IMG/VR virus record: IMGVR_UViG_3300044638_004969 | Span: 1-49,529 of that record | Length of the DNA: 49,529 bases | Direction: 5' to 3' (one strand) | Source: a virus | Part shown: positions 1 to 49,529 of the stretch, in pieces | Numbering within the stretch: the first letter of the stretch is position 1 | How the letters are laid out: each line of letters begins with the position of its first letter | The notes under the pieces: model-generated | Database searches by the model: none | Told to the model about the DNA's origin: nothing | Seen by the model: the letters and a program-made list of their open reading frames with translations, nothing else | Made by a program: the position numbers and the translations under genes

Positions 1-94
1 TACAGAAAAAGCAAAAAGTAAAGGATTATCCTTATCCTCTTATGTTAGAATGTTAATTGTAAAAGATTTACAAGATGAGCAAAAAAACATCTAA
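1..94 (+). CDS. RHH (Arc/CopG-like) protein, C-terminal part, cut by window edge
   Basis: The frame is open from the window edge (codons start at base 2) to TAA at 92-94 and gives a 30-residue tail with GLSLSSYVRML, the second helix of a ribbon-helix-helix fold. The full homologue is the 47-aa protein at 10329-10472, whose DNA is identical over 77 bases. The end overlaps the ATG of the next nuclease gene by 20 bases, the same arrangement as the three other RHH-nuclease pairs here. RHH proteins are small dimeric DNA binders, usually repressors; that role here is inferred. Confidence 0.75.
   Translation, partial: TEKAKSKGLSLSSYVRMLIVKDLQDEQKNI
2..78. repeat. 77-bp perfect inverted repeat, copy 1
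   Basis: Bases 2-78 are identical to the reverse complement of 10339-10415. The repeat covers the 3' half of an RHH gene and ends two bases after the ATG of the following nuclease gene. Beyond it the sequences diverge completely: a T5orf172-like gene follows here, a GIY-YIG gene follows the other copy. The left boundary of identity is at base 2, where base 1 (t) differs from the other copy (c). Confidence 0.95.
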
Positions 95-809
95 TGACGA
101 ATTTAAAAAACGACTCATGGAATCAAATAAATTTTACGATTCTGTTTTTATACTTAAAGAAGAGTATCAAGGTTTAAAACATAAAATCCTAATAGAAGAT
201 GAATTCGGATTATGTAGAATATTAAGTTCTGATTTACTTTATAGGAATTATAAACCAAGAATTGAATCTGCTTTAGATAAAACAAGTTATTTTATAAACA
301 AAGCTAATAAAATACATAATTATATTTATGATTATTCAAAATCTATTTATAGTACTTATAAATCTAAGTTAATAATAACTTGTAAAGAACATGGAGATTT
401 TTTACAAACTCCTGACAATCATTGGAACGGAAAAGGATGTCCTAAATGTGGAAATCTTAATAAATCTAGTTTTCAAAAAGAATTCCCTACAGGGTGGACT
501 CTAACTAATTGGAAAAATAAAGCCCTAATATCTAAAAAATTTGATAGTTTTAAAGTGTATATTATAAAAATATTTAACGAAAATGAAGTATTTTATAAGA
601 TAGGTAGAACATTTAATACCATTGATACGAGATTTACAATATCAAATAATCTACCATACTCATTCGAAATTATCAATATATTTGAAGGTACAGCGGAGGA
701 AGTTTTTAAATTAGAAAACGACTTAAAAAGAAAAAATAAAGATAAAAAATATATACCAAATTTAAAATTTGATGGTATGTATGAATGTTTCAATAATATA
801 ATTATATGA
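75..809 (+). CDS. DUF723-like zinc module + T5orf172/GIY-YIG-like nuclease (homing type)
   Basis: A 244-aa protein. Residues about 75-127 form a DUF723-like zinc module (HNYIYDYSKS ... TCKEHGDF ... GKGCPKCG). Residues about 160-240 contain YIIKIFNENEVFYKIGRT, the T5orf172/MUG113 variant of the GIY-YIG nuclease core, and end with a KFDGMYECF tail shared with the nuclease at 3001-3822. The ATG lies inside the upstream RHH gene, and the stop overlaps the next gene by 4 bases. It is probably a free-standing homing endonuclease; the target site is unknown. Confidence 0.7.
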   Translation: MSKKTSNDEFKKRLMESNKFYDSVFILKEEYQGLKHKILIEDEFGLCRILSSDLLYRNYKPRIESALDKTSYFINKANKIHNYIYDYSKSIYSTYKSKLIITCKEHGDFLQTPDNHWNGKGCPKCGNLNKSSFQKEFPTGWTLTNWKNKALISKKFDSFKVYIIKIFNENEVFYKIGRTFNTIDTRFTISNNLPYSFEIINIFEGTAEEVFKLENDLKRKNKDKKYIPNLKFDGMYECFNNIII

Positions 810-1207
810 CAGCAACGATGACTAAATTAGAACAATTACATGCTCGTATGGAAGAGCTTTTAGTAATTATTAAACAAAAAAATGAAGCTTTTATAGGCTC
901 TCCCGAAGATACAGGGTGGGATGCTTATGAAGAAAATACTAGACTAGAACAAAAAGAATATGATAAACTTTCTAGACAATACAGAGTTTTAGTAGATGCA
1001 AACTTATTTGAATGGGATGGTAAAGGAAAAATGATGTCTTTGGATGAGTTTGTGAAAAATGTTAATTCAGGAGGTTTTATAGATTATGATGGCTATGGAA
1101 ATTACTCTGATGGGGTACAAAAATCAGATGTCAGTATTTACCCTTCTGATGTTAAAGTAGGAAATTACAGAAAAGATTTTACTCATGTAATTTGGTACAA
1201 TAGATAA
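806..1207 (+). CDS. hypothetical protein, 133 aa
   Basis: No recognised family. The N-terminal 60 residues are charged and look like a helical hairpin; the C-terminal half is rich in Gly, Tyr and Asp. The ATG overlaps the nuclease stop (ATGA), implying translational coupling; an alternative start is the second ATG at 818. The -33 box of the next promoter (1191-1194) lies inside its last codons. Confidence 0.6.
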   Translation: MTATMTKLEQLHARMEELLVIIKQKNEAFIGSPEDTGWDAYEENTRLEQKEYDKLSRQYRVLVDANLFEWDGKGKMMSLDEFVKNVNSGGFIDYDGYGNYSDGVQKSDVSIYPSDVKVGNYRKDFTHVIWYNR

Positions 1208-1222
1208 TTTTTAATATATTTG
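1191..1222 (+). promoter_or_regulatory. Bacteroidota-type promoter (TTTG-N20-TATATTTG)
   Basis: TTTG at 1191-1194 and TATATTTG at 1215-1222 are separated by exactly 20 bases, and the ATG of the next gene is at 1227. The start codon is only 4 bases after the -7 box, so the transcript should be nearly leaderless. The -33 box lies inside the end of the upstream gene. There is no palindrome upstream of it, unlike the nuclease promoters. Confidence 0.7.
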
Positions 1223-1226
1223 TAAT

Positions 1227-1478
1227 ATGATTATAGAAAATTTAGATACGCCTGATTTAGTTCGTATAGCAAATAGATTTGCAATTGATAATTGGGAATT
1301 TTGGAGAGATGTCAAATGGAATGGCTATGACCTTGTAGGAGATAACTATATATTTCAACTTTCTTGGGAAGGTACAATTCGTATTTATATGAAAGAAACA
1401 GTAGTTGAAGTACCTTTACAGTATGACCAAGAAGATGAATTAAGAAAAGTATTAAACGAAGTATTGAGAAATGGATAA
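1227..1478 (+). CDS. hypothetical protein, 83 aa
   Basis: A small protein of mixed charge with several Trp residues (NWEFWRDVKWNG) and a predicted strand-rich centre; no family recognised. It is the first gene after a clear promoter (1191-1222) and starts an overlapping run of four genes (8-base overlap with the next). Confidence 0.6.
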   Translation: MIIENLDTPDLVRIANRFAIDNWEFWRDVKWNGYDLVGDNYIFQLSWEGTIRIYMKETVVEVPLQYDQEDELRKVLNEVLRNG

Positions 1479-1698
1479 AAAAGAAGACCAACATATTCTT
1501 GGAAAAATATTTAAAGAATTTTTAAAAGAAAAGAAAATTGATGACCAAGGCGGAGAAATTGTGGTGGTTAATGATTCAAAATATAGCTTCTTAGGAATGT
1601 TATTCCCTAGTGAAATAGCTTTGGAATTATTTGATAAAACCGCATGGTGGGAATTTGATGATTATTTAAAAACTGAAAAAGATATAGAAATTGGATGA
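1471..1698 (+). CDS. hypothetical protein, 75 aa
   Basis: A Lys-rich N-terminus (residues 1-25) followed by a short globular part; no recognised family. It overlaps the gene before it by 8 bases and the gene after it by 4 bases (ATGA), which supports a real, translationally coupled gene. Confidence 0.55.
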   Translation: MDKKEDQHILGKIFKEFLKEKKIDDQGGEIVVVNDSKYSFLGMLFPSEIALELFDKTAWWEFDDYLKTEKDIEIG

Positions 1699-1907
1699 TG
1701 GCACAACATAGTTACAAAGAATTTAACAAGATAATGAGTTTTATAGAGAAGCATAGAGACTTCACTATTCATAGGCTCAGTAAGAAGAAAAGTACAGTAA
1801 AAATTACTTACATACCTGAAAATGTCACTATGACAACTCATGCAGGAGACAAAGCATATCACCCTATTCGTAGGTTTTTAAAAAGATTTAATATCATAAT
1901 ATCATGA
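1695..1907 (+). CDS. hypothetical basic protein, 70 aa
   Basis: A basic protein (many Lys, Arg and His) of unknown function. It overlaps both neighbours by 4 bases (ATGA). The net positive charge would suit nucleic-acid binding, but no motif confirms that. Confidence 0.55.
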   Translation: MMAQHSYKEFNKIMSFIEKHRDFTIHRLSKKKSTVKITYIPENVTMTTHAGDKAYHPIRRFLKRFNIIIS

Positions 1908-2920
1908 TGAACGAGAAAATAACAAAATTAATTGAATTAGCTAAAACAGATGGATTTGTTTCAGCTAAAAATGACCCATATAAAGAAGAAAAGTTATATT
2001 TTTGGTTAAAAGAACTACAAGAATATCTAAATGACAAACACAAATTAGACATTGACACTACTTATAATTCTACAACTGGAAAGTATCAAGGTATTGTTTT
2101 CACAAAATCAGAGTCTTTAATAGGAGATTTATATGACCCGCATACTTCTTTTGATGACAGAGAAGATGCATTACTTCATATAATGATTGCAACATTAGAA
2201 TATTTGTATAGTCCTGAAAGATGTGCTAGATGTGATTCTCATCATACTCATATATTGAGATATGGAGATAATAATATAGCTCATCATTGTCAAGATTGTG
2301 GCGCAGTGACCATAGATAATGAAATGATTGGAGAAATGGTTATTGAAGGTACACCTAGACCTCAAGAAGTAAAAGTACAGAGAAATACCTCTTCATCTAA
2401 TTCAATATATTTTGATATAGAAACAAATGGAGCAACAGGAGATTATATTGTAGGTTTTGATACTTATCAATCTGATTCACAACCTGTTGAACCTACCAAT
2501 GCACGTATGGCTGAAATGCCTGTAAATGATTTAGGTACAAATCTAAGATGGCAAACTTCTGAGGATTTCTTTTCTGAACAAATGGCTGAATTAAATAGAG
2601 TTACACCGTTTGATGAGGCAGAAGATAGACTTCTTGAACCTGATGAAGTTTATCCAAGAGAATCAGTAAGACTTAGAGATTATCAAGAACTTAATCTAAA
2701 TACCGAAGGTAGAGCTACAATAAGAACTCATAGAATGCCTGATTCCTTACGTCAAGAATTAGATACAGATAGACTTAATCAATCTATTAGAGATGCTCAA
2801 GCTGAATTAGTTAGATTAAGACCTCATCAATCTGATATAATGGATGCTATGATAGAATTAAGTAGAGAAACAGGATTAGTTCCTATAAATTCAAGAATAG
2901 AATCTGATAATGTATTTTAA
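1904..2920 (+). CDS. hypothetical protein with a zinc-ribbon, 338 aa
   Basis: Residues about 105-135 form a four-cysteine zinc ribbon (CARCDSHH ... HHCQDCGAV). The C-terminal half (about 190-330) is acidic with Arg-rich helical segments and may be partly disordered. No enzymatic motif is visible. It is the last gene of the short operon starting at 1227; the next promoter begins 24 bases after its stop. The function is unknown; a nucleic-acid or protein-binding role would fit the ribbon. Confidence 0.6.
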   Translation: MMNEKITKLIELAKTDGFVSAKNDPYKEEKLYFWLKELQEYLNDKHKLDIDTTYNSTTGKYQGIVFTKSESLIGDLYDPHTSFDDREDALLHIMIATLEYLYSPERCARCDSHHTHILRYGDNNIAHHCQDCGAVTIDNEMIGEMVIEGTPRPQEVKVQRNTSSSNSIYFDIETNGATGDYIVGFDTYQSDSQPVEPTNARMAEMPVNDLGTNLRWQTSEDFFSEQMAELNRVTPFDEAEDRLLEPDEVYPRESVRLRDYQELNLNTEGRATIRTHRMPDSLRQELDTDRLNQSIRDAQAELVRLRPHQSDIMDAMIELSRETGLVPINSRIESDNVF

Positions 2921-2943
2921 TATATAAATTAGATTCAAAAAGA

Positions 2944-2996
2944 TTAATTTAAAAATTAATACTTTTGTATTATATAATTTTATTTTTCTATATTTG
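2944..2996 (+). promoter_or_regulatory. palindromic nuclease-class promoter
   Basis: The palindrome TTAATTT-AAA-AATTAA (from 2944) is directly followed by the -33 box CTTTTG (2962-2967) and, 21 bases later, by the -7 box TATATTTG (2989-2996). The ATG of the T5orf172-like nuclease is at 3001. This is one of ten copies of the same composite element in the window. Confidence 0.75.
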
Positions 2997-3000
2997 TATT

Positions 3001-3822
3001 ATGGAAATTAAGTTATTAAAAAATTTAGGAATAGTCAAAAATCATAATAATAGACAATATGCTTATTATCAAACAGAATATGGCATTGTCAAGTGTGATT
3101 TAATGTATTTAAAAAAAGGACACAAAGTAACAATAACTAGTGCCATCAATAAAAAAAGTTTTCTGGAAAACTATGTTAGAAAGAAATATCAATCTAATAT
3201 AAGAATTTTAGAAAACTTTAAAGATGGTAATAGTAAGATTTTAATAAAAATAAATGGTTTTAAATATTATGTGTTCGTGGGTAATTTAAAGAAAAAATTT
3301 CCTAATATTTTATCATGTATTGATAAAGAATCTCAAACAATATATACTTTAAATAAAATCCATAATAATTATTATGATTATCCTAATTTTAAATATACAA
3401 ATAGTTCAAATAAAATAAAAGTACATTGTCCTATACATGGACTATTTGAGCAAAGTTTACAATCGCATTTAAAAGGTTCAGGTTGTTCTATATGTGCTCA
3501 TCAAAAATCTGCTTTAAAAAGAATAACATATACAAAAGGAATTAATAATGCTATTGTGTATTGTATAAAAATGACAGATATTGATGGGACTATATTTTAC
3601 AAGATAGGATTTACAAGACATTCTGTAAAATTTAGATTTATAAATACATATCAAAAAATGCCATACGATTATGAAATTATATATGAAAAGGTATTACCTT
3701 ATAAAGAAGCTTTATTAGAAGAAAATAAATTACATAAAAAATTATCACAACAACATTATGTACCAAAAATCAAATTTGATGGTTCAGCTACAGAATGTTT
3801 TTTAAATTATACTTATGAATAA
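3001..3822 (+). CDS. DUF723-like zinc module + T5orf172/GIY-YIG-like nuclease (homing type)
   Basis: 273 aa. The start was set at ATG 3001 because an upstream in-frame TTG (2965) lies inside the promoter. The protein has an N-terminal region of unknown fold, a zinc module around residues 115-165 (NNYYDYPNF ... CPIHGLFEQ ... GSGCSICA), then the nuclease core with IFYKIGFTR, and the same KFDG-x2-ECF tail as the gene at 75-809. It overlaps the DNA ligase start by 8 bases, so it sits between the promoter and a replication gene. A homing function is inferred from family and context. Confidence 0.7.
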   Translation: MEIKLLKNLGIVKNHNNRQYAYYQTEYGIVKCDLMYLKKGHKVTITSAINKKSFLENYVRKKYQSNIRILENFKDGNSKILIKINGFKYYVFVGNLKKKFPNILSCIDKESQTIYTLNKIHNNYYDYPNFKYTNSSNKIKVHCPIHGLFEQSLQSHLKGSGCSICAHQKSALKRITYTKGINNAIVYCIKMTDIDGTIFYKIGFTRHSVKFRFINTYQKMPYDYEIIYEKVLPYKEALLEENKLHKKLSQQHYVPKIKFDGSATECFLNYTYE

Positions 3823-4870
3823 AACAATATTCAAAAAAGACTCTAAAGAAAAATTTAGATTCTTAACAATTTCAACAGAAGGAAATAAAATTATACAGGT
3901 AAGTGGGCTAGTTGATAGCCCCAATCCTGTAACTAACATTAGTGAATGTCGTGGGAAAAATACAGGGAAAGCAAATGAAACTACAGCAGAACAACAAGCC
4001 GTGGCAGAAGCAACAGCAAAAATCAAAAAGAAACTTGAAGAAGGTTATTATGAATCTATCGAGGAAGCAGAAGGAGGAAATTTGGTTCTTCCAATGCTTG
4101 CAAAAGATTTTGTAAAAGAAGAGAAAAAAGTAGTTTATCCTGCATTAGCTCAACCTAAATTAGATGGTATGAGATGTTTAAAAACTCAAGAAGTTTTACG
4201 TTCAAGAAAAAATAAAGTCATTGATACAATGGCTCATATTGCTTCTGAACTTAATGAATGGTCTGATACTTTTGACGGTGAATTATATGCTCATGGTGAT
4301 AATTTTCAACGTAACATGGAGCTTATCAAAAAATATCGTCCTGGAGAATCTGAAACAGTTAAATATCATGTTTATGATATGGTATTACCTAATCTAGGAT
4401 TTATGGATAGATATATTATTTTGAAAACATTAATTGAAACTTGTCAGCCTCAGCACATTGAATTAGTTCCCACTGTTATTGTAAATAATAAAGAAGAGCT
4501 TTTAGCTGTACATAAAGAAAATCTTGAATTAGGTTATGAAGGTACAATGGTTCGTTGGGGAAATGAAGGTTATCAAGTTAATAAACGTTCTTCAAGTCTA
4601 TTGAAATTTAAAGATTTTGAAGACATAGCATGTACAATTGTAGATGTAGAAGCTAGTGAAAAAAGACCTGACCAAGGTATCTTTATCTGTGCGCTAGAAG
4701 ATGGTAGAACATTTGGTTGTGGGATGAGATTCTCCCATGAACAAAGAGCTGAGTTTTTGAGTAATAAACAAGATTATATTGGTCAGACAGCAGAAGTGAG
4801 ATTCTTTGAGTATTCTACCGAAGGTATTCCTCGCTTCCCCGTGGCAGTGGGTATTAGACTAGATAAATAA
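3815..4870 (+). CDS. ATP-dependent DNA ligase with WGR-like N-terminus
   Basis: 351 aa. The adenylation motifs are visible: motif I PKLDGMR (Lys115 the likely AMP-lysine), motif III FDGELYAHG (about 153-161), motif IV YEGTMVRW (241-248) and motif V LLKFKDF (262-268), followed by an OB-fold-like end (about 269-351). Residues about 10-80 resemble a WGR domain, a nucleic-acid-binding module seen in some phage ligases and PARPs. It seals nicks during replication and repair. Its start overlaps the nuclease at 3001-3822 by 8 bases and no promoter of its own is apparent, so it probably depends on the nuclease promoter. Confidence 0.85.
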   Translation: MNKTIFKKDSKEKFRFLTISTEGNKIIQVSGLVDSPNPVTNISECRGKNTGKANETTAEQQAVAEATAKIKKKLEEGYYESIEEAEGGNLVLPMLAKDFVKEEKKVVYPALAQPKLDGMRCLKTQEVLRSRKNKVIDTMAHIASELNEWSDTFDGELYAHGDNFQRNMELIKKYRPGESETVKYHVYDMVLPNLGFMDRYIILKTLIETCQPQHIELVPTVIVNNKEELLAVHKENLELGYEGTMVRWGNEGYQVNKRSSSLLKFKDFEDIACTIVDVEASEKRPDQGIFICALEDGRTFGCGMRFSHEQRAEFLSNKQDYIGQTAEVRFFEYSTEGIPRFPVAVGIRLDK

Positions 4871-4919
4871 ATTTCAAAATTAATCCTTTTGGAATTGTTA
4901 TATATTTGTTATACATTTG
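4868..4919 (+). promoter_or_regulatory. palindromic nuclease-class promoter
   Basis: The near-palindrome (TAAATTT-CAA-AATTAA, one mismatch to the consensus left arm) overlaps the ligase stop codon. -33 CTTTTG is at 4886-4891 and -7 TACATTTG at 4912-4919, with exactly 20 bases between. The ATG of the RHH gene is at 4924. Confidence 0.7.
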
Positions 4920-4923
4920 TACT

Positions 4924-5055
4924 ATGAAAAATAAAGATAAAATCATAGCAGTAAGAGTCACAGAAGAAGACTTATATTTAATTAAACTTAAAGCTAAAAA
5001 ATTAGGTTTGAGTATCTCATCATATTTACGAATGTTAGCTTTGAAGGAATCATGA
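4924..5055 (+). CDS. RHH (Arc/CopG-like) protein, 43 aa
   Basis: The translation has a beta strand (IIAVRV), a first helix (EEDLYLIKLKAKKLG) and the second-helix signature LSISSYLRMLAL, typical of ribbon-helix-helix dimeric DNA binders. It starts 5 bases after the -7 box, and its TGA overlaps the ATG of the HNH gene (ATGA). It is homologous to the RHH genes at 1-94, 10329-10472 and 24250-24387. It may repress the palindromic promoter in front of it or guide the nuclease; both are inference. Confidence 0.75.
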   Translation: MKNKDKIIAVRVTEEDLYLIKLKAKKLGLSISSYLRMLALKES

Positions 5056-5618
5056 AGAGAATAATTATGGAAGGGAAAGTATTTCCTCAAGGTACAGAAG
5101 TTTTAGAATTTATCGAAAACAAAAATGACCAAAGTTATTATTTATGTAAATGTACTAAATGTGGAAATGAATTTAAACAGGATGGATATTCTACAAGAAT
5201 AGGTAGACAAGGTTGTAAAAATTGTAGAAAAAATTCAAACTCAAATATTGAAATCTTAGATGAACCTTACATTATAGGTTCTTTAACAAGAGAATGGTGG
5301 GCTAGGAGAATAATTCAAGTTTTAAAGAAAAGGAGAAAAACAAATCCTGACTTTGAATATGATTTAACTATGGAATATGCTTGGGATTTATTCTTGAAAC
5401 AAGAGGGTAAATGTGTATTTACAGATTTAAATTTAACTTTTCCTGAAAAGAAATCTTTAGGTGGTACAGCCTCATTAGATAGAATAGATTCAAATAAAGG
5501 ATATATAAAAGAAAATGTTCAATGGGTTCATACTACAATAAATAATATGAAAAATAATATGAGTGATAAAGAATTTATTGAATTTTGTGAACTTGTAACA
5601 ATAAATCAAAAAAATTAA
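5052..5618 (+). CDS. HNH-type homing nuclease
   Basis: 188 aa. The N-terminus has a four-Cys zinc site (CKCTKCGNEF ... GCKNCRKN, about residues 33-62). The C-terminal half carries EGKCVFTDLNL ... ASLDRIDSN-KGYIKENVQWV, the pattern of HNH endonucleases with a degenerate histidine (residues about 115-165). It is coupled to the RHH gene by a 4-base overlap and ends 1 base before the next gene. A free-standing homing nuclease is the best explanation; the target is unknown. Confidence 0.7.
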   Translation: MKRIIMEGKVFPQGTEVLEFIENKNDQSYYLCKCTKCGNEFKQDGYSTRIGRQGCKNCRKNSNSNIEILDEPYIIGSLTREWWARRIIQVLKKRRKTNPDFEYDLTMEYAWDLFLKQEGKCVFTDLNLTFPEKKSLGGTASLDRIDSNKGYIKENVQWVHTTINNMKNNMSDKEFIEFCELVTINQKN

Positions 5619-5619
5619 T

Positions 5620-5925
5620 ATGATATACTTAATAATGATAGCAATAGCTGCAATAGTATCAGGATTTGCTTATTTAATGGCAACTCTTTTACATGAACCT
5701 AAAATAGAACATGCATCATATAATTCTAAAGAAGATATTATGACTGTAACTTACTCTAATAAAAAAGAAGTGCAATATATAAAAGCATATGGAGATTGGA
5801 ACAATTTTCCCATGATGACTTTTGTAGGAAGAACAAAAGACAACGAATTAGATAATATTTATTATTATATTCAAAAATGGGGAAATGATTATCCCACAGC
5901 ACATTTAAAACAATTAGAAAAATGA
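5620..5925 (+). CDS. hypothetical membrane-anchored protein, 101 aa
   Basis: Residues 2-21 form an N-terminal membrane segment (MIYLIMIAIAAIVSGFAYL), followed by a soluble domain of about 75 residues (VTYSNKKEVQYIKAYG). The family is not recognised; the short domain faintly recalls KTSC-type folds, with little confidence. It overlaps the next small gene by 4 bases. Confidence 0.55.
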   Translation: MIYLIMIAIAAIVSGFAYLMATLLHEPKIEHASYNSKEDIMTVTYSNKKEVQYIKAYGDWNNFPMMTFVGRTKDNELDNIYYYIQKWGNDYPTAHLKQLEK

Positions 5926-6053
5926 TAGCATTATATTGGATATTAGGAATATCAGGAGGAATAGGATTTATTATATTCCTGTGTAAGATTGGTCTAGGAG
6001 ATTTAATCCTAGATATTATTGAAGGAATTTTTGAAATATTTACAGATTTATGA
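5922..6053 (+). CDS. small hydrophobic protein, 43 aa
   Basis: The frame opens with ATG at 5922 inside the previous stop (ATGA) and ends with TGA at 6051-6053, overlapping the next ATG (6050). Residues 2-35 are largely hydrophobic (ALYWILGISGGIGFIIFL), indicating one or two membrane helices. Overlaps on both sides support a real gene in the coupled operon. The function is unknown. Confidence 0.55.
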   Translation: MIALYWILGISGGIGFIIFLCKIGLGDLILDIIEGIFEIFTDL

Positions 6054-6436
6054 TAAACTATAAAATTTATAATGATGAACATACAACTCTAGAATTATGT
6101 GGACAAATTACATATGAAGGGGAATGGAGTGTTTTAGGAGTTGGTAGAAGCTGTTTGACAGATGAAATAGAAAATATTTTAGAGTTATCTACTAACAACA
6201 GAGTAAGAGTTAAATACTATATTTCTAATAAACCTATCAATCCATATACTATTGAAGAAGATTTTCTGAAAACTTTTTATGGTATTATGGAAATAGATAC
6301 AGATTATTTAGTAGGAACTGAATGGACAGGAATATATGGAAAAGAAGATTTATTTTCTGTAGATGGTCATAATATTATTGAAGAATTAAATAATCATATC
6401 AGTGAATATTGTTATATTAAAATAGAAAAAGTATAA
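6050..6436 (+). CDS. hypothetical protein, 128 aa
   Basis: An acidic soluble protein with no recognised family; many alternating hydrophobic and charged residues suggest a mostly beta fold. It is coupled by a 4-base overlap to the small membrane gene and ends 1 base before the next gene. Confidence 0.55.
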   Translation: MINYKIYNDEHTTLELCGQITYEGEWSVLGVGRSCLTDEIENILELSTNNRVRVKYYISNKPINPYTIEEDFLKTFYGIMEIDTDYLVGTEWTGIYGKEDLFSVDGHNIIEELNNHISEYCYIKIEKV

Positions 6437-6437
6437 T

Positions 6438-6800
6438 ATGAACACAAAAGATTTAATGTTAGGTAATTACTTGATATATAAATTAAAATTATATAGACTT
6501 GTAGCACTTAATTCAACAAGTGTAGTTTTACAAAGTGTTGAAAACACAGAAGAAGTGGCTGTACTTCCTTCCGAAATTGAACCTGTACCTTTAGATGATA
6601 AATGGTTGGAAAGATTACCAATGGTTAAAAGACCTGATAGAACAGATTCTTATGGTGGTTGGCTAGTAAGAGTTCATCCTTTCCATTGGATTAGAATTAA
6701 AGATGGTGGATGGGATTCAGGTGTAGGAAAAATAGATTTAACTTATGTACATCAACTACAGAATTTATATAAAATATTAACAAACTCAGAATTATATTAA
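6438..6800 (+). CDS. hypothetical protein, 120 aa
   Basis: The N-terminal 55 residues look like a small beta barrel (LMLGNYLIYKLKLYRLVAL). The central segment has many Trp residues (WLERLP ... YGGWLVRVHPFHWIRIKDGG). This layout resembles small Bacteroidota phage proteins of unknown role. It is in the same operon, 1 base from each neighbour. Confidence 0.55.
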   Translation: MNTKDLMLGNYLIYKLKLYRLVALNSTSVVLQSVENTEEVAVLPSEIEPVPLDDKWLERLPMVKRPDRTDSYGGWLVRVHPFHWIRIKDGGWDSGVGKIDLTYVHQLQNLYKILTNSELY

Positions 6801-6801
6801 T

Positions 6802-7350
6802 ATGTTAGAAAAATATGAAAAAGTTTTAAAAGAAGATTTATTTCTTAAAACTTTAAAAGAAGAAAATTTAGGAAGTTTAATATTAACAGGAGGAGCTGTG
6901 ATAGATATTTTATCAGGCGTTATTCCTAAAGATTATGACTTCGTGCATACCAATATTATAGAGAATAAAATAAAAGCAAATGACAAATTTAAATTGTTAT
7001 ATACCTCTAGCACCGCCGCAACATACGAATATCTAGGTAAGGATATTCAGCTATTGTATAAAAATCCATTAGATTTTCCTTACACAATAGAACAAAGTAA
7101 ATTTAATATTGATACAGGTAAATTAGAATATTTTGCTACTGATTCATTTGAACAAAAGCTTTTAGTACCTAATAAAGAAGTTTATAAATCCAAATCTATA
7201 GCAAAAAATGTTATCCGTAGATTATTACATTGGCAAGGAAAAGGATATACTATACATCCTGTTACCTTTGCTTCTGTGCTTAAAACAGCTTTTAAAAAAT
7301 GTAAATGCTCATCCCATAATTTAGATGAAGATGAGGACGAAGAAAGTTAA
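6802..7350 (+). CDS. nucleotidyltransferase-fold protein, 182 aa
   Basis: Residues 28-48 show ILTGGAVIDILSG followed by KDYDFVH: the GG helix plus D-x-D (Asp44, Asp46) signature of the polymerase-beta-type nucleotidyltransferase fold used by CCA-adding enzymes and related phage proteins. The C-terminus is acidic. The substrate (nucleic acid or small molecule) cannot be told. It is the last gene of the + strand operon, followed by a strong terminator. Confidence 0.6.
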   Translation: MLEKYEKVLKEDLFLKTLKEENLGSLILTGGAVIDILSGVIPKDYDFVHTNIIENKIKANDKFKLLYTSSTAATYEYLGKDIQLLYKNPLDFPYTIEQSKFNIDTGKLEYFATDSFEQKLLVPNKEVYKSKSIAKNVIRRLLHWQGKGYTIHPVTFASVLKTAFKKCKCSSHNLDEDEDEES

Positions 7351-7360
7351 ATAAAAAGAA

Positions 7361-7400
7361 ATCCCCTGAATGGCTTAATTGTCGTTCAGGGGATTTTTTG
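7361..7400. terminator. bidirectional hairpin terminator
   Basis: A perfect 10-bp stem (ATCCCCTGAA at 7361-7370 with TTCAGGGGAT at 7385-7394) is followed by a T run on the + strand and, on the - strand, by TTTCTTTTTAT. It lies between the convergent gene blocks that end at 7350 (+) and 7420 (-), so it can terminate both. Confidence 0.9.
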
Positions 7401-7419
7401 CGTTTATTCACTTTGAATT

Positions 7420-8124
7420 TCAAAGTACTTTGCTTTTCAAGTATTTTAAAATAATTTCTTTCATCCTTTCTTTATCTTTTATCCAAAGCTCTTCTCTTAC
7501 ATGGAAGAGCCCAATACCTTTTTCTCTACATAAATTTGATTTCATTCCGTGATAACCTTTTCTAAAATGTTTATCTGAATAATGCCAAAAAAGCCCATTA
7601 AATTCAATAGCTACATTTAAAGCAGGAATAAAAATATCCAATTCATAAGGAGCTATTATATCTCGTTTATTTACTTCAATAGAATATCCTGATGCTATAA
7701 TAAATTTTTGAAGTTCTATTTCGGGTTTAGAAATAGAAGATTTACATTTTGCACATCCATTCCCCTTTAAATGATTCAATGCCAACTGTTTGAAATCTCC
7801 ATGTAAAGGACAAGTAATTGTAATTTTTGTATGAGCATTTTTATAATTAGATTTATGATATTGATAATCGTTTTTATGTATCAATTTTGATTTGGAAATA
7901 AATTCTGATGTAGTAAGTCGTTTTTTATAATTTGGACTACATTTGGGGCATCCTGAGCCTTTTATATGGTGATTTACACTTTGTTCAAAATCTCCATGCT
8001 TTTTACAAATGATAATTACTTTAGTTTTTGAATCTACATATACAGTTTCAGAATAGTCATATTTACTTCCATGTGTATTTCTAAATCGTTCTACAATTTC
8101 TTTTGTTGATAATATACTACCCAT
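7420..8124 (-). CDS. DUF723-like zinc modules x2 + Vsr/EDxHD-like nuclease
   Basis: 234 aa. There are two zinc modules of the pattern HG-x-KYDYS ... C-x3-HGDF-x-Q ... H-x2-G-x-GC-x2-C at residues about 18-63 and 83-128. The nuclease core follows: YELDIFIPALNVAIEFNG then WH (Asp163, Glu174, His181) and LFHVREELW (His208), as in the Vsr-like EDxHD homing endonucleases (I-Bth0305I type). The start overlaps the upstream gene's stop by 8 bases; it is the last gene before the 7361 terminator. Confidence 0.7.
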   Translation of the reverse strand: MGSILSTKEIVERFRNTHGSKYDYSETVYVDSKTKVIIICKKHGDFEQSVNHHIKGSGCPKCSPNYKKRLTTSEFISKSKLIHKNDYQYHKSNYKNAHTKITITCPLHGDFKQLALNHLKGNGCAKCKSSISKPEIELQKFIIASGYSIEVNKRDIIAPYELDIFIPALNVAIEFNGLFWHYSDKHFRKGYHGMKSNLCREKGIGLFHVREELWIKDKERMKEIILKYLKSKVL

Positions 8125-8662
8125 TATATTTTTGATTCTTATAAGTCATATAAGAACATCCATTAAACACAAATCTTGCACTTAATAAATTAGCTACAGA
8201 CCTAATTAATTTTTCATTAGCTTTAAAAGAATGTAATTTAGGTGCTTTTTTAATCACTTCAATTTCGTTTTCTTTTACATATATCAATCCTGCATAATCA
8301 GGGATTTCATTTTCTTTAATCATACCCTCAGGACAACAATAGTAGAAGTGATTACATCTTCCTACAGAACCCCAATTCTCGTTGAGGTATTCTTCTGTAT
8401 AATACAAGTCTTTGTATTTATTGTATTGAGGGTTGTCCTTATGCTTTCCTTGTAATACTTCGTGTTTATGAATCTTTTTAAAGTCGGCTTTAAAATCAGA
8501 CCTTGAATTTTTGATTTCATATTCATAGGTTATATTAGATTCTGTAATTCTTAACACATCACATTCAGGAAGTCCACATCCTGTATAATTGGTAATAAAA
8601 AGACTCCGTGATTTCTCATAGAGTCTTTGCATTAATATTTCTTTTATTTCGTTTGTTTTCAT
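8117..8662 (-). CDS. PD-(D/E)XK (MmcB-like) nuclease-fold protein, 181 aa
   Basis: LPECDVLRIT followed by YEYEIKNSRSDFKADFK gives Asp35 and Glu49-x-Lys51, the metal-binding core of restriction-type nucleases as in MmcB-like phage proteins. A pair of cysteines near residue 110 (YYCCPEG) is also seen. ATG 8662, one base after the upstream stop, is preferred over an in-frame GTG at 8683 inside the upstream gene. It may process DNA ends; the role is not defined. Confidence 0.6.
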   Translation of the reverse strand: MKTNEIKEILMQRLYEKSRSLFITNYTGCGLPECDVLRITESNITYEYEIKNSRSDFKADFKKIHKHEVLQGKHKDNPQYNKYKDLYYTEEYLNENWGSVGRCNHFYYCCPEGMIKENEIPDYAGLIYVKENEIEVIKKAPKLHSFKANEKLIRSVANLLSARFVFNGCSYMTYKNQKYNG

Positions 8663-8663
8663 A

Positions 8664-9065
8664 TCAATCTTCTTTGATTCCACCCATGAAACCTGAGTCT
8701 TCTAAATTCGTCATTGGTTTAAATTTAGGTTTAGGATTTTTTCCCAATTGCTCTAACCATTTATTAAATTTTTCTCTGATGTCGTCTTTGTCATCATTTG
8801 GAGTAGCAACAAAAGAACCTTCGGGAACTTGAATTGTTATATCTTCTTTAAAAGGAACTACTACAAGACCTATATTAGGATTTGTTTTTAATCCTCTCCA
8901 AGTTTCTACAGCTTTGATAATATAATAATTTTTCCTAGCTATCACAATCGTTCCAATAGCAAATTCTAAATCTGCTTTTGTTAGCTTTCTTGTTTTACAA
9001 GGACAATTAGGTTGTCCACAATCAACAAAGCATCTACGTTCGTCTGTTCTGTCTATAAAACTCAT
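8664..9065 (-). CDS. hypothetical protein with Cys-rich N-terminus, 133 aa
   Basis: Residues 12-27 (RCFVDCGQPNCPCKTR) hold four cysteines that could bind zinc or a metal cluster. The rest is a small domain that may include a beta barrel (VIARKNYYIIKAVETW). No family recognised. It overlaps the upstream gene by 4 bases and is 1 base from the downstream start. Confidence 0.55.
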   Translation of the reverse strand: MSFIDRTDERRCFVDCGQPNCPCKTRKLTKADLEFAIGTIVIARKNYYIIKAVETWRGLKTNPNIGLVVVPFKEDITIQVPEGSFVATPNDDKDDIREKFNKWLEQLGKNPKPKFKPMTNLEDSGFMGGIKED

Positions 9066-9247
9066 AAATCAGGTATTTGTTGTATTACATACTCTATTTC
9101 TAACATTTCATCAAAAGAGTTAGAATCAGGGTCTTTAATATCATTATCTACAATTTCTTTAATTTCTCTTAAAGCTTCTTCTAGTACTTTTATTCTTGCA
9201 AATAATTCATACTCTCTTTGTTCGTAAGTGTCACTACTAATACTCAT
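9062..9247 (-). CDS. hypothetical helical protein, 61 aa
   Basis: Almost entirely acidic and helical (ELFARIKVLEEALREIKEI), a likely short coiled coil. It overlaps both neighbours (4 and 11 bases), which supports it as part of the coupled operon. Function unknown. Confidence 0.5.
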   Translation of the reverse strand: MSISSDTYEQREYELFARIKVLEEALREIKEIVDNDIKDPDSNSFDEMLEIEYVIQQIPDL

Positions 9248-9485
9248 AATCTTCTGCTGTTGTATCTTCCATCATGTATAAAGCCTCTTTAACTTTAGGA
9301 TATAAATCTTTAAAGTTTTTTACTTCCCGCAATTCTGCGTGAATAACCCCTAAAATCTGTTTTAAATATTCAGGTCTAGGATTCATATCATTCTCATGGA
9401 TATATGCTGTATCACTACTATACCAATCAAAAAAGATAACTCCATACAACCCCTGATAATAATTAATCGTTGTTTCTATACTCAT
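9237..9485 (-). CDS. hypothetical protein, 82 aa
   Basis: An acidic small protein with a Tyr/Trp-rich N-terminal half (INYYQGLYGVIFFDWYSSD) and a helical C-terminal half. No family recognised. It overlaps the upstream gene by 23 bases and the downstream gene by 11. Confidence 0.5.
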   Translation of the reverse strand: MSIETTINYYQGLYGVIFFDWYSSDTAYIHENDMNPRPEYLKQILGVIHAELREVKNFKDLYPKVKEALYMMEDTTAEDYEY

Positions 9486-9747
9486 AATGTTTTTGTTGTT
9501 CTGTTTTTATATATTTTTGGACATCATACCAATATTTAAGATTTGGATTTAATTCTCCATTTCCGTCTCCTAAATAAGTATCTAAATAATCCCATTGTTC
9601 TATAACCTCATCTACTGCTATTAAAGCTAATTCACAAGCCCTGTAATTTACTTTACCCCATCCATTTATTGTTTGAGGAGGAAACCACTCTTGGCATTTA
9701 TGAAAATATTCATTGATGATTTGTCTTGCTTTACTTGGTGCTGTCAT
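9463..9747 (-). CDS. hypothetical protein, 94 aa
   Basis: A mostly helical acidic protein (ACELALIAVDEVIEQWDYL) of unknown function. It is the first gene after the GIY-YIG nuclease and overlaps its end by 17 bases. Its first codons (ATGACAGCA) match those of the gene at 806 that follows the other nuclease with the shared 77-bp repeat; this may mark a common insertion junction. Confidence 0.5.
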   Translation of the reverse strand: MTAPSKARQIINEYFHKCQEWFPPQTINGWGKVNYRACELALIAVDEVIEQWDYLDTYLGDGNGELNPNLKYWYDVQKYIKTEQQKHYEYRNND

Positions 9748-10342
9748 TATTTTCTTTTTTTAATTTTTGTTTATCCTCTCGTGTTAAAAAATCAACTCCT
9801 CTACATTTTTCTCCATGCCATCTATTGTAATTTCTAATATCTACTATTTTATTACAAATATAACATTGCCTTTTCTCAGGACTTATACCATACATTGAAT
9901 TATTTACTCCTGATGCTGAAATACTCATTTTATTTCTTACTTCATTTGCTTTTTCTAAACCATATATCTCTTCTAAAGAATGACCTTTTAATCTATCAGA
10001 AGCTTTTTGTTTAGCTTCATCAGTCCATTTATTACCATAATTAGGGTTATTTTCTCCTTGTATATCATAATGTCCTCCATTAAGACCTCCTCCCTCTCTA
10101 ATATTATAACCTATTTCAGGATTTCTGCTATCTAATTCTTTAATCCAAAAAATTTCTCTTTCTTCTAAACATTTCTCACAGTTACATTCTTCTATAGTCT
10201 CTTTAATAAAATTAGATTTGCCATATTTTTTAATTGCCTTTTTCAATATAGAACCCCCTCCAAAATAATATTTATTTGTATTTCTTGATTGTCCTATATA
10301 TATTTTACCATTTACAATATTTGTGATTTTATATATTATCAT
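9731..10342 (-). CDS. GIY-YIG homing nuclease with NUMOD3
   Basis: 203 aa. IIYKITNIVNGKIYIGQS at residues 2-19 is the GIY-YIG core start, with the catalytic-type Glu near residue 62 (EEREIFWI) and Asn after it (GYNIREGG). GENNPNYGNKWTDEAK at about 96-111 is a NUMOD3 DNA-binding repeat. A C-terminal two-Cys segment (QCYICNKIV) may bind zinc. It starts inside the RHH gene (14-base overlap). A free-standing homing endonuclease. Confidence 0.85.
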   Translation of the reverse strand: MIIYKITNIVNGKIYIGQSRNTNKYYFGGGSILKKAIKKYGKSNFIKETIEECNCEKCLEEREIFWIKELDSRNPEIGYNIREGGGLNGGHYDIQGENNPNYGNKWTDEAKQKASDRLKGHSLEEIYGLEKANEVRNKMSISASGVNNSMYGISPEKRQCYICNKIVDIRNYNRWHGEKCRGVDFLTREDKQKLKKENNDSTK

Positions 10343-10472
10343 CTTGTAAATCTTTTACAATTAACATTCTAACATAAGAGGATAAGGATAATCCTTTACT
10401 TTTTGCTTTTTCTGTGATGTTCTTTTTTAATTCTTCATCTACTCGAATAAGAATATCTTTTTCTTTTATCAT
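10329..10472 (-). CDS. RHH (Arc/CopG-like) protein, 47 aa
   Basis: ATG at 10472, TAA at 10329-10331. The protein has a strand (ILIRV), helix 1 (EELKKNITEKAKSKG) and helix 2 (LSLSSYVRMLIV), the ribbon-helix-helix layout. The 3' 77 bases are identical to window bases 2-78 in inverted orientation. It overlaps the GIY-YIG start by 14 bases and lies 19 bases after the -7 box of a palindromic promoter. A regulatory DNA-binding role is inferred. Confidence 0.75.
   Translation of the reverse strand: MIKEKDILIRVDEELKKNITEKAKSKGLSLSSYVRMLIVKDLQDDNI
10339..10415. repeat. 77-bp perfect inverted repeat, copy 2
   Basis: The reverse complement of this segment is identical to bases 2-78. It covers the 3' half of the RHH gene and the first codon of the GIY-YIG gene. 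Confidence 0.95.
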
Positions 10473-10491
10473 AACTGTATAATTTATACTA

Positions 10492-10544
10492 CAAATATAC
10501 TACAAAAGATTCACATATCCAAAAGCATTAATTTTTAAATTAAA
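10492..10544 (-). promoter_or_regulatory. palindromic nuclease-class promoter
   Basis: On the - strand: the palindrome TTAATTT-AAA-AATTAA, then GCTTTTG (-33; CAAAAG on + at 10520-10525), 20 bases, then TATATTTG (+ strand 10492-10499). It drives the RHH + GIY-YIG pair and the operon down to 7420. The palindrome overlaps the 3' end of the gene at 10540. Confidence 0.75.
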
Positions 10545-10746
10545 ATATTTTCTTATCCCAAAATCCTTTAAACATTTCTACATTTGCAAGTGCTATTATT
10601 AGAAATATTAATCCAAAAATAACTGCTAAAGGAGCAGAACAAATATGTTTTACCTTAATACTTCCTTCATGATGTTTAATATCTATTAGAGTCAAAATAA
10701 CACCTATTAGCCCTAAAACTAGCCATATTATTACTATTGTATTCAT
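10540..10746 (-). CDS. two-helix membrane protein, 68 aa
   Basis: Two hydrophobic segments (residues about 4-23, IVIIWLVLGLIGVILTLI, and 38-57, APLAVIFGLIFLIIALA) joined by a His/Lys-rich loop. No signal-cleavage site. Function unknown; last gene of the operon starting at 11624. Confidence 0.6.
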   Translation of the reverse strand: MNTIVIIWLVLGLIGVILTLIDIKHHEGSIKVKHICSAPLAVIFGLIFLIIALANVEMFKGFWDKKIF

Positions 10747-10747
10747 A

Positions 10748-10957
10748 TTATAAGTTATTTATAATTTCTTTCTCTTCATCTGATAACATATCACCATATT
10801 TTTCCAATAAATCTGATTTAGTCATCATTTGAACATTATTTTCTAAAGCATGGTCTATGACATCCCATGCCATTTTATCATATTTTTCTTCAACATCTTT
10901 TAAGGCTTGTTCTTTACGTTGTTGAATATGTTCCAATTGTTTTTCTAATTGTGTCAT
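10748..10957 (-). CDS. hypothetical coiled-coil protein, 69 aa
   Basis: The first 28 residues (LEKQLEHIQQRKEQALKDV) are a charged helix of coiled-coil type; the rest is acidic. It overlaps the AP2 gene by 4 bases and lies 1 base from the membrane gene. Function unknown. Confidence 0.55.
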   Translation of the reverse strand: MTQLEKQLEHIQQRKEQALKDVEEKYDKMAWDVIDHALENNVQMMTKSDLLEKYGDMLSDEEKEIINNL

Positions 10958-11310
10958 TTCAATGATTCTATATATTTATTTCTTGCTTCTATTGCTTCGG
11001 GAATAGTTTTAAATGTCCCAATATAAAATGATGTACCCTCAATACTCAAATTTGCTTGATAGGTATTCTGTCTTTTGATGAATGATACTCCTCTAGGCAT
11101 ATACCCTTTTGCTACTCCATTATAATTAGCTATAATAAAAGCATCTCTTTCTTTAACTGCTTCTTCCAATGTTTCATAAGTGCCCACATAAATGGTTCTT
11201 CTATCAGAGTTAGCCACTTCTTTTGCAGTAAAAATTACTCTATATTTACCGCCTCTACTCATACCAATACTTTTTGGTAATCTTGGTTTTCTTGTTACAG
11301 GTCTACTCAT
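10954..11310 (-). CDS. double AP2-type DNA-binding protein, 118 aa
   Basis: Two AP2-like units: residues about 15-62 (KYRVIFTAKEV ... TIYVGTYETLEEAVKERD) and about 78-118 (TYQANLSIEG ... FYIGTFKTIPEAIEARN). In phages AP2 domains normally sit at the C-terminus of HNH homing nucleases; here they form the entire protein. It could be a relic of such a nuclease or a DNA-binding regulator. It overlaps its upstream neighbour by 4 bases. Confidence 0.7.
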   Translation of the reverse strand: MSRPVTRKPRLPKSIGMSRGGKYRVIFTAKEVANSDRRTIYVGTYETLEEAVKERDAFIIANYNGVAKGYMPRGVSFIKRQNTYQANLSIEGTSFYIGTFKTIPEAIEARNKYIESLK

Positions 11311-11624
11311 ATAAATTCTATATTATCAACTATATATTGTCTTAGTCTTCTTAAATCTTTGTCTGATAAGTCTTTATCATTATCATGACCCTTAATCAAA
11401 TCAATATCAAAATATTTTACCTCATACCCGTTCCATTCAGGAACTTCTTGAGTTGCATATGCATACCATCTCTGATATTCTACTTCAATTCTAGCAAGTA
11501 TATCATATTCTTGGTTGTCTTTCTCAAAACAAAGATTAACTACTTTACTATCTACAACCATATGGTCTCCTTTTTCGGGAAAAGTTTCGTATTCAGGAAA
11601 CTCTTTAATATCTATCGTTATCAT
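11307..11624 (-). CDS. hypothetical protein, 105 aa
   Basis: An acidic protein with many aromatic residues (QRWYAYATQEVPEWNGYEV) and no recognised family. The start was set at ATG 11624, 4 bases after the -7 box; a longer frame from TTG 11651 runs through the promoter and is unlikely. Confidence 0.55.
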   Translation of the reverse strand: MITIDIKEFPEYETFPEKGDHMVVDSKVVNLCFEKDNQEYDILARIEVEYQRWYAYATQEVPEWNGYEVKYFDIDLIKGHDNDKDLSDKDLRRLRQYIVDNIEFI

Positions 11625-11628
11625 AATA

Positions 11629-11660
11629 CAAAGATATAATTTATTTTTCAATTCTGCAAA
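11629..11660 (-). promoter_or_regulatory. Bacteroidota-type promoter without palindrome
   Basis: On the - strand TTTG (complement of 11657-11660), 20 bases, then TATCTTTG (complement of 11629-11636), 4 bases before the ATG at 11624. It overlaps the last codons of the HNH gene at 11648. Confidence 0.7.
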
Positions 11661-12397
11661 TTTTTTATTGAATTATTTTCAGTAAATATTTTTAAATCCA
11701 TATTACATACTAATGGTACATTATCCTTTTTTATATATCTATTTGTATTAGAATCTAATGGTTGAAAATTACTATAATGATTTAGCAAATAAATTTCATT
11801 TTCAGATTTAGCTAAACTAATTGGAATAATATGGTCTAAATCCCATTTGTTTGTATTAGACCATGACATCCAATTTAAAAATTGTTTAGATATAAATTCT
11901 CTAAATTCTTCAATAGAACATCCAAGTATTTCAGTTGTTCTTTTTCCTTTTATACAATTATTATTTTTAAAAGTTTGTTGAATTAAACTTCTAATATTTC
12001 CTTTTAATTTAAAATTCAAATCCACCTGTCTTCTTTTCTTATCATAACCTGAGTATTTATAATTTGGATTATTTCTTCTCCATTTTAAATTAGACTCTTT
12101 TACCTTATCTCTATTTTTATCATTATATTTTTTTGTTAAAATCTTTCTACAATTTTTACATATATCATGATACCCATCCTTACTACTTATATTTTTATGA
12201 TAATTTATTATAGTTTTCTCAATGTTACATATTTTACATGTTTTGATATGAATTTTTAATTTTTCTTTAGTGTTATATTTCTTAGTAAATTTTTTAGCAC
12301 ACTCTCTACATCTTTTATCATGACCATCGGCTTGAGATTTATTTTTATTAAAATCTTCAAGTGGTTTTTCATTTTTACAGTGATTACATCTTTTCAT
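11648..12397 (-). CDS. HNH homing nuclease with N-terminal zinc fingers
   Basis: 249 aa. Three CxxC pairs occur in the first 90 residues (RCNHCKNEKP, RCRECAKKF, CKICNIEKT, ICKNCRKIL). The HNH core lies at about 185-225: NKWDLDHIIPISLAK ... LLNHYSNFQPLDSNTN. It has its own palindromic promoter (12402-12454) and no RHH partner. A free-standing homing nuclease of the family with zinc-finger N-termini. Confidence 0.8.
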   Translation of the reverse strand: MKRCNHCKNEKPLEDFNKNKSQADGHDKRCRECAKKFTKKYNTKEKLKIHIKTCKICNIEKTIINYHKNISSKDGYHDICKNCRKILTKKYNDKNRDKVKESNLKWRRNNPNYKYSGYDKKRRQVDLNFKLKGNIRSLIQQTFKNNNCIKGKRTTEILGCSIEEFREFISKQFLNWMSWSNTNKWDLDHIIPISLAKSENEIYLLNHYSNFQPLDSNTNRYIKKDNVPLVCNMDLKIFTENNSIKNLQN

Positions 12398-12401
12398 ACT
12401 G

Positions 12402-12454
12402 CAAATATATAAAAGAGGTAGTACATATACAAAAGGATTGATTTTTAAATTAAA
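12402..12454 (-). promoter_or_regulatory. palindromic nuclease-class promoter
   Basis: On the - strand: TTAATTT-AAA-AATCAA (one mismatch), CCTTTTG (+ strand 12430-12436), 20 bases, TATATTTG (+ strand 12402-12409), then ATG 12397. The palindrome overlaps the stop region of the gene at 12445. Confidence 0.75.
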
Positions 12455-12945
12455 TTCTCATAAAATAAAGTTTCTGAGGAATGTTTTTGAATTTTATCTC
12501 TAAATAATTTATATTGTTGTAAACTTATATTAAAACAATGCATTTTCTTTCTTTTTTCCAATGAGGTGTCAAATTTATGGTGACAAGTATCTGCACATAA
12601 ATAAATGATGTTTTCATCAATAGTTGCTAATTCATTGTTAGTACTTTTCATTATTATATGTGCAATTTCTGCAACATTACCTGTTAATTTTTTATTGCAC
12701 TCTGCACATCTTTTTTTAGAAGCTATATCTATATGTTTTTGATAAAATTCAGGATAATTTTTTCTCTGCTCTTTACGAGCTTCTTTTGTTCTACGAGTTT
12801 TATCAGATGTAGTTTTTACACGAAGCTGATTAGCATGAAAGTTACAAACAAGAAGTCCAAAATATTTAGACTCCTTATTTTTAACTTTACTTCTTATTTT
12901 CGTTTTAGTTTCACATCCTGGAAACTGACATGCATATAAACCCAT
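12445..12945 (-). CDS. HNH-type nuclease, 166 aa
   Basis: Two N-terminal cysteines (YACQFPGCETKTK) and a later CxxC (KRCAECNKKL, about residue 88) precede AEIAHIIMKS ... NIIYLCADTCHHKFDTS (about 100-142), the His, Asn and His of an HNH site. It is the last gene of the operon from 15365 and lacks a palindromic promoter of its own. Homing or accessory DNA cleavage; function not established. Confidence 0.7.
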   Translation of the reverse strand: MGLYACQFPGCETKTKIRSKVKNKESKYFGLLVCNFHANQLRVKTTSDKTRRTKEARKEQRKNYPEFYQKHIDIASKKRCAECNKKLTGNVAEIAHIIMKSTNNELATIDENIIYLCADTCHHKFDTSLEKRKKMHCFNISLQQYKLFRDKIQKHSSETLFYENLI

Positions 12946-12961
12946 TATTCACACTTATACA

Positions 12962-13180
12962 TTATTTTGGTGGTAGTTCTTCTCCACGAGGTTTATTAGG
13001 ATAAACTTGAGTTACTCTTACATAATCTCTTAACTGTTTAACAAGAACAGCCTGTGACTGTGCTTCCAAAGAGCCTTGTCTTGATAAAGTTACATATAAT
13101 TTATCTAATTCTGCTGTCAATCCATTGATATAAGCATCTACACTTGTCCTGTCTAAATCAGGTCTTAAATCTGTTATCAT
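12962..13180 (-). CDS. hypothetical helical protein, 72 aa
   Basis: Mostly helical with a possible coiled coil (YINGLTAELDKLYVTLSRQG) and a Pro-rich tail. It follows the gene at 13188 by 7 bases. Family unknown. Confidence 0.5.
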   Translation of the reverse strand: MITDLRPDLDRTSVDAYINGLTAELDKLYVTLSRQGSLEAQSQAVLVKQLRDYVRVTQVYPNKPRGEELPPK

Positions 13181-13187
13181 TTTACTA

Positions 13188-13433
13188 TTATTTATTTATT
13201 TTATCTCTTAATAAGTCCATTAATGCCCAATCTTGTAATTCAAGATATTCGGGATTATAATCTTCTAAATCTCCGTTATATTCATGATAATCTTTAACAA
13301 GATTTTGTTTTTCTTCTTTACTCCATCCTTCCCAAAAATCATCAGGTAAGTCATTACAACCATGATTTACAAATTCCGCAGAAGCCATATCAAGTAACTT
13401 TGCTACTAATTTTAATTCTTTATCTGTCAACAT
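13188..13433 (-). CDS. hypothetical acidic protein, 81 aa
   Basis: An acidic helical protein (LTDKELKLVAKLLDMASAEF) with a Trp-rich middle (DDFWEGWSKEE). No family recognised. One base separates it from the upstream gene, as expected in a compact operon. Confidence 0.5.
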   Translation of the reverse strand: MLTDKELKLVAKLLDMASAEFVNHGCNDLPDDFWEGWSKEEKQNLVKDYHEYNGDLEDYNPEYLELQDWALMDLLRDKINK

Positions 13434-13434
13434 A

Positions 13435-13752
13435 TTAATCTACTTGTTCTGTGTACATATCTACTGCAATATCATGTCCTTCCCAATTGTCTACTCCCGC
13501 AGCTTCAAGACAGCTTAACCAAAGTAAATTATCCTCTGCCTCTGACAATTGTTTAGAATATTTTTCTACTTGTTTTTCCATGCTTTCAAGTTTAGTATTG
13601 TAGTATTCTGCACATAGTTGCATAACTTTTAATAATTCATCATAAGTAGCCTCACCTCCTGTATCACGGATTGCTTGTCCTAATGATTGTCCTTTTTCTA
13701 ATTCTGTAACTCCTCTTGCTTCTAGGAGTTTAATTAATTGTAATTTATTCAT
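13435..13752 (-). CDS. hypothetical coiled-coil protein, 105 aa
   Basis: Residues about 38-80 form a likely coiled coil (LESMEKQVEKYSKQLSEAED). It overlaps the upstream gene by 4 bases. Family unknown. Confidence 0.5.
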   Translation of the reverse strand: MNKLQLIKLLEARGVTELEKGQSLGQAIRDTGGEATYDELLKVMQLCAEYYNTKLESMEKQVEKYSKQLSEAEDNLLWLSCLEAAGVDNWEGHDIAVDMYTEQVD

Positions 13753-14357
13753 AATCTACTATATTCGTATTTAATTTTATCTTGACTTTTATCTATAAAT
13801 TTACACAAAGGAGATTCCTCTGCTGTCCATTTCGTTGTATAAACATTCGCAGGTTTGAATATTAATGTTTCCATATTATTCATATAAGTACGGTCATATT
13901 GAAATTGAGCTACATATGCTTTAACTACTGCCTTAATCATTCTTTCTGTATATACAGCTTTGAAGTGTAAAAATTCTGAAATTCTATTCAACAATTTATC
14001 TCCTCCCCGAACCAACGCATCCGCACCAACTCTTTTATATTCTGATTTAATATACTCTAACATAAAATCTGCTAATTCATGTTTAGGCTTATTATTTAAA
14101 TCTTTCAGAATTTGCTCTCCTTTATCTGATAATCTAATTCTATGCCAAGGGTCTTTACGTCCTGTTTTAACGTATTTTATCCATCCTTTTTGTTCAAATA
14201 ACTGAGCAAAATTAATATCATGGTCAGGAATAGTAAATTCAAATAAGTACTCTTTGATAATATCTCTTACATAATCACTAGGAGATGTATTTAGTTTTAT
14301 AAAAAGAAGTAACCCTAAAGTATCAGGAGTAATTTCTAATTTCTCTAAAATTTGCAT
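13749..14357 (-). CDS. hypothetical protein with winged-helix-like part, 202 aa
   Basis: Residues about 40-90 (FAQLFEQKGWIKYVK ... RIRLSDKGEQILKDL) read like a winged helix with the usual 'L-x-DKG-x-x-IL' end. The C-terminal half is helical. Its position two genes from dnaB makes a replication accessory role (helicase loader or similar) possible, but that is a guess. It starts 3 bases after the GIY-YIG stop. Confidence 0.5.
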   Translation of the reverse strand: MQILEKLEITPDTLGLLLFIKLNTSPSDYVRDIIKEYLFEFTIPDHDINFAQLFEQKGWIKYVKTGRKDPWHRIRLSDKGEQILKDLNNKPKHELADFMLEYIKSEYKRVGADALVRGGDKLLNRISEFLHFKAVYTERMIKAVVKAYVAQFQYDRTYMNNMETLIFKPANVYTTKWTAEESPLCKFIDKSQDKIKYEYSRL

Positions 14358-14360
14358 ATT

Positions 14361-15365
14361 TTATTTTTTTATTAATTTATTACCTTCAAAATTATACATC
14401 CATACAAAACCTGCGGATTTATACGTTTTTAAGGGGTATTTTTCTTTATTTAATCTACAACATTCTGCAATAGAATCTGGGGTTATATTTATTTTTTCGG
14501 AACTCGGAATATCTTGTACACAATCATGTTCTTTAATAAAATCTCCCTCAATTGTGTATTGAAAACATTTTTTACAATTATTAATTCGTTTTCTATATAA
14601 ATTTTTATTTTTTATCTTTCCTTTAGACCAAAAAGAATTTTTATATAAATATTTTAAATCCATTGCTCTATAAACACTAGAATCAGAATACCCTTTTTTA
14701 TTCAATTCTATTGCACCTTTATAAATATTTATTAATTTAAAATCTATTGTATATTGATATATTCTTGTATCATTATCATCTATTGTTTGCTTTATACTCT
14801 CCCCTTTATAGTCTTTGAACCATATATATCCACAAGCATTATGTATTTTTTCAGGGTAATTTTTTTCATTTTTATTAGAACAATTTGAAATTCTATTTGA
14901 GACATATTTCAAATTATCAATACTTATATCTACTATACTTAGATATTCTTTAATAAAAATGCCATCTAAAGAGTACTGATATACCGAAGTAGCATTAGGA
15001 TGGTCAGAGCCATAAGTAAATAACTCTCCACCTTTACTTATATTGGTTAATATTCCACTATTATTTATAATTCTGCCAAATTTTTTTATCAATTCTATTT
15101 CAATCTTACAAGCTTCCTCAGGTAATAAATTCTCAACAATTTTTTCCCTTATAATATCATATCCTAGAATATTAAGATTCATAATATATTCTTTTTTAAA
15201 AGTATTTTTCGTAGAAGCTAAATCTGAAATTGTACCATGATAATTAATTCTATAGTCTTTACCCATACCTATATAAAAAGGTTTGTAATAAAATTTTTTA
15301 TTATTAAATTGCCAATCCATTTTAATAGATGAGTCCATTAGTACATATACATAACATTTTTCCAT
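14361..15365 (-). CDS. GIY-YIG homing nuclease with three NUMOD1 repeats
   Basis: 334 aa from ATG 15365; a longer frame from TTG 15386 starts inside the -7 box. The nuclease core is at residues 1-100 (CYVYVLMDSS ... PFYIGMGKDYR ... catalytic-type Glu in ACKIEIELIKKFG). Three NUMOD1-type DNA-binding repeats follow: VYQYSLDGIFIKEY, IYQYTIDFKLINIY and CFQYTIEGDFIKEH. It sits directly between a palindromic promoter and the operon of small genes, and dnaB lies upstream of the promoter. Confidence 0.85.
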   Translation of the reverse strand: MEKCYVYVLMDSSIKMDWQFNNKKFYYKPFYIGMGKDYRINYHGTISDLASTKNTFKKEYIMNLNILGYDIIREKIVENLLPEEACKIEIELIKKFGRIINNSGILTNISKGGELFTYGSDHPNATSVYQYSLDGIFIKEYLSIVDISIDNLKYVSNRISNCSNKNEKNYPEKIHNACGYIWFKDYKGESIKQTIDDNDTRIYQYTIDFKLINIYKGAIELNKKGYSDSSVYRAMDLKYLYKNSFWSKGKIKNKNLYRKRINNCKKCFQYTIEGDFIKEHDCVQDIPSSEKINITPDSIAECCRLNKEKYPLKTYKSAGFVWMYNFEGNKLIKK

Positions 15366-15383
15366 AATTTTTATTTTATAATG

Positions 15384-15437
15384 CAAAGATATATAGTTTA
15401 TTTTAAACTGCCAAATGTATTAATCCTGAAATTAAAA
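15384..15437 (-). promoter_or_regulatory. palindromic nuclease-class promoter
   Basis: On the - strand: TTAATTT-CAG-GATTAA, ACATTTG (TTTG complement of 15412-15415), 20 bases, TATCTTTG (complement of 15384-15391). The ATG is 18 bases after the -7 box. The remaining 15438-15490, up to the dnaB stop, shows nothing else I can identify. Confidence 0.75.
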
Positions 15438-15490
15438 CAGTATTCCTAAAGTAAACGGGGTTATTTGTTCTTTTTCTAATATTATCATAA

Positions 15491-17539
15491 TTAAAACATT
15501 AATTCGTCTTCTGTTGTATCTACTTCTCTCATTGCAAAAGCATCTATAATGTCTTCTTTTTCAGGGTCTAATAATTCACAATATAAAGTCGGAGTATCAT
15601 CATCTAAACGTTTCTTTAATACATCATAATAAACTCTGTTCCCTCCTTTCAATCTAACCTGTTCTTTTTCAGACATTTTATCTGAATCCATAATATGCTC
15701 TTCTAAGTGTGCATATCTCTTACGATTTACAGTACAATATCCTAAATCTTGAAATCCTGCTTTCTGTGGAATTACCGAAGCCACTACAATATCTGAATAC
15801 TGCATAATAGCATCCGCTCCATAAATATACTCAGAAGTAACTCTAAGATTCATAGGATTTACATCTTTTGTTCTCCAAAGCCTTTCAATATCTCTATTTA
15901 ACTGTGATAGAGGGAAGAAAGTAAGTTTGTTTGGATAATCTAGTTTTAATCTATTACAAACCTCCATAATTTCAAACATTACTTCAAGTTTGTTTTTACC
16001 TTTACCAATACCGATGTGGTCAATAAAGATATATAATTGTTCTTTGTCTAAATTAGCCTCAATATATCTTCTACATACATATTCAAACTCCTGTGCATCT
16101 AATGATATATCTACTGATGTGAATCTAGGGTCACGAAGAGCATCTGCTACTTCTTTCATTTGTGCTACTTCCTCAGGAGTAGGTTTAATTCCTAATATGT
16201 CTTTAAATGATTTTCTAAGTTTTTTCTTTAGCTCTATTAATAACAAAGAAAACCAAGGCATCTCCCAATTAAAATAAAGAATTCCTATATTTTTATCAGG
16301 GTCAGCTAATAAATCTTTTCTGATTGTTTGTGCCATATATGTATTATGAGTTACTGTCATATCTTCTAGCAAATATAATCTATCTCCATCTAATTCAAAA
16401 CCATAATAATCATCTATTTTATCAAATTCTACTTTAATTCCTGTAACTCTCCAATCTTTATTTATTTCACGTTTTCTAGCTTTCTTTCTGCCTATAATTG
16501 TAGGAATTATATCAGTATTTCCTGATATTCTGATACGATATACTTTGCACTCATAATCCCTTGATTTTAACATTGCTATTTTTTCATTAAAAGTAGTTTG
16601 AAAACCCAATGAATTAGATAAAAATACAATTTGTTCAGCTAATTTTTTATTTTTTTGAACTATTTCAAAACCATTATTACTTTTTTCATAATACCCATCA
16701 CTGTCTAATATACCTGCTAATAATTTCAATCTGTTTTCTTTAGAGTTTATAAGATATTGTTGAGGAATATATTTTTCTTTCAGGGAGGTACGTTTATTTA
16801 AATTATAGATATTTCTAAATTCTTCAACATACATGTTTTTAGGTAATAACATTCCAAATTTCTGCGAGTTTGATGGGAAACCGTTTAATGATTTAATATA
16901 ACTTTGAATTTCTAAATCATTAGTATAAATCATTCGAATATTACTCTTACTCCCATCTCCAATCCACAACCCCATGTAATAAGGTTCTATTTCTAAATTT
17001 TTTTCAGAAAATTCTACATCAACTTTATATCCTTTATAATTTGATTTAAATTTATCGGATTTTTTAAGATAATCCTCCACAGATATATTAAGTATATCAC
17101 CTTTATTTCCTGCTCCTTCTTGTCTACTTTTTTTAAGTGAAAGTATATGACTTTTATTTACACAATAATCTATACCTTTATTTTGTCTAATCCAATACAT
17201 TTCCTCTTTCCCTCTCGCAAGAGATAAAACATTTCTAGGAGTAGAATCAATTCCCATTAATTTGTCACCTACTTTTACATCTTGGACTTCTTTGAAAGAA
17301 CCATCATACATTAATACTTTAGTACCTTTTCGCATACACTTCCCCTGTCCTGGACGTGCCAAAAGACTAATAATCAAATTTGGTAAAATACCCGCCCCCA
17401 AACAAAGTTCATTTAAAAATCCATAAGATACTGAAATTGGTATAATTTTTTTATTCTGTAAACTATAGATTGCCTTTACTGCATCATCTATACCTTTTGT
17501 GTTATGTTCTAAGAGTTTATTTAGTTTTTCGTTTTCCAT
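15491..17539 (-). CDS. dnaB: DnaB-like replicative helicase interrupted by an intein
   Basis: 682 aa; after removal of a 332-aa intein the helicase is 350 aa. The spliced P-loop reads ARPGQGK-TYMAQ, Walker A of RecA-type hexameric helicases. Further helicase landmarks are ILYFNWEMPW (H1a region), LYIFIDHIGIG (Walker B), PLSQLNRDIE (H3) and the ADAIMQYSDIVV-like H4 region. There is no N-terminal primase-interaction domain, so it is short for a cellular DnaB. It starts 4 bases after a -7 box (17544-17551). It unwinds DNA at the phage fork and presumably works with the PrimPol at 24454. Confidence 0.9.
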   Translation of the reverse strand: MENEKLNKLLEHNTKGIDDAVKAIYSLQNKKIIPISVSYGFLNELCLGAGILPNLIISLLARPGQGKCMRKGTKVLMYDGSFKEVQDVKVGDKLMGIDSTPRNVLSLARGKEEMYWIRQNKGIDYCVNKSHILSLKKSRQEGAGNKGDILNISVEDYLKKSDKFKSNYKGYKVDVEFSEKNLEIEPYYMGLWIGDGSKSNIRMIYTNDLEIQSYIKSLNGFPSNSQKFGMLLPKNMYVEEFRNIYNLNKRTSLKEKYIPQQYLINSKENRLKLLAGILDSDGYYEKSNNGFEIVQKNKKLAEQIVFLSNSLGFQTTFNEKIAMLKSRDYECKVYRIRISGNTDIIPTIIGRKKARKREINKDWRVTGIKVEFDKIDDYYGFELDGDRLYLLEDMTVTHNTYMAQTIRKDLLADPDKNIGILYFNWEMPWFSLLLIELKKKLRKSFKDILGIKPTPEEVAQMKEVADALRDPRFTSVDISLDAQEFEYVCRRYIEANLDKEQLYIFIDHIGIGKGKNKLEVMFEIMEVCNRLKLDYPNKLTFFPLSQLNRDIERLWRTKDVNPMNLRVTSEYIYGADAIMQYSDIVVASVIPQKAGFQDLGYCTVNRKRYAHLEEHIMDSDKMSEKEQVRLKGGNRVYYDVLKKRLDDDTPTLYCELLDPEKEDIIDAFAMREVDTTEDELMF
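16343..17338 (-). mobile_element. intein with LAGLIDADG homing domain inside dnaB
   Basis: Residues 68-399 of the precursor. It begins at Cys68 (CMRKGTKVLMYDG, block A), with block B NKSHILSL (His131). The homing domain has the two LAGLIDADG-type motifs YYMGLWIGDGS (187-197) and LLAGILDSDGYYE (273-285). It ends with YYGFELDGDRLYLLEDMTVT-HN; the +1 extein residue is Thr. Insertion lies between the Lys and the Thr of Walker A, so the helicase cannot bind ATP until splicing. All splice residues appear present; the inactivated-looking Asp in the second motif is intact. Confidence 0.9.
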
Positions 17540-17543
17540 ATTG

Positions 17544-17575
17544 CAAATGTATAACTTTATTTTTTATTGTGCAAA
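17544..17575 (-). promoter_or_regulatory. dnaB promoter
   Basis: On the - strand TTTG (complement of 17572-17575), 20 bases, TACATTTG (complement of 17544-17551), then ATG 17539. Its -33 box merges with the tail of the upstream terminator. No palindrome. Confidence 0.75.
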
Positions 17576-17603
17576 TAAAAAGAGGAAAACTTTTACATTT
17601 TCC
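17573..17603 (-). terminator. hairpin terminator of the AAA/thioredoxin operon
   Basis: A stem of GGAAAA with TTTTCC (complement of 17598-17603 and 17584-17589) on the - strand is followed by CTCTTTTTATT. It ends the operon 21107-17617 and abuts the dnaB promoter. Confidence 0.65.
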
Positions 17604-17616
17604 CCTTCCGCTTTTC

Positions 17617-18705
17617 CTATCTTCCAAATCCTATCTTTCTTTCCTCTTTAACATTTTCTGTATAAGTCAGATTATTAAAGATGTTTGCTAAGGTTTTTTT
17701 ACCTGTTACAGGTTTTCCTGCTAAAGTATCTGCTCTGTCTTGACTAAGTTCCTTAAACTCATATTCTGCTATTAGTCTTCCCTCTCTTCTTAATGCTTCA
17801 TCAACTTTTGTTAAATCAGTATTAAAAGTACAGATAATTTTAATATCTAGAATATCAGATAATATACCATCTGTAATCTGTAATAAAGGAGAAACTACTG
17901 AATCGCTTGCTACTTTTCTATCTTGAATAAAATTTTCACAATCTTCTAATACTAAAATACCTCCTTTATTTTTAATCAAATCTCCAATAAATTGTGGAGA
18001 TGATATATGTCCAATCATACTAATAGGTACAAATACAAATTTATCTTTTACTACTGTTGTAAGGTGTTTAATCAAACTTGTTTTTCCTGTCCCTGGGTCT
18101 CCATAGAATAGTACTACTCCTTTATTTCCTGTATTTAATTTATCAACAATATGATGATATACAGGTGTAAAATCTGCATTATACATGGTATCAAGGTCAA
18201 TTTTAGGAGATTTGATTTCATGCTCCCTAAATTCAAATCCTTTCATTGTCTGTATAATAATATCAATCTTATTTTTAGAGGGTAATGTTCTAGTAATATT
18301 CTTATCTAAGAATTCAATTATACTATCCATAGAGTTTTCAGGATTATAGAATATAATTAAGATTCTATAATAACTATCATGTACATCTACCTCATCTTCT
18401 GATTTCTCATCGTATTCTTGTTTAGAAACATTCAGATATAAATCTAATTCTTTATGTTTCCAATAGGGATAGTAATATTTAAATGAATCATCTGAACCAT
18501 ATAGAATACTAGCTGTATTTTCTAGAGGTTCAAAATCTGATTCTAATAATTCATCTGAAATATATGCTTTTTTATCATACGAAGTATCTAATCCATGATA
18601 CCCTTGACTTCGTAAAGTTGAATATACATTTCGGATTATATCCGAAGTTACAATATCAGCACCTCCATCAAAGAGATATTTTTGCGGTGAATATTCAAAT
18701 CTCAT
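17617..18705 (-). CDS. AAA+ ATPase, 362 aa
   Basis: The C-terminal half is an AAA+ core: Walker A YGDPGTGKTSLI (201-212), Walker B GILVLEDCEN (249-258), sensor-1 CTFNTD (Asn295) and an arginine-finger region EALRREGRLIAE (304-315), closest in style to BCS1/FtsH-type ATPases. The first 190 residues are a separate domain of unknown fold. The substrate is unknown; a remodelling or loading role is possible. It is the last gene of a seven-gene operon, 1 base after thioredoxin. Confidence 0.8.
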   Translation of the reverse strand: MRFEYSPQKYLFDGGADIVTSDIIRNVYSTLRSQGYHGLDTSYDKKAYISDELLESDFEPLENTASILYGSDDSFKYYYPYWKHKELDLYLNVSKQEYDEKSEDEVDVHDSYYRILIIFYNPENSMDSIIEFLDKNITRTLPSKNKIDIIIQTMKGFEFREHEIKSPKIDLDTMYNADFTPVYHHIVDKLNTGNKGVVLFYGDPGTGKTSLIKHLTTVVKDKFVFVPISMIGHISSPQFIGDLIKNKGGILVLEDCENFIQDRKVASDSVVSPLLQITDGILSDILDIKIICTFNTDLTKVDEALRREGRLIAEYEFKELSQDRADTLAGKPVTGKKTLANIFNNLTYTENVKEERKIGFGR

Positions 18706-18706
18706 A

Positions 18707-18958
18707 TTATTTATGTTGTTTTACGATTGAGTCTAATTCTGCTTTAGTAATTACTCCTGTTTTTCTCCATAATTCTTCTCCTGCATCATTTACTAAGACT
18801 AATGTAGGTAAAGCTCTAATACCATAATCACCTCCTTTATCCTCAGGGTCATCATCTACATTGATTTCTTCCATAGGACATGCATCAAAACTATTAAGAG
18901 TTGTTTTTAATACTTTACATGGCGCACACCATGTTGCCCAAAATTTTAATACTTTCAT
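18707..18958 (-). CDS. thioredoxin-like protein, 83 aa
   Basis: FWATWCAPCKVL (residues 6-17) gives the redox site Cys11-Ala-Pro-Cys14, and RALPTLVLV the cis-proline loop. It is shorter than cellular thioredoxin (about 105 aa) but the core is intact. It probably keeps a phage or host enzyme reduced, for example ribonucleotide reductase; that partner is not seen in the window. Confidence 0.85.
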   Translation of the reverse strand: MKVLKFWATWCAPCKVLKTTLNSFDACPMEEINVDDDPEDKGGDYGIRALPTLVLVNDAGEELWRKTGVITKAELDSIVKQHK

Positions 18959-18964
18959 TTATTA

Positions 18965-19492
18965 TTATTTATTTTTCTTTGCGTGATAATTTATAAACAT
19001 TGCGTTAAGTGCAATAGCTTCTAAATGTCCAAATTCTCTTCCATCATCTTCATAAGTCCCATCCATAACAGCTAATACATGTCTGAATAAAGCCTGTTTA
19101 AGTTCTTCAATATCATGTAGTTTCTGCCAATTGTATGGAGGATATTTATCTTTGTTTTTTGACATTCTTTCTGCAATCTGTGTAATAAATACAAAGTCTA
19201 ATTCGTAGTTTAATTTACCTGTTGTTTCTTTAACCCCCATTTTACCTGTTGTAAAAGGAGTATCATAAACTCTAAGGTCATTTAAAGAAACAAAATGAGT
19301 TTTAAACCATTTTTTGTCTTCTTCTGACATCCCTTCATACTCAAATACCCCATGTAATTTATCTCCTTGATTATCAGTTAAATGGTCATCATTTTCACAT
19401 AAATACACTTTACCCCTTGTAAAAGCTTCTGTTACAGTATCATCCATTATAACAGTTTTAATACATATTACTTGTTCTCCTTGTTTTACCAT
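18965..19492 (-). CDS. DUF5664-like (dATP/dGTP diphosphohydrolase-type) protein, 175 aa
   Basis: The N-terminal 60 residues look like a small beta barrel (GEQVICIKTV ... RGKVYLCEND). Residues about 85-172 follow the DUF5664 pattern: ETTGKLNYELD, PPYNWQKL, LKQALFRHVLAVMDGTYEDD and GHLEAIALNAMFI. Members include the dATP/dGTP pyrophosphohydrolases of Z-genome phages, but many phages without that chemistry carry relatives. It shares the operon with a MazG-like gene. Nucleotide-pool adjustment is the likely role. Confidence 0.6.
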   Translation of the reverse strand: MVKQGEQVICIKTVIMDDTVTEAFTRGKVYLCENDDHLTDNQGDKLHGVFEYEGMSEEDKKWFKTHFVSLNDLRVYDTPFTTGKMGVKETTGKLNYELDFVFITQIAERMSKNKDKYPPYNWQKLHDIEELKQALFRHVLAVMDGTYEDDGREFGHLEAIALNAMFINYHAKKNK

Positions 19493-19635
19493 AAAATTAT
19501 ATTTTTTCTTTCTTTAGTTCTTCTGTGTGGTCTATAGTTTAATACTCTTTGACCGTTTTCGTTTTTATCAAAGATAGGCTCGAAATGAGTTATCAAGCCT
19601 ATCATGATTAAAATAAAAATAAATATATAAATCAT
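19486..19635 (-). CDS. small membrane protein, 49 aa
   Basis: ATG at 19635 (3 bases after the stop of the MazG-like gene) and TAA at 19486-19488, overlapping the next gene's ATG. Residues 1-16 are hydrophobic (MIYIFIFILIMIGLIT); the rest is basic (RPHRRTKERKN), suggesting one membrane helix with a cytoplasmic positive tail. Unknown function; accepted because it fills the gap in a coupled operon. Confidence 0.5.
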   Translation of the reverse strand: MIYIFIFILIMIGLITHFEPIFDKNENGQRVLNYRPHRRTKERKNIILW

Positions 19636-19638
19636 TGT

Positions 19639-19881
19639 TTATTTTCGTTTTCCCTCAATAAAAGCGGATTTAGTTTTATCTGAAAAATCTTTCAAATCTT
19701 TCAAATTCATATTCCATCTTTTAATATATTCTTCAATTGCTCCAATCATATCTGACATTTCTACAAGTGCCATGATTGGGTCTCTTTGTTCTACAGCATC
19801 TTCTAATTCTAGGAACTCTTCTCTAATTTTAGAAAATGCCCCAAATTCTCCTTTCGGAATTTCTTTTAAGTGATAACCCAT
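19639..19881 (-). CDS. MazG-like nucleotide pyrophosphohydrolase, 80 aa
   Basis: REEFLELEDA (Glu22 and Glu25) and VEMSDMIGAI (Glu41 and Asp44) form the ExxE ... ExxD metal site of the all-alpha NTP pyrophosphatase superfamily. It is a single minimal unit. In phages such proteins clean or adjust nucleotide pools or lower (p)ppGpp; the substrate cannot be read from sequence. It lies between the synthetase-like and DUF5664-like genes. Confidence 0.7.
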   Translation of the reverse strand: MGYHLKEIPKGEFGAFSKIREEFLELEDAVEQRDPIMALVEMSDMIGAIEEYIKRWNMNLKDLKDFSDKTKSAFIEGKRK

Positions 19882-19887
19882 AATAGT

Positions 19888-20433
19888 TTATTCTAAATTT
19901 ATTAATCTACTTGTTCTTGGTTCTGCAAGTCCTGTTCCAAATGACCAATTTAAATGACCATGTTTTCTAGTACCATAACTCCCTAACTCAATATCATTGT
20001 AATTTATATCAATAATATCATTTTCTAAAGTTGTATTAACGTTATTAGGCTCTTTAAATAAACTTCTAAATAAATCTAAAGCATCTGATACCATTCTATT
20101 TACTGTAGAATTTCCTGGATTTAATGTATCTATAAGTTCTAATTTCATAAAGACTTTAGAATGTGTAAAATCATAGGCATCATTTCTGAAACAAGGTGTA
20201 ATAGTTTGATATTTACCTTTAGGAAGATAACTTTTCAGCATTTGATATAAGAAACCCTGTTCACCCGAAGCTATTAGGTTTTTACCTTTTTGTAAAACTT
20301 CTAAAGGTTCTACATCTTTTGGTTTTGTAATAAAATCTACATCAGGTGTAACCATCCAAGGAACTTCAATTCTTTGATAACCTCTTTGTTCATAAAATTC
20401 AGAGGCATCTGCTAATAGTTGATAATCTATCAT
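19888..20433 (-). CDS. minimal class II aminoacyl-tRNA-synthetase-like protein, 181 aa
   Basis: Residues 78-101 (ITPCFRNDAYDFTHSKVFMK-LEL) resemble class II motif 2 with its F-R-x-x-x-loop, and 164-176 (SFGTGLAEPRTSR) resemble motif 3 with the G-x-G-x-x-R triad. QRGYQRIEVPWMVTP (16-30) matches the motif 1 region. There is no anticodon-binding domain and the whole is about half a normal catalytic domain. It could adenylate an amino acid or modify a protein or tRNA, in the way HisZ- or EpmA-type paralogues do; the substrate is unknown. It overlaps the phosphoesterase gene by 4 bases. Confidence 0.65.
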   Translation of the reverse strand: MIDYQLLADASEFYEQRGYQRIEVPWMVTPDVDFITKPKDVEPLEVLQKGKNLIASGEQGFLYQMLKSYLPKGKYQTITPCFRNDAYDFTHSKVFMKLELIDTLNPGNSTVNRMVSDALDLFRSLFKEPNNVNTTLENDIIDINYNDIELGSYGTRKHGHLNWSFGTGLAEPRTSRLINLE

Positions 20434-21107
20434 ATCTCTAATATAAAATGGTCTTTAGTACTTTCCTGACAATCTGTTAACCAAATACCTTCAATAAATA
20501 CAGGTTTTTCTACTTGGGTGTGCCCTACTACTTGAATGTAACCATCAATTTTATCTATTGCTAAACTTTGTGGTCTTACCCAACAAGGACTTTGCCAAAC
20601 ATTATCACCATATCCACTGTAATTATACATCTGTCCTCTTGGTGGTGCTTGGAAGCAAAAAGCCTCTAAGTGAGTATAAAATAAATCATTAATAGTGGTT
20701 TCAAGATTTTCATCATTATCAATTTCATAATCTTTCATCCAAGTTTTTGTAATTCCTGCATGAACAAAGATATGGTCTTTAATTATTTTACAAGCCTGAA
20801 TTTCTTTATTTTTATATAGTTCATCTAATATAACTTTAAAAATATAAGCTTTATTATTTTGATAACCACTACATTGACAAAATGTACTCATATAACTTAT
20901 ATCATGATTACCAACTAAAAGTGTTACCCTATCAGGGTTTTCTCTTTTAAATTCAATAATTTCTTTAAAGTTTTTAAGCTGAGTATCTCCATCAATATCC
21001 CAACTATCTAAGTAATCTCCTGTAAAAATGCAATGATCAAAATCTACTTTAACTTGTTCTTTCCATGTGTCTCGACCATGAACATCTGCGATTTGTAATA
21101 TTTTCAT
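20430..21107 (-). CDS. calcineurin-like metallophosphoesterase, 225 aa
   Basis: The motifs are in order: D-x-H (IADVHGR, Asp8/His10), GD (FTGDYLD, 29-30), GNHD (66-69), FVHAGITKTW and VVGHTQVEK. This is the PPP-type/ApaH-like fold. Phage members dephosphorylate proteins or nucleotides, or trim nucleic-acid ends. First gene of the seven-gene metabolism operon, 4 bases after the -7 box. Confidence 0.85.
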   Translation of the reverse strand: MKILQIADVHGRDTWKEQVKVDFDHCIFTGDYLDSWDIDGDTQLKNFKEIIEFKRENPDRVTLLVGNHDISYMSTFCQCSGYQNNKAYIFKVILDELYKNKEIQACKIIKDHIFVHAGITKTWMKDYEIDNDENLETTINDLFYTHLEAFCFQAPPRGQMYNYSGYGDNVWQSPCWVRPQSLAIDKIDGYIQVVGHTQVEKPVFIEGIWLTDCQESTKDHFILEI

Positions 21108-21111
21108 GTTG

Positions 21112-21142
21112 CAAATATATAAATTAATTTTCTTCTGCCAAA
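21112..21142 (-). promoter_or_regulatory. promoter of the metabolism operon
   Basis: On the - strand TTTTG (complement of 21139-21143), 19 bases, TATATTTG (complement of 21112-21119), ATG at 21107. It overlaps the last codons of the gene at 21124. Confidence 0.65.
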
Positions 21143-21366
21143 ACTTTTAGCAACCAATTTTCAAGAATTTTTAATTGTGACTCATCTAACATAATTGATT
21201 CATCGTATAAATCACAATAAGCTTCACATCTAGTGATTTTATCTTCTTGATAAATAAACCACATATCATATATGTCAGTTCCTAAAATTGCTCTATAACC
21301 TCCTGAATCATCTAAGATTTCTCCTACTTCATAACTTGCCTCTTCTAAAAATTTTTCTAAGTCCAT
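21124..21366 (-). CDS. hypothetical acidic protein, 80 aa
   Basis: An acidic small protein (LEKFLEEASYEVGEILDD ... LDESQLKILENWLLKVL) with no recognised family. It shares one base with the upstream gene's stop. Small acidic phage proteins of this type are often inhibitors or DNA mimics, but nothing here shows that. Confidence 0.5.
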   Translation of the reverse strand: MDLEKFLEEASYEVGEILDDSGGYRAILGTDIYDMWFIYQEDKITRCEAYCDLYDESIMLDESQLKILENWLLKVLAEEN

Positions 21367-21692
21367 TACAAATAATTTATTTTTCCTCTTTTACTTTCTT
21401 TTTCTTTATCAAAGGCATTTCTTTTTGCTCTATGTTCTTCAATTAATTGTTCTCTTTTAGAAATCCACATTGAAATATCAGGATAAGTATTAACCCATGA
21501 TTTTAAATTATGGTTTAAAGAGCAAACTAGTCTATCAAAGTCAAAGTAATTTTGAATATTATCTATATTATCAAATCTAGCATCAAGAACATACTCCCAA
21601 GTTTCTTTTTCTTTACCCCAAAAATTTTTCTTTATGACTTTGTATTGTAGAAAATCCCAATAACCATCATTAATTGTTCTATACTCTGTCAT
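21366..21692 (-). CDS. hypothetical protein, 108 aa
   Basis: An aromatic N-terminal part (NDGYWDFLQYKVIKKNFWG) and a highly charged tail (EHRAKRNAFDKEKESKRGK). Family unknown; 1 base from the upstream gene. Confidence 0.5.
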   Translation of the reverse strand: MTEYRTINDGYWDFLQYKVIKKNFWGKEKETWEYVLDARFDNIDNIQNYFDFDRLVCSLNHNLKSWVNTYPDISMWISKREQLIEEHRAKRNAFDKEKESKRGKINYL

Positions 21693-21693
21693 T

Positions 21694-21984
21694 TTATTTT
21701 TCTTTTATATAAAATTCATATTCTCCAAATGGGTCTCCTCCACATCTATATTGTTCAAATTTATCTTCAAACTCATCCTCACCAACTTCCCCTAATTCAA
21801 GTAATCTTTCAAATTCATCAGACATACCATAAGGTACTACATAATCATGTCCTGAATCATCTGTTAAAATTTGGACTCTTTTATATTTGGTTTGTTCTTC
21901 TTTTTTCTTATCTTCGAAAAACTGAGCAGAACGTTTTTCTAATTCTGCCCATTCTTCGTCATCGTATTTATCTCTTAAACTCAT
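21694..21984 (-). CDS. hypothetical acidic protein, 96 aa
   Basis: Strongly acidic with many Glu and Asp residues; a short strand-rich centre (KRVQILTDDSGHDYVVPYG). Family unknown. It shares one base with the lipoprotein gene. Confidence 0.5.
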   Translation of the reverse strand: MSLRDKYDDEEWAELEKRSAQFFEDKKKEEQTKYKRVQILTDDSGHDYVVPYGMSDEFERLLELGEVGEDEFEDKFEQYRCGGDPFGEYEFYIKEK

Positions 21985-22223
21985 TATCTTACATTTCTTA
22001 GTGATACAATTTTATTTTCTGAACCTGGATAAAATCTTACAGCTATCATCTGACCATCAGGTTGAATCAAGATAAAATCATAACCATTTTTTTGAATTAA
22101 ACCTGTTGCAGGTTCTATTTTACAAGTGGGATAAGCTTTTTGTAGAAACTGTTGCTGTTTCAAAGCATCCGCACAGGACATTAACGATAAAGACATCACA
22201 ATGATGCATATAAGTTTTTTCAT
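21984..22223 (-). CDS. predicted lipoprotein, 79 aa
   Basis: MKKLICIIVMSLSLMSCADA is a type II signal peptide with lipobox LMSC (Cys17), so the mature protein would be a lipid-anchored envelope protein of about 63 residues. Phage lipoproteins of this size often block superinfection; that is an inference. Confidence 0.65.
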   Translation of the reverse strand: MKKLICIIVMSLSLMSCADALKQQQFLQKAYPTCKIEPATGLIQKNGYDFILIQPDGQMIAVRFYPGSENKIVSLRNVR

Positions 22224-22367
22224 TTATTTTTCTTTTATTGTTTCTAAGATTTCATCTTTTTCTATAGTAGAACCATCTATGAGTATTACATCTCCATTTT
22301 TCAACGTCTCTTTGACTTTCATAGTATAAGTCCTATCTCCGTTTTTAAATCGAACTTTAATTGTCAT
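22224..22367 (-). CDS. hypothetical protein, 47 aa
   Basis: ATG at 22367 overlaps the upstream stop (ATGA); TAA at 22224-22226 directly abuts the lipoprotein start. The product is charged with alternating strands (TIKVRFKNGDRTYTMKV then LIDGSTIEKDEILETI). It accounts for the otherwise empty gap in this coupled operon. Confidence 0.55.
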   Translation of the reverse strand: MTIKVRFKNGDRTYTMKVKETLKNGDVILIDGSTIEKDEILETIKEK

Positions 22368-22597
22368 ATTTTATTTTCACTAACTATTTTAAGAAATTCT
22401 TTATATAAAGCCATAATTATATCTCTATTTCTCATTCTACTTCTATGATAAGTACATACCATTTCAAATCCTGTTTCAGGGCAACTGATTTTAACTCCTG
22501 GAATAAATGTTCCTACATTTTGTCCTCCTGTTGGTTTTTTAGGGTAAGCCTCAATTATAAGTTTGCTTATTAAATCTTCAATTACTTCTTCTTCCAT
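22364..22597 (-). CDS. hypothetical protein, 77 aa
   Basis: A helical N-terminus (VIEDLISKLIIEAYPK) and a Cys-containing centre (VKISCPETGFEMVCTYHRSR). No family recognised. It overlaps both neighbours (4 and 16 bases). Confidence 0.5.
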   Translation of the reverse strand: MEEEVIEDLISKLIIEAYPKKPTGGQNVGTFIPGVKISCPETGFEMVCTYHRSRMRNRDIIMALYKEFLKIVSENKI

Positions 22598-22857
22598 AAA
22601 ATTTTTATTAAATCTTGGCTACATTTTTCTTGTTCTTCTAATGTCATCTCATTCCAACGTTCCATTGCTGATTTATAATGAGGTAATGGAGTCATTAAAT
22701 GAGGAAAGCTACTTACAGTTTCTTTCTCTAATTTAGTTTTTAAAACACTTTGTAATGTTTCTATAAACTCAGTAAGTCTTGATACTGACCAATCTTTATA
22801 TTCATGCCCACAAACACATGGTGTTTCCCAACATTTTGCACAATCCGATAATGCCAT
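22582..22857 (-). CDS. hypothetical protein with Cys cluster, 91 aa
   Basis: CAKCWETPCVCGHEYKDW near the N-terminus (residues 6-23) has four cysteines and a histidine, probably a small zinc knuckle. The remainder is helical. First gene of the 22857-21124 operon, 20 bases after the -7 box. Confidence 0.55.
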   Translation of the reverse strand: MALSDCAKCWETPCVCGHEYKDWSVSRLTEFIETLQSVLKTKLEKETVSSFPHLMTPLPHYKSAMERWNEMTLEEQEKCSQDLIKILWKKK

Positions 22858-22877
22858 ATTTATTATGTTTTATATTG

Positions 22878-22909
22878 CAAAGATATTAATTATTTTCTAA
22901 CTCTGCAAG
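22878..22909 (-). promoter_or_regulatory. Bacteroidota-type promoter
   Basis: On the - strand a weak -33 (CTTG; complement of 22906-22909), 20 bases, then TATCTTTG (complement of 22878-22885). It overlaps the 3' end of the sirtuin gene. No palindrome. Confidence 0.55.
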
Positions 22910-23590
22910 TTTTTTTAGATATTTATCTATTTTTTTTACTCCCGATACCGCAGTATCTTTTATATGTTCTATAGGTCCAGCCCAATCTCCTATATCTGTA
23001 GGGTCTACGTATATAATAGGTGTAAGAGCATCCACATAATCTATAATACTTGCTGCGGGATAAACCTGCATAGAAGTTCCTATGATAATCAGAATATCTG
23101 CCATGTAAGCCTCTGTGATTGCTTTTGCCATTTCAGGAACATCTTCACCAAACCATACAATATGAGGTCTAAGCTGTTCTCCATCTTCTGCAATATCTCC
23201 TTCTGCAATATCTTCTGTCCAATCATAAACTAAATCTGCATTTTTTTCTGAACGAACTTTTAAAAGTTCACCATGTAAATGAATAACATTAGTTGAACCT
23301 GCTCTCTCATGTAAGTCGTCAACATTTTGGGTGACGATAACTACATCATAATCTTCTTCTAATTCTACTAGATATTGATGAGCTTCATTAGGATGGACAC
23401 TAGAAAGTTGTTTTCTTCTAGCATTATAAAAATCTAATACTCTTGTTCTATTTACTTGCCACCCTCTATGAGTAGCAACGTCTTCAATCTTATGATTTTC
23501 CCAAAGTCCGTCACTATCCCTAAATGTGTCAATTCCTGATTCTTTACTGATTCCTGCACCTGTAAAGACTACTATTTTTTTCTTATGCAT
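22886..23590 (-). CDS. sirtuin (Sir2 family NAD-dependent protein deacylase)
   Basis: 234 aa. GAGISKESGIDTFRD (11-25) and TQNVDDLHERAG (87-98) are the Rossmann NAD site, His106 (HLHGEL) the catalytic base, with WFGEDVPEM and IIGTSMQVYPA following. Tyr55-x-x-Arg58 (FYNARR) is the signature of class III sirtuins that prefer acidic acyl groups. There is no cysteine in the whole protein, so the zinc-binding loop is absent or metal-free. It could change host protein acylation or NAD balance. Its start overlaps the upstream nuclease by 8 bases. Confidence 0.9.
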   Translation of the reverse strand: MHKKKIVVFTGAGISKESGIDTFRDSDGLWENHKIEDVATHRGWQVNRTRVLDFYNARRKQLSSVHPNEAHQYLVELEEDYDVVIVTQNVDDLHERAGSTNVIHLHGELLKVRSEKNADLVYDWTEDIAEGDIAEDGEQLRPHIVWFGEDVPEMAKAITEAYMADILIIIGTSMQVYPAASIIDYVDALTPIIYVDPTDIGDWAGPIEHIKDTAVSGVKKIDKYLKKLAELENN

Positions 23591-24260
23591 ATTTCATATT
23601 AATTTTCTTTTTAGACCTTCCATTTAATCTATCCATAAATGTTGAATAATTTAAATTCAAACTTTCTGCTGCATCTTTACCACATTCATAATAAATTCCA
23701 GTGTCAAGATTAATTATTATTTTTGCACTAGGATTAGCTCCTCCCTTTTTTAATCCTTTATGTGCTTTTGATATTTTAAGTTTTGTATCTTCTTTACATT
23801 TTGGATAATTTCTACCTATATGAGCTTGTTTTAATTTTAATTTAGTTTCCTCTGAATGTTTCTTTCCTTTATGGGAATTACTTATTTTTAAACGAGTAGT
23901 AATAGAATGTTTTTTACCATAATTCCAATGGTCAATTCCATTTGGATTTCCACCTATTTTACCCTCGCCACCGTCAGTAATATTACAAAGATTTTTCTTT
24001 CCATATTCCTGAATAAGAAAAATTTCAAGTTCAATAGCTTCTTCTCTAGTTATTTCATCTACTAAAATTTCTACTTTAAATGTTGTTTTTTCTACTATAT
24101 GATTCCACCATTTATTTCTATTATCTTGAGAATAAGCTCGTTTATATCGACTTTTTAAATTACTACCAATATATTTTATTTCAGTATTTCCTATACCAAT
24201 ATAAAAAACTTCATTTGTATCTAATCTTATATGTCTATAAACATAACTTCTACCCTTCAT
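23583..24260 (-). CDS. GIY-YIG homing nuclease with NUMOD3 repeats and HTH tail
   Basis: 225 aa. SYVYRHIRLDTNEVFYIGIG at residues 5-24 opens the nuclease core; the catalytic-type Glu is in AIELEIFLIQEYG, followed by NITDGGEG. NUMOD3-like repeats are HWNYGKKHSITTRLKISN and HKGKKHSEETKLKLKQAH; a C-terminal helix-turn-helix like IENR1 (AAESLNLNYSTFMDRLNG) follows. It overlaps the RHH gene upstream (11 bases) and the sirtuin downstream (8 bases). Confidence 0.85.
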   Translation of the reverse strand: MKGRSYVYRHIRLDTNEVFYIGIGNTEIKYIGSNLKSRYKRAYSQDNRNKWWNHIVEKTTFKVEILVDEITREEAIELEIFLIQEYGKKNLCNITDGGEGKIGGNPNGIDHWNYGKKHSITTRLKISNSHKGKKHSEETKLKLKQAHIGRNYPKCKEDTKLKISKAHKGLKKGGANPSAKIIINLDTGIYYECGKDAAESLNLNYSTFMDRLNGRSKKKINMKYA

Positions 24261-24387
24261 CTTGTAAAGCTTTAAACCTTAAATAAGTAGATAATTTTAA
24301 TCCTAACTTCTCTGCTTTCTCCGTGATTATTTTTACTTCTTCTTCTGATAATCTAACAGGTACGATTTTTTCTTTTAATTTACTCAT
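24250..24387 (-). CDS. RHH (Arc/CopG-like) protein, 45 aa
   Basis: ATG at 24387 and TAG at 24250-24252. A strand (KIVPVRL), helix 1 (EEEVKIITEKAEKLG) and helix 2 (LKLSTYLRFKAL) give the ribbon-helix-helix pattern. It overlaps the GIY-YIG start by 11 bases and lies 18 bases downstream of a palindromic promoter's -7 box. Confidence 0.75.
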   Translation of the reverse strand: MSKLKEKIVPVRLSEEEVKIITEKAEKLGLKLSTYLRFKALQDEG

Positions 24388-24405
24388 TGTATCACAATAT
24401 TTATA

Positions 24406-24458
24406 CAAAGGTAATACAATGAGTTTAATTATCCAAAAGCATTAATTTTGAAATTAAT
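24406..24458 (-). promoter_or_regulatory. palindromic nuclease-class promoter
   Basis: On the - strand: TTAATTT-CAA-AATTAAT, GCTTTTG (TTTG complement of 24434-24437), 20 bases, TACCTTTG (complement of 24406-24413). The palindrome overlaps the stop codon of the primase gene. It drives the RHH, GIY-YIG and sirtuin genes. Confidence 0.8.
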
Positions 24459-25431
24459 CTTTTTGTCCAAAATTCTGATGTATAAGTTTCTTAAAAGCCT
24501 CGACAGTATCTCCGTTAGCTTCTAAATGAGTAAATACATCCGAAGGTGAATATCCCCTATTAACATCAAATCCTGTTGAGGTAGAGAATACATTAAATAT
24601 CCTTGTAGAAGTATCATATAATGCTGAACTTGCTGAATGTACTTGTCCTGGACGTTTAAATCTAATAGATTTTCCTGACTGTCTTCCAACAACATCCCAA
24701 CCATTTAATCCTAAAAGCATAACAACATCACCACGAGTGTTGTAGTCAGCGAAGGGACTTAATTTCCATTCATCATATTTACTTGCTCGTATATCCTGAC
24801 GAATCTCTCTTACCTCATTGAAACTTCTTGCCACTGACATAAGTATTTCATACTCTTCCTCTGTAATTTCTGTCAGCTTACCATATACTTTTTTGTAATT
24901 TGGCGTAGGATTAATGCAAATATAGCCACCTTTTCCCCTTGTCTCTATAAGAACCCTTCCTTTATCATTTGAAGCGATTTTTAGTGCCTTATCTCTCGTC
25001 ACAGGATTTTGAAAATTTTCCATGTATGTAATATGTCTTTCATACGAAGTTGTATATCTACATGCTAATTTTTGATTGTTCTCTAATTTAGAACAAGTAA
25101 ATACAAAATGAAATCCCCCACTTTTAGTTGACTGAACATACATTTTTTTCAAAAGCTCATTAGGAATCTTTGCTTTAAATCTATCAAATATATCTAAAGA
25201 TAAATCATATTTTAAATCAAAGTCTATTGCAGTTACATTATTTACACCACAAAGTAGAGCTATACCATAACAGTTATTAAAATATTTTTCACATTCCCCC
25301 TCAGTCATTACTCTACTTTGAAATTGTTTCCATTCTTTAATTGCAGGAACTTTTCTTGCGGTTACAGGTATTACAGAAAAACCTGCTTTACAATATTTTT
25401 TTGCTATTTCTACATAATTCATTTTATCCAA
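24454..25431 (-). CDS. primase-polymerase (archaeo-eukaryotic primase family)
   Basis: 325 aa. KKYCKAGFSVIPVTARKVPA (11-30) and TAIDFDLKY (68-76, Asp70 and Asp72 metal ligands) with KSGGFHFVF (103-111, His108) mark the N-terminal PrimPol domain of phage and plasmid primases. The C-terminal part (about 215-325) is a small helical domain. It probably makes primers for the fork with DnaB. It overlaps the upstream nuclease gene by 8 bases. Confidence 0.8.
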   Translation of the reverse strand: MDKMNYVEIAKKYCKAGFSVIPVTARKVPAIKEWKQFQSRVMTEGECEKYFNNCYGIALLCGVNNVTAIDFDLKYDLSLDIFDRFKAKIPNELLKKMYVQSTKSGGFHFVFTCSKLENNQKLACRYTTSYERHITYMENFQNPVTRDKALKIASNDKGRVLIETRGKGGYICINPTPNYKKVYGKLTEITEEEYEILMSVARSFNEVREIRQDIRASKYDEWKLSPFADYNTRGDVVMLLGLNGWDVVGRQSGKSIRFKRPGQVHSASSALYDTSTRIFNVFSTSTGFDVNRGYSPSDVFTHLEANGDTVEAFKKLIHQNFGQKD

Positions 25432-26143
25432 ATATATCTAAGTACCTTTGATAATACTCAGAGATTTCTTTTGCTACTACAGCTACTTTATCTAAGAACT
25501 GTAATGCTCTATCTCTAGTATAAGGCGTTGGTATAATTTTAAATTCTTTAGTTAATTTTAGAGGACTTTTTTGAGTATTATTACCCGCCCGACCAATTAA
25601 CATTACATCAGAGCCTAGAATCTCATATCCCTCTATATCTTTTTGATAACTATATAAAGTTGTTTGTTGGTAATCAGGACTCGCATACTCAGGACTTTTT
25701 TTAATAATATTCCCTGTTTTAAAATCTCGGATATAAACTCCATTTTGGTCTAAGATATATTGACTTCTATCTATATATCCCTCCATAACAAAGTCTCCAC
25801 AATCAACTACAACTAAGTCTTCATAAATACTATTTTCAGGATATTCAAGAGAATCTAACCATTCTAAATCTTCTGCCTGTAAATATTTGATAGCAGGTTT
25901 TTCATTTACTCTTCCTGTACCCACCCATTCTTTATATGTTCCTACATCAGTACCAAAATCAGTAAAACAACTTCCTGGCGTATCTATTTTTGCAAAATAT
26001 CTTTTTATATAATCAGGTCGGTACTGTGCATCTTTCCATGAATTGTATTGTGAATAGCTGAGTTTTGGCTTATTATTATGCATACTATACTTTCCATCAG
26101 GTGTTTTATCCTGATAAGTTCTAGGTAATATTAAATTAGACAT
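25424..26143 (-). CDS. PD-(D/E)XK nuclease, RecB/Cas4-like, 239 aa
   Basis: The core has MEGYIDRSQYI (Asp125), YIRDFKTGNI (Asp140 and Lys142) and YQQTTLYSYQ (158-167), the G-x-ID ... D-x-K-TG ... Q-x-x-x-Y pattern of RecB/Cas4-type exonuclease domains. There are no cysteines for an iron-sulfur cluster of the Cas4 type. It is likely a DNA-end processing or recombination nuclease. It lies between a homing nuclease and the primase in one operon. Confidence 0.8.
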   Translation of the reverse strand: MSNLILPRTYQDKTPDGKYSMHNNKPKLSYSQYNSWKDAQYRPDYIKRYFAKIDTPGSCFTDFGTDVGTYKEWVGTGRVNEKPAIKYLQAEDLEWLDSLEYPENSIYEDLVVVDCGDFVMEGYIDRSQYILDQNGVYIRDFKTGNIIKKSPEYASPDYQQTTLYSYQKDIEGYEILGSDVMLIGRAGNNTQKSPLKLTKEFKIIPTPYTRDRALQFLDKVAVVAKEISEYYQRYLDIFG

Positions 26144-27026
26144 AATTTAATTCTTTGTTTTTTAATTTTGTATATATTTTATCTCTTGTCATATTTTTTA
26201 ATTTTGAATATTCTGTAATAGATTGATAAATATGGTCACCATCTGTTATTTTCCTTGTATTTCTAGGATTATGTTTAGGAATATACTTCTTTACTTTATT
26301 TTGCTCATAATCTTGTGCAATACATAGAAATGTGTCATTTGTTACCTCTCCCACCAATTTCTTATAATTTAATCTATCATTGTATTCTAATGCTTCAATT
26401 ATACTATAATAAAAAATTCCTGTAGCTGTATCAATAACATCTTTAGAAGCCTTATTTAATAATCCTGTCTTAGTCTTATTTATTCTTGAAAAAGCCTCTC
26501 TAGATTTTTCATTTATAGATTTACCATAATTATGATGATTTTCTCCTAAGGTTTTTCCCTTTCTATTATTACTAATTTTAGCTCTTGTTTCCTCACTTTT
26601 TATTTTCCCTTTATTTCCTAAACCTATTTTTCTTTTATGTTCTTCGGTTAAAGGAATACCTTTTCGCTTTGCATTTACATCAGGATTCGCCTTTCTACTT
26701 TCAGAAATCTTTTTTCGAGATTCTTCACATAAATAACCTGTTCTATCAGTTGATGATGTTCTGAAACAATTAAGTCCTAGATTAATACTATTATAATAAT
26801 CCTGCCAATATGCTTCTCTATCATTTAATATTGCTACGTCACACTCCTCAATAATTTCAAAAATATGAGTTTCAGTCCCATATTTAAGTAATGAATTTTT
26901 TAATTTAGTGTTGTATTTTTCACTTATTCTTTTATGTTCTAACCATCTTCTGTATATATCTACAGATTGTCCTATGTATATTTTTTTAGAAGGCGAAGTT
27001 ATTTTATATATTCCTATCTTTTTCAT
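26136..27026 (-). CDS. GIY-YIG homing nuclease with NUMOD3 repeats and HTH tail
   Basis: 296 aa. GIYKITSPSKKIYIGQSVDI (4-23) opens the core, with the Arg in IYRRWLEH and the catalytic-type Glu in DREAYWQDYY. NUMOD3 repeats follow (SEESRKKISESRK-like, TEEHKRKIGLGNKGK, SEETRAKISNNRKGK), and the C-terminus has two helix-turn-helix units like IENR1/NUMOD1 (SIIEALEYN and SITEYSKLKNMTRDKIY). First gene of the operon carrying the RecB-like nuclease and primase; it overlaps the next gene by 8 bases. Confidence 0.9.
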   Translation of the reverse strand: MKKIGIYKITSPSKKIYIGQSVDIYRRWLEHKRISEKYNTKLKNSLLKYGTETHIFEIIEECDVAILNDREAYWQDYYNSINLGLNCFRTSSTDRTGYLCEESRKKISESRKANPDVNAKRKGIPLTEEHKRKIGLGNKGKIKSEETRAKISNNRKGKTLGENHHNYGKSINEKSREAFSRINKTKTGLLNKASKDVIDTATGIFYYSIIEALEYNDRLNYKKLVGEVTNDTFLCIAQDYEQNKVKKYIPKHNPRNTRKITDGDHIYQSITEYSKLKNMTRDKIYTKLKNKELNYV

Positions 27027-27031
27027 ACTTA

Positions 27032-27083
27032 CAAAGGTAAATATTATTTAGATAGAATACAAAAGCATTAATTTCTGAATTAA
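27032..27083 (-). promoter_or_regulatory. palindromic nuclease-class promoter
   Basis: On the - strand: TTAATTC-AGA-AATTAAT, GCTTTTG (TTTG complement of 27060-27063), 20 bases, TACCTTTG (complement of 27032-27039), ATG at 27026. It is the only promoter I see for the GIY-YIG, RecB-like and primase genes. Confidence 0.8.
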
Positions 27084-27113
27084 CTTAACTTTATTTTTAC
27101 TTAAAGATGAGGA

Positions 27114-27389
27114 TTATGATTTATTACCTCGTTGTTTGTTTTGTAATTCAGCAATTCCTCTATCGTAAGAGTCAAAAGCCATTTTTATAATATATGTGGT
27201 ATAATCTATCAGGTCATTATAAGTAATGTTAATTCCGTCAGGGGTTTCCTGTCCATCCTGTAATCCGAAACAAACTCTTACTAACTCCTCTACATCAAAA
27301 GGGTCTACCCTTGATTCATCTCTATTGTAAGTTTGGTCTAATGTTTTGTTAAATTGATTTACTTGATTGTTTTTGTTAATATTGTCCAT
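27114..27389 (-). CDS. hypothetical protein, 91 aa
   Basis: An Asn/Gln-rich N-terminus (NINKNNQVNQFNKTLDQ) and an acidic helical remainder (FDVEELVRVCFGLQDG). Family unknown. A single-gene unit behind the fused terminator-promoter at 27413-27448. Confidence 0.5.
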   Translation of the reverse strand: MDNINKNNQVNQFNKTLDQTYNRDESRVDPFDVEELVRVCFGLQDGQETPDGINITYNDLIDYTTYIIKMAFDSYDRGIAELQNKQRGNKS

Positions 27390-27412
27390 AATATTTACTG
27401 TTATTTATAATG

Positions 27413-27448
27413 CAAAGATACAAAAAATCCTTGAACTAGCAAGGATTT
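27413..27448 (-). terminator. fused terminator and promoter
   Basis: A 9-bp stem (AAATCCTTG at 27440-27448 on the - strand, CAAGGATTT at 27425-27433) with loop CTAGTT is followed by TTTG. The -7 box TATCTTTG (complement of 27413-27420) follows directly, and the CTTG inside the stem sits at -33 distance (19 bases). One 36-base element thus ends the nuclease transcript and starts the 27389 gene. Confidence 0.7.
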
Positions 27449-27571
27449 AAATGTTAAAATTTTGTTAAAAATTTAGTTATCACTTTTTTCATCTTTTCTT
27501 TATCTTTCAACCATAATTCCTCTCTGATATGTAAAAGCTTGATATTCTTTTCTTTACATAAATTGGATTTC
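27413..27571. repeat. 159-bp direct repeat, copy 1
   Basis: It aligns without gaps to 29494-29652 with 5 mismatches (about 97% identity). It includes, on the - strand, the last about 120 bases of a Vsr-like nuclease gene, a terminator hairpin and the -7 box of the next gene. Confidence 0.9.
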
Positions 27572-28350
27572 TTAGCGTGCTTTCCTGCTTCAAAATATTT
27601 TTCAGAATAATGCCAATATAATCCATTAAATTCTATGGCTTTGTTTAATTCAGGAATAAAAATGTCTAATTCGTAAGGCTTTATAATATTTCTTTTATTA
27701 GTTTCTATAACATATTCTAAAGATTTTACAAATTCCTGTAATTCCATTTCAGGTTTTGAAATTATAGAAATACATTTTGGACAACCTTTACCACTTAAAT
27801 GCTCATTAGGTGTTTGAAAAAATATCCCATGTTTTTTGCAAATTATTTTTGTCTTATATAAAATACCATCATAATGAGATTGTGAATAATCATATTTTCT
27901 TTTATGTATTCTTTTTGCTTTCTCGATAAACCATTTTAAAGTTTTGAAATTACCTTTTCCTGTTTTATTATGTCCACATTTTAGACATCCTTTACCTGAA
28001 ATATGATTAGAGGGTCTTTGTTTAAAATCCCCATGTAAAGGACAAGTTATGATAACATCTGTAATAGTGTTTTTAAAGTCAACTTTATGATACTTGTAGA
28101 AATTTTTATGTATTTTTCTTGCTTCATTTATAAACTCTATCTCATTATTATATTTGAAAGTACATTTTTTACAACCTTTACCATTTAAATGGTTATTGGA
28201 ATTTTGTTTAAATTCTCCATGTTTCTTACAAATTATAATGATACTATTTCTAGAACCTGTATAAATAGTCTTTGAATAGTCATATTTATCCCCATGAATT
28301 TCTTTTGCTTTAAATATAAATTGTTCTGTAGTAATTTTGATTTTAGACAT
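27454..28350 (-). CDS. DUF723-like zinc modules x3 + Vsr/EDxHD-like nuclease
   Basis: 298 aa from ATG 28350; a longer frame from ATG 28398 begins inside the structured leader and is rejected. Three zinc modules (GDKYDYSKT ... CKKHGEFKQ ... GKGCKKC; NFYKYHK ... CPLHGDFKQ ... GKGCLKC; RKYDYSQ ... CKKHGIFFQ ... GKGCPKC) precede the nuclease core YELDIFIPELNKAIEFNG then WH, and LLHIREELW. Its 3' end is nearly identical to the nuclease gene at 29535. Confidence 0.7.
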   Translation of the reverse strand: MSKIKITTEQFIFKAKEIHGDKYDYSKTIYTGSRNSIIIICKKHGEFKQNSNNHLNGKGCKKCTFKYNNEIEFINEARKIHKNFYKYHKVDFKNTITDVIITCPLHGDFKQRPSNHISGKGCLKCGHNKTGKGNFKTLKWFIEKAKRIHKRKYDYSQSHYDGILYKTKIICKKHGIFFQTPNEHLSGKGCPKCISIISKPEMELQEFVKSLEYVIETNKRNIIKPYELDIFIPELNKAIEFNGLYWHYSEKYFEAGKHAKKSNLCKEKNIKLLHIREELWLKDKEKMKKVITKFLTKF

Positions 28351-28456
28351 CTTATAAAAATAAAAAGTTCCTCTAAATCCATAATGGGTCTCACGCATTA
28401 CTTCATTAGAAGAACTAATATACTTTTGTTACCTTTTAATTTGAGACCGTAACCAT
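28351..28456 (-). ncRNA. structured 5' leader with kissing loops, copy A
   Basis: On the transcript: P1 GTTAC/GTAAC (28453-28449 with 28432-28428) with GGTCTCA in its loop (28448-28442); P2 AGTTCTTCTAA with TTAGAGGAACT (28416-28406 with 28376-28366, one G-U pair); P3 GTAATG/CATTAT (28401-28396 with 28386-28381) with a 9-base loop containing TGAGACC (28393-28387). The two loop sequences are perfectly complementary over 7 bases. The same arrangement is in the leader at 30246-30351. Start codon is 16 bases below P2. Function unknown; control of nuclease translation or RNA cleavage are possible. Confidence 0.7.
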
Positions 28457-28460
28457 CTTA

Positions 28461-28513
28461 CAAAGATAATTATAATATCTAAAAAATACAAAAGCATTAA
28501 TTTTTAGATTAAA
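28461..28513 (-). promoter_or_regulatory. palindromic nuclease-class promoter
   Basis: On the - strand: TTTAATC-TAAA-AATTAAT, GCTTTTG (CAAAAG on + at 28489-28494), 20 bases, TATCTTTG (complement of 28461-28468). The palindrome overlaps the stop codon of the exonuclease gene (28509). The -7 box lies exactly 111 bases from the nuclease start codon. Confidence 0.8.
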
Positions 28514-29474
28514 TCTCTTTTAGAAAATTCTGTATTTCAGCCTTCTTAGCTTGTTTAATATCCTCAGTATCAGATGCCATAAAAGTTGTTCTAATATAAA
28601 TATTTTCCAAAATATCTTGGATAAAATCTTTGTCTTTTTGAGTTAATCTTTTCTTACCGAAAACTTTTCTCATTGATTCTTTAATACTATCTGACAAATA
28701 ATCAGTCTGATATAATTTTTGTAAAGCAGAATCTTCTTGAACCATAGGTTCTGATGGGGAAGTTTCATTTCTGTCAATATAAGATAAAAAAGGACTTTTA
28801 AACTGCATTGCTTGGAATAAATTCACATTTGCAAATACATCTTTTTTAGCATATTCAGTAATCCTATCCATTCCCTCTGAGTAATATACTTCTGATACTT
28901 GAGAACCATCAATGTCTGTTTTACTACTTTCTAATCCAAAATGAAATAACATTTCATCTAAAGACATATTAGCATAATGTGTTCCTCTTAAAATATCCAT
29001 TAAGTCAATTACTGCTTTTAATTCCCAAGGTTTTTTACCCGAAGTAACAAATCTATCAGGAACAATATCAGTGTAATCAAAGTATTTTGCTGCATTTAAA
29101 TAACATACAGGTAAATCATATCCTAAGATGTTTACCCCACTTAAATAATCAAATTTGGCTGTAATATCAAAGAATTCTTTCAAAATATCTTTTTCTTCTC
29201 CCACCAAAGCTTTAACGTACACTTCTCCTGCTCGCACAAATGCAATACTGATTGCAATTACTTTAATATAACCTATTCTTAAAGCACCTCTTTTATTATA
29301 ATCTGCTAAGGTATCTTCAACACTAGGTAATTCATCTGTAACTTTATCTCTTATTTTTTTACGATAAAGTTGAAACTCTTTAGACTCAGGGTCTAATTCT
29401 TTACTTTGTCTTACTGATTCAATATCAAAAAACAATACTTTCTCAATTGGAATTTTCTTTAAATTACTGTTCAT
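28509..29474 (-). CDS. DEDDy 3'-5' exonuclease, 321 aa
   Basis: ExoI FFDIES (Asp17, Glu19), ExoII NILGYDLPV (Asp120) and ExoIII YAKKD (Tyr208, Asp212) identify a PolB-proofreading-type exonuclease with an RNase H-like fold. About 100 further residues follow without polymerase motifs. No DNA polymerase is seen in the window, so it could proofread for a separately encoded polymerase or act alone in recombination. It is a single-gene unit with the fused terminator-promoter in front. Confidence 0.8.
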   Translation of the reverse strand: MNSNLKKIPIEKVLFFDIESVRQSKELDPESKEFQLYRKKIRDKVTDELPSVEDTLADYNKRGALRIGYIKVIAISIAFVRAGEVYVKALVGEEKDILKEFFDITAKFDYLSGVNILGYDLPVCYLNAAKYFDYTDIVPDRFVTSGKKPWELKAVIDLMDILRGTHYANMSLDEMLFHFGLESSKTDIDGSQVSEVYYSEGMDRITEYAKKDVFANVNLFQAMQFKSPFLSYIDRNETSPSEPMVQEDSALQKLYQTDYLSDSIKESMRKVFGKKRLTQKDKDFIQDILENIYIRTTFMASDTEDIKQAKKAEIQNFLKEI

Positions 29475-29493
29475 TTTCTATATTTTATAGATA

Positions 29494-29529
29494 CAAAGAT
29501 ACAAAAAATCCTTGACCTAGCAAGGATTT
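29494..29529 (-). terminator. fused terminator and promoter
   Basis: The same element as at 27413-27448: AAATCCTTG with CAAGGATTT (29521-29529 and 29506-29514) and then TATCTTTG (complement of 29494-29501). It terminates the nuclease gene at 29535 and starts the exonuclease gene at 29474. Confidence 0.7.
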
Positions 29530-29652
29530 AATTGTTAAAGTTTTGTTAAAAATTTAGTTATCACTTTTTTCATTTTTTCTTTGTCTTTCAACCATAATTC
29601 CTCTCTGATATGTAAAAGCTTGATATTCTTTTCTTTACATAAATTGGATTTC
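29494..29652. repeat. 159-bp direct repeat, copy 2
   Basis: The partner of 27413-27571, 5 mismatches, no gaps. Downstream on the - strand the two loci carry unrelated genes (exonuclease here, a 91-aa gene there), so the repeat marks the 3' edge of the mobile nuclease unit. Confidence 0.9.
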
Positions 29653-30245
29653 ATTCCGTGATAACCTTTTGGTTTACAGTGCTTATTTCTTTGTTCATAA
29701 TGCCAATACATTCCATTGAACTCAATTGCTTTTTTCAATTCAGGAATAAAAATGTCTAGTTCTTTTCCATTTAATATTTTTCTACTATTTAATATTAAAT
29801 TATAATTGAAACTTTTTACAAAATTTTGTAATTCAATTTCAGATTTTGATATAATTGTATTACATTTAGGACAACCTTTACCTTTCAAATGGTCATAAGG
29901 CAATTGTTTGAATCTTCCGTGAATAGGGCATATTATCATTATTTTTTTATTAGAAGCTCTGTATTTTACTTGAGAATAATCATATTTACTTTTTAGATTA
30001 CATAATTTTGTATGAAATTCCTCTTGACTCTGAGATAAAGTTAGTGAAACTTTGTCATACCCACATTTCTTACATTCCAACCCAATCATATGAGACATAG
30101 CTTTTTGTTCAAATTCTCCATGTATAGGACAGATAATTGTTACTTTCTTTCTAGCTGTTATATAGTCTGTTTTTGAGTAATCATATTTTTCTCCATGCAC
30201 TATTTTAGATTTTTGAATAAATTCTTGTGTTGTTAATTTTCGCAT
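29535..30245 (-). CDS. DUF723-like zinc modules x2 + Vsr/EDxHD-like nuclease
   Basis: 236 aa. Zinc modules at about residues 17-60 (GEKYDYSKTDY ... CPIHGEFEQ ... LECKKCG) and 82-127 (KYDYSQVKY ... CPIHGRFKQ ... GKGCPKC). The nuclease core is KELDIFIPELKKAIEFNG then WH, with LLHIREELW near the C-terminus. Preceded by leader copy B and a palindromic promoter; the C-terminal coding DNA matches the gene at 27454. Confidence 0.7.
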   Translation of the reverse strand: MRKLTTQEFIQKSKIVHGEKYDYSKTDYITARKKVTIICPIHGEFEQKAMSHMIGLECKKCGYDKVSLTLSQSQEEFHTKLCNLKSKYDYSQVKYRASNKKIMIICPIHGRFKQLPYDHLKGKGCPKCNTIISKSEIELQNFVKSFNYNLILNSRKILNGKELDIFIPELKKAIEFNGMYWHYEQRNKHCKPKGYHGMKSNLCKEKNIKLLHIREELWLKDKEKMKKVITKFLTKL

Positions 30246-30351
30246 AATATAAAAATCCCTTCAATCTCCACAGTGGCTCTCAGGCACTGCTTTGAAAGAA
30301 GGGAAATATATTGTTAAGTTATCCGTAATTAAAGTTTGAGAGCATAACTAC
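30246..30351 (-). ncRNA. structured 5' leader with kissing loops, copy B
   Basis: On the transcript: P1 AGTTAT/ATAACT (30349-30344 with 30322-30317) with GCTCTCA in the loop (30343-30337); P2 TCCCTTC/GAAGGGA (30304-30298 with 30262-30256); P3 GCAGTG/CACTGT (30290-30285 with 30275-30270) with a 9-base loop holding TGAGAGC (30282-30276). Loop-loop pairing is again 7 bp, and the second base pair has changed on both sides relative to copy A (G-C to C-G). P1, P2 and P3 also differ in sequence but keep pairing. The distance from the -7 box to ATG is 111 bases, as in copy A. Confidence 0.7.
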
Positions 30352-30355
30352 AGTG

Positions 30356-30410
30356 CAAATATAACTCTACTTATTGAATTATCCAAATGGATTAATCAGG
30401 AGATTAATTA
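30356..30410 (-). promoter_or_regulatory. palindromic nuclease-class promoter
   Basis: On the - strand: TTAATCT-CCT-GATTAAT, CCATTTG (TTTG complement of 30384-30387), 20 bases, TATATTTG (complement of 30356-30363). Here the palindrome arms changed together (ATTAATC/GATTAAT), which supports selection on symmetry. It overlaps the stop of the gene at 30408. Confidence 0.8.
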
Positions 30411-31004
30411 TTGAACATTTTGTTGCATTATGATATGTTCCGTTTTAATTTGGCTACTAACCAAATCAATAAACATTCTTATTGAATTTAACGTATTTCC
30501 TAATTCTTGGTATAATCCATAAGAAATCGCTGCATTTGATATATATTCTTGATATAATCCATCAAATCCTACAATATCTCTTAATCCCGAAGTAGATTTA
30601 GTTTTAAAAATTTCTTGTGCTTCTTTATTTTCTTTTAGATTTTTCATTGCTTCTGCCCTTACAGAAGTTTTTTGCTCTTCAAAAAAGATTTTATTTTTAT
30701 TTACAACATAACTGAACTTATCGGAAATATCTCTGTATAAAAAGTTCAAGTCTTTTCTAAATTTCATCATAGATTCAATACCATGTTCAGCAGCATTATA
30801 AGATTCTGTGATTTCTACAAATTTCTGTTTTTCCTCCGCCAAACCATCACGCACTTTTACCAAGTCTGTATAATTATTGGATAAATGCAAAGCCTCTAAT
30901 ATAAAATGCAGTGCCTCTATAGCTTCTGCATTTGATTTTGCTTCGATAATTTTAGGTAATAATTCTTTTGCTTTACTACTCATTTTATAATATTTATTTT
31001 GCAA
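30408..31004 (-). CDS. hypothetical helical protein, 198 aa
   Basis: Predominantly helical with long charged stretches (LVKVRDGLAEEKQKFVEITE); no membrane or catalytic motif. A single-gene unit with its own promoter at 31002-31033. The helical character and place next to the virion block suggest a structural or scaffolding protein, but this is a guess. Confidence 0.5.
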   Translation of the reverse strand: MQNKYYKMSSKAKELLPKIIEAKSNAEAIEALHFILEALHLSNNYTDLVKVRDGLAEEKQKFVEITESYNAAEHGIESMMKFRKDLNFLYRDISDKFSYVVNKNKIFFEEQKTSVRAEAMKNLKENKEAQEIFKTKSTSGLRDIVGFDGLYQEYISNAAISYGLYQELGNTLNSIRMFIDLVSSQIKTEHIIMQQNVQ

Positions 31005-31033
31005 ATATACAAACTATTTTTGACATATGCAAA
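31002..31033 (-). promoter_or_regulatory. Bacteroidota-type promoter without palindrome
   Basis: On the - strand TTTG (complement of 31030-31033), 20 bases, TATATTTG (complement of 31002-31009). In-frame ATGs lie at 31004 (inside the -7 box) and slightly downstream (30982, ATGAGTAGTAAA), and the latter is the more natural start for the 30408 gene. The -33 box abuts the upstream terminator. Confidence 0.65.
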
Positions 31034-31038
31034 TAAAA

Positions 31039-31064
31039 AAGGAGAAACTTTTAAGAATCTCCTT
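31039..31064 (-). terminator. hairpin terminator of the virion operon
   Basis: AAGGAGA (31058-31064 on the - strand) pairs with TCTCCTT (31039-31045), followed by TTTTATTTG. It overlaps the last codons of the gene at 31051 and abuts the next promoter. Confidence 0.75.
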
Positions 31065-31377
31065 GTTTTTTATATCTATGGGCTTTTCTATTATAAATGT
31101 CTTTGAAAAGATTTTCTTTCCACCATTCATTATAAAAAGCCCTCTTTGACCTATATTGTAAAAAATAAACTTCACTTGGGTCATAGTCACACATGCTGAA
31201 TTTTGGGTCAGGCTCTGTTTTACATTTCTCTGCCTCTAAATAACACAAATAATCATGTTGTACCTGTTTACCACATACTGATAATTGTGTTTGAGGAACA
31301 CATTTTTCTATAGGAACAGGGCAACAATTATTTACCCCATCCACATAGAATTCATTATTATTTTGATTCTGCATCAT
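31051..31377 (-). CDS. hypothetical Cys-rich protein, 108 aa
   Basis: Eight cysteines, mainly in the first 65 residues (NNCCPVPIEKC ... LSVCGKQV ... YLCYLEAEKC), then a basic aromatic tail (KRAFYNEWWKENLF). The family is not recognised. It overlaps the end of the giant gene by 20 bases and closes the virion operon, so a virion or assembly role is plausible. Confidence 0.55.
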   Translation of the reverse strand: MMQNQNNNEFYVDGVNNCCPVPIEKCVPQTQLSVCGKQVQHDYLCYLEAEKCKTEPDPKFSMCDYDPSEVYFLQYRSKRAFYNEWWKENLFKDIYNRKAHRYKKQGDS

Positions 31378-34300
31378 CTTTTGGTTTAGCTGGTATTAAA
31401 TCAAATATGTGATAGAAAGAATTTTGAGTATTAAAAAACTCATAACTCTTACGTGTCTCAGATAAAGCGTGAACATTAGATACTGTATATGGATTACGAA
31501 GCCATGTAGCTTTCATTAATCCAACCATGTATTTATCTACTCCATCATATTTTCCTCCCTCTGTAGTTTCACCTATATCTCCAAATTTGAAAACATTTGT
31601 CATATTTTTAACTGTTGAGCCTAACATTACAGGATTTTGAACTGCCTCAAAATATGATTGTCCAATTCCTATATTTCCTGAGAAAGCTTCATTAAGATTT
31701 CTAAGTGCCATATAAGCAGATAACTGTAATAAATAATTATCTTCTTCGTCATCGTCATCCGCAGCTTTTTTAAGCATTACAGCCATTGCTAACATTACTC
31801 CTAGTGTTCCTGCAATTACTAAAGATGTCTTCACATTTTTCTGTGCTACTTCATCCAAATCATCATAAGCTTCTAAAATGTTTTGCTTATCTTTGATAGC
31901 AGCCTTAAAGATGTCATAAAAATACTTAGGTGTATAAATTAATCCTTCTTCTTCACCTCCTAATTCTAAGTCTGTACGTCTTCTAGAAAACATTGTACTT
32001 GTAGCCATTACCAACCACTTCTTTAAAGATAGAATAAAGCTCCATCTAGGGTCTCTACCTGCATATCCTTCATGGTGTTTAGCGATTTCCATTGTTGTCT
32101 GTTCAGCAATACTTCTAATTGCAGTCATAGCAGTTACTTTATCTTTTTCAATATTTCCTGTATAACCCGCATCTTGAAGTCTTTGTTCATCAAAGTTACC
32201 ATTATCATCTAAGAAATCATACATACTCTGTGATTTTAAAGCCTCAAAATTAGCTTTGATTTCTTTATTTGTTAAACTAGGGTCTTTAACCTTAGCTTCT
32301 GTAGAATAATTTCTCCATGATAAAAACTTACCATCTACTAATCTGTATTCCATTAGTTTAGTCAATACTGACTGAGCTTCTAATGGGAAATTCGTCATAG
32401 CCATTAATGAGAAAGATGCCTCTGGTAATAGACGTAAAGCTTTACTATACTTAGCATTAGCATATCTTTCTGATAAGTTATAAACTCCAAAGGAATACAT
32501 TATCTTATTTATCTTTGCCTCTGGGTCAAAATTACCAATATCTTTGATTGATTCGGGGAACATTTTAGCTAACATTGCTACTGCTCGTTTATTAGACGGA
32601 GAGTAAATGTTACGCCCTGTCCCACTCATAATTAAGTTTTGAACCACCCCTGAACTAAAGTTGGTCATAGCAACAATTGGTGAAAAGGCTAAAGCGAAAT
32701 TAATACCTAGATTTCTAAATCCAAATAAAAACTTAGACATATCAATAGTTTTTACTTTACCTGCTCCAATGGGAATATCTAATTCTATCTTTGTAGATAA
32801 TGTTTTACCATAAAAGTTAAAGTCTAACATTTCCTTCATTATATGATAATAATTAGTATCTGTTGCTCTTTTACCTTTTTCAAAGTTTTGTCCCTCTAAT
32901 CCTTGTATTGCAGAAGTTGCATCCCTCCAATGTTTATATCTTTGGTCATAAAGATTAGCATTGTTTAATCCCCAAACCAATGTATGAAATACGTCAGTTG
33001 TAAGTTCCTCAGGTTTTAATCTAAAGTAACCATATTTAGGAATCTTTAATGATTTATAAGACTCTTCAAAGTCATCTGCTCGGAATGATAACATTTCAGC
33101 AGCATAATCTTTTACTTGATTTAATTTTTCTTTGTTTTTAACAAAGGCTTCAAATCTCTCATAATCTGTTTTTCTCTCCTGCGCCATCAGATAAATATAA
33201 GGTTTTTTCAACATCTTATCTTTTTCTAATCTTGCAAAATGAGCATCCATCATTAAGGTATATGCTTTTAAGTTTTCAGCGTTATTCAAAATATCTGTCA
33301 TATCTGTAGAATAGGTAGGGTCAATATTATTTATCCCTCCCATTTCCTGAGCTAGTTGATACTTTTCTAAATTATCTGTTGATTGCTTATACTCTTCATA
33401 TAAATCCTCTATATTAGGTTCAGATGGAACTGAATACTTAAATGATGGTGTGATTCTCATAAGATTCATAGGACTTCCGTTATACATAACTTGGTCAACA
33501 TCTGAATTTAAATAATTATCTAATAAATCTAAAATATCTATTTTACCACTATTGTATTCTCTGATAAAATTATCATAATTCTGATTAGCATCATATCTTT
33601 TATACCATGATGGAGAATTTACAATTAAGAATGCTTTTTGAACTGCCTCATCATTTGCTGGGTCTAGTCCTAATGTTCTGGCATGGTCTCTATAAGTCTC
33701 TACAAATCCTGAATTAGTTTCATTCTTTAATTCTTTTTTCAAGTTTAAATATGTACCATATCTTGTACTTTGGAAATAATCTCTATTTGAGAAGAATAAT
33801 TCTAATTCTTTTGTGGTTGCTTCCTCAAAAGGTTTACCCACTATTTCAGAAAACATTTCATGAAAAGCCTGATTCATTCTTAGACTAGATTCACTAGTAC
33901 TTGGTAAGTACATAGAAACTAAATCATTATCATCAAATAATTGAGAAATCTCCTCTCTCTTTTGAGACATTTGTTCCTCAAGATTATAGATAGAATCTTT
34001 ATCTAAATTAGAAATAGATTTAACATCAACTTCTTTATAATCATTTTGACTTTTATATTTTCTAAGAATTAATCTTTTTTGTAATGCTAATTCCTGATAT
34101 TGTTGTTCTAGGGTTCTCATTGCATCTTTACCTTTTTGGTATTTAGCAAATTTATAAAACCCATCAAAATCTATTCCCGAAGGAGTAAAGTTTTCCCAAT
34201 ATTCTTCTGTAGCTTCAAAAAATAATGAATCATTCAACCAATCTCGGATTCCTTTCTCTACATCATTTTCAGATAATCCTTGTCTTCTTAGAGCCTTTAA

Positions 34301-36802
34301 TTGAGACTCATAATCCGCTCTAAAATTATCTTTAATAGTTTGTCTTATATTTGGGTCTTGAGCACTTAAATTTAATGCGTTCCATTGCATATAATTATAA
34401 GCTAATTCTGCTTGTACACTTACCTCCCCTGTTTTATCAAAGAAAAATACCAAATCTCTAGGATTAGGTTGATTAGTACCTTCAAATAAACTAAATCTAG
34501 GGTTTGTAGCTACTATATCTTCTTTCTTTATAGAACCTGAATTTACTCGTGCTTGAGCATCTTCATAAAAGATAGGAGTAAACCCTTTTTTAATATCCCC
34601 ACTTTCGTAATAGGGACTTGAATCTGAACGTCTTTGCTCAATAGATGATTTTGCATTTCTACCTCTAAAAGCAGATAAATCCGCCTGAGCTTTATAAAAT
34701 TCATTTTCCCAAGGAGTTGCACCTAAATTAAGTTTCGTTAATTTATCTACAAAGTTTTTATTTCTATCTTTGGCTTTTCTATTTATCCAATCTTGTGATT
34801 GTAATTTAGTATCATATAAATATTTATAATGATAATATTTGTTATTTTTATCTTTTAAACTAGGAATACCATTTTCTTGAAAGTCTAATACAAAAGCATC
34901 TAAATCCATATTTTCATAGATTTCTGGATAAACCTCTTGTAAAATAGATAATTCAAATTGTCTTTCTGCTCTATATAGTTTATTATTATCAATACCTGAC
35001 CTGAAATATCCATCTTTAACAAAGTTCTTCAACTTATCTCTGTACTGTTTCAGAGGCTCAATAAACTCTTGCATATCAGACAAGAAATTAATTTTATATT
35101 TTGCCTGTAAACTATTAATAATTTGAGATAGTAAATTTACAAAGGTATTAGATGATTTAGAAACATGTCCAAATAACTTGTACCATCCACTAGTATCTTT
35201 TTGATTATTACGAATGGCATTAGTTGAATCAGTTAATAACTTTTGTCTTTGTGTTTCAGATAAATCGGTATAATCCTCCGCAAGCTTTTCAGCAATTACT
35301 AAAGGGTCATGATTTTCTTTAATATTTCTATAATTACCTTTAAGGTCTGCTAAATCTCTTTGAACTCTATCAGCCTTTGCTAAAATATTATTTTTAAATT
35401 TTAAAGCTCTTTCACGTTGTCTTTCATCATTAAAAGTAGTTTCATTAATATTCATTCTTCTAAAATAAGAAGCTACCTGAGATAATAAATCTTCTACATC
35501 TAATAAATTTTCAATAGTATCTGCTAATTCAGGAGACATAACTTCTGTACTAGATAAATTAGCTAATGAGTCATTAGAAGCAATCGTACTAGACAAAGCT
35601 GTATTAAATAACTCATCTACTTGTCTTTCTGTATCATTATTATAAGTGGTTACATCTATATTTTTAACAGCATCTTTTATTTTCTTGATTGAGTCTTTAT
35701 TCAATGAATACATAACCTTTAAAGTAGGATTGTAATTCATATTAAGACTTTCAGCTAAATTATCATTATATAGCTTGTTTTGAATATCTTGTGCCATTTT
35801 ATCAATACTATTTCTTAAATCAGTATTAATATTTGAACGAAACATATTCAAGAAATCTCTTAAAATCTGAGATAGTTTGTTAAAGAAACCTGTTTCGGTG
35901 GCTGTTCTATTTTCAATAGAAAAATCTGTTTGCAATGAATTAGCCAACATTTTTCCTAAAACTTCTCTTCTAACTGCGTTTTCAAGTTCTACAGGGTCAG
36001 AGATTTGTTTAGAATAAACTTCACGATACTGTTCTGCATTCTCAATATATTCTTGAGTATTGTTGACTGTTTGAAGCATTCTAGAAATCTCTTCTTGATT
36101 CCACGCCTCAATAACAAAGTGAGAAAACTCTTCTGATAATTGGTCTAATGTAATTTCCCCATCAATAACTGCTATGACTTTATTCTGTAAGTCAATCAAT
36201 GCCTCTGCATTAGGCTCTACACCAAACTTAGCCTCATAATTTTGTTTATAAGATTCTATAGTTTGAATACTAAATCCAGCCTTATCCATGAAGTTTTCAA
36301 TCATTTGTTTTAATTGGTCTTCTGTATAAGTCACAGGTCTAGTTTCTTTCTTAGTCAGCATATCTGTGTAGATATTGGATGCCTTAATTTGATTTGATAT
36401 TGAAGAAGGTGTTCCTGTAGCTATTTTTGGGCTAAAGTCCCCAAATACAAAATTATTTCCAATTCTTTCATATTGATTATAATTATTTACTACTAAATCT
36501 TTTTCTAGAATTTCAGCAGCCATACTATCTGTAGCTTCATAAGTATTAGGAGCTACCTGACGACCTGTTAAATAACCATTTTTTATATGCCCTTGAATTT
36601 GTCCATTTAAAGTGGACTTATCAAATACAGGTACTTCAAATTGAGTGAAAAATTCACCTGCCTTGTTTACATATCCTGTTTCATATGAATTATCTGAGTT
36701 ATTTAATACATCATAAAGAGAAGTGTAAATACCTCCTCTATCAGACTTGTAAAATATTTTTGGTTCTTTTGTATCTCTATTTTGTATAGAACATGCTTGC
36801 AT
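31358..36802 (-). CDS. giant virion-type protein with degenerate zincin motif, 1814 aa
   Basis: Residues 221-235 (QLSEEFSHFVIEAWN) resemble a zincin helix, but the first His of HExxH is Glu224 (E-E-F-S-H), so protease activity is doubtful. The middle (about 400-1300) is long and helical. The C-terminal 250 residues have a hydrophobic segment (SLVIAGTLGVMLAMAVML, about 1660) followed by an acidic run (DDDDEED). Giant proteins with metallopeptidase-like domains are typical of the cargo block of crAss-like phages and may be packaged and ejected with DNA. It shares a short Cys-containing N-terminus with its two operon neighbours. Confidence 0.65.
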   Translation of the reverse strand: MQACSIQNRDTKEPKIFYKSDRGGIYTSLYDVLNNSDNSYETGYVNKAGEFFTQFEVPVFDKSTLNGQIQGHIKNGYLTGRQVAPNTYEATDSMAAEILEKDLVVNNYNQYERIGNNFVFGDFSPKIATGTPSSISNQIKASNIYTDMLTKKETRPVTYTEDQLKQMIENFMDKAGFSIQTIESYKQNYEAKFGVEPNAEALIDLQNKVIAVIDGEITLDQLSEEFSHFVIEAWNQEEISRMLQTVNNTQEYIENAEQYREVYSKQISDPVELENAVRREVLGKMLANSLQTDFSIENRTATETGFFNKLSQILRDFLNMFRSNINTDLRNSIDKMAQDIQNKLYNDNLAESLNMNYNPTLKVMYSLNKDSIKKIKDAVKNIDVTTYNNDTERQVDELFNTALSSTIASNDSLANLSSTEVMSPELADTIENLLDVEDLLSQVASYFRRMNINETTFNDERQRERALKFKNNILAKADRVQRDLADLKGNYRNIKENHDPLVIAEKLAEDYTDLSETQRQKLLTDSTNAIRNNQKDTSGWYKLFGHVSKSSNTFVNLLSQIINSLQAKYKINFLSDMQEFIEPLKQYRDKLKNFVKDGYFRSGIDNNKLYRAERQFELSILQEVYPEIYENMDLDAFVLDFQENGIPSLKDKNNKYYHYKYLYDTKLQSQDWINRKAKDRNKNFVDKLTKLNLGATPWENEFYKAQADLSAFRGRNAKSSIEQRRSDSSPYYESGDIKKGFTPIFYEDAQARVNSGSIKKEDIVATNPRFSLFEGTNQPNPRDLVFFFDKTGEVSVQAELAYNYMQWNALNLSAQDPNIRQTIKDNFRADYESQLKALRRQGLSENDVEKGIRDWLNDSLFFEATEEYWENFTPSGIDFDGFYKFAKYQKGKDAMRTLEQQYQELALQKRLILRKYKSQNDYKEVDVKSISNLDKDSIYNLEEQMSQKREEISQLFDDNDLVSMYLPSTSESSLRMNQAFHEMFSEIVGKPFEEATTKELELFFSNRDYFQSTRYGTYLNLKKELKNETNSGFVETYRDHARTLGLDPANDEAVQKAFLIVNSPSWYKRYDANQNYDNFIREYNSGKIDILDLLDNYLNSDVDQVMYNGSPMNLMRITPSFKYSVPSEPNIEDLYEEYKQSTDNLEKYQLAQEMGGINNIDPTYSTDMTDILNNAENLKAYTLMMDAHFARLEKDKMLKKPYIYLMAQERKTDYERFEAFVKNKEKLNQVKDYAAEMLSFRADDFEESYKSLKIPKYGYFRLKPEELTTDVFHTLVWGLNNANLYDQRYKHWRDATSAIQGLEGQNFEKGKRATDTNYYHIMKEMLDFNFYGKTLSTKIELDIPIGAGKVKTIDMSKFLFGFRNLGINFALAFSPIVAMTNFSSGVVQNLIMSGTGRNIYSPSNKRAVAMLAKMFPESIKDIGNFDPEAKINKIMYSFGVYNLSERYANAKYSKALRLLPEASFSLMAMTNFPLEAQSVLTKLMEYRLVDGKFLSWRNYSTEAKVKDPSLTNKEIKANFEALKSQSMYDFLDDNGNFDEQRLQDAGYTGNIEKDKVTAMTAIRSIAEQTTMEIAKHHEGYAGRDPRWSFILSLKKWLVMATSTMFSRRRTDLELGGEEEGLIYTPKYFYDIFKAAIKDKQNILEAYDDLDEVAQKNVKTSLVIAGTLGVMLAMAVMLKKAADDDDEEDNYLLQLSAYMALRNLNEAFSGNIGIGQSYFEAVQNPVMLGSTVKNMTNVFKFGDIGETTEGGKYDGVDKYMVGLMKATWLRNPYTVSNVHALSETRKSYEFFNTQNSFYHIFDLIPAKPKDDAESK

Positions 36803-36817
36803 ATTATCTCTTTTTTA

Positions 36818-38134
36818 TTAGCAATCTAAATCCTGGTTTTTCCATTCATTTAAATCATCTGAATATATATTTTTATAAGCATCTAGTGCTTGATTTTCAT
36901 CTATAAAAGGCTGTTGCTTTAATTCATCATATAATTGAGAATTTAAAAATTCTTTTTCTTTTAATTCTAATACCTTTTGTTCTTTTTTAATTTGTCTTTT
37001 ATCTTTAGCAGAAAGTTTCGTTAAACTAGAATAATCGGAAAGTTTCACATTAATTTCCTTTTCAGTCATAATCTTGAAAGGAATTCCCTGTTCAGCATAA
37101 TATTCTCTTACAGTATCTATCTTATCCACATTTTTTGATACTATATTATACATTGTTTTACTCAAATTTAATTCGTGTCTTATAGCATCTTCATCTAACC
37201 CTTGTGCTCTTAATTGACGTATCAAATCACCATTTTTAATAATCATAGCAGGTTTAATTTCTTCAACTTCAATTCTTCCATCTGTATAGGTTACTAAAAT
37301 ATCAGGGTGATAACCTCTTCCTTTACCTGTACTATCTTTATATGGAATAGGGTCTACATCTCTAGTATAACTTAATACATTAGGGTCTGCATCTAATTCT
37401 ATAAATCGTGCTATCTCATAATTAGAATCCCCTGTAATCCATTTTCCTAGTTTAGCTGACTGGTAGGGAATTCTACCTTTATTTCCTGCATAAATATTTC
37501 TTACTATCCCTCCTTCTATTTTCAACACATAAATATCGTTTAATCTTAAAAGATTAGTAATTGCTTGTAATGGTAAATGATATTTATCATATAATTCAGT
37601 AATATTCATTCCCGCTACTCTATCAGCAATAATACTTTTAGCTATTGATTCCTCTATATTTCTAGCACTTACACTTTCTCTAACTTTCTTTTTTTCTGTA
37701 ATAAACTCTACTTTAGAACCCTTACTAAGAAATTTAAACACATCTCCCCCAACCTTATATTTTTCTAAAATTTGTTTTTTAGTAGCACCATTATCTATAT
37801 CAGCCTTTATATCACTATATTGCTCTGCTGTAATAGGTAATTTAATTGGAACTTCTAACTCTGCTAATGTATTAAAAAATTCACTTTTAGTTAAAATCTC
37901 CAAATCTCTCATAATTTGGTTATTAGATTCTTTACTATTGATATAATTATCTACTGCTTCTTTATAAACATCTTTAAATTTAGAAACTTCTCTATATAAT
38001 TCTGTATCTTTTACTGTCGCTAAGAAATCATCAATATATGAATAATCAGCAGAAATACCATTACCTAAGTTCTGTACTTCTACTGATGTTACTTTTCCAT
38101 CTACGTCTCTATTTACTGCACATTGTTTTGCCAT
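36818..38134 (-). CDS. TnsA-like PD-(D/E)XK nuclease-domain protein, 438 aa
   Basis: Residues about 250-310: DVDPIPYKDSTGKGRGYHPD then ILVTYTDGRIEVEEIKPA, the D-x(n)-E-x-K core of TnsA-type restriction-fold nucleases, after a region (about 120-230) with two possible HTH units (ATKKQILEKYKVGG; NITELYDKYHLPLQAITNLL). A C-terminal Lys/Glu-rich helix follows. TnsA-like domains next to giant virion proteins are reported for crAss-like phages. It could cut host DNA on entry or process phage DNA; both are inference. Start of the protein is MAKQCAVNRD. Confidence 0.65.
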   Translation of the reverse strand: MAKQCAVNRDVDGKVTSVEVQNLGNGISADYSYIDDFLATVKDTELYREVSKFKDVYKEAVDNYINSKESNNQIMRDLEILTKSEFFNTLAELEVPIKLPITAEQYSDIKADIDNGATKKQILEKYKVGGDVFKFLSKGSKVEFITEKKKVRESVSARNIEESIAKSIIADRVAGMNITELYDKYHLPLQAITNLLRLNDIYVLKIEGGIVRNIYAGNKGRIPYQSAKLGKWITGDSNYEIARFIELDADPNVLSYTRDVDPIPYKDSTGKGRGYHPDILVTYTDGRIEVEEIKPAMIIKNGDLIRQLRAQGLDEDAIRHELNLSKTMYNIVSKNVDKIDTVREYYAEQGIPFKIMTEKEINVKLSDYSSLTKLSAKDKRQIKKEQKVLELKEKEFLNSQLYDELKQQPFIDENQALDAYKNIYSDDLNEWKNQDLDC

Positions 38135-38140
38135 AATCTC

Positions 38141-40195
38141 TTAACAAAATTCAATTGTTTCATCATTTATATTGTTCATTTTTCTCACTCTAATTCTTTG
38201 AGATTGTTGTCCCTGAATTTGAGGGTCTATTGAATTATCATATCCTGGTTTAGATAAATTATAATTTAAATATCTTGTATTACGTTGTACTTCTGCATAT
38301 ACATTTGGGGCAACCCTTTCATACAAACCATTTTTAATTTTCAAATAATCTAAATTAGAATCCGCCACTACATAACCTCCTCTATTGTAATACTTACCAA
38401 AAAATGCTGGAAGTTGACTTAAATTATTTGCGTAATAATCTCTCATATTTTCAGGAGAAATATCATTGTTAAAGTTAGTAAAATAACTTAATGATTCATT
38501 TCCTGATAATTTTGAATATAAAACCAAATTATCAAAATCTCTTTCTGATATACTATTCTTAATATCTCTGGCAGTATATTCTCCTACTACCTTGTTTGCC
38601 TCTAAACCTCTATTAGAAAAATAAAATAGATTCTGTACTTTAGGATTTTTTAAAGCCAATTTATTGAAATCTATCAAAAATTTATCTATGTTCATATCAT
38701 CTACTCCATTCACAGTAATTGGAGTATTAGTCTCTCGGATATTGTTTAATAGTTGATAAGTTACCATTTTTTTAACTGCTTCTGCATCAGAAGTTTCTGT
38801 TAAATGGTTAGCAGCTAATTGAGAAACATATTGGTCTATTTCTTCATAAACTAAATCTCTATTTATATCTGTAGGTTTTATTGATAATACATTATCAGAT
38901 AATAATGAAGGATTCATAAATAATAAATTATATAAATCTTCTAAAGTATTGTTATCTGTAACTTTTTGATAAACATTATCTCTTACCTTGATAATTGAAT
39001 TAGCCTTAAATAAATCTTCCTGAGATTCATTGGTTTCTAAATGAAGAAAAACACCATTTCTATTAATTCTATCTCCTACTGCTGTTTTAAATTCAGGAGA
39101 TATTCCAAAGAAATTATTATAACTTTCAGCATAAACAGGGATTGTCTCCTGCATACTTCTAATTGTTTCCTCTCTATTTGCTTCTAATTTAGAATCATTT
39201 ACATCTGATAAAAAATTATATAAACTATCTAAATAATCTATGATTTCATCATAAGTACTATCTTCTGAAATAGTTGCTAATCCTGAAATATCTACACCTA
39301 AATTCGCTGCTTGATTTTCAAGATTATATAAAAAGTCGTTAACTAACTGATAATCTTCTACATAAGCATTAATAGGTCTACTTCTAATGAAATCCACTTG
39401 AGATATTAAACTAGAATAATCTTGATTAATATCTAATGTTTGTACTAATTTAGTTTCAGTGTTATTAACTTCTTTACGACCTACTGTACCTGTTAAAAGA
39501 TTACCTTCATACTGTACAAAAGATTGCTTATCTTTTACTAAATCTAATACAATAGAAGCCAAACTATTATTTTCTAAAATTAAGTCATCTCCTATTTCAT
39601 TCGCTTTATTTATAACATCCTGCTCTGTTTGAGAACCTATATAAAAATCATAGGAATTCTGTATAAATTCATCAGGATTAAGTTTACTAAATAAATTGTT
39701 TTTAACGTTAATGTTGCTTGTAATACTTTCAAATTGTTCATCTGTATTGTTTAATTTATAATATAATTGTTTTAACTTATTTATGTTCTCTTTAGAACTC
39801 ATTTCTAAAACATCACTGTTTGTAAATAATCCCGAAGCTGTTATTTGAGATATATCTATTCCAAATTCCCCGTCAACATTAAAAGCATTAATAAATCTAT
39901 CTTTTATATCCTCCATATATGTTGGTTGAAGTGATATATTCAACAAATTCTCTCTATCTTCTGTTGAAAGCTTTCCTGCATTATCTATATTATCTTGTTC
40001 TATAAATGATGTTACATTTTTTAATGTAGGTTTTTGAATATTCAATTCTTGAAATTCATCTGTCAAAACCGCTCCATATAAATCTAGAGCTCGGTTTGTA
40101 TTGAATCCTGTATATTCTAAAATATCCTGCATTAAACTAGGATAAGTTTTAACTACAGGAATACCATTTTCTATATTTATTTCGCAATTTGTCAT
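38141..40195 (-). CDS. large virion-type protein, 684 aa
   Basis: No recognised family. Acidic and Asn/Asp-rich, mostly helical, no membrane segments. It starts MTNCEINIENG, matching the pattern M-x2/3-C-x-I/V of the two following proteins. First gene of the operon behind the promoter at 40200-40252; the ATG lies 4 bases after the -7 box. A virion structural or cargo protein is likely from position and size. Confidence 0.55.
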   Translation of the reverse strand: MTNCEINIENGIPVVKTYPSLMQDILEYTGFNTNRALDLYGAVLTDEFQELNIQKPTLKNVTSFIEQDNIDNAGKLSTEDRENLLNISLQPTYMEDIKDRFINAFNVDGEFGIDISQITASGLFTNSDVLEMSSKENINKLKQLYYKLNNTDEQFESITSNINVKNNLFSKLNPDEFIQNSYDFYIGSQTEQDVINKANEIGDDLILENNSLASIVLDLVKDKQSFVQYEGNLLTGTVGRKEVNNTETKLVQTLDINQDYSSLISQVDFIRSRPINAYVEDYQLVNDFLYNLENQAANLGVDISGLATISEDSTYDEIIDYLDSLYNFLSDVNDSKLEANREETIRSMQETIPVYAESYNNFFGISPEFKTAVGDRINRNGVFLHLETNESQEDLFKANSIIKVRDNVYQKVTDNNTLEDLYNLLFMNPSLLSDNVLSIKPTDINRDLVYEEIDQYVSQLAANHLTETSDAEAVKKMVTYQLLNNIRETNTPITVNGVDDMNIDKFLIDFNKLALKNPKVQNLFYFSNRGLEANKVVGEYTARDIKNSISERDFDNLVLYSKLSGNESLSYFTNFNNDISPENMRDYYANNLSQLPAFFGKYYNRGGYVVADSNLDYLKIKNGLYERVAPNVYAEVQRNTRYLNYNLSKPGYDNSIDPQIQGQQSQRIRVRKMNNINDETIEFC

Positions 40196-40199
40196 AGTA

Positions 40200-40252
40200 C
40201 AAAAGTATAAAAAAATTTTAAGATTACAAAAAGCATTAACTTTTTAATTAAA
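40200..40252 (-). promoter_or_regulatory. palindromic promoter of a virion operon
   Basis: On the - strand: TTAATTA-AAA-AGTTAAT, GCTTTTTG, 19 bases, TACTTTTG (complement of 40200-40207), ATG at 40195. It is the only palindromic promoter that does not lead into a nuclease gene. The palindrome overlaps the T tract of the upstream terminator. Confidence 0.7.
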
Positions 40253-40253
40253 A

Positions 40254-40273
40254 AATCCCCTATAAAGGGGATT
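40254..40273 (-). terminator. hairpin terminator after the 1847-aa gene
   Basis: AATCCCC (40267-40273 on the - strand) pairs with GGGGATT (40254-40260), loop TTTATA, followed by TTTTTAATT. It ends the operon that includes 45826-40283. Confidence 0.85.
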
Positions 40274-40282
40274 CTATTTTTA

Positions 40283-43200
40283 TTAACATTTATTCTCATC
40301 AGCCTTATTTTTACCTTTTTTATTATTGGTTGATGTAGTTTCTTTATTAGCCTCTTTAGCATCCTTTTCAGTATTTAATAACTCTTCTTGGATTGAACCA
40401 AAATCAAATACTAATTTGGAAGATTTAAATGGGTCATTCAAATCAATAAATGCTGTCTTATCTGCATTATCAAACTGGTCTTTATCTGTTATATCTACTG
40501 ATTGATTTACAGCGGATAAAGTCTGTTTAACCTTATTAATATCAAAATTAGCATTACTTAAAGCCGTGTCTGCATTAAACAATCCATTATTCTCTAATAA
40601 AGCATTTATTTCAAAGATTTTTCTCTCTCTAGTTAAAGTATCATCATTAACAATAGTATCAACATCAGCAGATAAATCTATACCTTGAGGTTTTATATTA
40701 ATAGGAAAAGCAATTACTTGACCATAAGCATTGAAAGCCATTACAGGTGTTTTCTTTCCTAAAGTTGAGAGTGGAGTAATATACTGAATATTATCTATTT
40801 TTAATCTAGCAATATCTCCTTGTAAATTACCATTCTCATCCATATAACCAAATCCTGCTACTTTAGACTCATCAATAGGAATTTCTCTAGCCGTTCCGTC
40901 TGCATTTAAAGGGACAATTGGAAATCCTAAATAAGAATCAGATACTTTTATTTTAACAGTCTTACTTTTCTTAGAAGTGCCCGCTCTTACCGCCTTTCTC
41001 CTAATAGCCTCTAATTCTGTCCAACTATCTTTTCCAGATTTAGCAACATCTGTTCCTTTCAGAATATTAACTAATTTACCATTCTTTTTAACATAAATTC
41101 TACCTTGAGAATTATAATCCTCTTTAGATAAGTTTTTGTTGAAGTCATCATTTAAATCAAATTCTAAAGTTACATCATCACCTGGTTTTACACTATTTAA
41201 GGCTTCTTTATCAAAATTCATTTCCACTCCTTGATTAGTAATAGTAAATTCTGCCTCTCTAGGTTGCATAGAACCATCTGTATTAGTTTTATATAGTAAA
41301 ACATAATTTGTAGGTTGACCTGTAATAGCATATGGACTAGCACCAATTAAATCTAATAAAGTGTTTACATCTCCATTTACATAGAAAGATTTATCTCCTT
41401 TATTTTTAGTTACCGCACTATCTTCTGATAATCTTACTTTTATGTTATCTTGCCCATCAAACCTATTTCCTAATTCCTGCATATTTTCAGGAGTTACAGC
41501 TATTTCCTCAACCACCGTTCTCTTACCTTTACTATCTTCTCCATATACAGTTATTTCTGGTGAAAATCCTGCATTTAGAGATTGTTCTAGCATTGTATTT
41601 AATTTAACGTGATAAATCTTATAACCGTTTTTCTTTCTTTCTATATATGCTCCATCATAAACTAATCCAACTTTTGCAGACCTAAACTCCTCTCTATCAT
41701 TAACTTGTTTAACATCTTTTATAACATTTTTTAAAGTATCTTCTGGTAATTCTGCTAATTGAGTCTCATTTACTTCTTGAATATTTTGATTTTGATTATA
41801 TAAATTAATTATATCAAGCACATTTACACCATCTAAAGATAATCCTTCTGCTAAATTAAAAGGTAATAATTCCTTTCTTAATTCTGCTAATCTAGCTCTT
41901 TGAGTAGTATTTCTATTTTTAGTCTTTAAAAGATTTATATATTCATCCACTACATCTTGAGTAGGTCTTTGAATAGTAGCCAAATCATCAACAGTTTCAA
42001 AATTTAAATCAGAAATATTGTTAATAATCCAACTTAATTGTTCAAAAGGAGTTCCATTTGCATTAAAAGGTGTTTTTACATTATCTAAAGCATTAAGTTC
42101 TCTTTGAAGAATATTCATTCTTTTGATTTTTGAAGTATCTATAGTTTCTTCTTCCATTACCTCATCTCTAATAGAGTTTAGTTCATTTTGAAGCCTTTCT
42201 CTCCTTTCCTCAGTATTTATTTCTCCATTTAAAACTGCTAAATCATCCTCTAGTCTTAATCTTTCCTGTTCAACTCTTTCTGTTATAGCATCTACACCTT
42301 CTGATTTTCCTATAAAAGTATAACCTGTTCTGTTATTACCTGTTGCATATCCTTCTTTAACAAGTCTATTCCAAAGGTCTAATCCCCCTGTAAGCTTATT
42401 TCCCGAAGGTGTTTGTAAAGTAATTCCCTGTTCTGCAAGTCTATTACCTAATTCTATATATGCTTCATAAGCAATACCTTTATTAGACGTTCTATCTCTT
42501 TTTTTAACATAGGCAACTTCCGCTGTATTATCTGTTGTATCAACAACAATATCAAACATATCAAAGGCTACTGATTCACCTTGTCTATTTTGAATTTCTA
42601 ATCTTCCACTTCCATTAGCAATTATATCATCTAAATTGGTAATTAGATTTTCTGTTGTGGCTGTACTTGTAGAATCTTCTAACTCATCAATAGCTCTTTG
42701 TAATTCATCTGAATAAACTCCGTTATCTAAGTTATCTAACTCGGCTTGTATAGCATTTCTTTTTACAGTTAAATCATCTATTATAGTTGCATCAGAAGTA
42801 GAATTTAAAGGGTCAATTTCATCCTGAGATTGATAATTATCTACTTCATCTTTATATTGGTCATAAACCTGTTGCTCATTGGCAGTTAGTTTTCTTCTAT
42901 TCTTTAACTGGTCTTTAAGATAAGCTAAAATATCTTCACTTGGAATACTATCTGAATTTACAACTTCTTGTGTTACAGGTGATGGTGCTCGTTCTAAGCT
43001 ATCTACTGTATCATTCATCATTTGATTTGCTAATCTTCCCTGTCCATATAGTTGTAATAATGTTTCTCTAGTATGGTCGTTGATTGACTTATCAAATTTA
43101 GCTCTTAATCCTCCAAATAGTTGATTATAAGTTTTAAATGAAAATTTAGGGTCTGCAATTCTATTAGCCATATTTGTAAATGACTTATAAGCATTGTTAG

Positions 43201-45826
43201 CATTATCAAATTGGTCTAATAGTTGATTTAATACTAATTTATCACTAGCTGAATAATTTGCATTATCTAAAGCACTTTCAATATCTTTAACTTGTTTATT
43301 GAATGTATCTAAATCTATTTGAGGAGCATATTTAGCACCTCCTATTTTAGAGTAGAAATTATCCACCATTGATTTCCAAAGAACATCTTTAGTACCTGTT
43401 ACATCATTTATTTGATTTTGAACTTCGATTAATTTATTAGCTAACTCAACTCTTTCAGTTGCCGCATTAGCTTTTTCCTCACTTGCATTTAACTGATTAA
43501 TTCTATCAGCTATTTTATTTAATTGAGTTTTTAATTGACTTTCTTCTTGGTTTAAACTATAATATTTTTCTAGTTCTACTTCACTAGCTTTTTTAATAGC
43601 TCCAATAGCCCCCATTTTCTCTACAATATCATTCCCTGCACTTAATTGTGCTAATTTAGTTTGAAAAGCTGAGAATGTTTCACTAGCATATTTTTCATTA
43701 AATAAAGCCATTGTAGATGAAAATGCTAAAGCATTTGCCAAATTCTGACCACTAACTTTAGTTTTTTTACCATCAATATCCACTTCTGTAAATCCTCCTA
43801 CTTTATTCCCAAATAAATATCTTCCTGCCTCTAAAGCCGTAGTATATTTATCTGCTAAATCAGTCATATCTTGAACCTGTTCAGTTTTAAAAGCATCTAC
43901 TTGTTCTATGTTTAATCCTGTACTATCAGCAACGTATTGATTATCAATACCCATAAATACATTTTTAACCATATCGGTAAATTCATTTCCTTTTCCTACA
44001 CTATTATAAGCATCTAACAAAGATATGAAAGATTGTGCTTGTAATGAAGCTTCTTCTAATTTATTTCCTTGCTCATTAGCATTTTCTAATTGTTGTCTAA
44101 TGTTTTGAAATCTGTTTGCACTAGAGAAAAGGGATAATAATTGTTCATTAGTATAAATATTTGAACGTAAATTATCTGTAAATTCTAGTCCAGCATTTTG
44201 AATCCCTGCAATTTGATTTTGAGCACGGTATTCACGAGCTGTATTTCTAGCTCCTCCTACTCCTCCCATAAGTCCACCAATCAAAGCACCAATCAAAACT
44301 TCTTCCATACCCTCTTTAGTACCAAATTGGTCTTTGAAAGCCTTCCCGAAAGAATCAATATAGTTAGCAGTAGATTTCATAGCCTCAGGGTCATAAGAAC
44401 TCGCTACATAATTTTTATAAGTATTTGAAGCAATACCTTGAGTTCCTTCTTCATAAACCCCTTCTACTAAAGCTCCTTTAATAAATGGAGTTGCATATGC
44501 AGCAGTTTTATTCCAAAATCCTGCCTTTAAAGCTCTATAAGCTCCATCTTCACCTACCTCAGTACCTATTTTAAATAGATTTCTTGTTATTCCTTCTCCT
44601 CCGCCTGTTACCCACTTAGAAAGTGGATTTTTAAGATTTACAAAATCTCCTACCATTGCTAAGTTAGACGGTGCTAGAATAGCCATGTTTGCCATGAATA
44701 CTCCATTTGTCGCTCCTGCTAATTTACCTGCAAAAGCATTTACTTCTTCGGGAGTAGGCTGTATACCTCTCTCATTATAGTAATCCCAAAACTGTTGTTC
44801 AGCTTCTTTCTGAAAATGTCTTGCCTCAAAACCTGCTTCATACATAGGGGAAGTAATAGCAAATCTTGCTTTTACAAGGTTGTCTGCAAGCTTACCTCTA
44901 TTAGCAGCTGTTTCTAGAGCTCCTAACATTCTACTACCAGAGTTTGCAACATTTGCTCCTTTAACAGCAGTACTTAATTCGGGAGCTTGTGCTATTTTTA
45001 ACATTTTAGCAATGTCTCTACCTACTTCTAAAACCTCATTAGAATTTTTAACTGCTGTTCTCCCTGCTGCACTTAAACCTGATTTTAATCCAATTTTTGC
45101 AAAAGAACTAGGTAAACTTGCACCATCAGTTAATACAGCAATAATAGCTTCTGAGGCTAACATTCTTGCTGTAAATTCTGCTCCCCCAAGAACTTTGTCC
45201 CAAGTTTGCATATTTAAACCTAAATCTTGATTTCTTTCTTTTTCGTTATAATAATTCTTATATTCTGAATTAGTTCTCGTTGTTAAATCATCTACATAAT
45301 GTGCAAAATCATTATCATAAATTGCATCAAATCTCCCTGTCAAAGCTGCTGCTCCAATACCATAAACCCCTGATAATAAATCTAAAGGGGCTTTACCTGT
45401 ATTAGACATAAATCTTTTGATAGGATTAAAAAACTTTTCCCAATCACCCTGTTGTGCTGATAACCTTGTATCATTATCAACCCCAGGCATATAAGATTCA
45501 TATCTAGGAATCCATGTTCCATCATTTAACTGCTCATGAGTAGCCTCTAAAGGAACTTCTGTAGTTAAATCAATCTTGTTACTATCTGGAAATAATTTAT
45601 CTAGTAAGTTGTTTCTACTATTAGCTGTATTAGACATACTATTAATTGTATCAAATCTAATACTTCCCACTAAAGCAGTTATATCAGGTGATAAATCTTT
45701 TATATTTGATAAAGTAACATCCTGATAAGGCAATGTACTCTTAGTCACATCAACAGGAGTGGGCGATGTTGTTGGCATCGTCCACAATGTTGTATCTACA
45801 GCTGGATTTAAATTATTTTCGTCCAT
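40283..45826 (-). CDS. giant virion-type protein with membrane-active segments, 1847 aa
   Basis: Residues about 140-520 are rich in Ala and Gly with amphipathic and hydrophobic stretches (LDLLSGVYGIGAAALTG, AILAPSNLAMVGDFV) and a glycine-zipper-like run (VLIGALIGGLMGGVGGAR, about 510-527), features of proteins that form channels or insert into membranes during DNA ejection. The rest is a long series of helical, Gln/Glu-rich and beta segments. The last residues are Lys/Asn-rich (NNKKGKNKADENKC). No enzymatic motif recognised. Best read as an internal virion or ejection protein of a crAss-like phage; the exact role is unknown. Confidence 0.6.
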   Translation of the reverse strand: MDENNLNPAVDTTLWTMPTTSPTPVDVTKSTLPYQDVTLSNIKDLSPDITALVGSIRFDTINSMSNTANSRNNLLDKLFPDSNKIDLTTEVPLEATHEQLNDGTWIPRYESYMPGVDNDTRLSAQQGDWEKFFNPIKRFMSNTGKAPLDLLSGVYGIGAAALTGRFDAIYDNDFAHYVDDLTTRTNSEYKNYYNEKERNQDLGLNMQTWDKVLGGAEFTARMLASEAIIAVLTDGASLPSSFAKIGLKSGLSAAGRTAVKNSNEVLEVGRDIAKMLKIAQAPELSTAVKGANVANSGSRMLGALETAANRGKLADNLVKARFAITSPMYEAGFEARHFQKEAEQQFWDYYNERGIQPTPEEVNAFAGKLAGATNGVFMANMAILAPSNLAMVGDFVNLKNPLSKWVTGGGEGITRNLFKIGTEVGEDGAYRALKAGFWNKTAAYATPFIKGALVEGVYEEGTQGIASNTYKNYVASSYDPEAMKSTANYIDSFGKAFKDQFGTKEGMEEVLIGALIGGLMGGVGGARNTAREYRAQNQIAGIQNAGLEFTDNLRSNIYTNEQLLSLFSSANRFQNIRQQLENANEQGNKLEEASLQAQSFISLLDAYNSVGKGNEFTDMVKNVFMGIDNQYVADSTGLNIEQVDAFKTEQVQDMTDLADKYTTALEAGRYLFGNKVGGFTEVDIDGKKTKVSGQNLANALAFSSTMALFNEKYASETFSAFQTKLAQLSAGNDIVEKMGAIGAIKKASEVELEKYYSLNQEESQLKTQLNKIADRINQLNASEEKANAATERVELANKLIEVQNQINDVTGTKDVLWKSMVDNFYSKIGGAKYAPQIDLDTFNKQVKDIESALDNANYSASDKLVLNQLLDQFDNANNAYKSFTNMANRIADPKFSFKTYNQLFGGLRAKFDKSINDHTRETLLQLYGQGRLANQMMNDTVDSLERAPSPVTQEVVNSDSIPSEDILAYLKDQLKNRRKLTANEQQVYDQYKDEVDNYQSQDEIDPLNSTSDATIIDDLTVKRNAIQAELDNLDNGVYSDELQRAIDELEDSTSTATTENLITNLDDIIANGSGRLEIQNRQGESVAFDMFDIVVDTTDNTAEVAYVKKRDRTSNKGIAYEAYIELGNRLAEQGITLQTPSGNKLTGGLDLWNRLVKEGYATGNNRTGYTFIGKSEGVDAITERVEQERLRLEDDLAVLNGEINTEERRERLQNELNSIRDEVMEEETIDTSKIKRMNILQRELNALDNVKTPFNANGTPFEQLSWIINNISDLNFETVDDLATIQRPTQDVVDEYINLLKTKNRNTTQRARLAELRKELLPFNLAEGLSLDGVNVLDIINLYNQNQNIQEVNETQLAELPEDTLKNVIKDVKQVNDREEFRSAKVGLVYDGAYIERKKNGYKIYHVKLNTMLEQSLNAGFSPEITVYGEDSKGKRTVVEEIAVTPENMQELGNRFDGQDNIKVRLSEDSAVTKNKGDKSFYVNGDVNTLLDLIGASPYAITGQPTNYVLLYKTNTDGSMQPREAEFTITNQGVEMNFDKEALNSVKPGDDVTLEFDLNDDFNKNLSKEDYNSQGRIYVKKNGKLVNILKGTDVAKSGKDSWTELEAIRRKAVRAGTSKKSKTVKIKVSDSYLGFPIVPLNADGTAREIPIDESKVAGFGYMDENGNLQGDIARLKIDNIQYITPLSTLGKKTPVMAFNAYGQVIAFPINIKPQGIDLSADVDTIVNDDTLTRERKIFEINALLENNGLFNADTALSNANFDINKVKQTLSAVNQSVDITDKDQFDNADKTAFIDLNDPFKSSKLVFDFGSIQEELLNTEKDAKEANKETTSTNNKKGKNKADENKC

Positions 45827-45838
45827 ATTATCTTCTTA

Positions 45839-48742
45839 TTATTTTGCAATCCCCAATACATCTTTAATTCTTTGTTCAATAGCTGTCGTAACTATATCAT
45901 TTACTCCATTTCTCATATCTTTAGGATTATAATCTTTTTGTCCTGTATCTTGCATAAAAATTGGCTTATCATTTTGTTTTACTATTAACGTCCATTGATT
46001 ATCTTTACGTTGAGTTGAAATTTCAATAGGTAAATCTAAAATTTTATTAATAGCCTCTTTATTTTTCTCTACTATCTCGTTTCCATAAGAAACTGTTAAT
46101 GCTCTTATCCAATCTTGTTGAGTTCTAGGAGGATTGTTAAAAGCTTTAGTTCTTTCATTATCAGGCATTAATTCTATTTTAGAATTCCACTCCTCTCTAT
46201 TAGTTGGAATTTCTGTTCTTGCTTCAAAATTAACAGAATATGGATTATCAGCTGAATAAATTTTTGTTGTACTTTCAGGTTTTATATTCTGTAAAACAGC
46301 TTGAGGTAATTCATCAATAGGAATACTTACAGACTTTGCAACATATTCTTTACCATCTTTAACAGGTAATGTTAATTGTGCCATATTAGTAGTTTGGTCT
46401 ATTAATATTTGAGCATTTCCTTTTTCTTGTATTTCATCTCCAACTTCCATATGTGCTTTAAAAGACCCTAACATTGACTGACCTAGCTTACTTCCTAAAT
46501 CTATATTTACAGTTTTATTAAAAATCTGTTTGTATACATCAGCTTTTTTATCTATAGCAGTCATCTGTTGTTTAGCTCTTTCTTTAAATAAAGATGGGTC
46601 AAAACTTAATTTACTTCTATCAACATCAGAATTTCCTAAATCTCCAGGTCTAGAGTTTGTAGAAAATGATTGTCTTAATCCTAATTGGAATTTATCTTTT
46701 GCTTTAAAAGATTCTCCATCTAAGTAAGATTTTTTAAAGTCATCATACATAGTTGATTTATCTGTAGTATCTCTCAAAAAAATATTATTAGCAATACCTT
46801 GTCCTGCTTGTAAAACTGCTCCTGCAAATTCATTAGCTACTTGTTTAAAGTAACCTCCTACACCCGAAGAATAACCTGTCTTATAAACCATTTTTTCATA
46901 AGCATCCTGAGCTTGTTTTTGACTTAATCCTGATTTAATCAAAGCATTTTTAGCCGCTCTTCTATATTTAGCTGCCTCAACATCTGTTAAATCACCACTC
47001 ATCAATGCATAATTAAAAGTTGTAATTGTTCTAGCTAAATCACCATTTTTTCCTGGCGCATTTAACACATCTCCTTTTACAACATTTCCCTTACTATCTA
47101 TTATATATCCTAATGAAGACTCAACAAAATTTCTTTGTGTAGAGGCTTTTGTATTTTTAGAAGCCATTGCTCTACCCATCTCCATAGCATCTTTTGTCAT
47201 AGCTTCAAGATTTTTATCAAAATCATTTAAGGCTTTTTTGTTACTTTGTAAATCATCGACTATACCTTTATTAGTATCAGAAATTAAGGCATATAACCCT
47301 CCATACTTTGAAGGAGAATTTACCATCATCCACGCTGCCTGTTTTGCATTTACATTATTACCCAATTGTTTTTTTATTTCTGCATTTTCAGGTCTTTGTA
47401 ACAATTCCTCAATCTCTTTTACAACTTCATTATTCAATAATGTTGCATTTTGATTATACGCTTTTTCTTGAGCTAAAAATCCACTTTCTGTTGTAATATC
47501 TTCTTGAGTTTTACCTGATTTTGTTACATTCATCCCATTAACAGGATTATTAGGGTCTAGAGATAAAGAACCATCTTTATTCTGTTTCCAACCTGCAATA
47601 GTTAAATCTTGTTGCATTTTTCTTTCTCTTTGCTGAAATTCTGCCTCATCCTTTTTAGCTTGATAATTAAAAGAATCTACTTTAAACTGATTCTCCCATG
47701 CTTGTTGTTGAGTTTTTTGCTCTGCTTCCCAAATTTTAAATCCTGTATCATCAATCTTCCAATCCTTTAATCTATCATAAGACAAGAAATCACTCCATTT
47801 ATCTTTAAAATCAGAATTATATAAGTAGTTTGCCATAGCATCTCTACTGATATTCATTGATTTTGTCTTATTGATATTATTATTACTATCTTCTAATTTT
47901 TGAATAGCTTGTTCAATTTGAGCCTTTTGAGTTCTTGTAGCTGTCAACGCCTGAGTTTTTAACTCATTGATACGTTCATTATTATATTTATTATAACCAT
48001 TTAACTTATCATCATATTGTTTCTTAATACTTTCACTAGGTAAATCCTTATAAGCATACTGTCCATCTATGTATAATTGATTTTGAACTTTAGAATCCAT
48101 CATCATATCTAGATATTCTTTTGCTGTTTCGGGAGCAATACGCTCAGAAGTACCAATCTTTGTAAAATATTGATTTCCTCCAATAGGGTCTACATGATAC
48201 TCTACCCCAAAATCTTTTAAATACTTGGAGTTCTCTAATAGTAACGCCTTAACATCTGTATAAGGAACATATGATTGAGCACGATATGAGTCCCCAACTT
48301 GACCTGATGTCATATATCGTTGATAATCCTGTGTAGCAAACCATTCATTTTGCATTGAATACTGATCGGGTTTATTTTTCTTGATATCCTCGATCTCAGC
48401 CATTTGCTTTCTCCTTGCCTGAGTAGAACCTATTGCACTAAGAACATTTCTATCTAAAGCTTGAGACACATAATTTTGAATATCTGATGCTACACTTTTT
48501 CTTGACCAATCTCTAGTACCTGATTCGTTTATATAATTTACAATTGTATTTAATCTTTCTCCAAAATACTGTTTATCCACATCTCTAAGTAAATCTGTTC
48601 CTGCATATTGGTTCACTAATTGTTGAACCTGAGCAACATTTGTATCATACATTTGTTGCTTATACTGCATAGCTTTTCCCAATACAGATATATCTAATTT
48701 TTCGGGATCTCTATATTTTGTGATCGAAAATGCCGTAGCCAT
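45839..48742 (-). CDS. large virion-type protein, 967 aa
   Basis: Gln- and Asn-rich, largely helical with long coiled-coil-like regions (about 240-300, 340-400) and no clear membrane anchor. It starts MATAFSITKYRDPEKLDI. Similar proteins lie in the structural block of crAss-like phages. It overlaps the upstream nuclease gene by 32 bases and is 12 bases from the 1847-aa gene, so the three form one transcription unit whose promoter lies beyond the window. Confidence 0.6.
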   Translation of the reverse strand: MATAFSITKYRDPEKLDISVLGKAMQYKQQMYDTNVAQVQQLVNQYAGTDLLRDVDKQYFGERLNTIVNYINESGTRDWSRKSVASDIQNYVSQALDRNVLSAIGSTQARRKQMAEIEDIKKNKPDQYSMQNEWFATQDYQRYMTSGQVGDSYRAQSYVPYTDVKALLLENSKYLKDFGVEYHVDPIGGNQYFTKIGTSERIAPETAKEYLDMMMDSKVQNQLYIDGQYAYKDLPSESIKKQYDDKLNGYNKYNNERINELKTQALTATRTQKAQIEQAIQKLEDSNNNINKTKSMNISRDAMANYLYNSDFKDKWSDFLSYDRLKDWKIDDTGFKIWEAEQKTQQQAWENQFKVDSFNYQAKKDEAEFQQRERKMQQDLTIAGWKQNKDGSLSLDPNNPVNGMNVTKSGKTQEDITTESGFLAQEKAYNQNATLLNNEVVKEIEELLQRPENAEIKKQLGNNVNAKQAAWMMVNSPSKYGGLYALISDTNKGIVDDLQSNKKALNDFDKNLEAMTKDAMEMGRAMASKNTKASTQRNFVESSLGYIIDSKGNVVKGDVLNAPGKNGDLARTITTFNYALMSGDLTDVEAAKYRRAAKNALIKSGLSQKQAQDAYEKMVYKTGYSSGVGGYFKQVANEFAGAVLQAGQGIANNIFLRDTTDKSTMYDDFKKSYLDGESFKAKDKFQLGLRQSFSTNSRPGDLGNSDVDRSKLSFDPSLFKERAKQQMTAIDKKADVYKQIFNKTVNIDLGSKLGQSMLGSFKAHMEVGDEIQEKGNAQILIDQTTNMAQLTLPVKDGKEYVAKSVSIPIDELPQAVLQNIKPESTTKIYSADNPYSVNFEARTEIPTNREEWNSKIELMPDNERTKAFNNPPRTQQDWIRALTVSYGNEIVEKNKEAINKILDLPIEISTQRKDNQWTLIVKQNDKPIFMQDTGQKDYNPKDMRNGVNDIVTTAIEQRIKDVLGIAK

Positions 48743-49529
48743 ATGTTAAAAATTTGTTAATTATTTGTTTCATTTTTTCTTTGTCTTTATTCCATAAATC
48801 TTCACGAACATGTAAAAGTTTAATTCCTTTCTCTCTACATAGATTAGATTTCATGGCATGATATCCTTTTGGTTTACAGTGCTTATTTCTTTTCTCATAG
48901 TGCCAATATTCCCCATTAAACTCAATTCCTTTATCTAATTTTGGAATAAAAATATCTAACTCATAAGGGGCTATAATATTTCTTTTATTTACTTGTATTT
49001 CAAATCCTAAACTTTCAATATAATTCTGCAATTCAATTTCAGGTATGGAAACTATTGAAATACATTTTGGACAACCATGACCTTGTATATGATTATTAGC
49101 TGTTTGCCAAAAAGAACCATGATTATTGCAAATAATTTCTATCTTTTCGGAAGATGTTTTATACACTACATTTGAGTAATCAAATTTATTTTTATGTATT
49201 AAAGTTGATTCTTTTATAAAATCTTCTTTTGTTTTACGTTTTAAATCACCTAATCTAATTCTAAAACATTCATTACATCCATTTCCCTTCATATGAGAAT
49301 TAGGAGTTTGTAAAAAATCACCATGCTCTTTACAAGTAATAATCACTTTTTTATGGGCACTTACATATTCAACCTTATTATAATCATAAATATTCTTATG
49401 TGTCAACTTAGCTTTTTCTATGAAATCTTTGGTATTAACCTTAAAATTATTACCGCATTTAGGGCAACCTCTTCCTGTGTATACATGAGATCCCGCTTGT
49501 TGCTCAAACTCTCCATGTAATTTACAAAT
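48711..49529 (-). CDS. DUF723-like zinc modules + Vsr/EDxHD-like nuclease, N-terminus outside window
   Basis: The frame stays open to the last base, so the TTG at 49406 is not the true start: the 41 codons upstream contain another zinc module (CKLHGEFEQ ... GRGCPKCG). At least three modules are seen, the first truncated. The nuclease core is YELDIFIPKLDKGIEFNG then WH, with LLHVREDLW. The last residues (TYGYGIFDHKI) are read from the beginning of the 967-aa gene, replacing the FLTKF-type end of its relatives; a 32-base overlap results. Confidence 0.7.
   Translation of the reverse strand: MCKLHGEFEQQAGSHVYTGRGCPKCGNNFKVNTKDFIEKAKLTHKNIYDYNKVEYVSAHKKVIITCKEHGDFLQTPNSHMKGNGCNECFRIRLGDLKRKTKEDFIKESTLIHKNKFDYSNVVYKTSSEKIEIICNNHGSFWQTANNHIQGHGCPKCISIVSIPEIELQNYIESLGFEIQVNKRNIIAPYELDIFIPKLDKGIEFNGEYWHYEKRNKHCKPKGYHAMKSNLCREKGIKLLHVREDLWNKDKEKMKQIINKFLTYGYGIFDHKI

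Follow-up and report, generated by a model that had tools for sequence, protein, structure and literature searches.

Organization of the Locus

The window, that is the whole stretch of DNA analyzed here, is an IMG/VR virus record of 49,529 nt (IMGVR_UViG_3300044638_004969). A pattern search for Bacteroidota-type promoters (TTTG-N19-21-TAnnTTTR) gave 19 matches in the window, compared with 6.0 expected. Two nuclease genes are located on the minus strand at 27454–28350 and 29535–30245, and a 3'-5' exonuclease gene (28509–29474, minus strand) lies between the two nuclease cassettes. The relatives of this exonuclease among isolated phages all come from Cellulophaga or Flavobacterium phages, the closest ones from the Cellulophaga phages phi17:2 and phi4:1, in which no annotated nuclease stands beside the same exonuclease. 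Both nuclease genes encode DUF723 repeats followed by a Vsr/EDxHD-like C-terminal domain, which resembles a 'mobile intron protein' in the Protein Data Bank (PDB entry 3r3p, profile E 0.006) that we take to be the EDxHD nuclease I-Bth0305I. Judged from these domains, both gene products are probably free-standing homing nucleases. The DUF723/CapR-type domain class has been described (PMC10448857).

The two nuclease cassettes are related to each other, sharing an 80% identical stretch of 429 nt that covers the 3' portion of the nuclease gene together with its terminator. Near-identical terminators end both cassettes (27425–27448 and 29506–29529, minus strand). Since the U run of the terminator leads into the TATCTTTG promoter motif of the next gene, the cassette looks insulated and appears to re-promote its neighbor. 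Several paralogous DUF723 nucleases are encoded in the window; further nuclease paralogues or fragments were located at 285–521, 3364–3549, 7420–8124, 26136–27026 (a GIY-YIG/NUMOD3 gene) and 48711–49529, and the leader described below is absent from those whose upstream region lies inside the window. In a 682-aa ORF elsewhere (15491–17539, minus strand), the N-terminal half matches terminase-large-subunit families and the C-terminal half a DnaB-like helicase family.

Anatomy of the Two Leaders

Each of the two nuclease genes is preceded on the minus strand by a leader (copy 1, 28351–28460; copy 2, 30246–30355), upstream of which pattern matching placed a promoter of the form TTTG-N20-TATCTTTG (28461–28492, minus strand) and TTTG-N20-TATATTTG (30356–30387, minus strand), respectively. 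The equal length of both leaders, claimed in an earlier note on this DNA, was reproduced, although exactly 110 nt, and not 111 nt, separate the end of the -7 box from the ATG in both copies. Along the minus strand both leaders contain, in this order, the helix P1, an A/U-rich linker, P2, a purine internal loop, P3 and the P3 loop. P1 comprises 5 bp, and a kissing strand starts straight after its 5' side. P3 comprises 6 bp and encloses a loop of 9 nt, composed of two free bases and a 7-nt complement of the P1 loop, after which the 3' side of P3 follows, so that the loop-loop (kissing) helix has 7 bp in both leaders.

In copy 1, the P1 hairpin (28428–28453) is formed by GTTAC (28453–28449) and GTAAC (28432–28428) with the kissing strand GGTCTCA at 28448–28442. 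Its P2-P3 hairpin (28366–28416) consists of P2 (28416–28405/28377–28366), the internal loop GAA/GGA and P3 (28401–28396/28386–28381), whose loop carries the kissing strand TGAGACC (28393–28387). In copy 2, the P1 hairpin (30318–30348) is formed by GTTAT (30348–30344) and ATAAC (30322–30318) with the kissing strand GCTCTCA at 30343–30337, and the P2-P3 hairpin (30255–30305) consists of P2 (30305–30294/30266–30255), the internal loop AAA/GGA and P3 (30290–30285/30275–30270) with the kissing strand TGAGAGC (30282–30276). These assignments, all on the minus strand, rest on covariation for the P1 hairpins and on folding together with covariation for the P2-P3 hairpins. Between P2 and the ATG lies a U-rich tail, which is TTTTATTTTTATAAG in copy 1 (28351–28365, minus strand; terminator score d = 12.5) and occupies 30246–30254 (minus strand; d = 18.5) in copy 2.

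The pairing reported in the earlier note was found as described: the loop strands are fully complementary in each copy with one pair swapped on both sides, P1 differs in its last pair, P3 reads GTAATG/CATTAT in one copy and GCAGTG/CACTGT in the other, and both P3 loops have 9 nt. The compensatory change between the two copies also withstood a count, since 8 of 30 pairs are altered on both sides and only 4 of 500 shuffles do as well. Folding of both leaders was better than that of shuffled sequences (z = -2.1 for copy 1 and -3.5 for copy 2); some of the single-sequence folds pair part of the U-rich tail with the linker or the 5' end.

Further Copies and Conservation of the Pairing

Covariance-model searches, as the earlier note had proposed, were carried out with models from which the kissing helix was left out. 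The model R1, built from the two window copies, matched two further leaders, both upstream of a DUF723 nuclease gene: one present in L046, L070 and L220 (E 0.0005) and one in L206 and L219 (E 3e-6). With the model R2, built from four copies (the window pair, L070 and L206), a leader in L319 ranked weakly (E 2.3) but was retained, given that P1, kiss and P3 are in register, the -7 box and the ATG are at the expected places and the gene is of the same nuclease type. The five-copy model R3 matched a leader in L415 (E 4e-7) upstream of an unrelated phage gene, all these E-values being rough because of short calibrations. Together with the two window leaders this gives six copies. The search thus bore out the expectation of the earlier note, as the four additional copies mostly precede nuclease ORFs and covary above practically all shuffles.

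All six copies share the same geometry of -7 box, P1, kiss, P3, U-rich tail and ATG. The -7 box is located 2–9 nt before P1 in every copy, with TTTG exactly 20 nt ahead of it in four of the six; P2 ends 9–29 nt before the ATG in all of them and is directly followed by the U-rich tail. The unpaired segments vary in length and letters. In L070 and L206 the internal loop GAA/GGA has its two sides exchanged, which would be compatible with a sheared G-A module conserved in shape.

The 5' kissing strands of the six copies (GGTCTCA, GCTCTCA, GCTTCGAC, GCTCTGAC, CTACCAC and CATCTCAC) pair with their own 3' partners over 7, 7, 8, 8, 7 and 8 bp, respectively. In a cross table on a fixed register of seven positions, the own partner was the best match for every 5' kissing strand. 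This matching is the strongest single evidence for the structure. Moreover, because no search model contained the kissing helix, its presence in the new copies constitutes an out-of-sample confirmation.

In the alignment of four copies, 20 of 30 pairs were compensated (at most 1 of 500 shuffles was as good), and the kissing helix alone was paired in 28 of 28 cases with four compensated pairs. With five copies, the number of compensated pairs rose to 24 of 30, none of 500 shuffles being as good on any measure, and sliding the partners by 1–3 columns lowered the pairing from 93% to 35–46%. P2 is less regular than the other helices, with 84% of its cells paired. The alignments were fitted to P1, P2 and P3, which favors those helices, and not to the kissing helix. 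From the five-copy alignment RNAalifold recovered the nested helices P1, P2 and P3 unaided, in a consensus fold that does not include the start codon. Finally, when all six copies were aligned by hand, P1 was paired at 30 of 30 positions, the kiss at 41 of 42 and P3 at 36 of 36, with compensation in most cases, and none of 2000 whole-strand permutations was as good; as the six sequences are few and partly related, these counts are no formal probabilities. Covariation in every helix, including the loop-loop helix, means that the predicted kissing-loop structure is well supported.

The genes behind five of the six copies encode a nuclease domain together with DUF723/CapR-type zinc repeats and are variably present beside conserved phage genes, as is typical of free-standing homing endonucleases. 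The nucleases in L070 and L206 gave weak matches to GIY-YIG-type models (MUG113, T5orf172), and the C-terminus of the L319 nuclease is similar to theirs. The gene behind the sixth copy (L415, 1614–2222) encodes a protein of 202 aa that lacks DUF723 and for which searches of Pfam, PHROGs, PDB and the isolated phages gave no convincing relative. In L206 (2485–3621) and L220 (1267–2394) the cassette of leader and nuclease gene lies directly upstream of a DnaB-like helicase gene, which is plausible as the protected homing target.

Distribution

Rfam 15 gave no match at gathering score in the window or in L037, L398, L319, L206 and L220, and a permissive Rfam search returned chance-level matches only. 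Neither 80 genome loci with DUF723 genes nor about 1,200 sampled Bacteroidota genomes (sets of 39, 397, 395 and 396, partly overlapping, the large ones strictly filtered) yielded a credible leader copy, and about 130 virus records, most of them with DUF723 nucleases, contained the known copies only. In the isolated phages phi17:2, phi4:1, csAssE-Sib, Calle_1, FpV4 and Lak-B4 and in one huge uncultured phage no copy withstood inspection, and BLAST of the leaders against isolated phages gave no credible match. From these sampled genomes, virus records and isolated phages, the leader looks phage-borne, rare and patchy.

Several candidates were discarded. Degenerate DNA patterns of the loops matched L219 and L220 in IMG/VR, and the other matches inspected were due to chance, lying inside coding ORFs or lacking the structure; those of a first, looser loop pattern were likewise taken as chance, judged among the matches listed. 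Neither P3 nor the kiss is present in the covariance matches in L304–L307, L317, L318, L419, L420, L425 and L426, which resemble ordinary hairpins or terminators. A loose kissing-hairpin descriptor matched the window about as often as shuffled sequence. With a stricter descriptor about 0.6 chance matches were expected in 225 nuclease upstream regions, compared with three true independent loci.

A different, second type of structured leader was observed before DUF723 genes in L037 (2375–2500), L051 and L398 (1395–1490), where it follows a TATCTTTG/TAACTTTG box and contains a conserved GGATAGRCGGAGGTAATTGRCCG. A 7-mer in its loop has a complement further downstream, with differing letters (GTCTATC/GATAGAC versus CCAACAA/TTGTTGG), and no match to this leader was found in Rfam.

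Discussion

The suggestion of the earlier note that an RNA outside the named classes is under selection before two nuclease genes can be maintained, in view of four more copies, covariation in all helices and the lack of an Rfam match; the occurrence in L415, however, shows that the leader is not nuclease-specific. Among the functions considered there, a regulatory leader fits best, and a processing signal could still account for the structure. The leader would act in cis to restrict or time the expression of the gene behind it, with transcription attenuation as the likeliest means, a proposal that we advance tentatively and at somewhat less than even chance.

The transcript would begin at the leader's own Bacteroidota-type promoter, giving a leader of about 100–110 nt. 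P1 would fold first, and the apical loop of P2-P3, on emerging, would pair with the P1 loop over 7–8 bp, whereby P1, the loop-loop helix and P3 could stack end to end. P2-P3 and the U tract would then constitute an intrinsic terminator, the efficiency of which the kiss might set in either direction. Being transcribed first, P1 is able to engage the P3 loop while the 3' side of P2 is still to be made, and is thus placed to favor or hinder the closing of P2. A run of five T at most 20 nt from the start occurs before both leader genes, but among the roughly 43 remaining genes of the window before only four. The classical terminator score is positive in three of the six copies (both window copies and L319) and negative in L070, L206 and L415, owing to an A that breaks up the U run at its beginning; two apparent terminators of the window phage themselves score about -5. 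Against attenuation, the U-rich sequence ahead of the start codon may alternatively have a role in ribosome binding. Flavobacterium data (PMC6847099) indicate that the phage hosts probably do not use Shine-Dalgarno sequences, and a classical hairpin sequestering the ribosome binding site would therefore be less natural here.

Other functions of the same structure have to be weighed against attenuation. The leader might be an operator whose P1, kiss and P3 are recognized either by the nuclease, by means of its DUF723 zinc repeats, or by a general RNA-binding protein of the phage, which thereby represses its own translation, in the way that T4 gp32 does on a pseudoknot at its mRNA start. Five of the six copies precede DUF723-repeat genes despite differing catalytic domains, so that the leader and the N-terminal repeats travel together; but this could simply reflect the transfer of promoter, leader and N-terminus as a single unit, the leader is missing from most DUF723 genes and the protein behind the L415 copy has no DUF723, which leaves an operator unlikely. 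A compact 5' fold could instead protect the mRNA or hold the A/U-rich start region open, consistent with the position of P1 close to the presumed 5' end of the transcript and with a start region left mostly free downstream of P2. Such a stabilizer leaves the specific U run after P2 and the rarity of the leader among genes unexplained, and the folds in which the tail is engaged by the linker or the 5' end would close the start region rather than open it; we consider it quite unlikely. Promoter, compact fold and terminator-like end would also make up a complete gene for a separate small RNA (about 100 nt) that works in trans or as a partner of the protein, in which case the gene behind it would be expressed by read-through. 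In each copy, however, the ATG follows within 9–29 nt, and the kissing strands vary from copy to copy and offer no conserved exposed seed, which makes this reading very unlikely.

The size and the compact pseudoknotted fold recall a small self-cleaving ribozyme, which the earlier note had also considered, or a metabolite riboswitch. The low conservation of the unpaired segments, with no invariant unpaired catalytic-core nucleotides over six copies, argues against both, and no ribozyme family matches, so that this interpretation is highly improbable. That the complementarity reflects chance or was inherited through a recent duplication, to which the relatedness of the window cassettes might point, is hardly credible: the window copies differ by eight compensated pairs, independent copies keep the pairing with different letters, and the strict descriptor at the observed score is expected in only about 0.0026 of 270-nt stretches of AT-rich loci.

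Attenuation, as the preferred reading, invites comparison with known systems. In intrinsic-terminator attenuators a hairpin and then a U run stand shortly before the start codon, and the leaders resemble them in the succession of P2-P3 hairpin, U-rich tract and start codon. They differ in that the hairpin loop pairs with the loop of an upstream hairpin, and neither a pocket for a ligand nor a conserved leader peptide or an antiterminator strand was found in them; short ATG ORFs occur in both window leaders and none in L070 or L206, for which reason a leader peptide was rejected, and no alternative antiterminator pairing was detected. HEARO, the omega RNA of IscB elements, is likewise a structured RNA beside a mobile nuclease gene, but the leaders match no Rfam model, their proteins are DUF723 nucleases and one neighbor is no nuclease.

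The closest parallel is provided by homing endonuclease genes of the T4 type (I-TevI, I-TevII, I-TevIII, segB and mobE), the translation of which is controlled by RNA hairpins (PMC2988022). In both cases a structured RNA stands just upstream of a phage homing endonuclease gene, where it presumably limits or times expression. In the T4-type genes the hairpin sequesters the Shine-Dalgarno site and a late promoter lies inside the hairpin, which therefore forms on read-through transcripts only (PMC2988022). In the leaders described here, two hairpins are joined by a loop-loop helix, the start lies outside the consensus fold and the -7 box precedes P1 in all six copies. Since this promoter precedes all the helices, the T4 scheme, in which late mRNAs lack the hairpin (PMC2988022), cannot apply. 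In Aeromonas phage 25, the free-standing homing endonuclease gene seg43(25) has a stable hairpin right in front of it that stops short of the start region, as in the present leaders, but it is a single hairpin for which no kissing partner is described (PMC2988022). Since T4-like phages are known to have structured leaders before their homing endonuclease genes, the kind of element is not new in itself. As far as our searches show, novelty lies in the kissing-loop architecture and the promoter arrangement, in the group of phages concerned and in the finding of a copy before a non-nuclease gene, and no paper tying kissing loops to homing endonuclease leaders was found in the literature.

The leaders might constitute a new class of RNA, namely kissing-loop attenuators carried by phages, in which an upstream hairpin holds the terminator hairpin loop to loop and so sets read-through, and which Bacteroidota phages and their homing nucleases employ for unrelated genes; we regard this broader view as possible but doubtful. 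What has been found is a small RNA with strong covariation over six copies, outside Rfam and mostly before selfish nuclease genes. The expression of a selfish nuclease must be restrained for the survival of phage and element, and the leaders offer a concrete, testable case of such self-limitation in hosts that rarely use Shine-Dalgarno sequences, with a loop-loop interaction simple enough for mutation and rescue.
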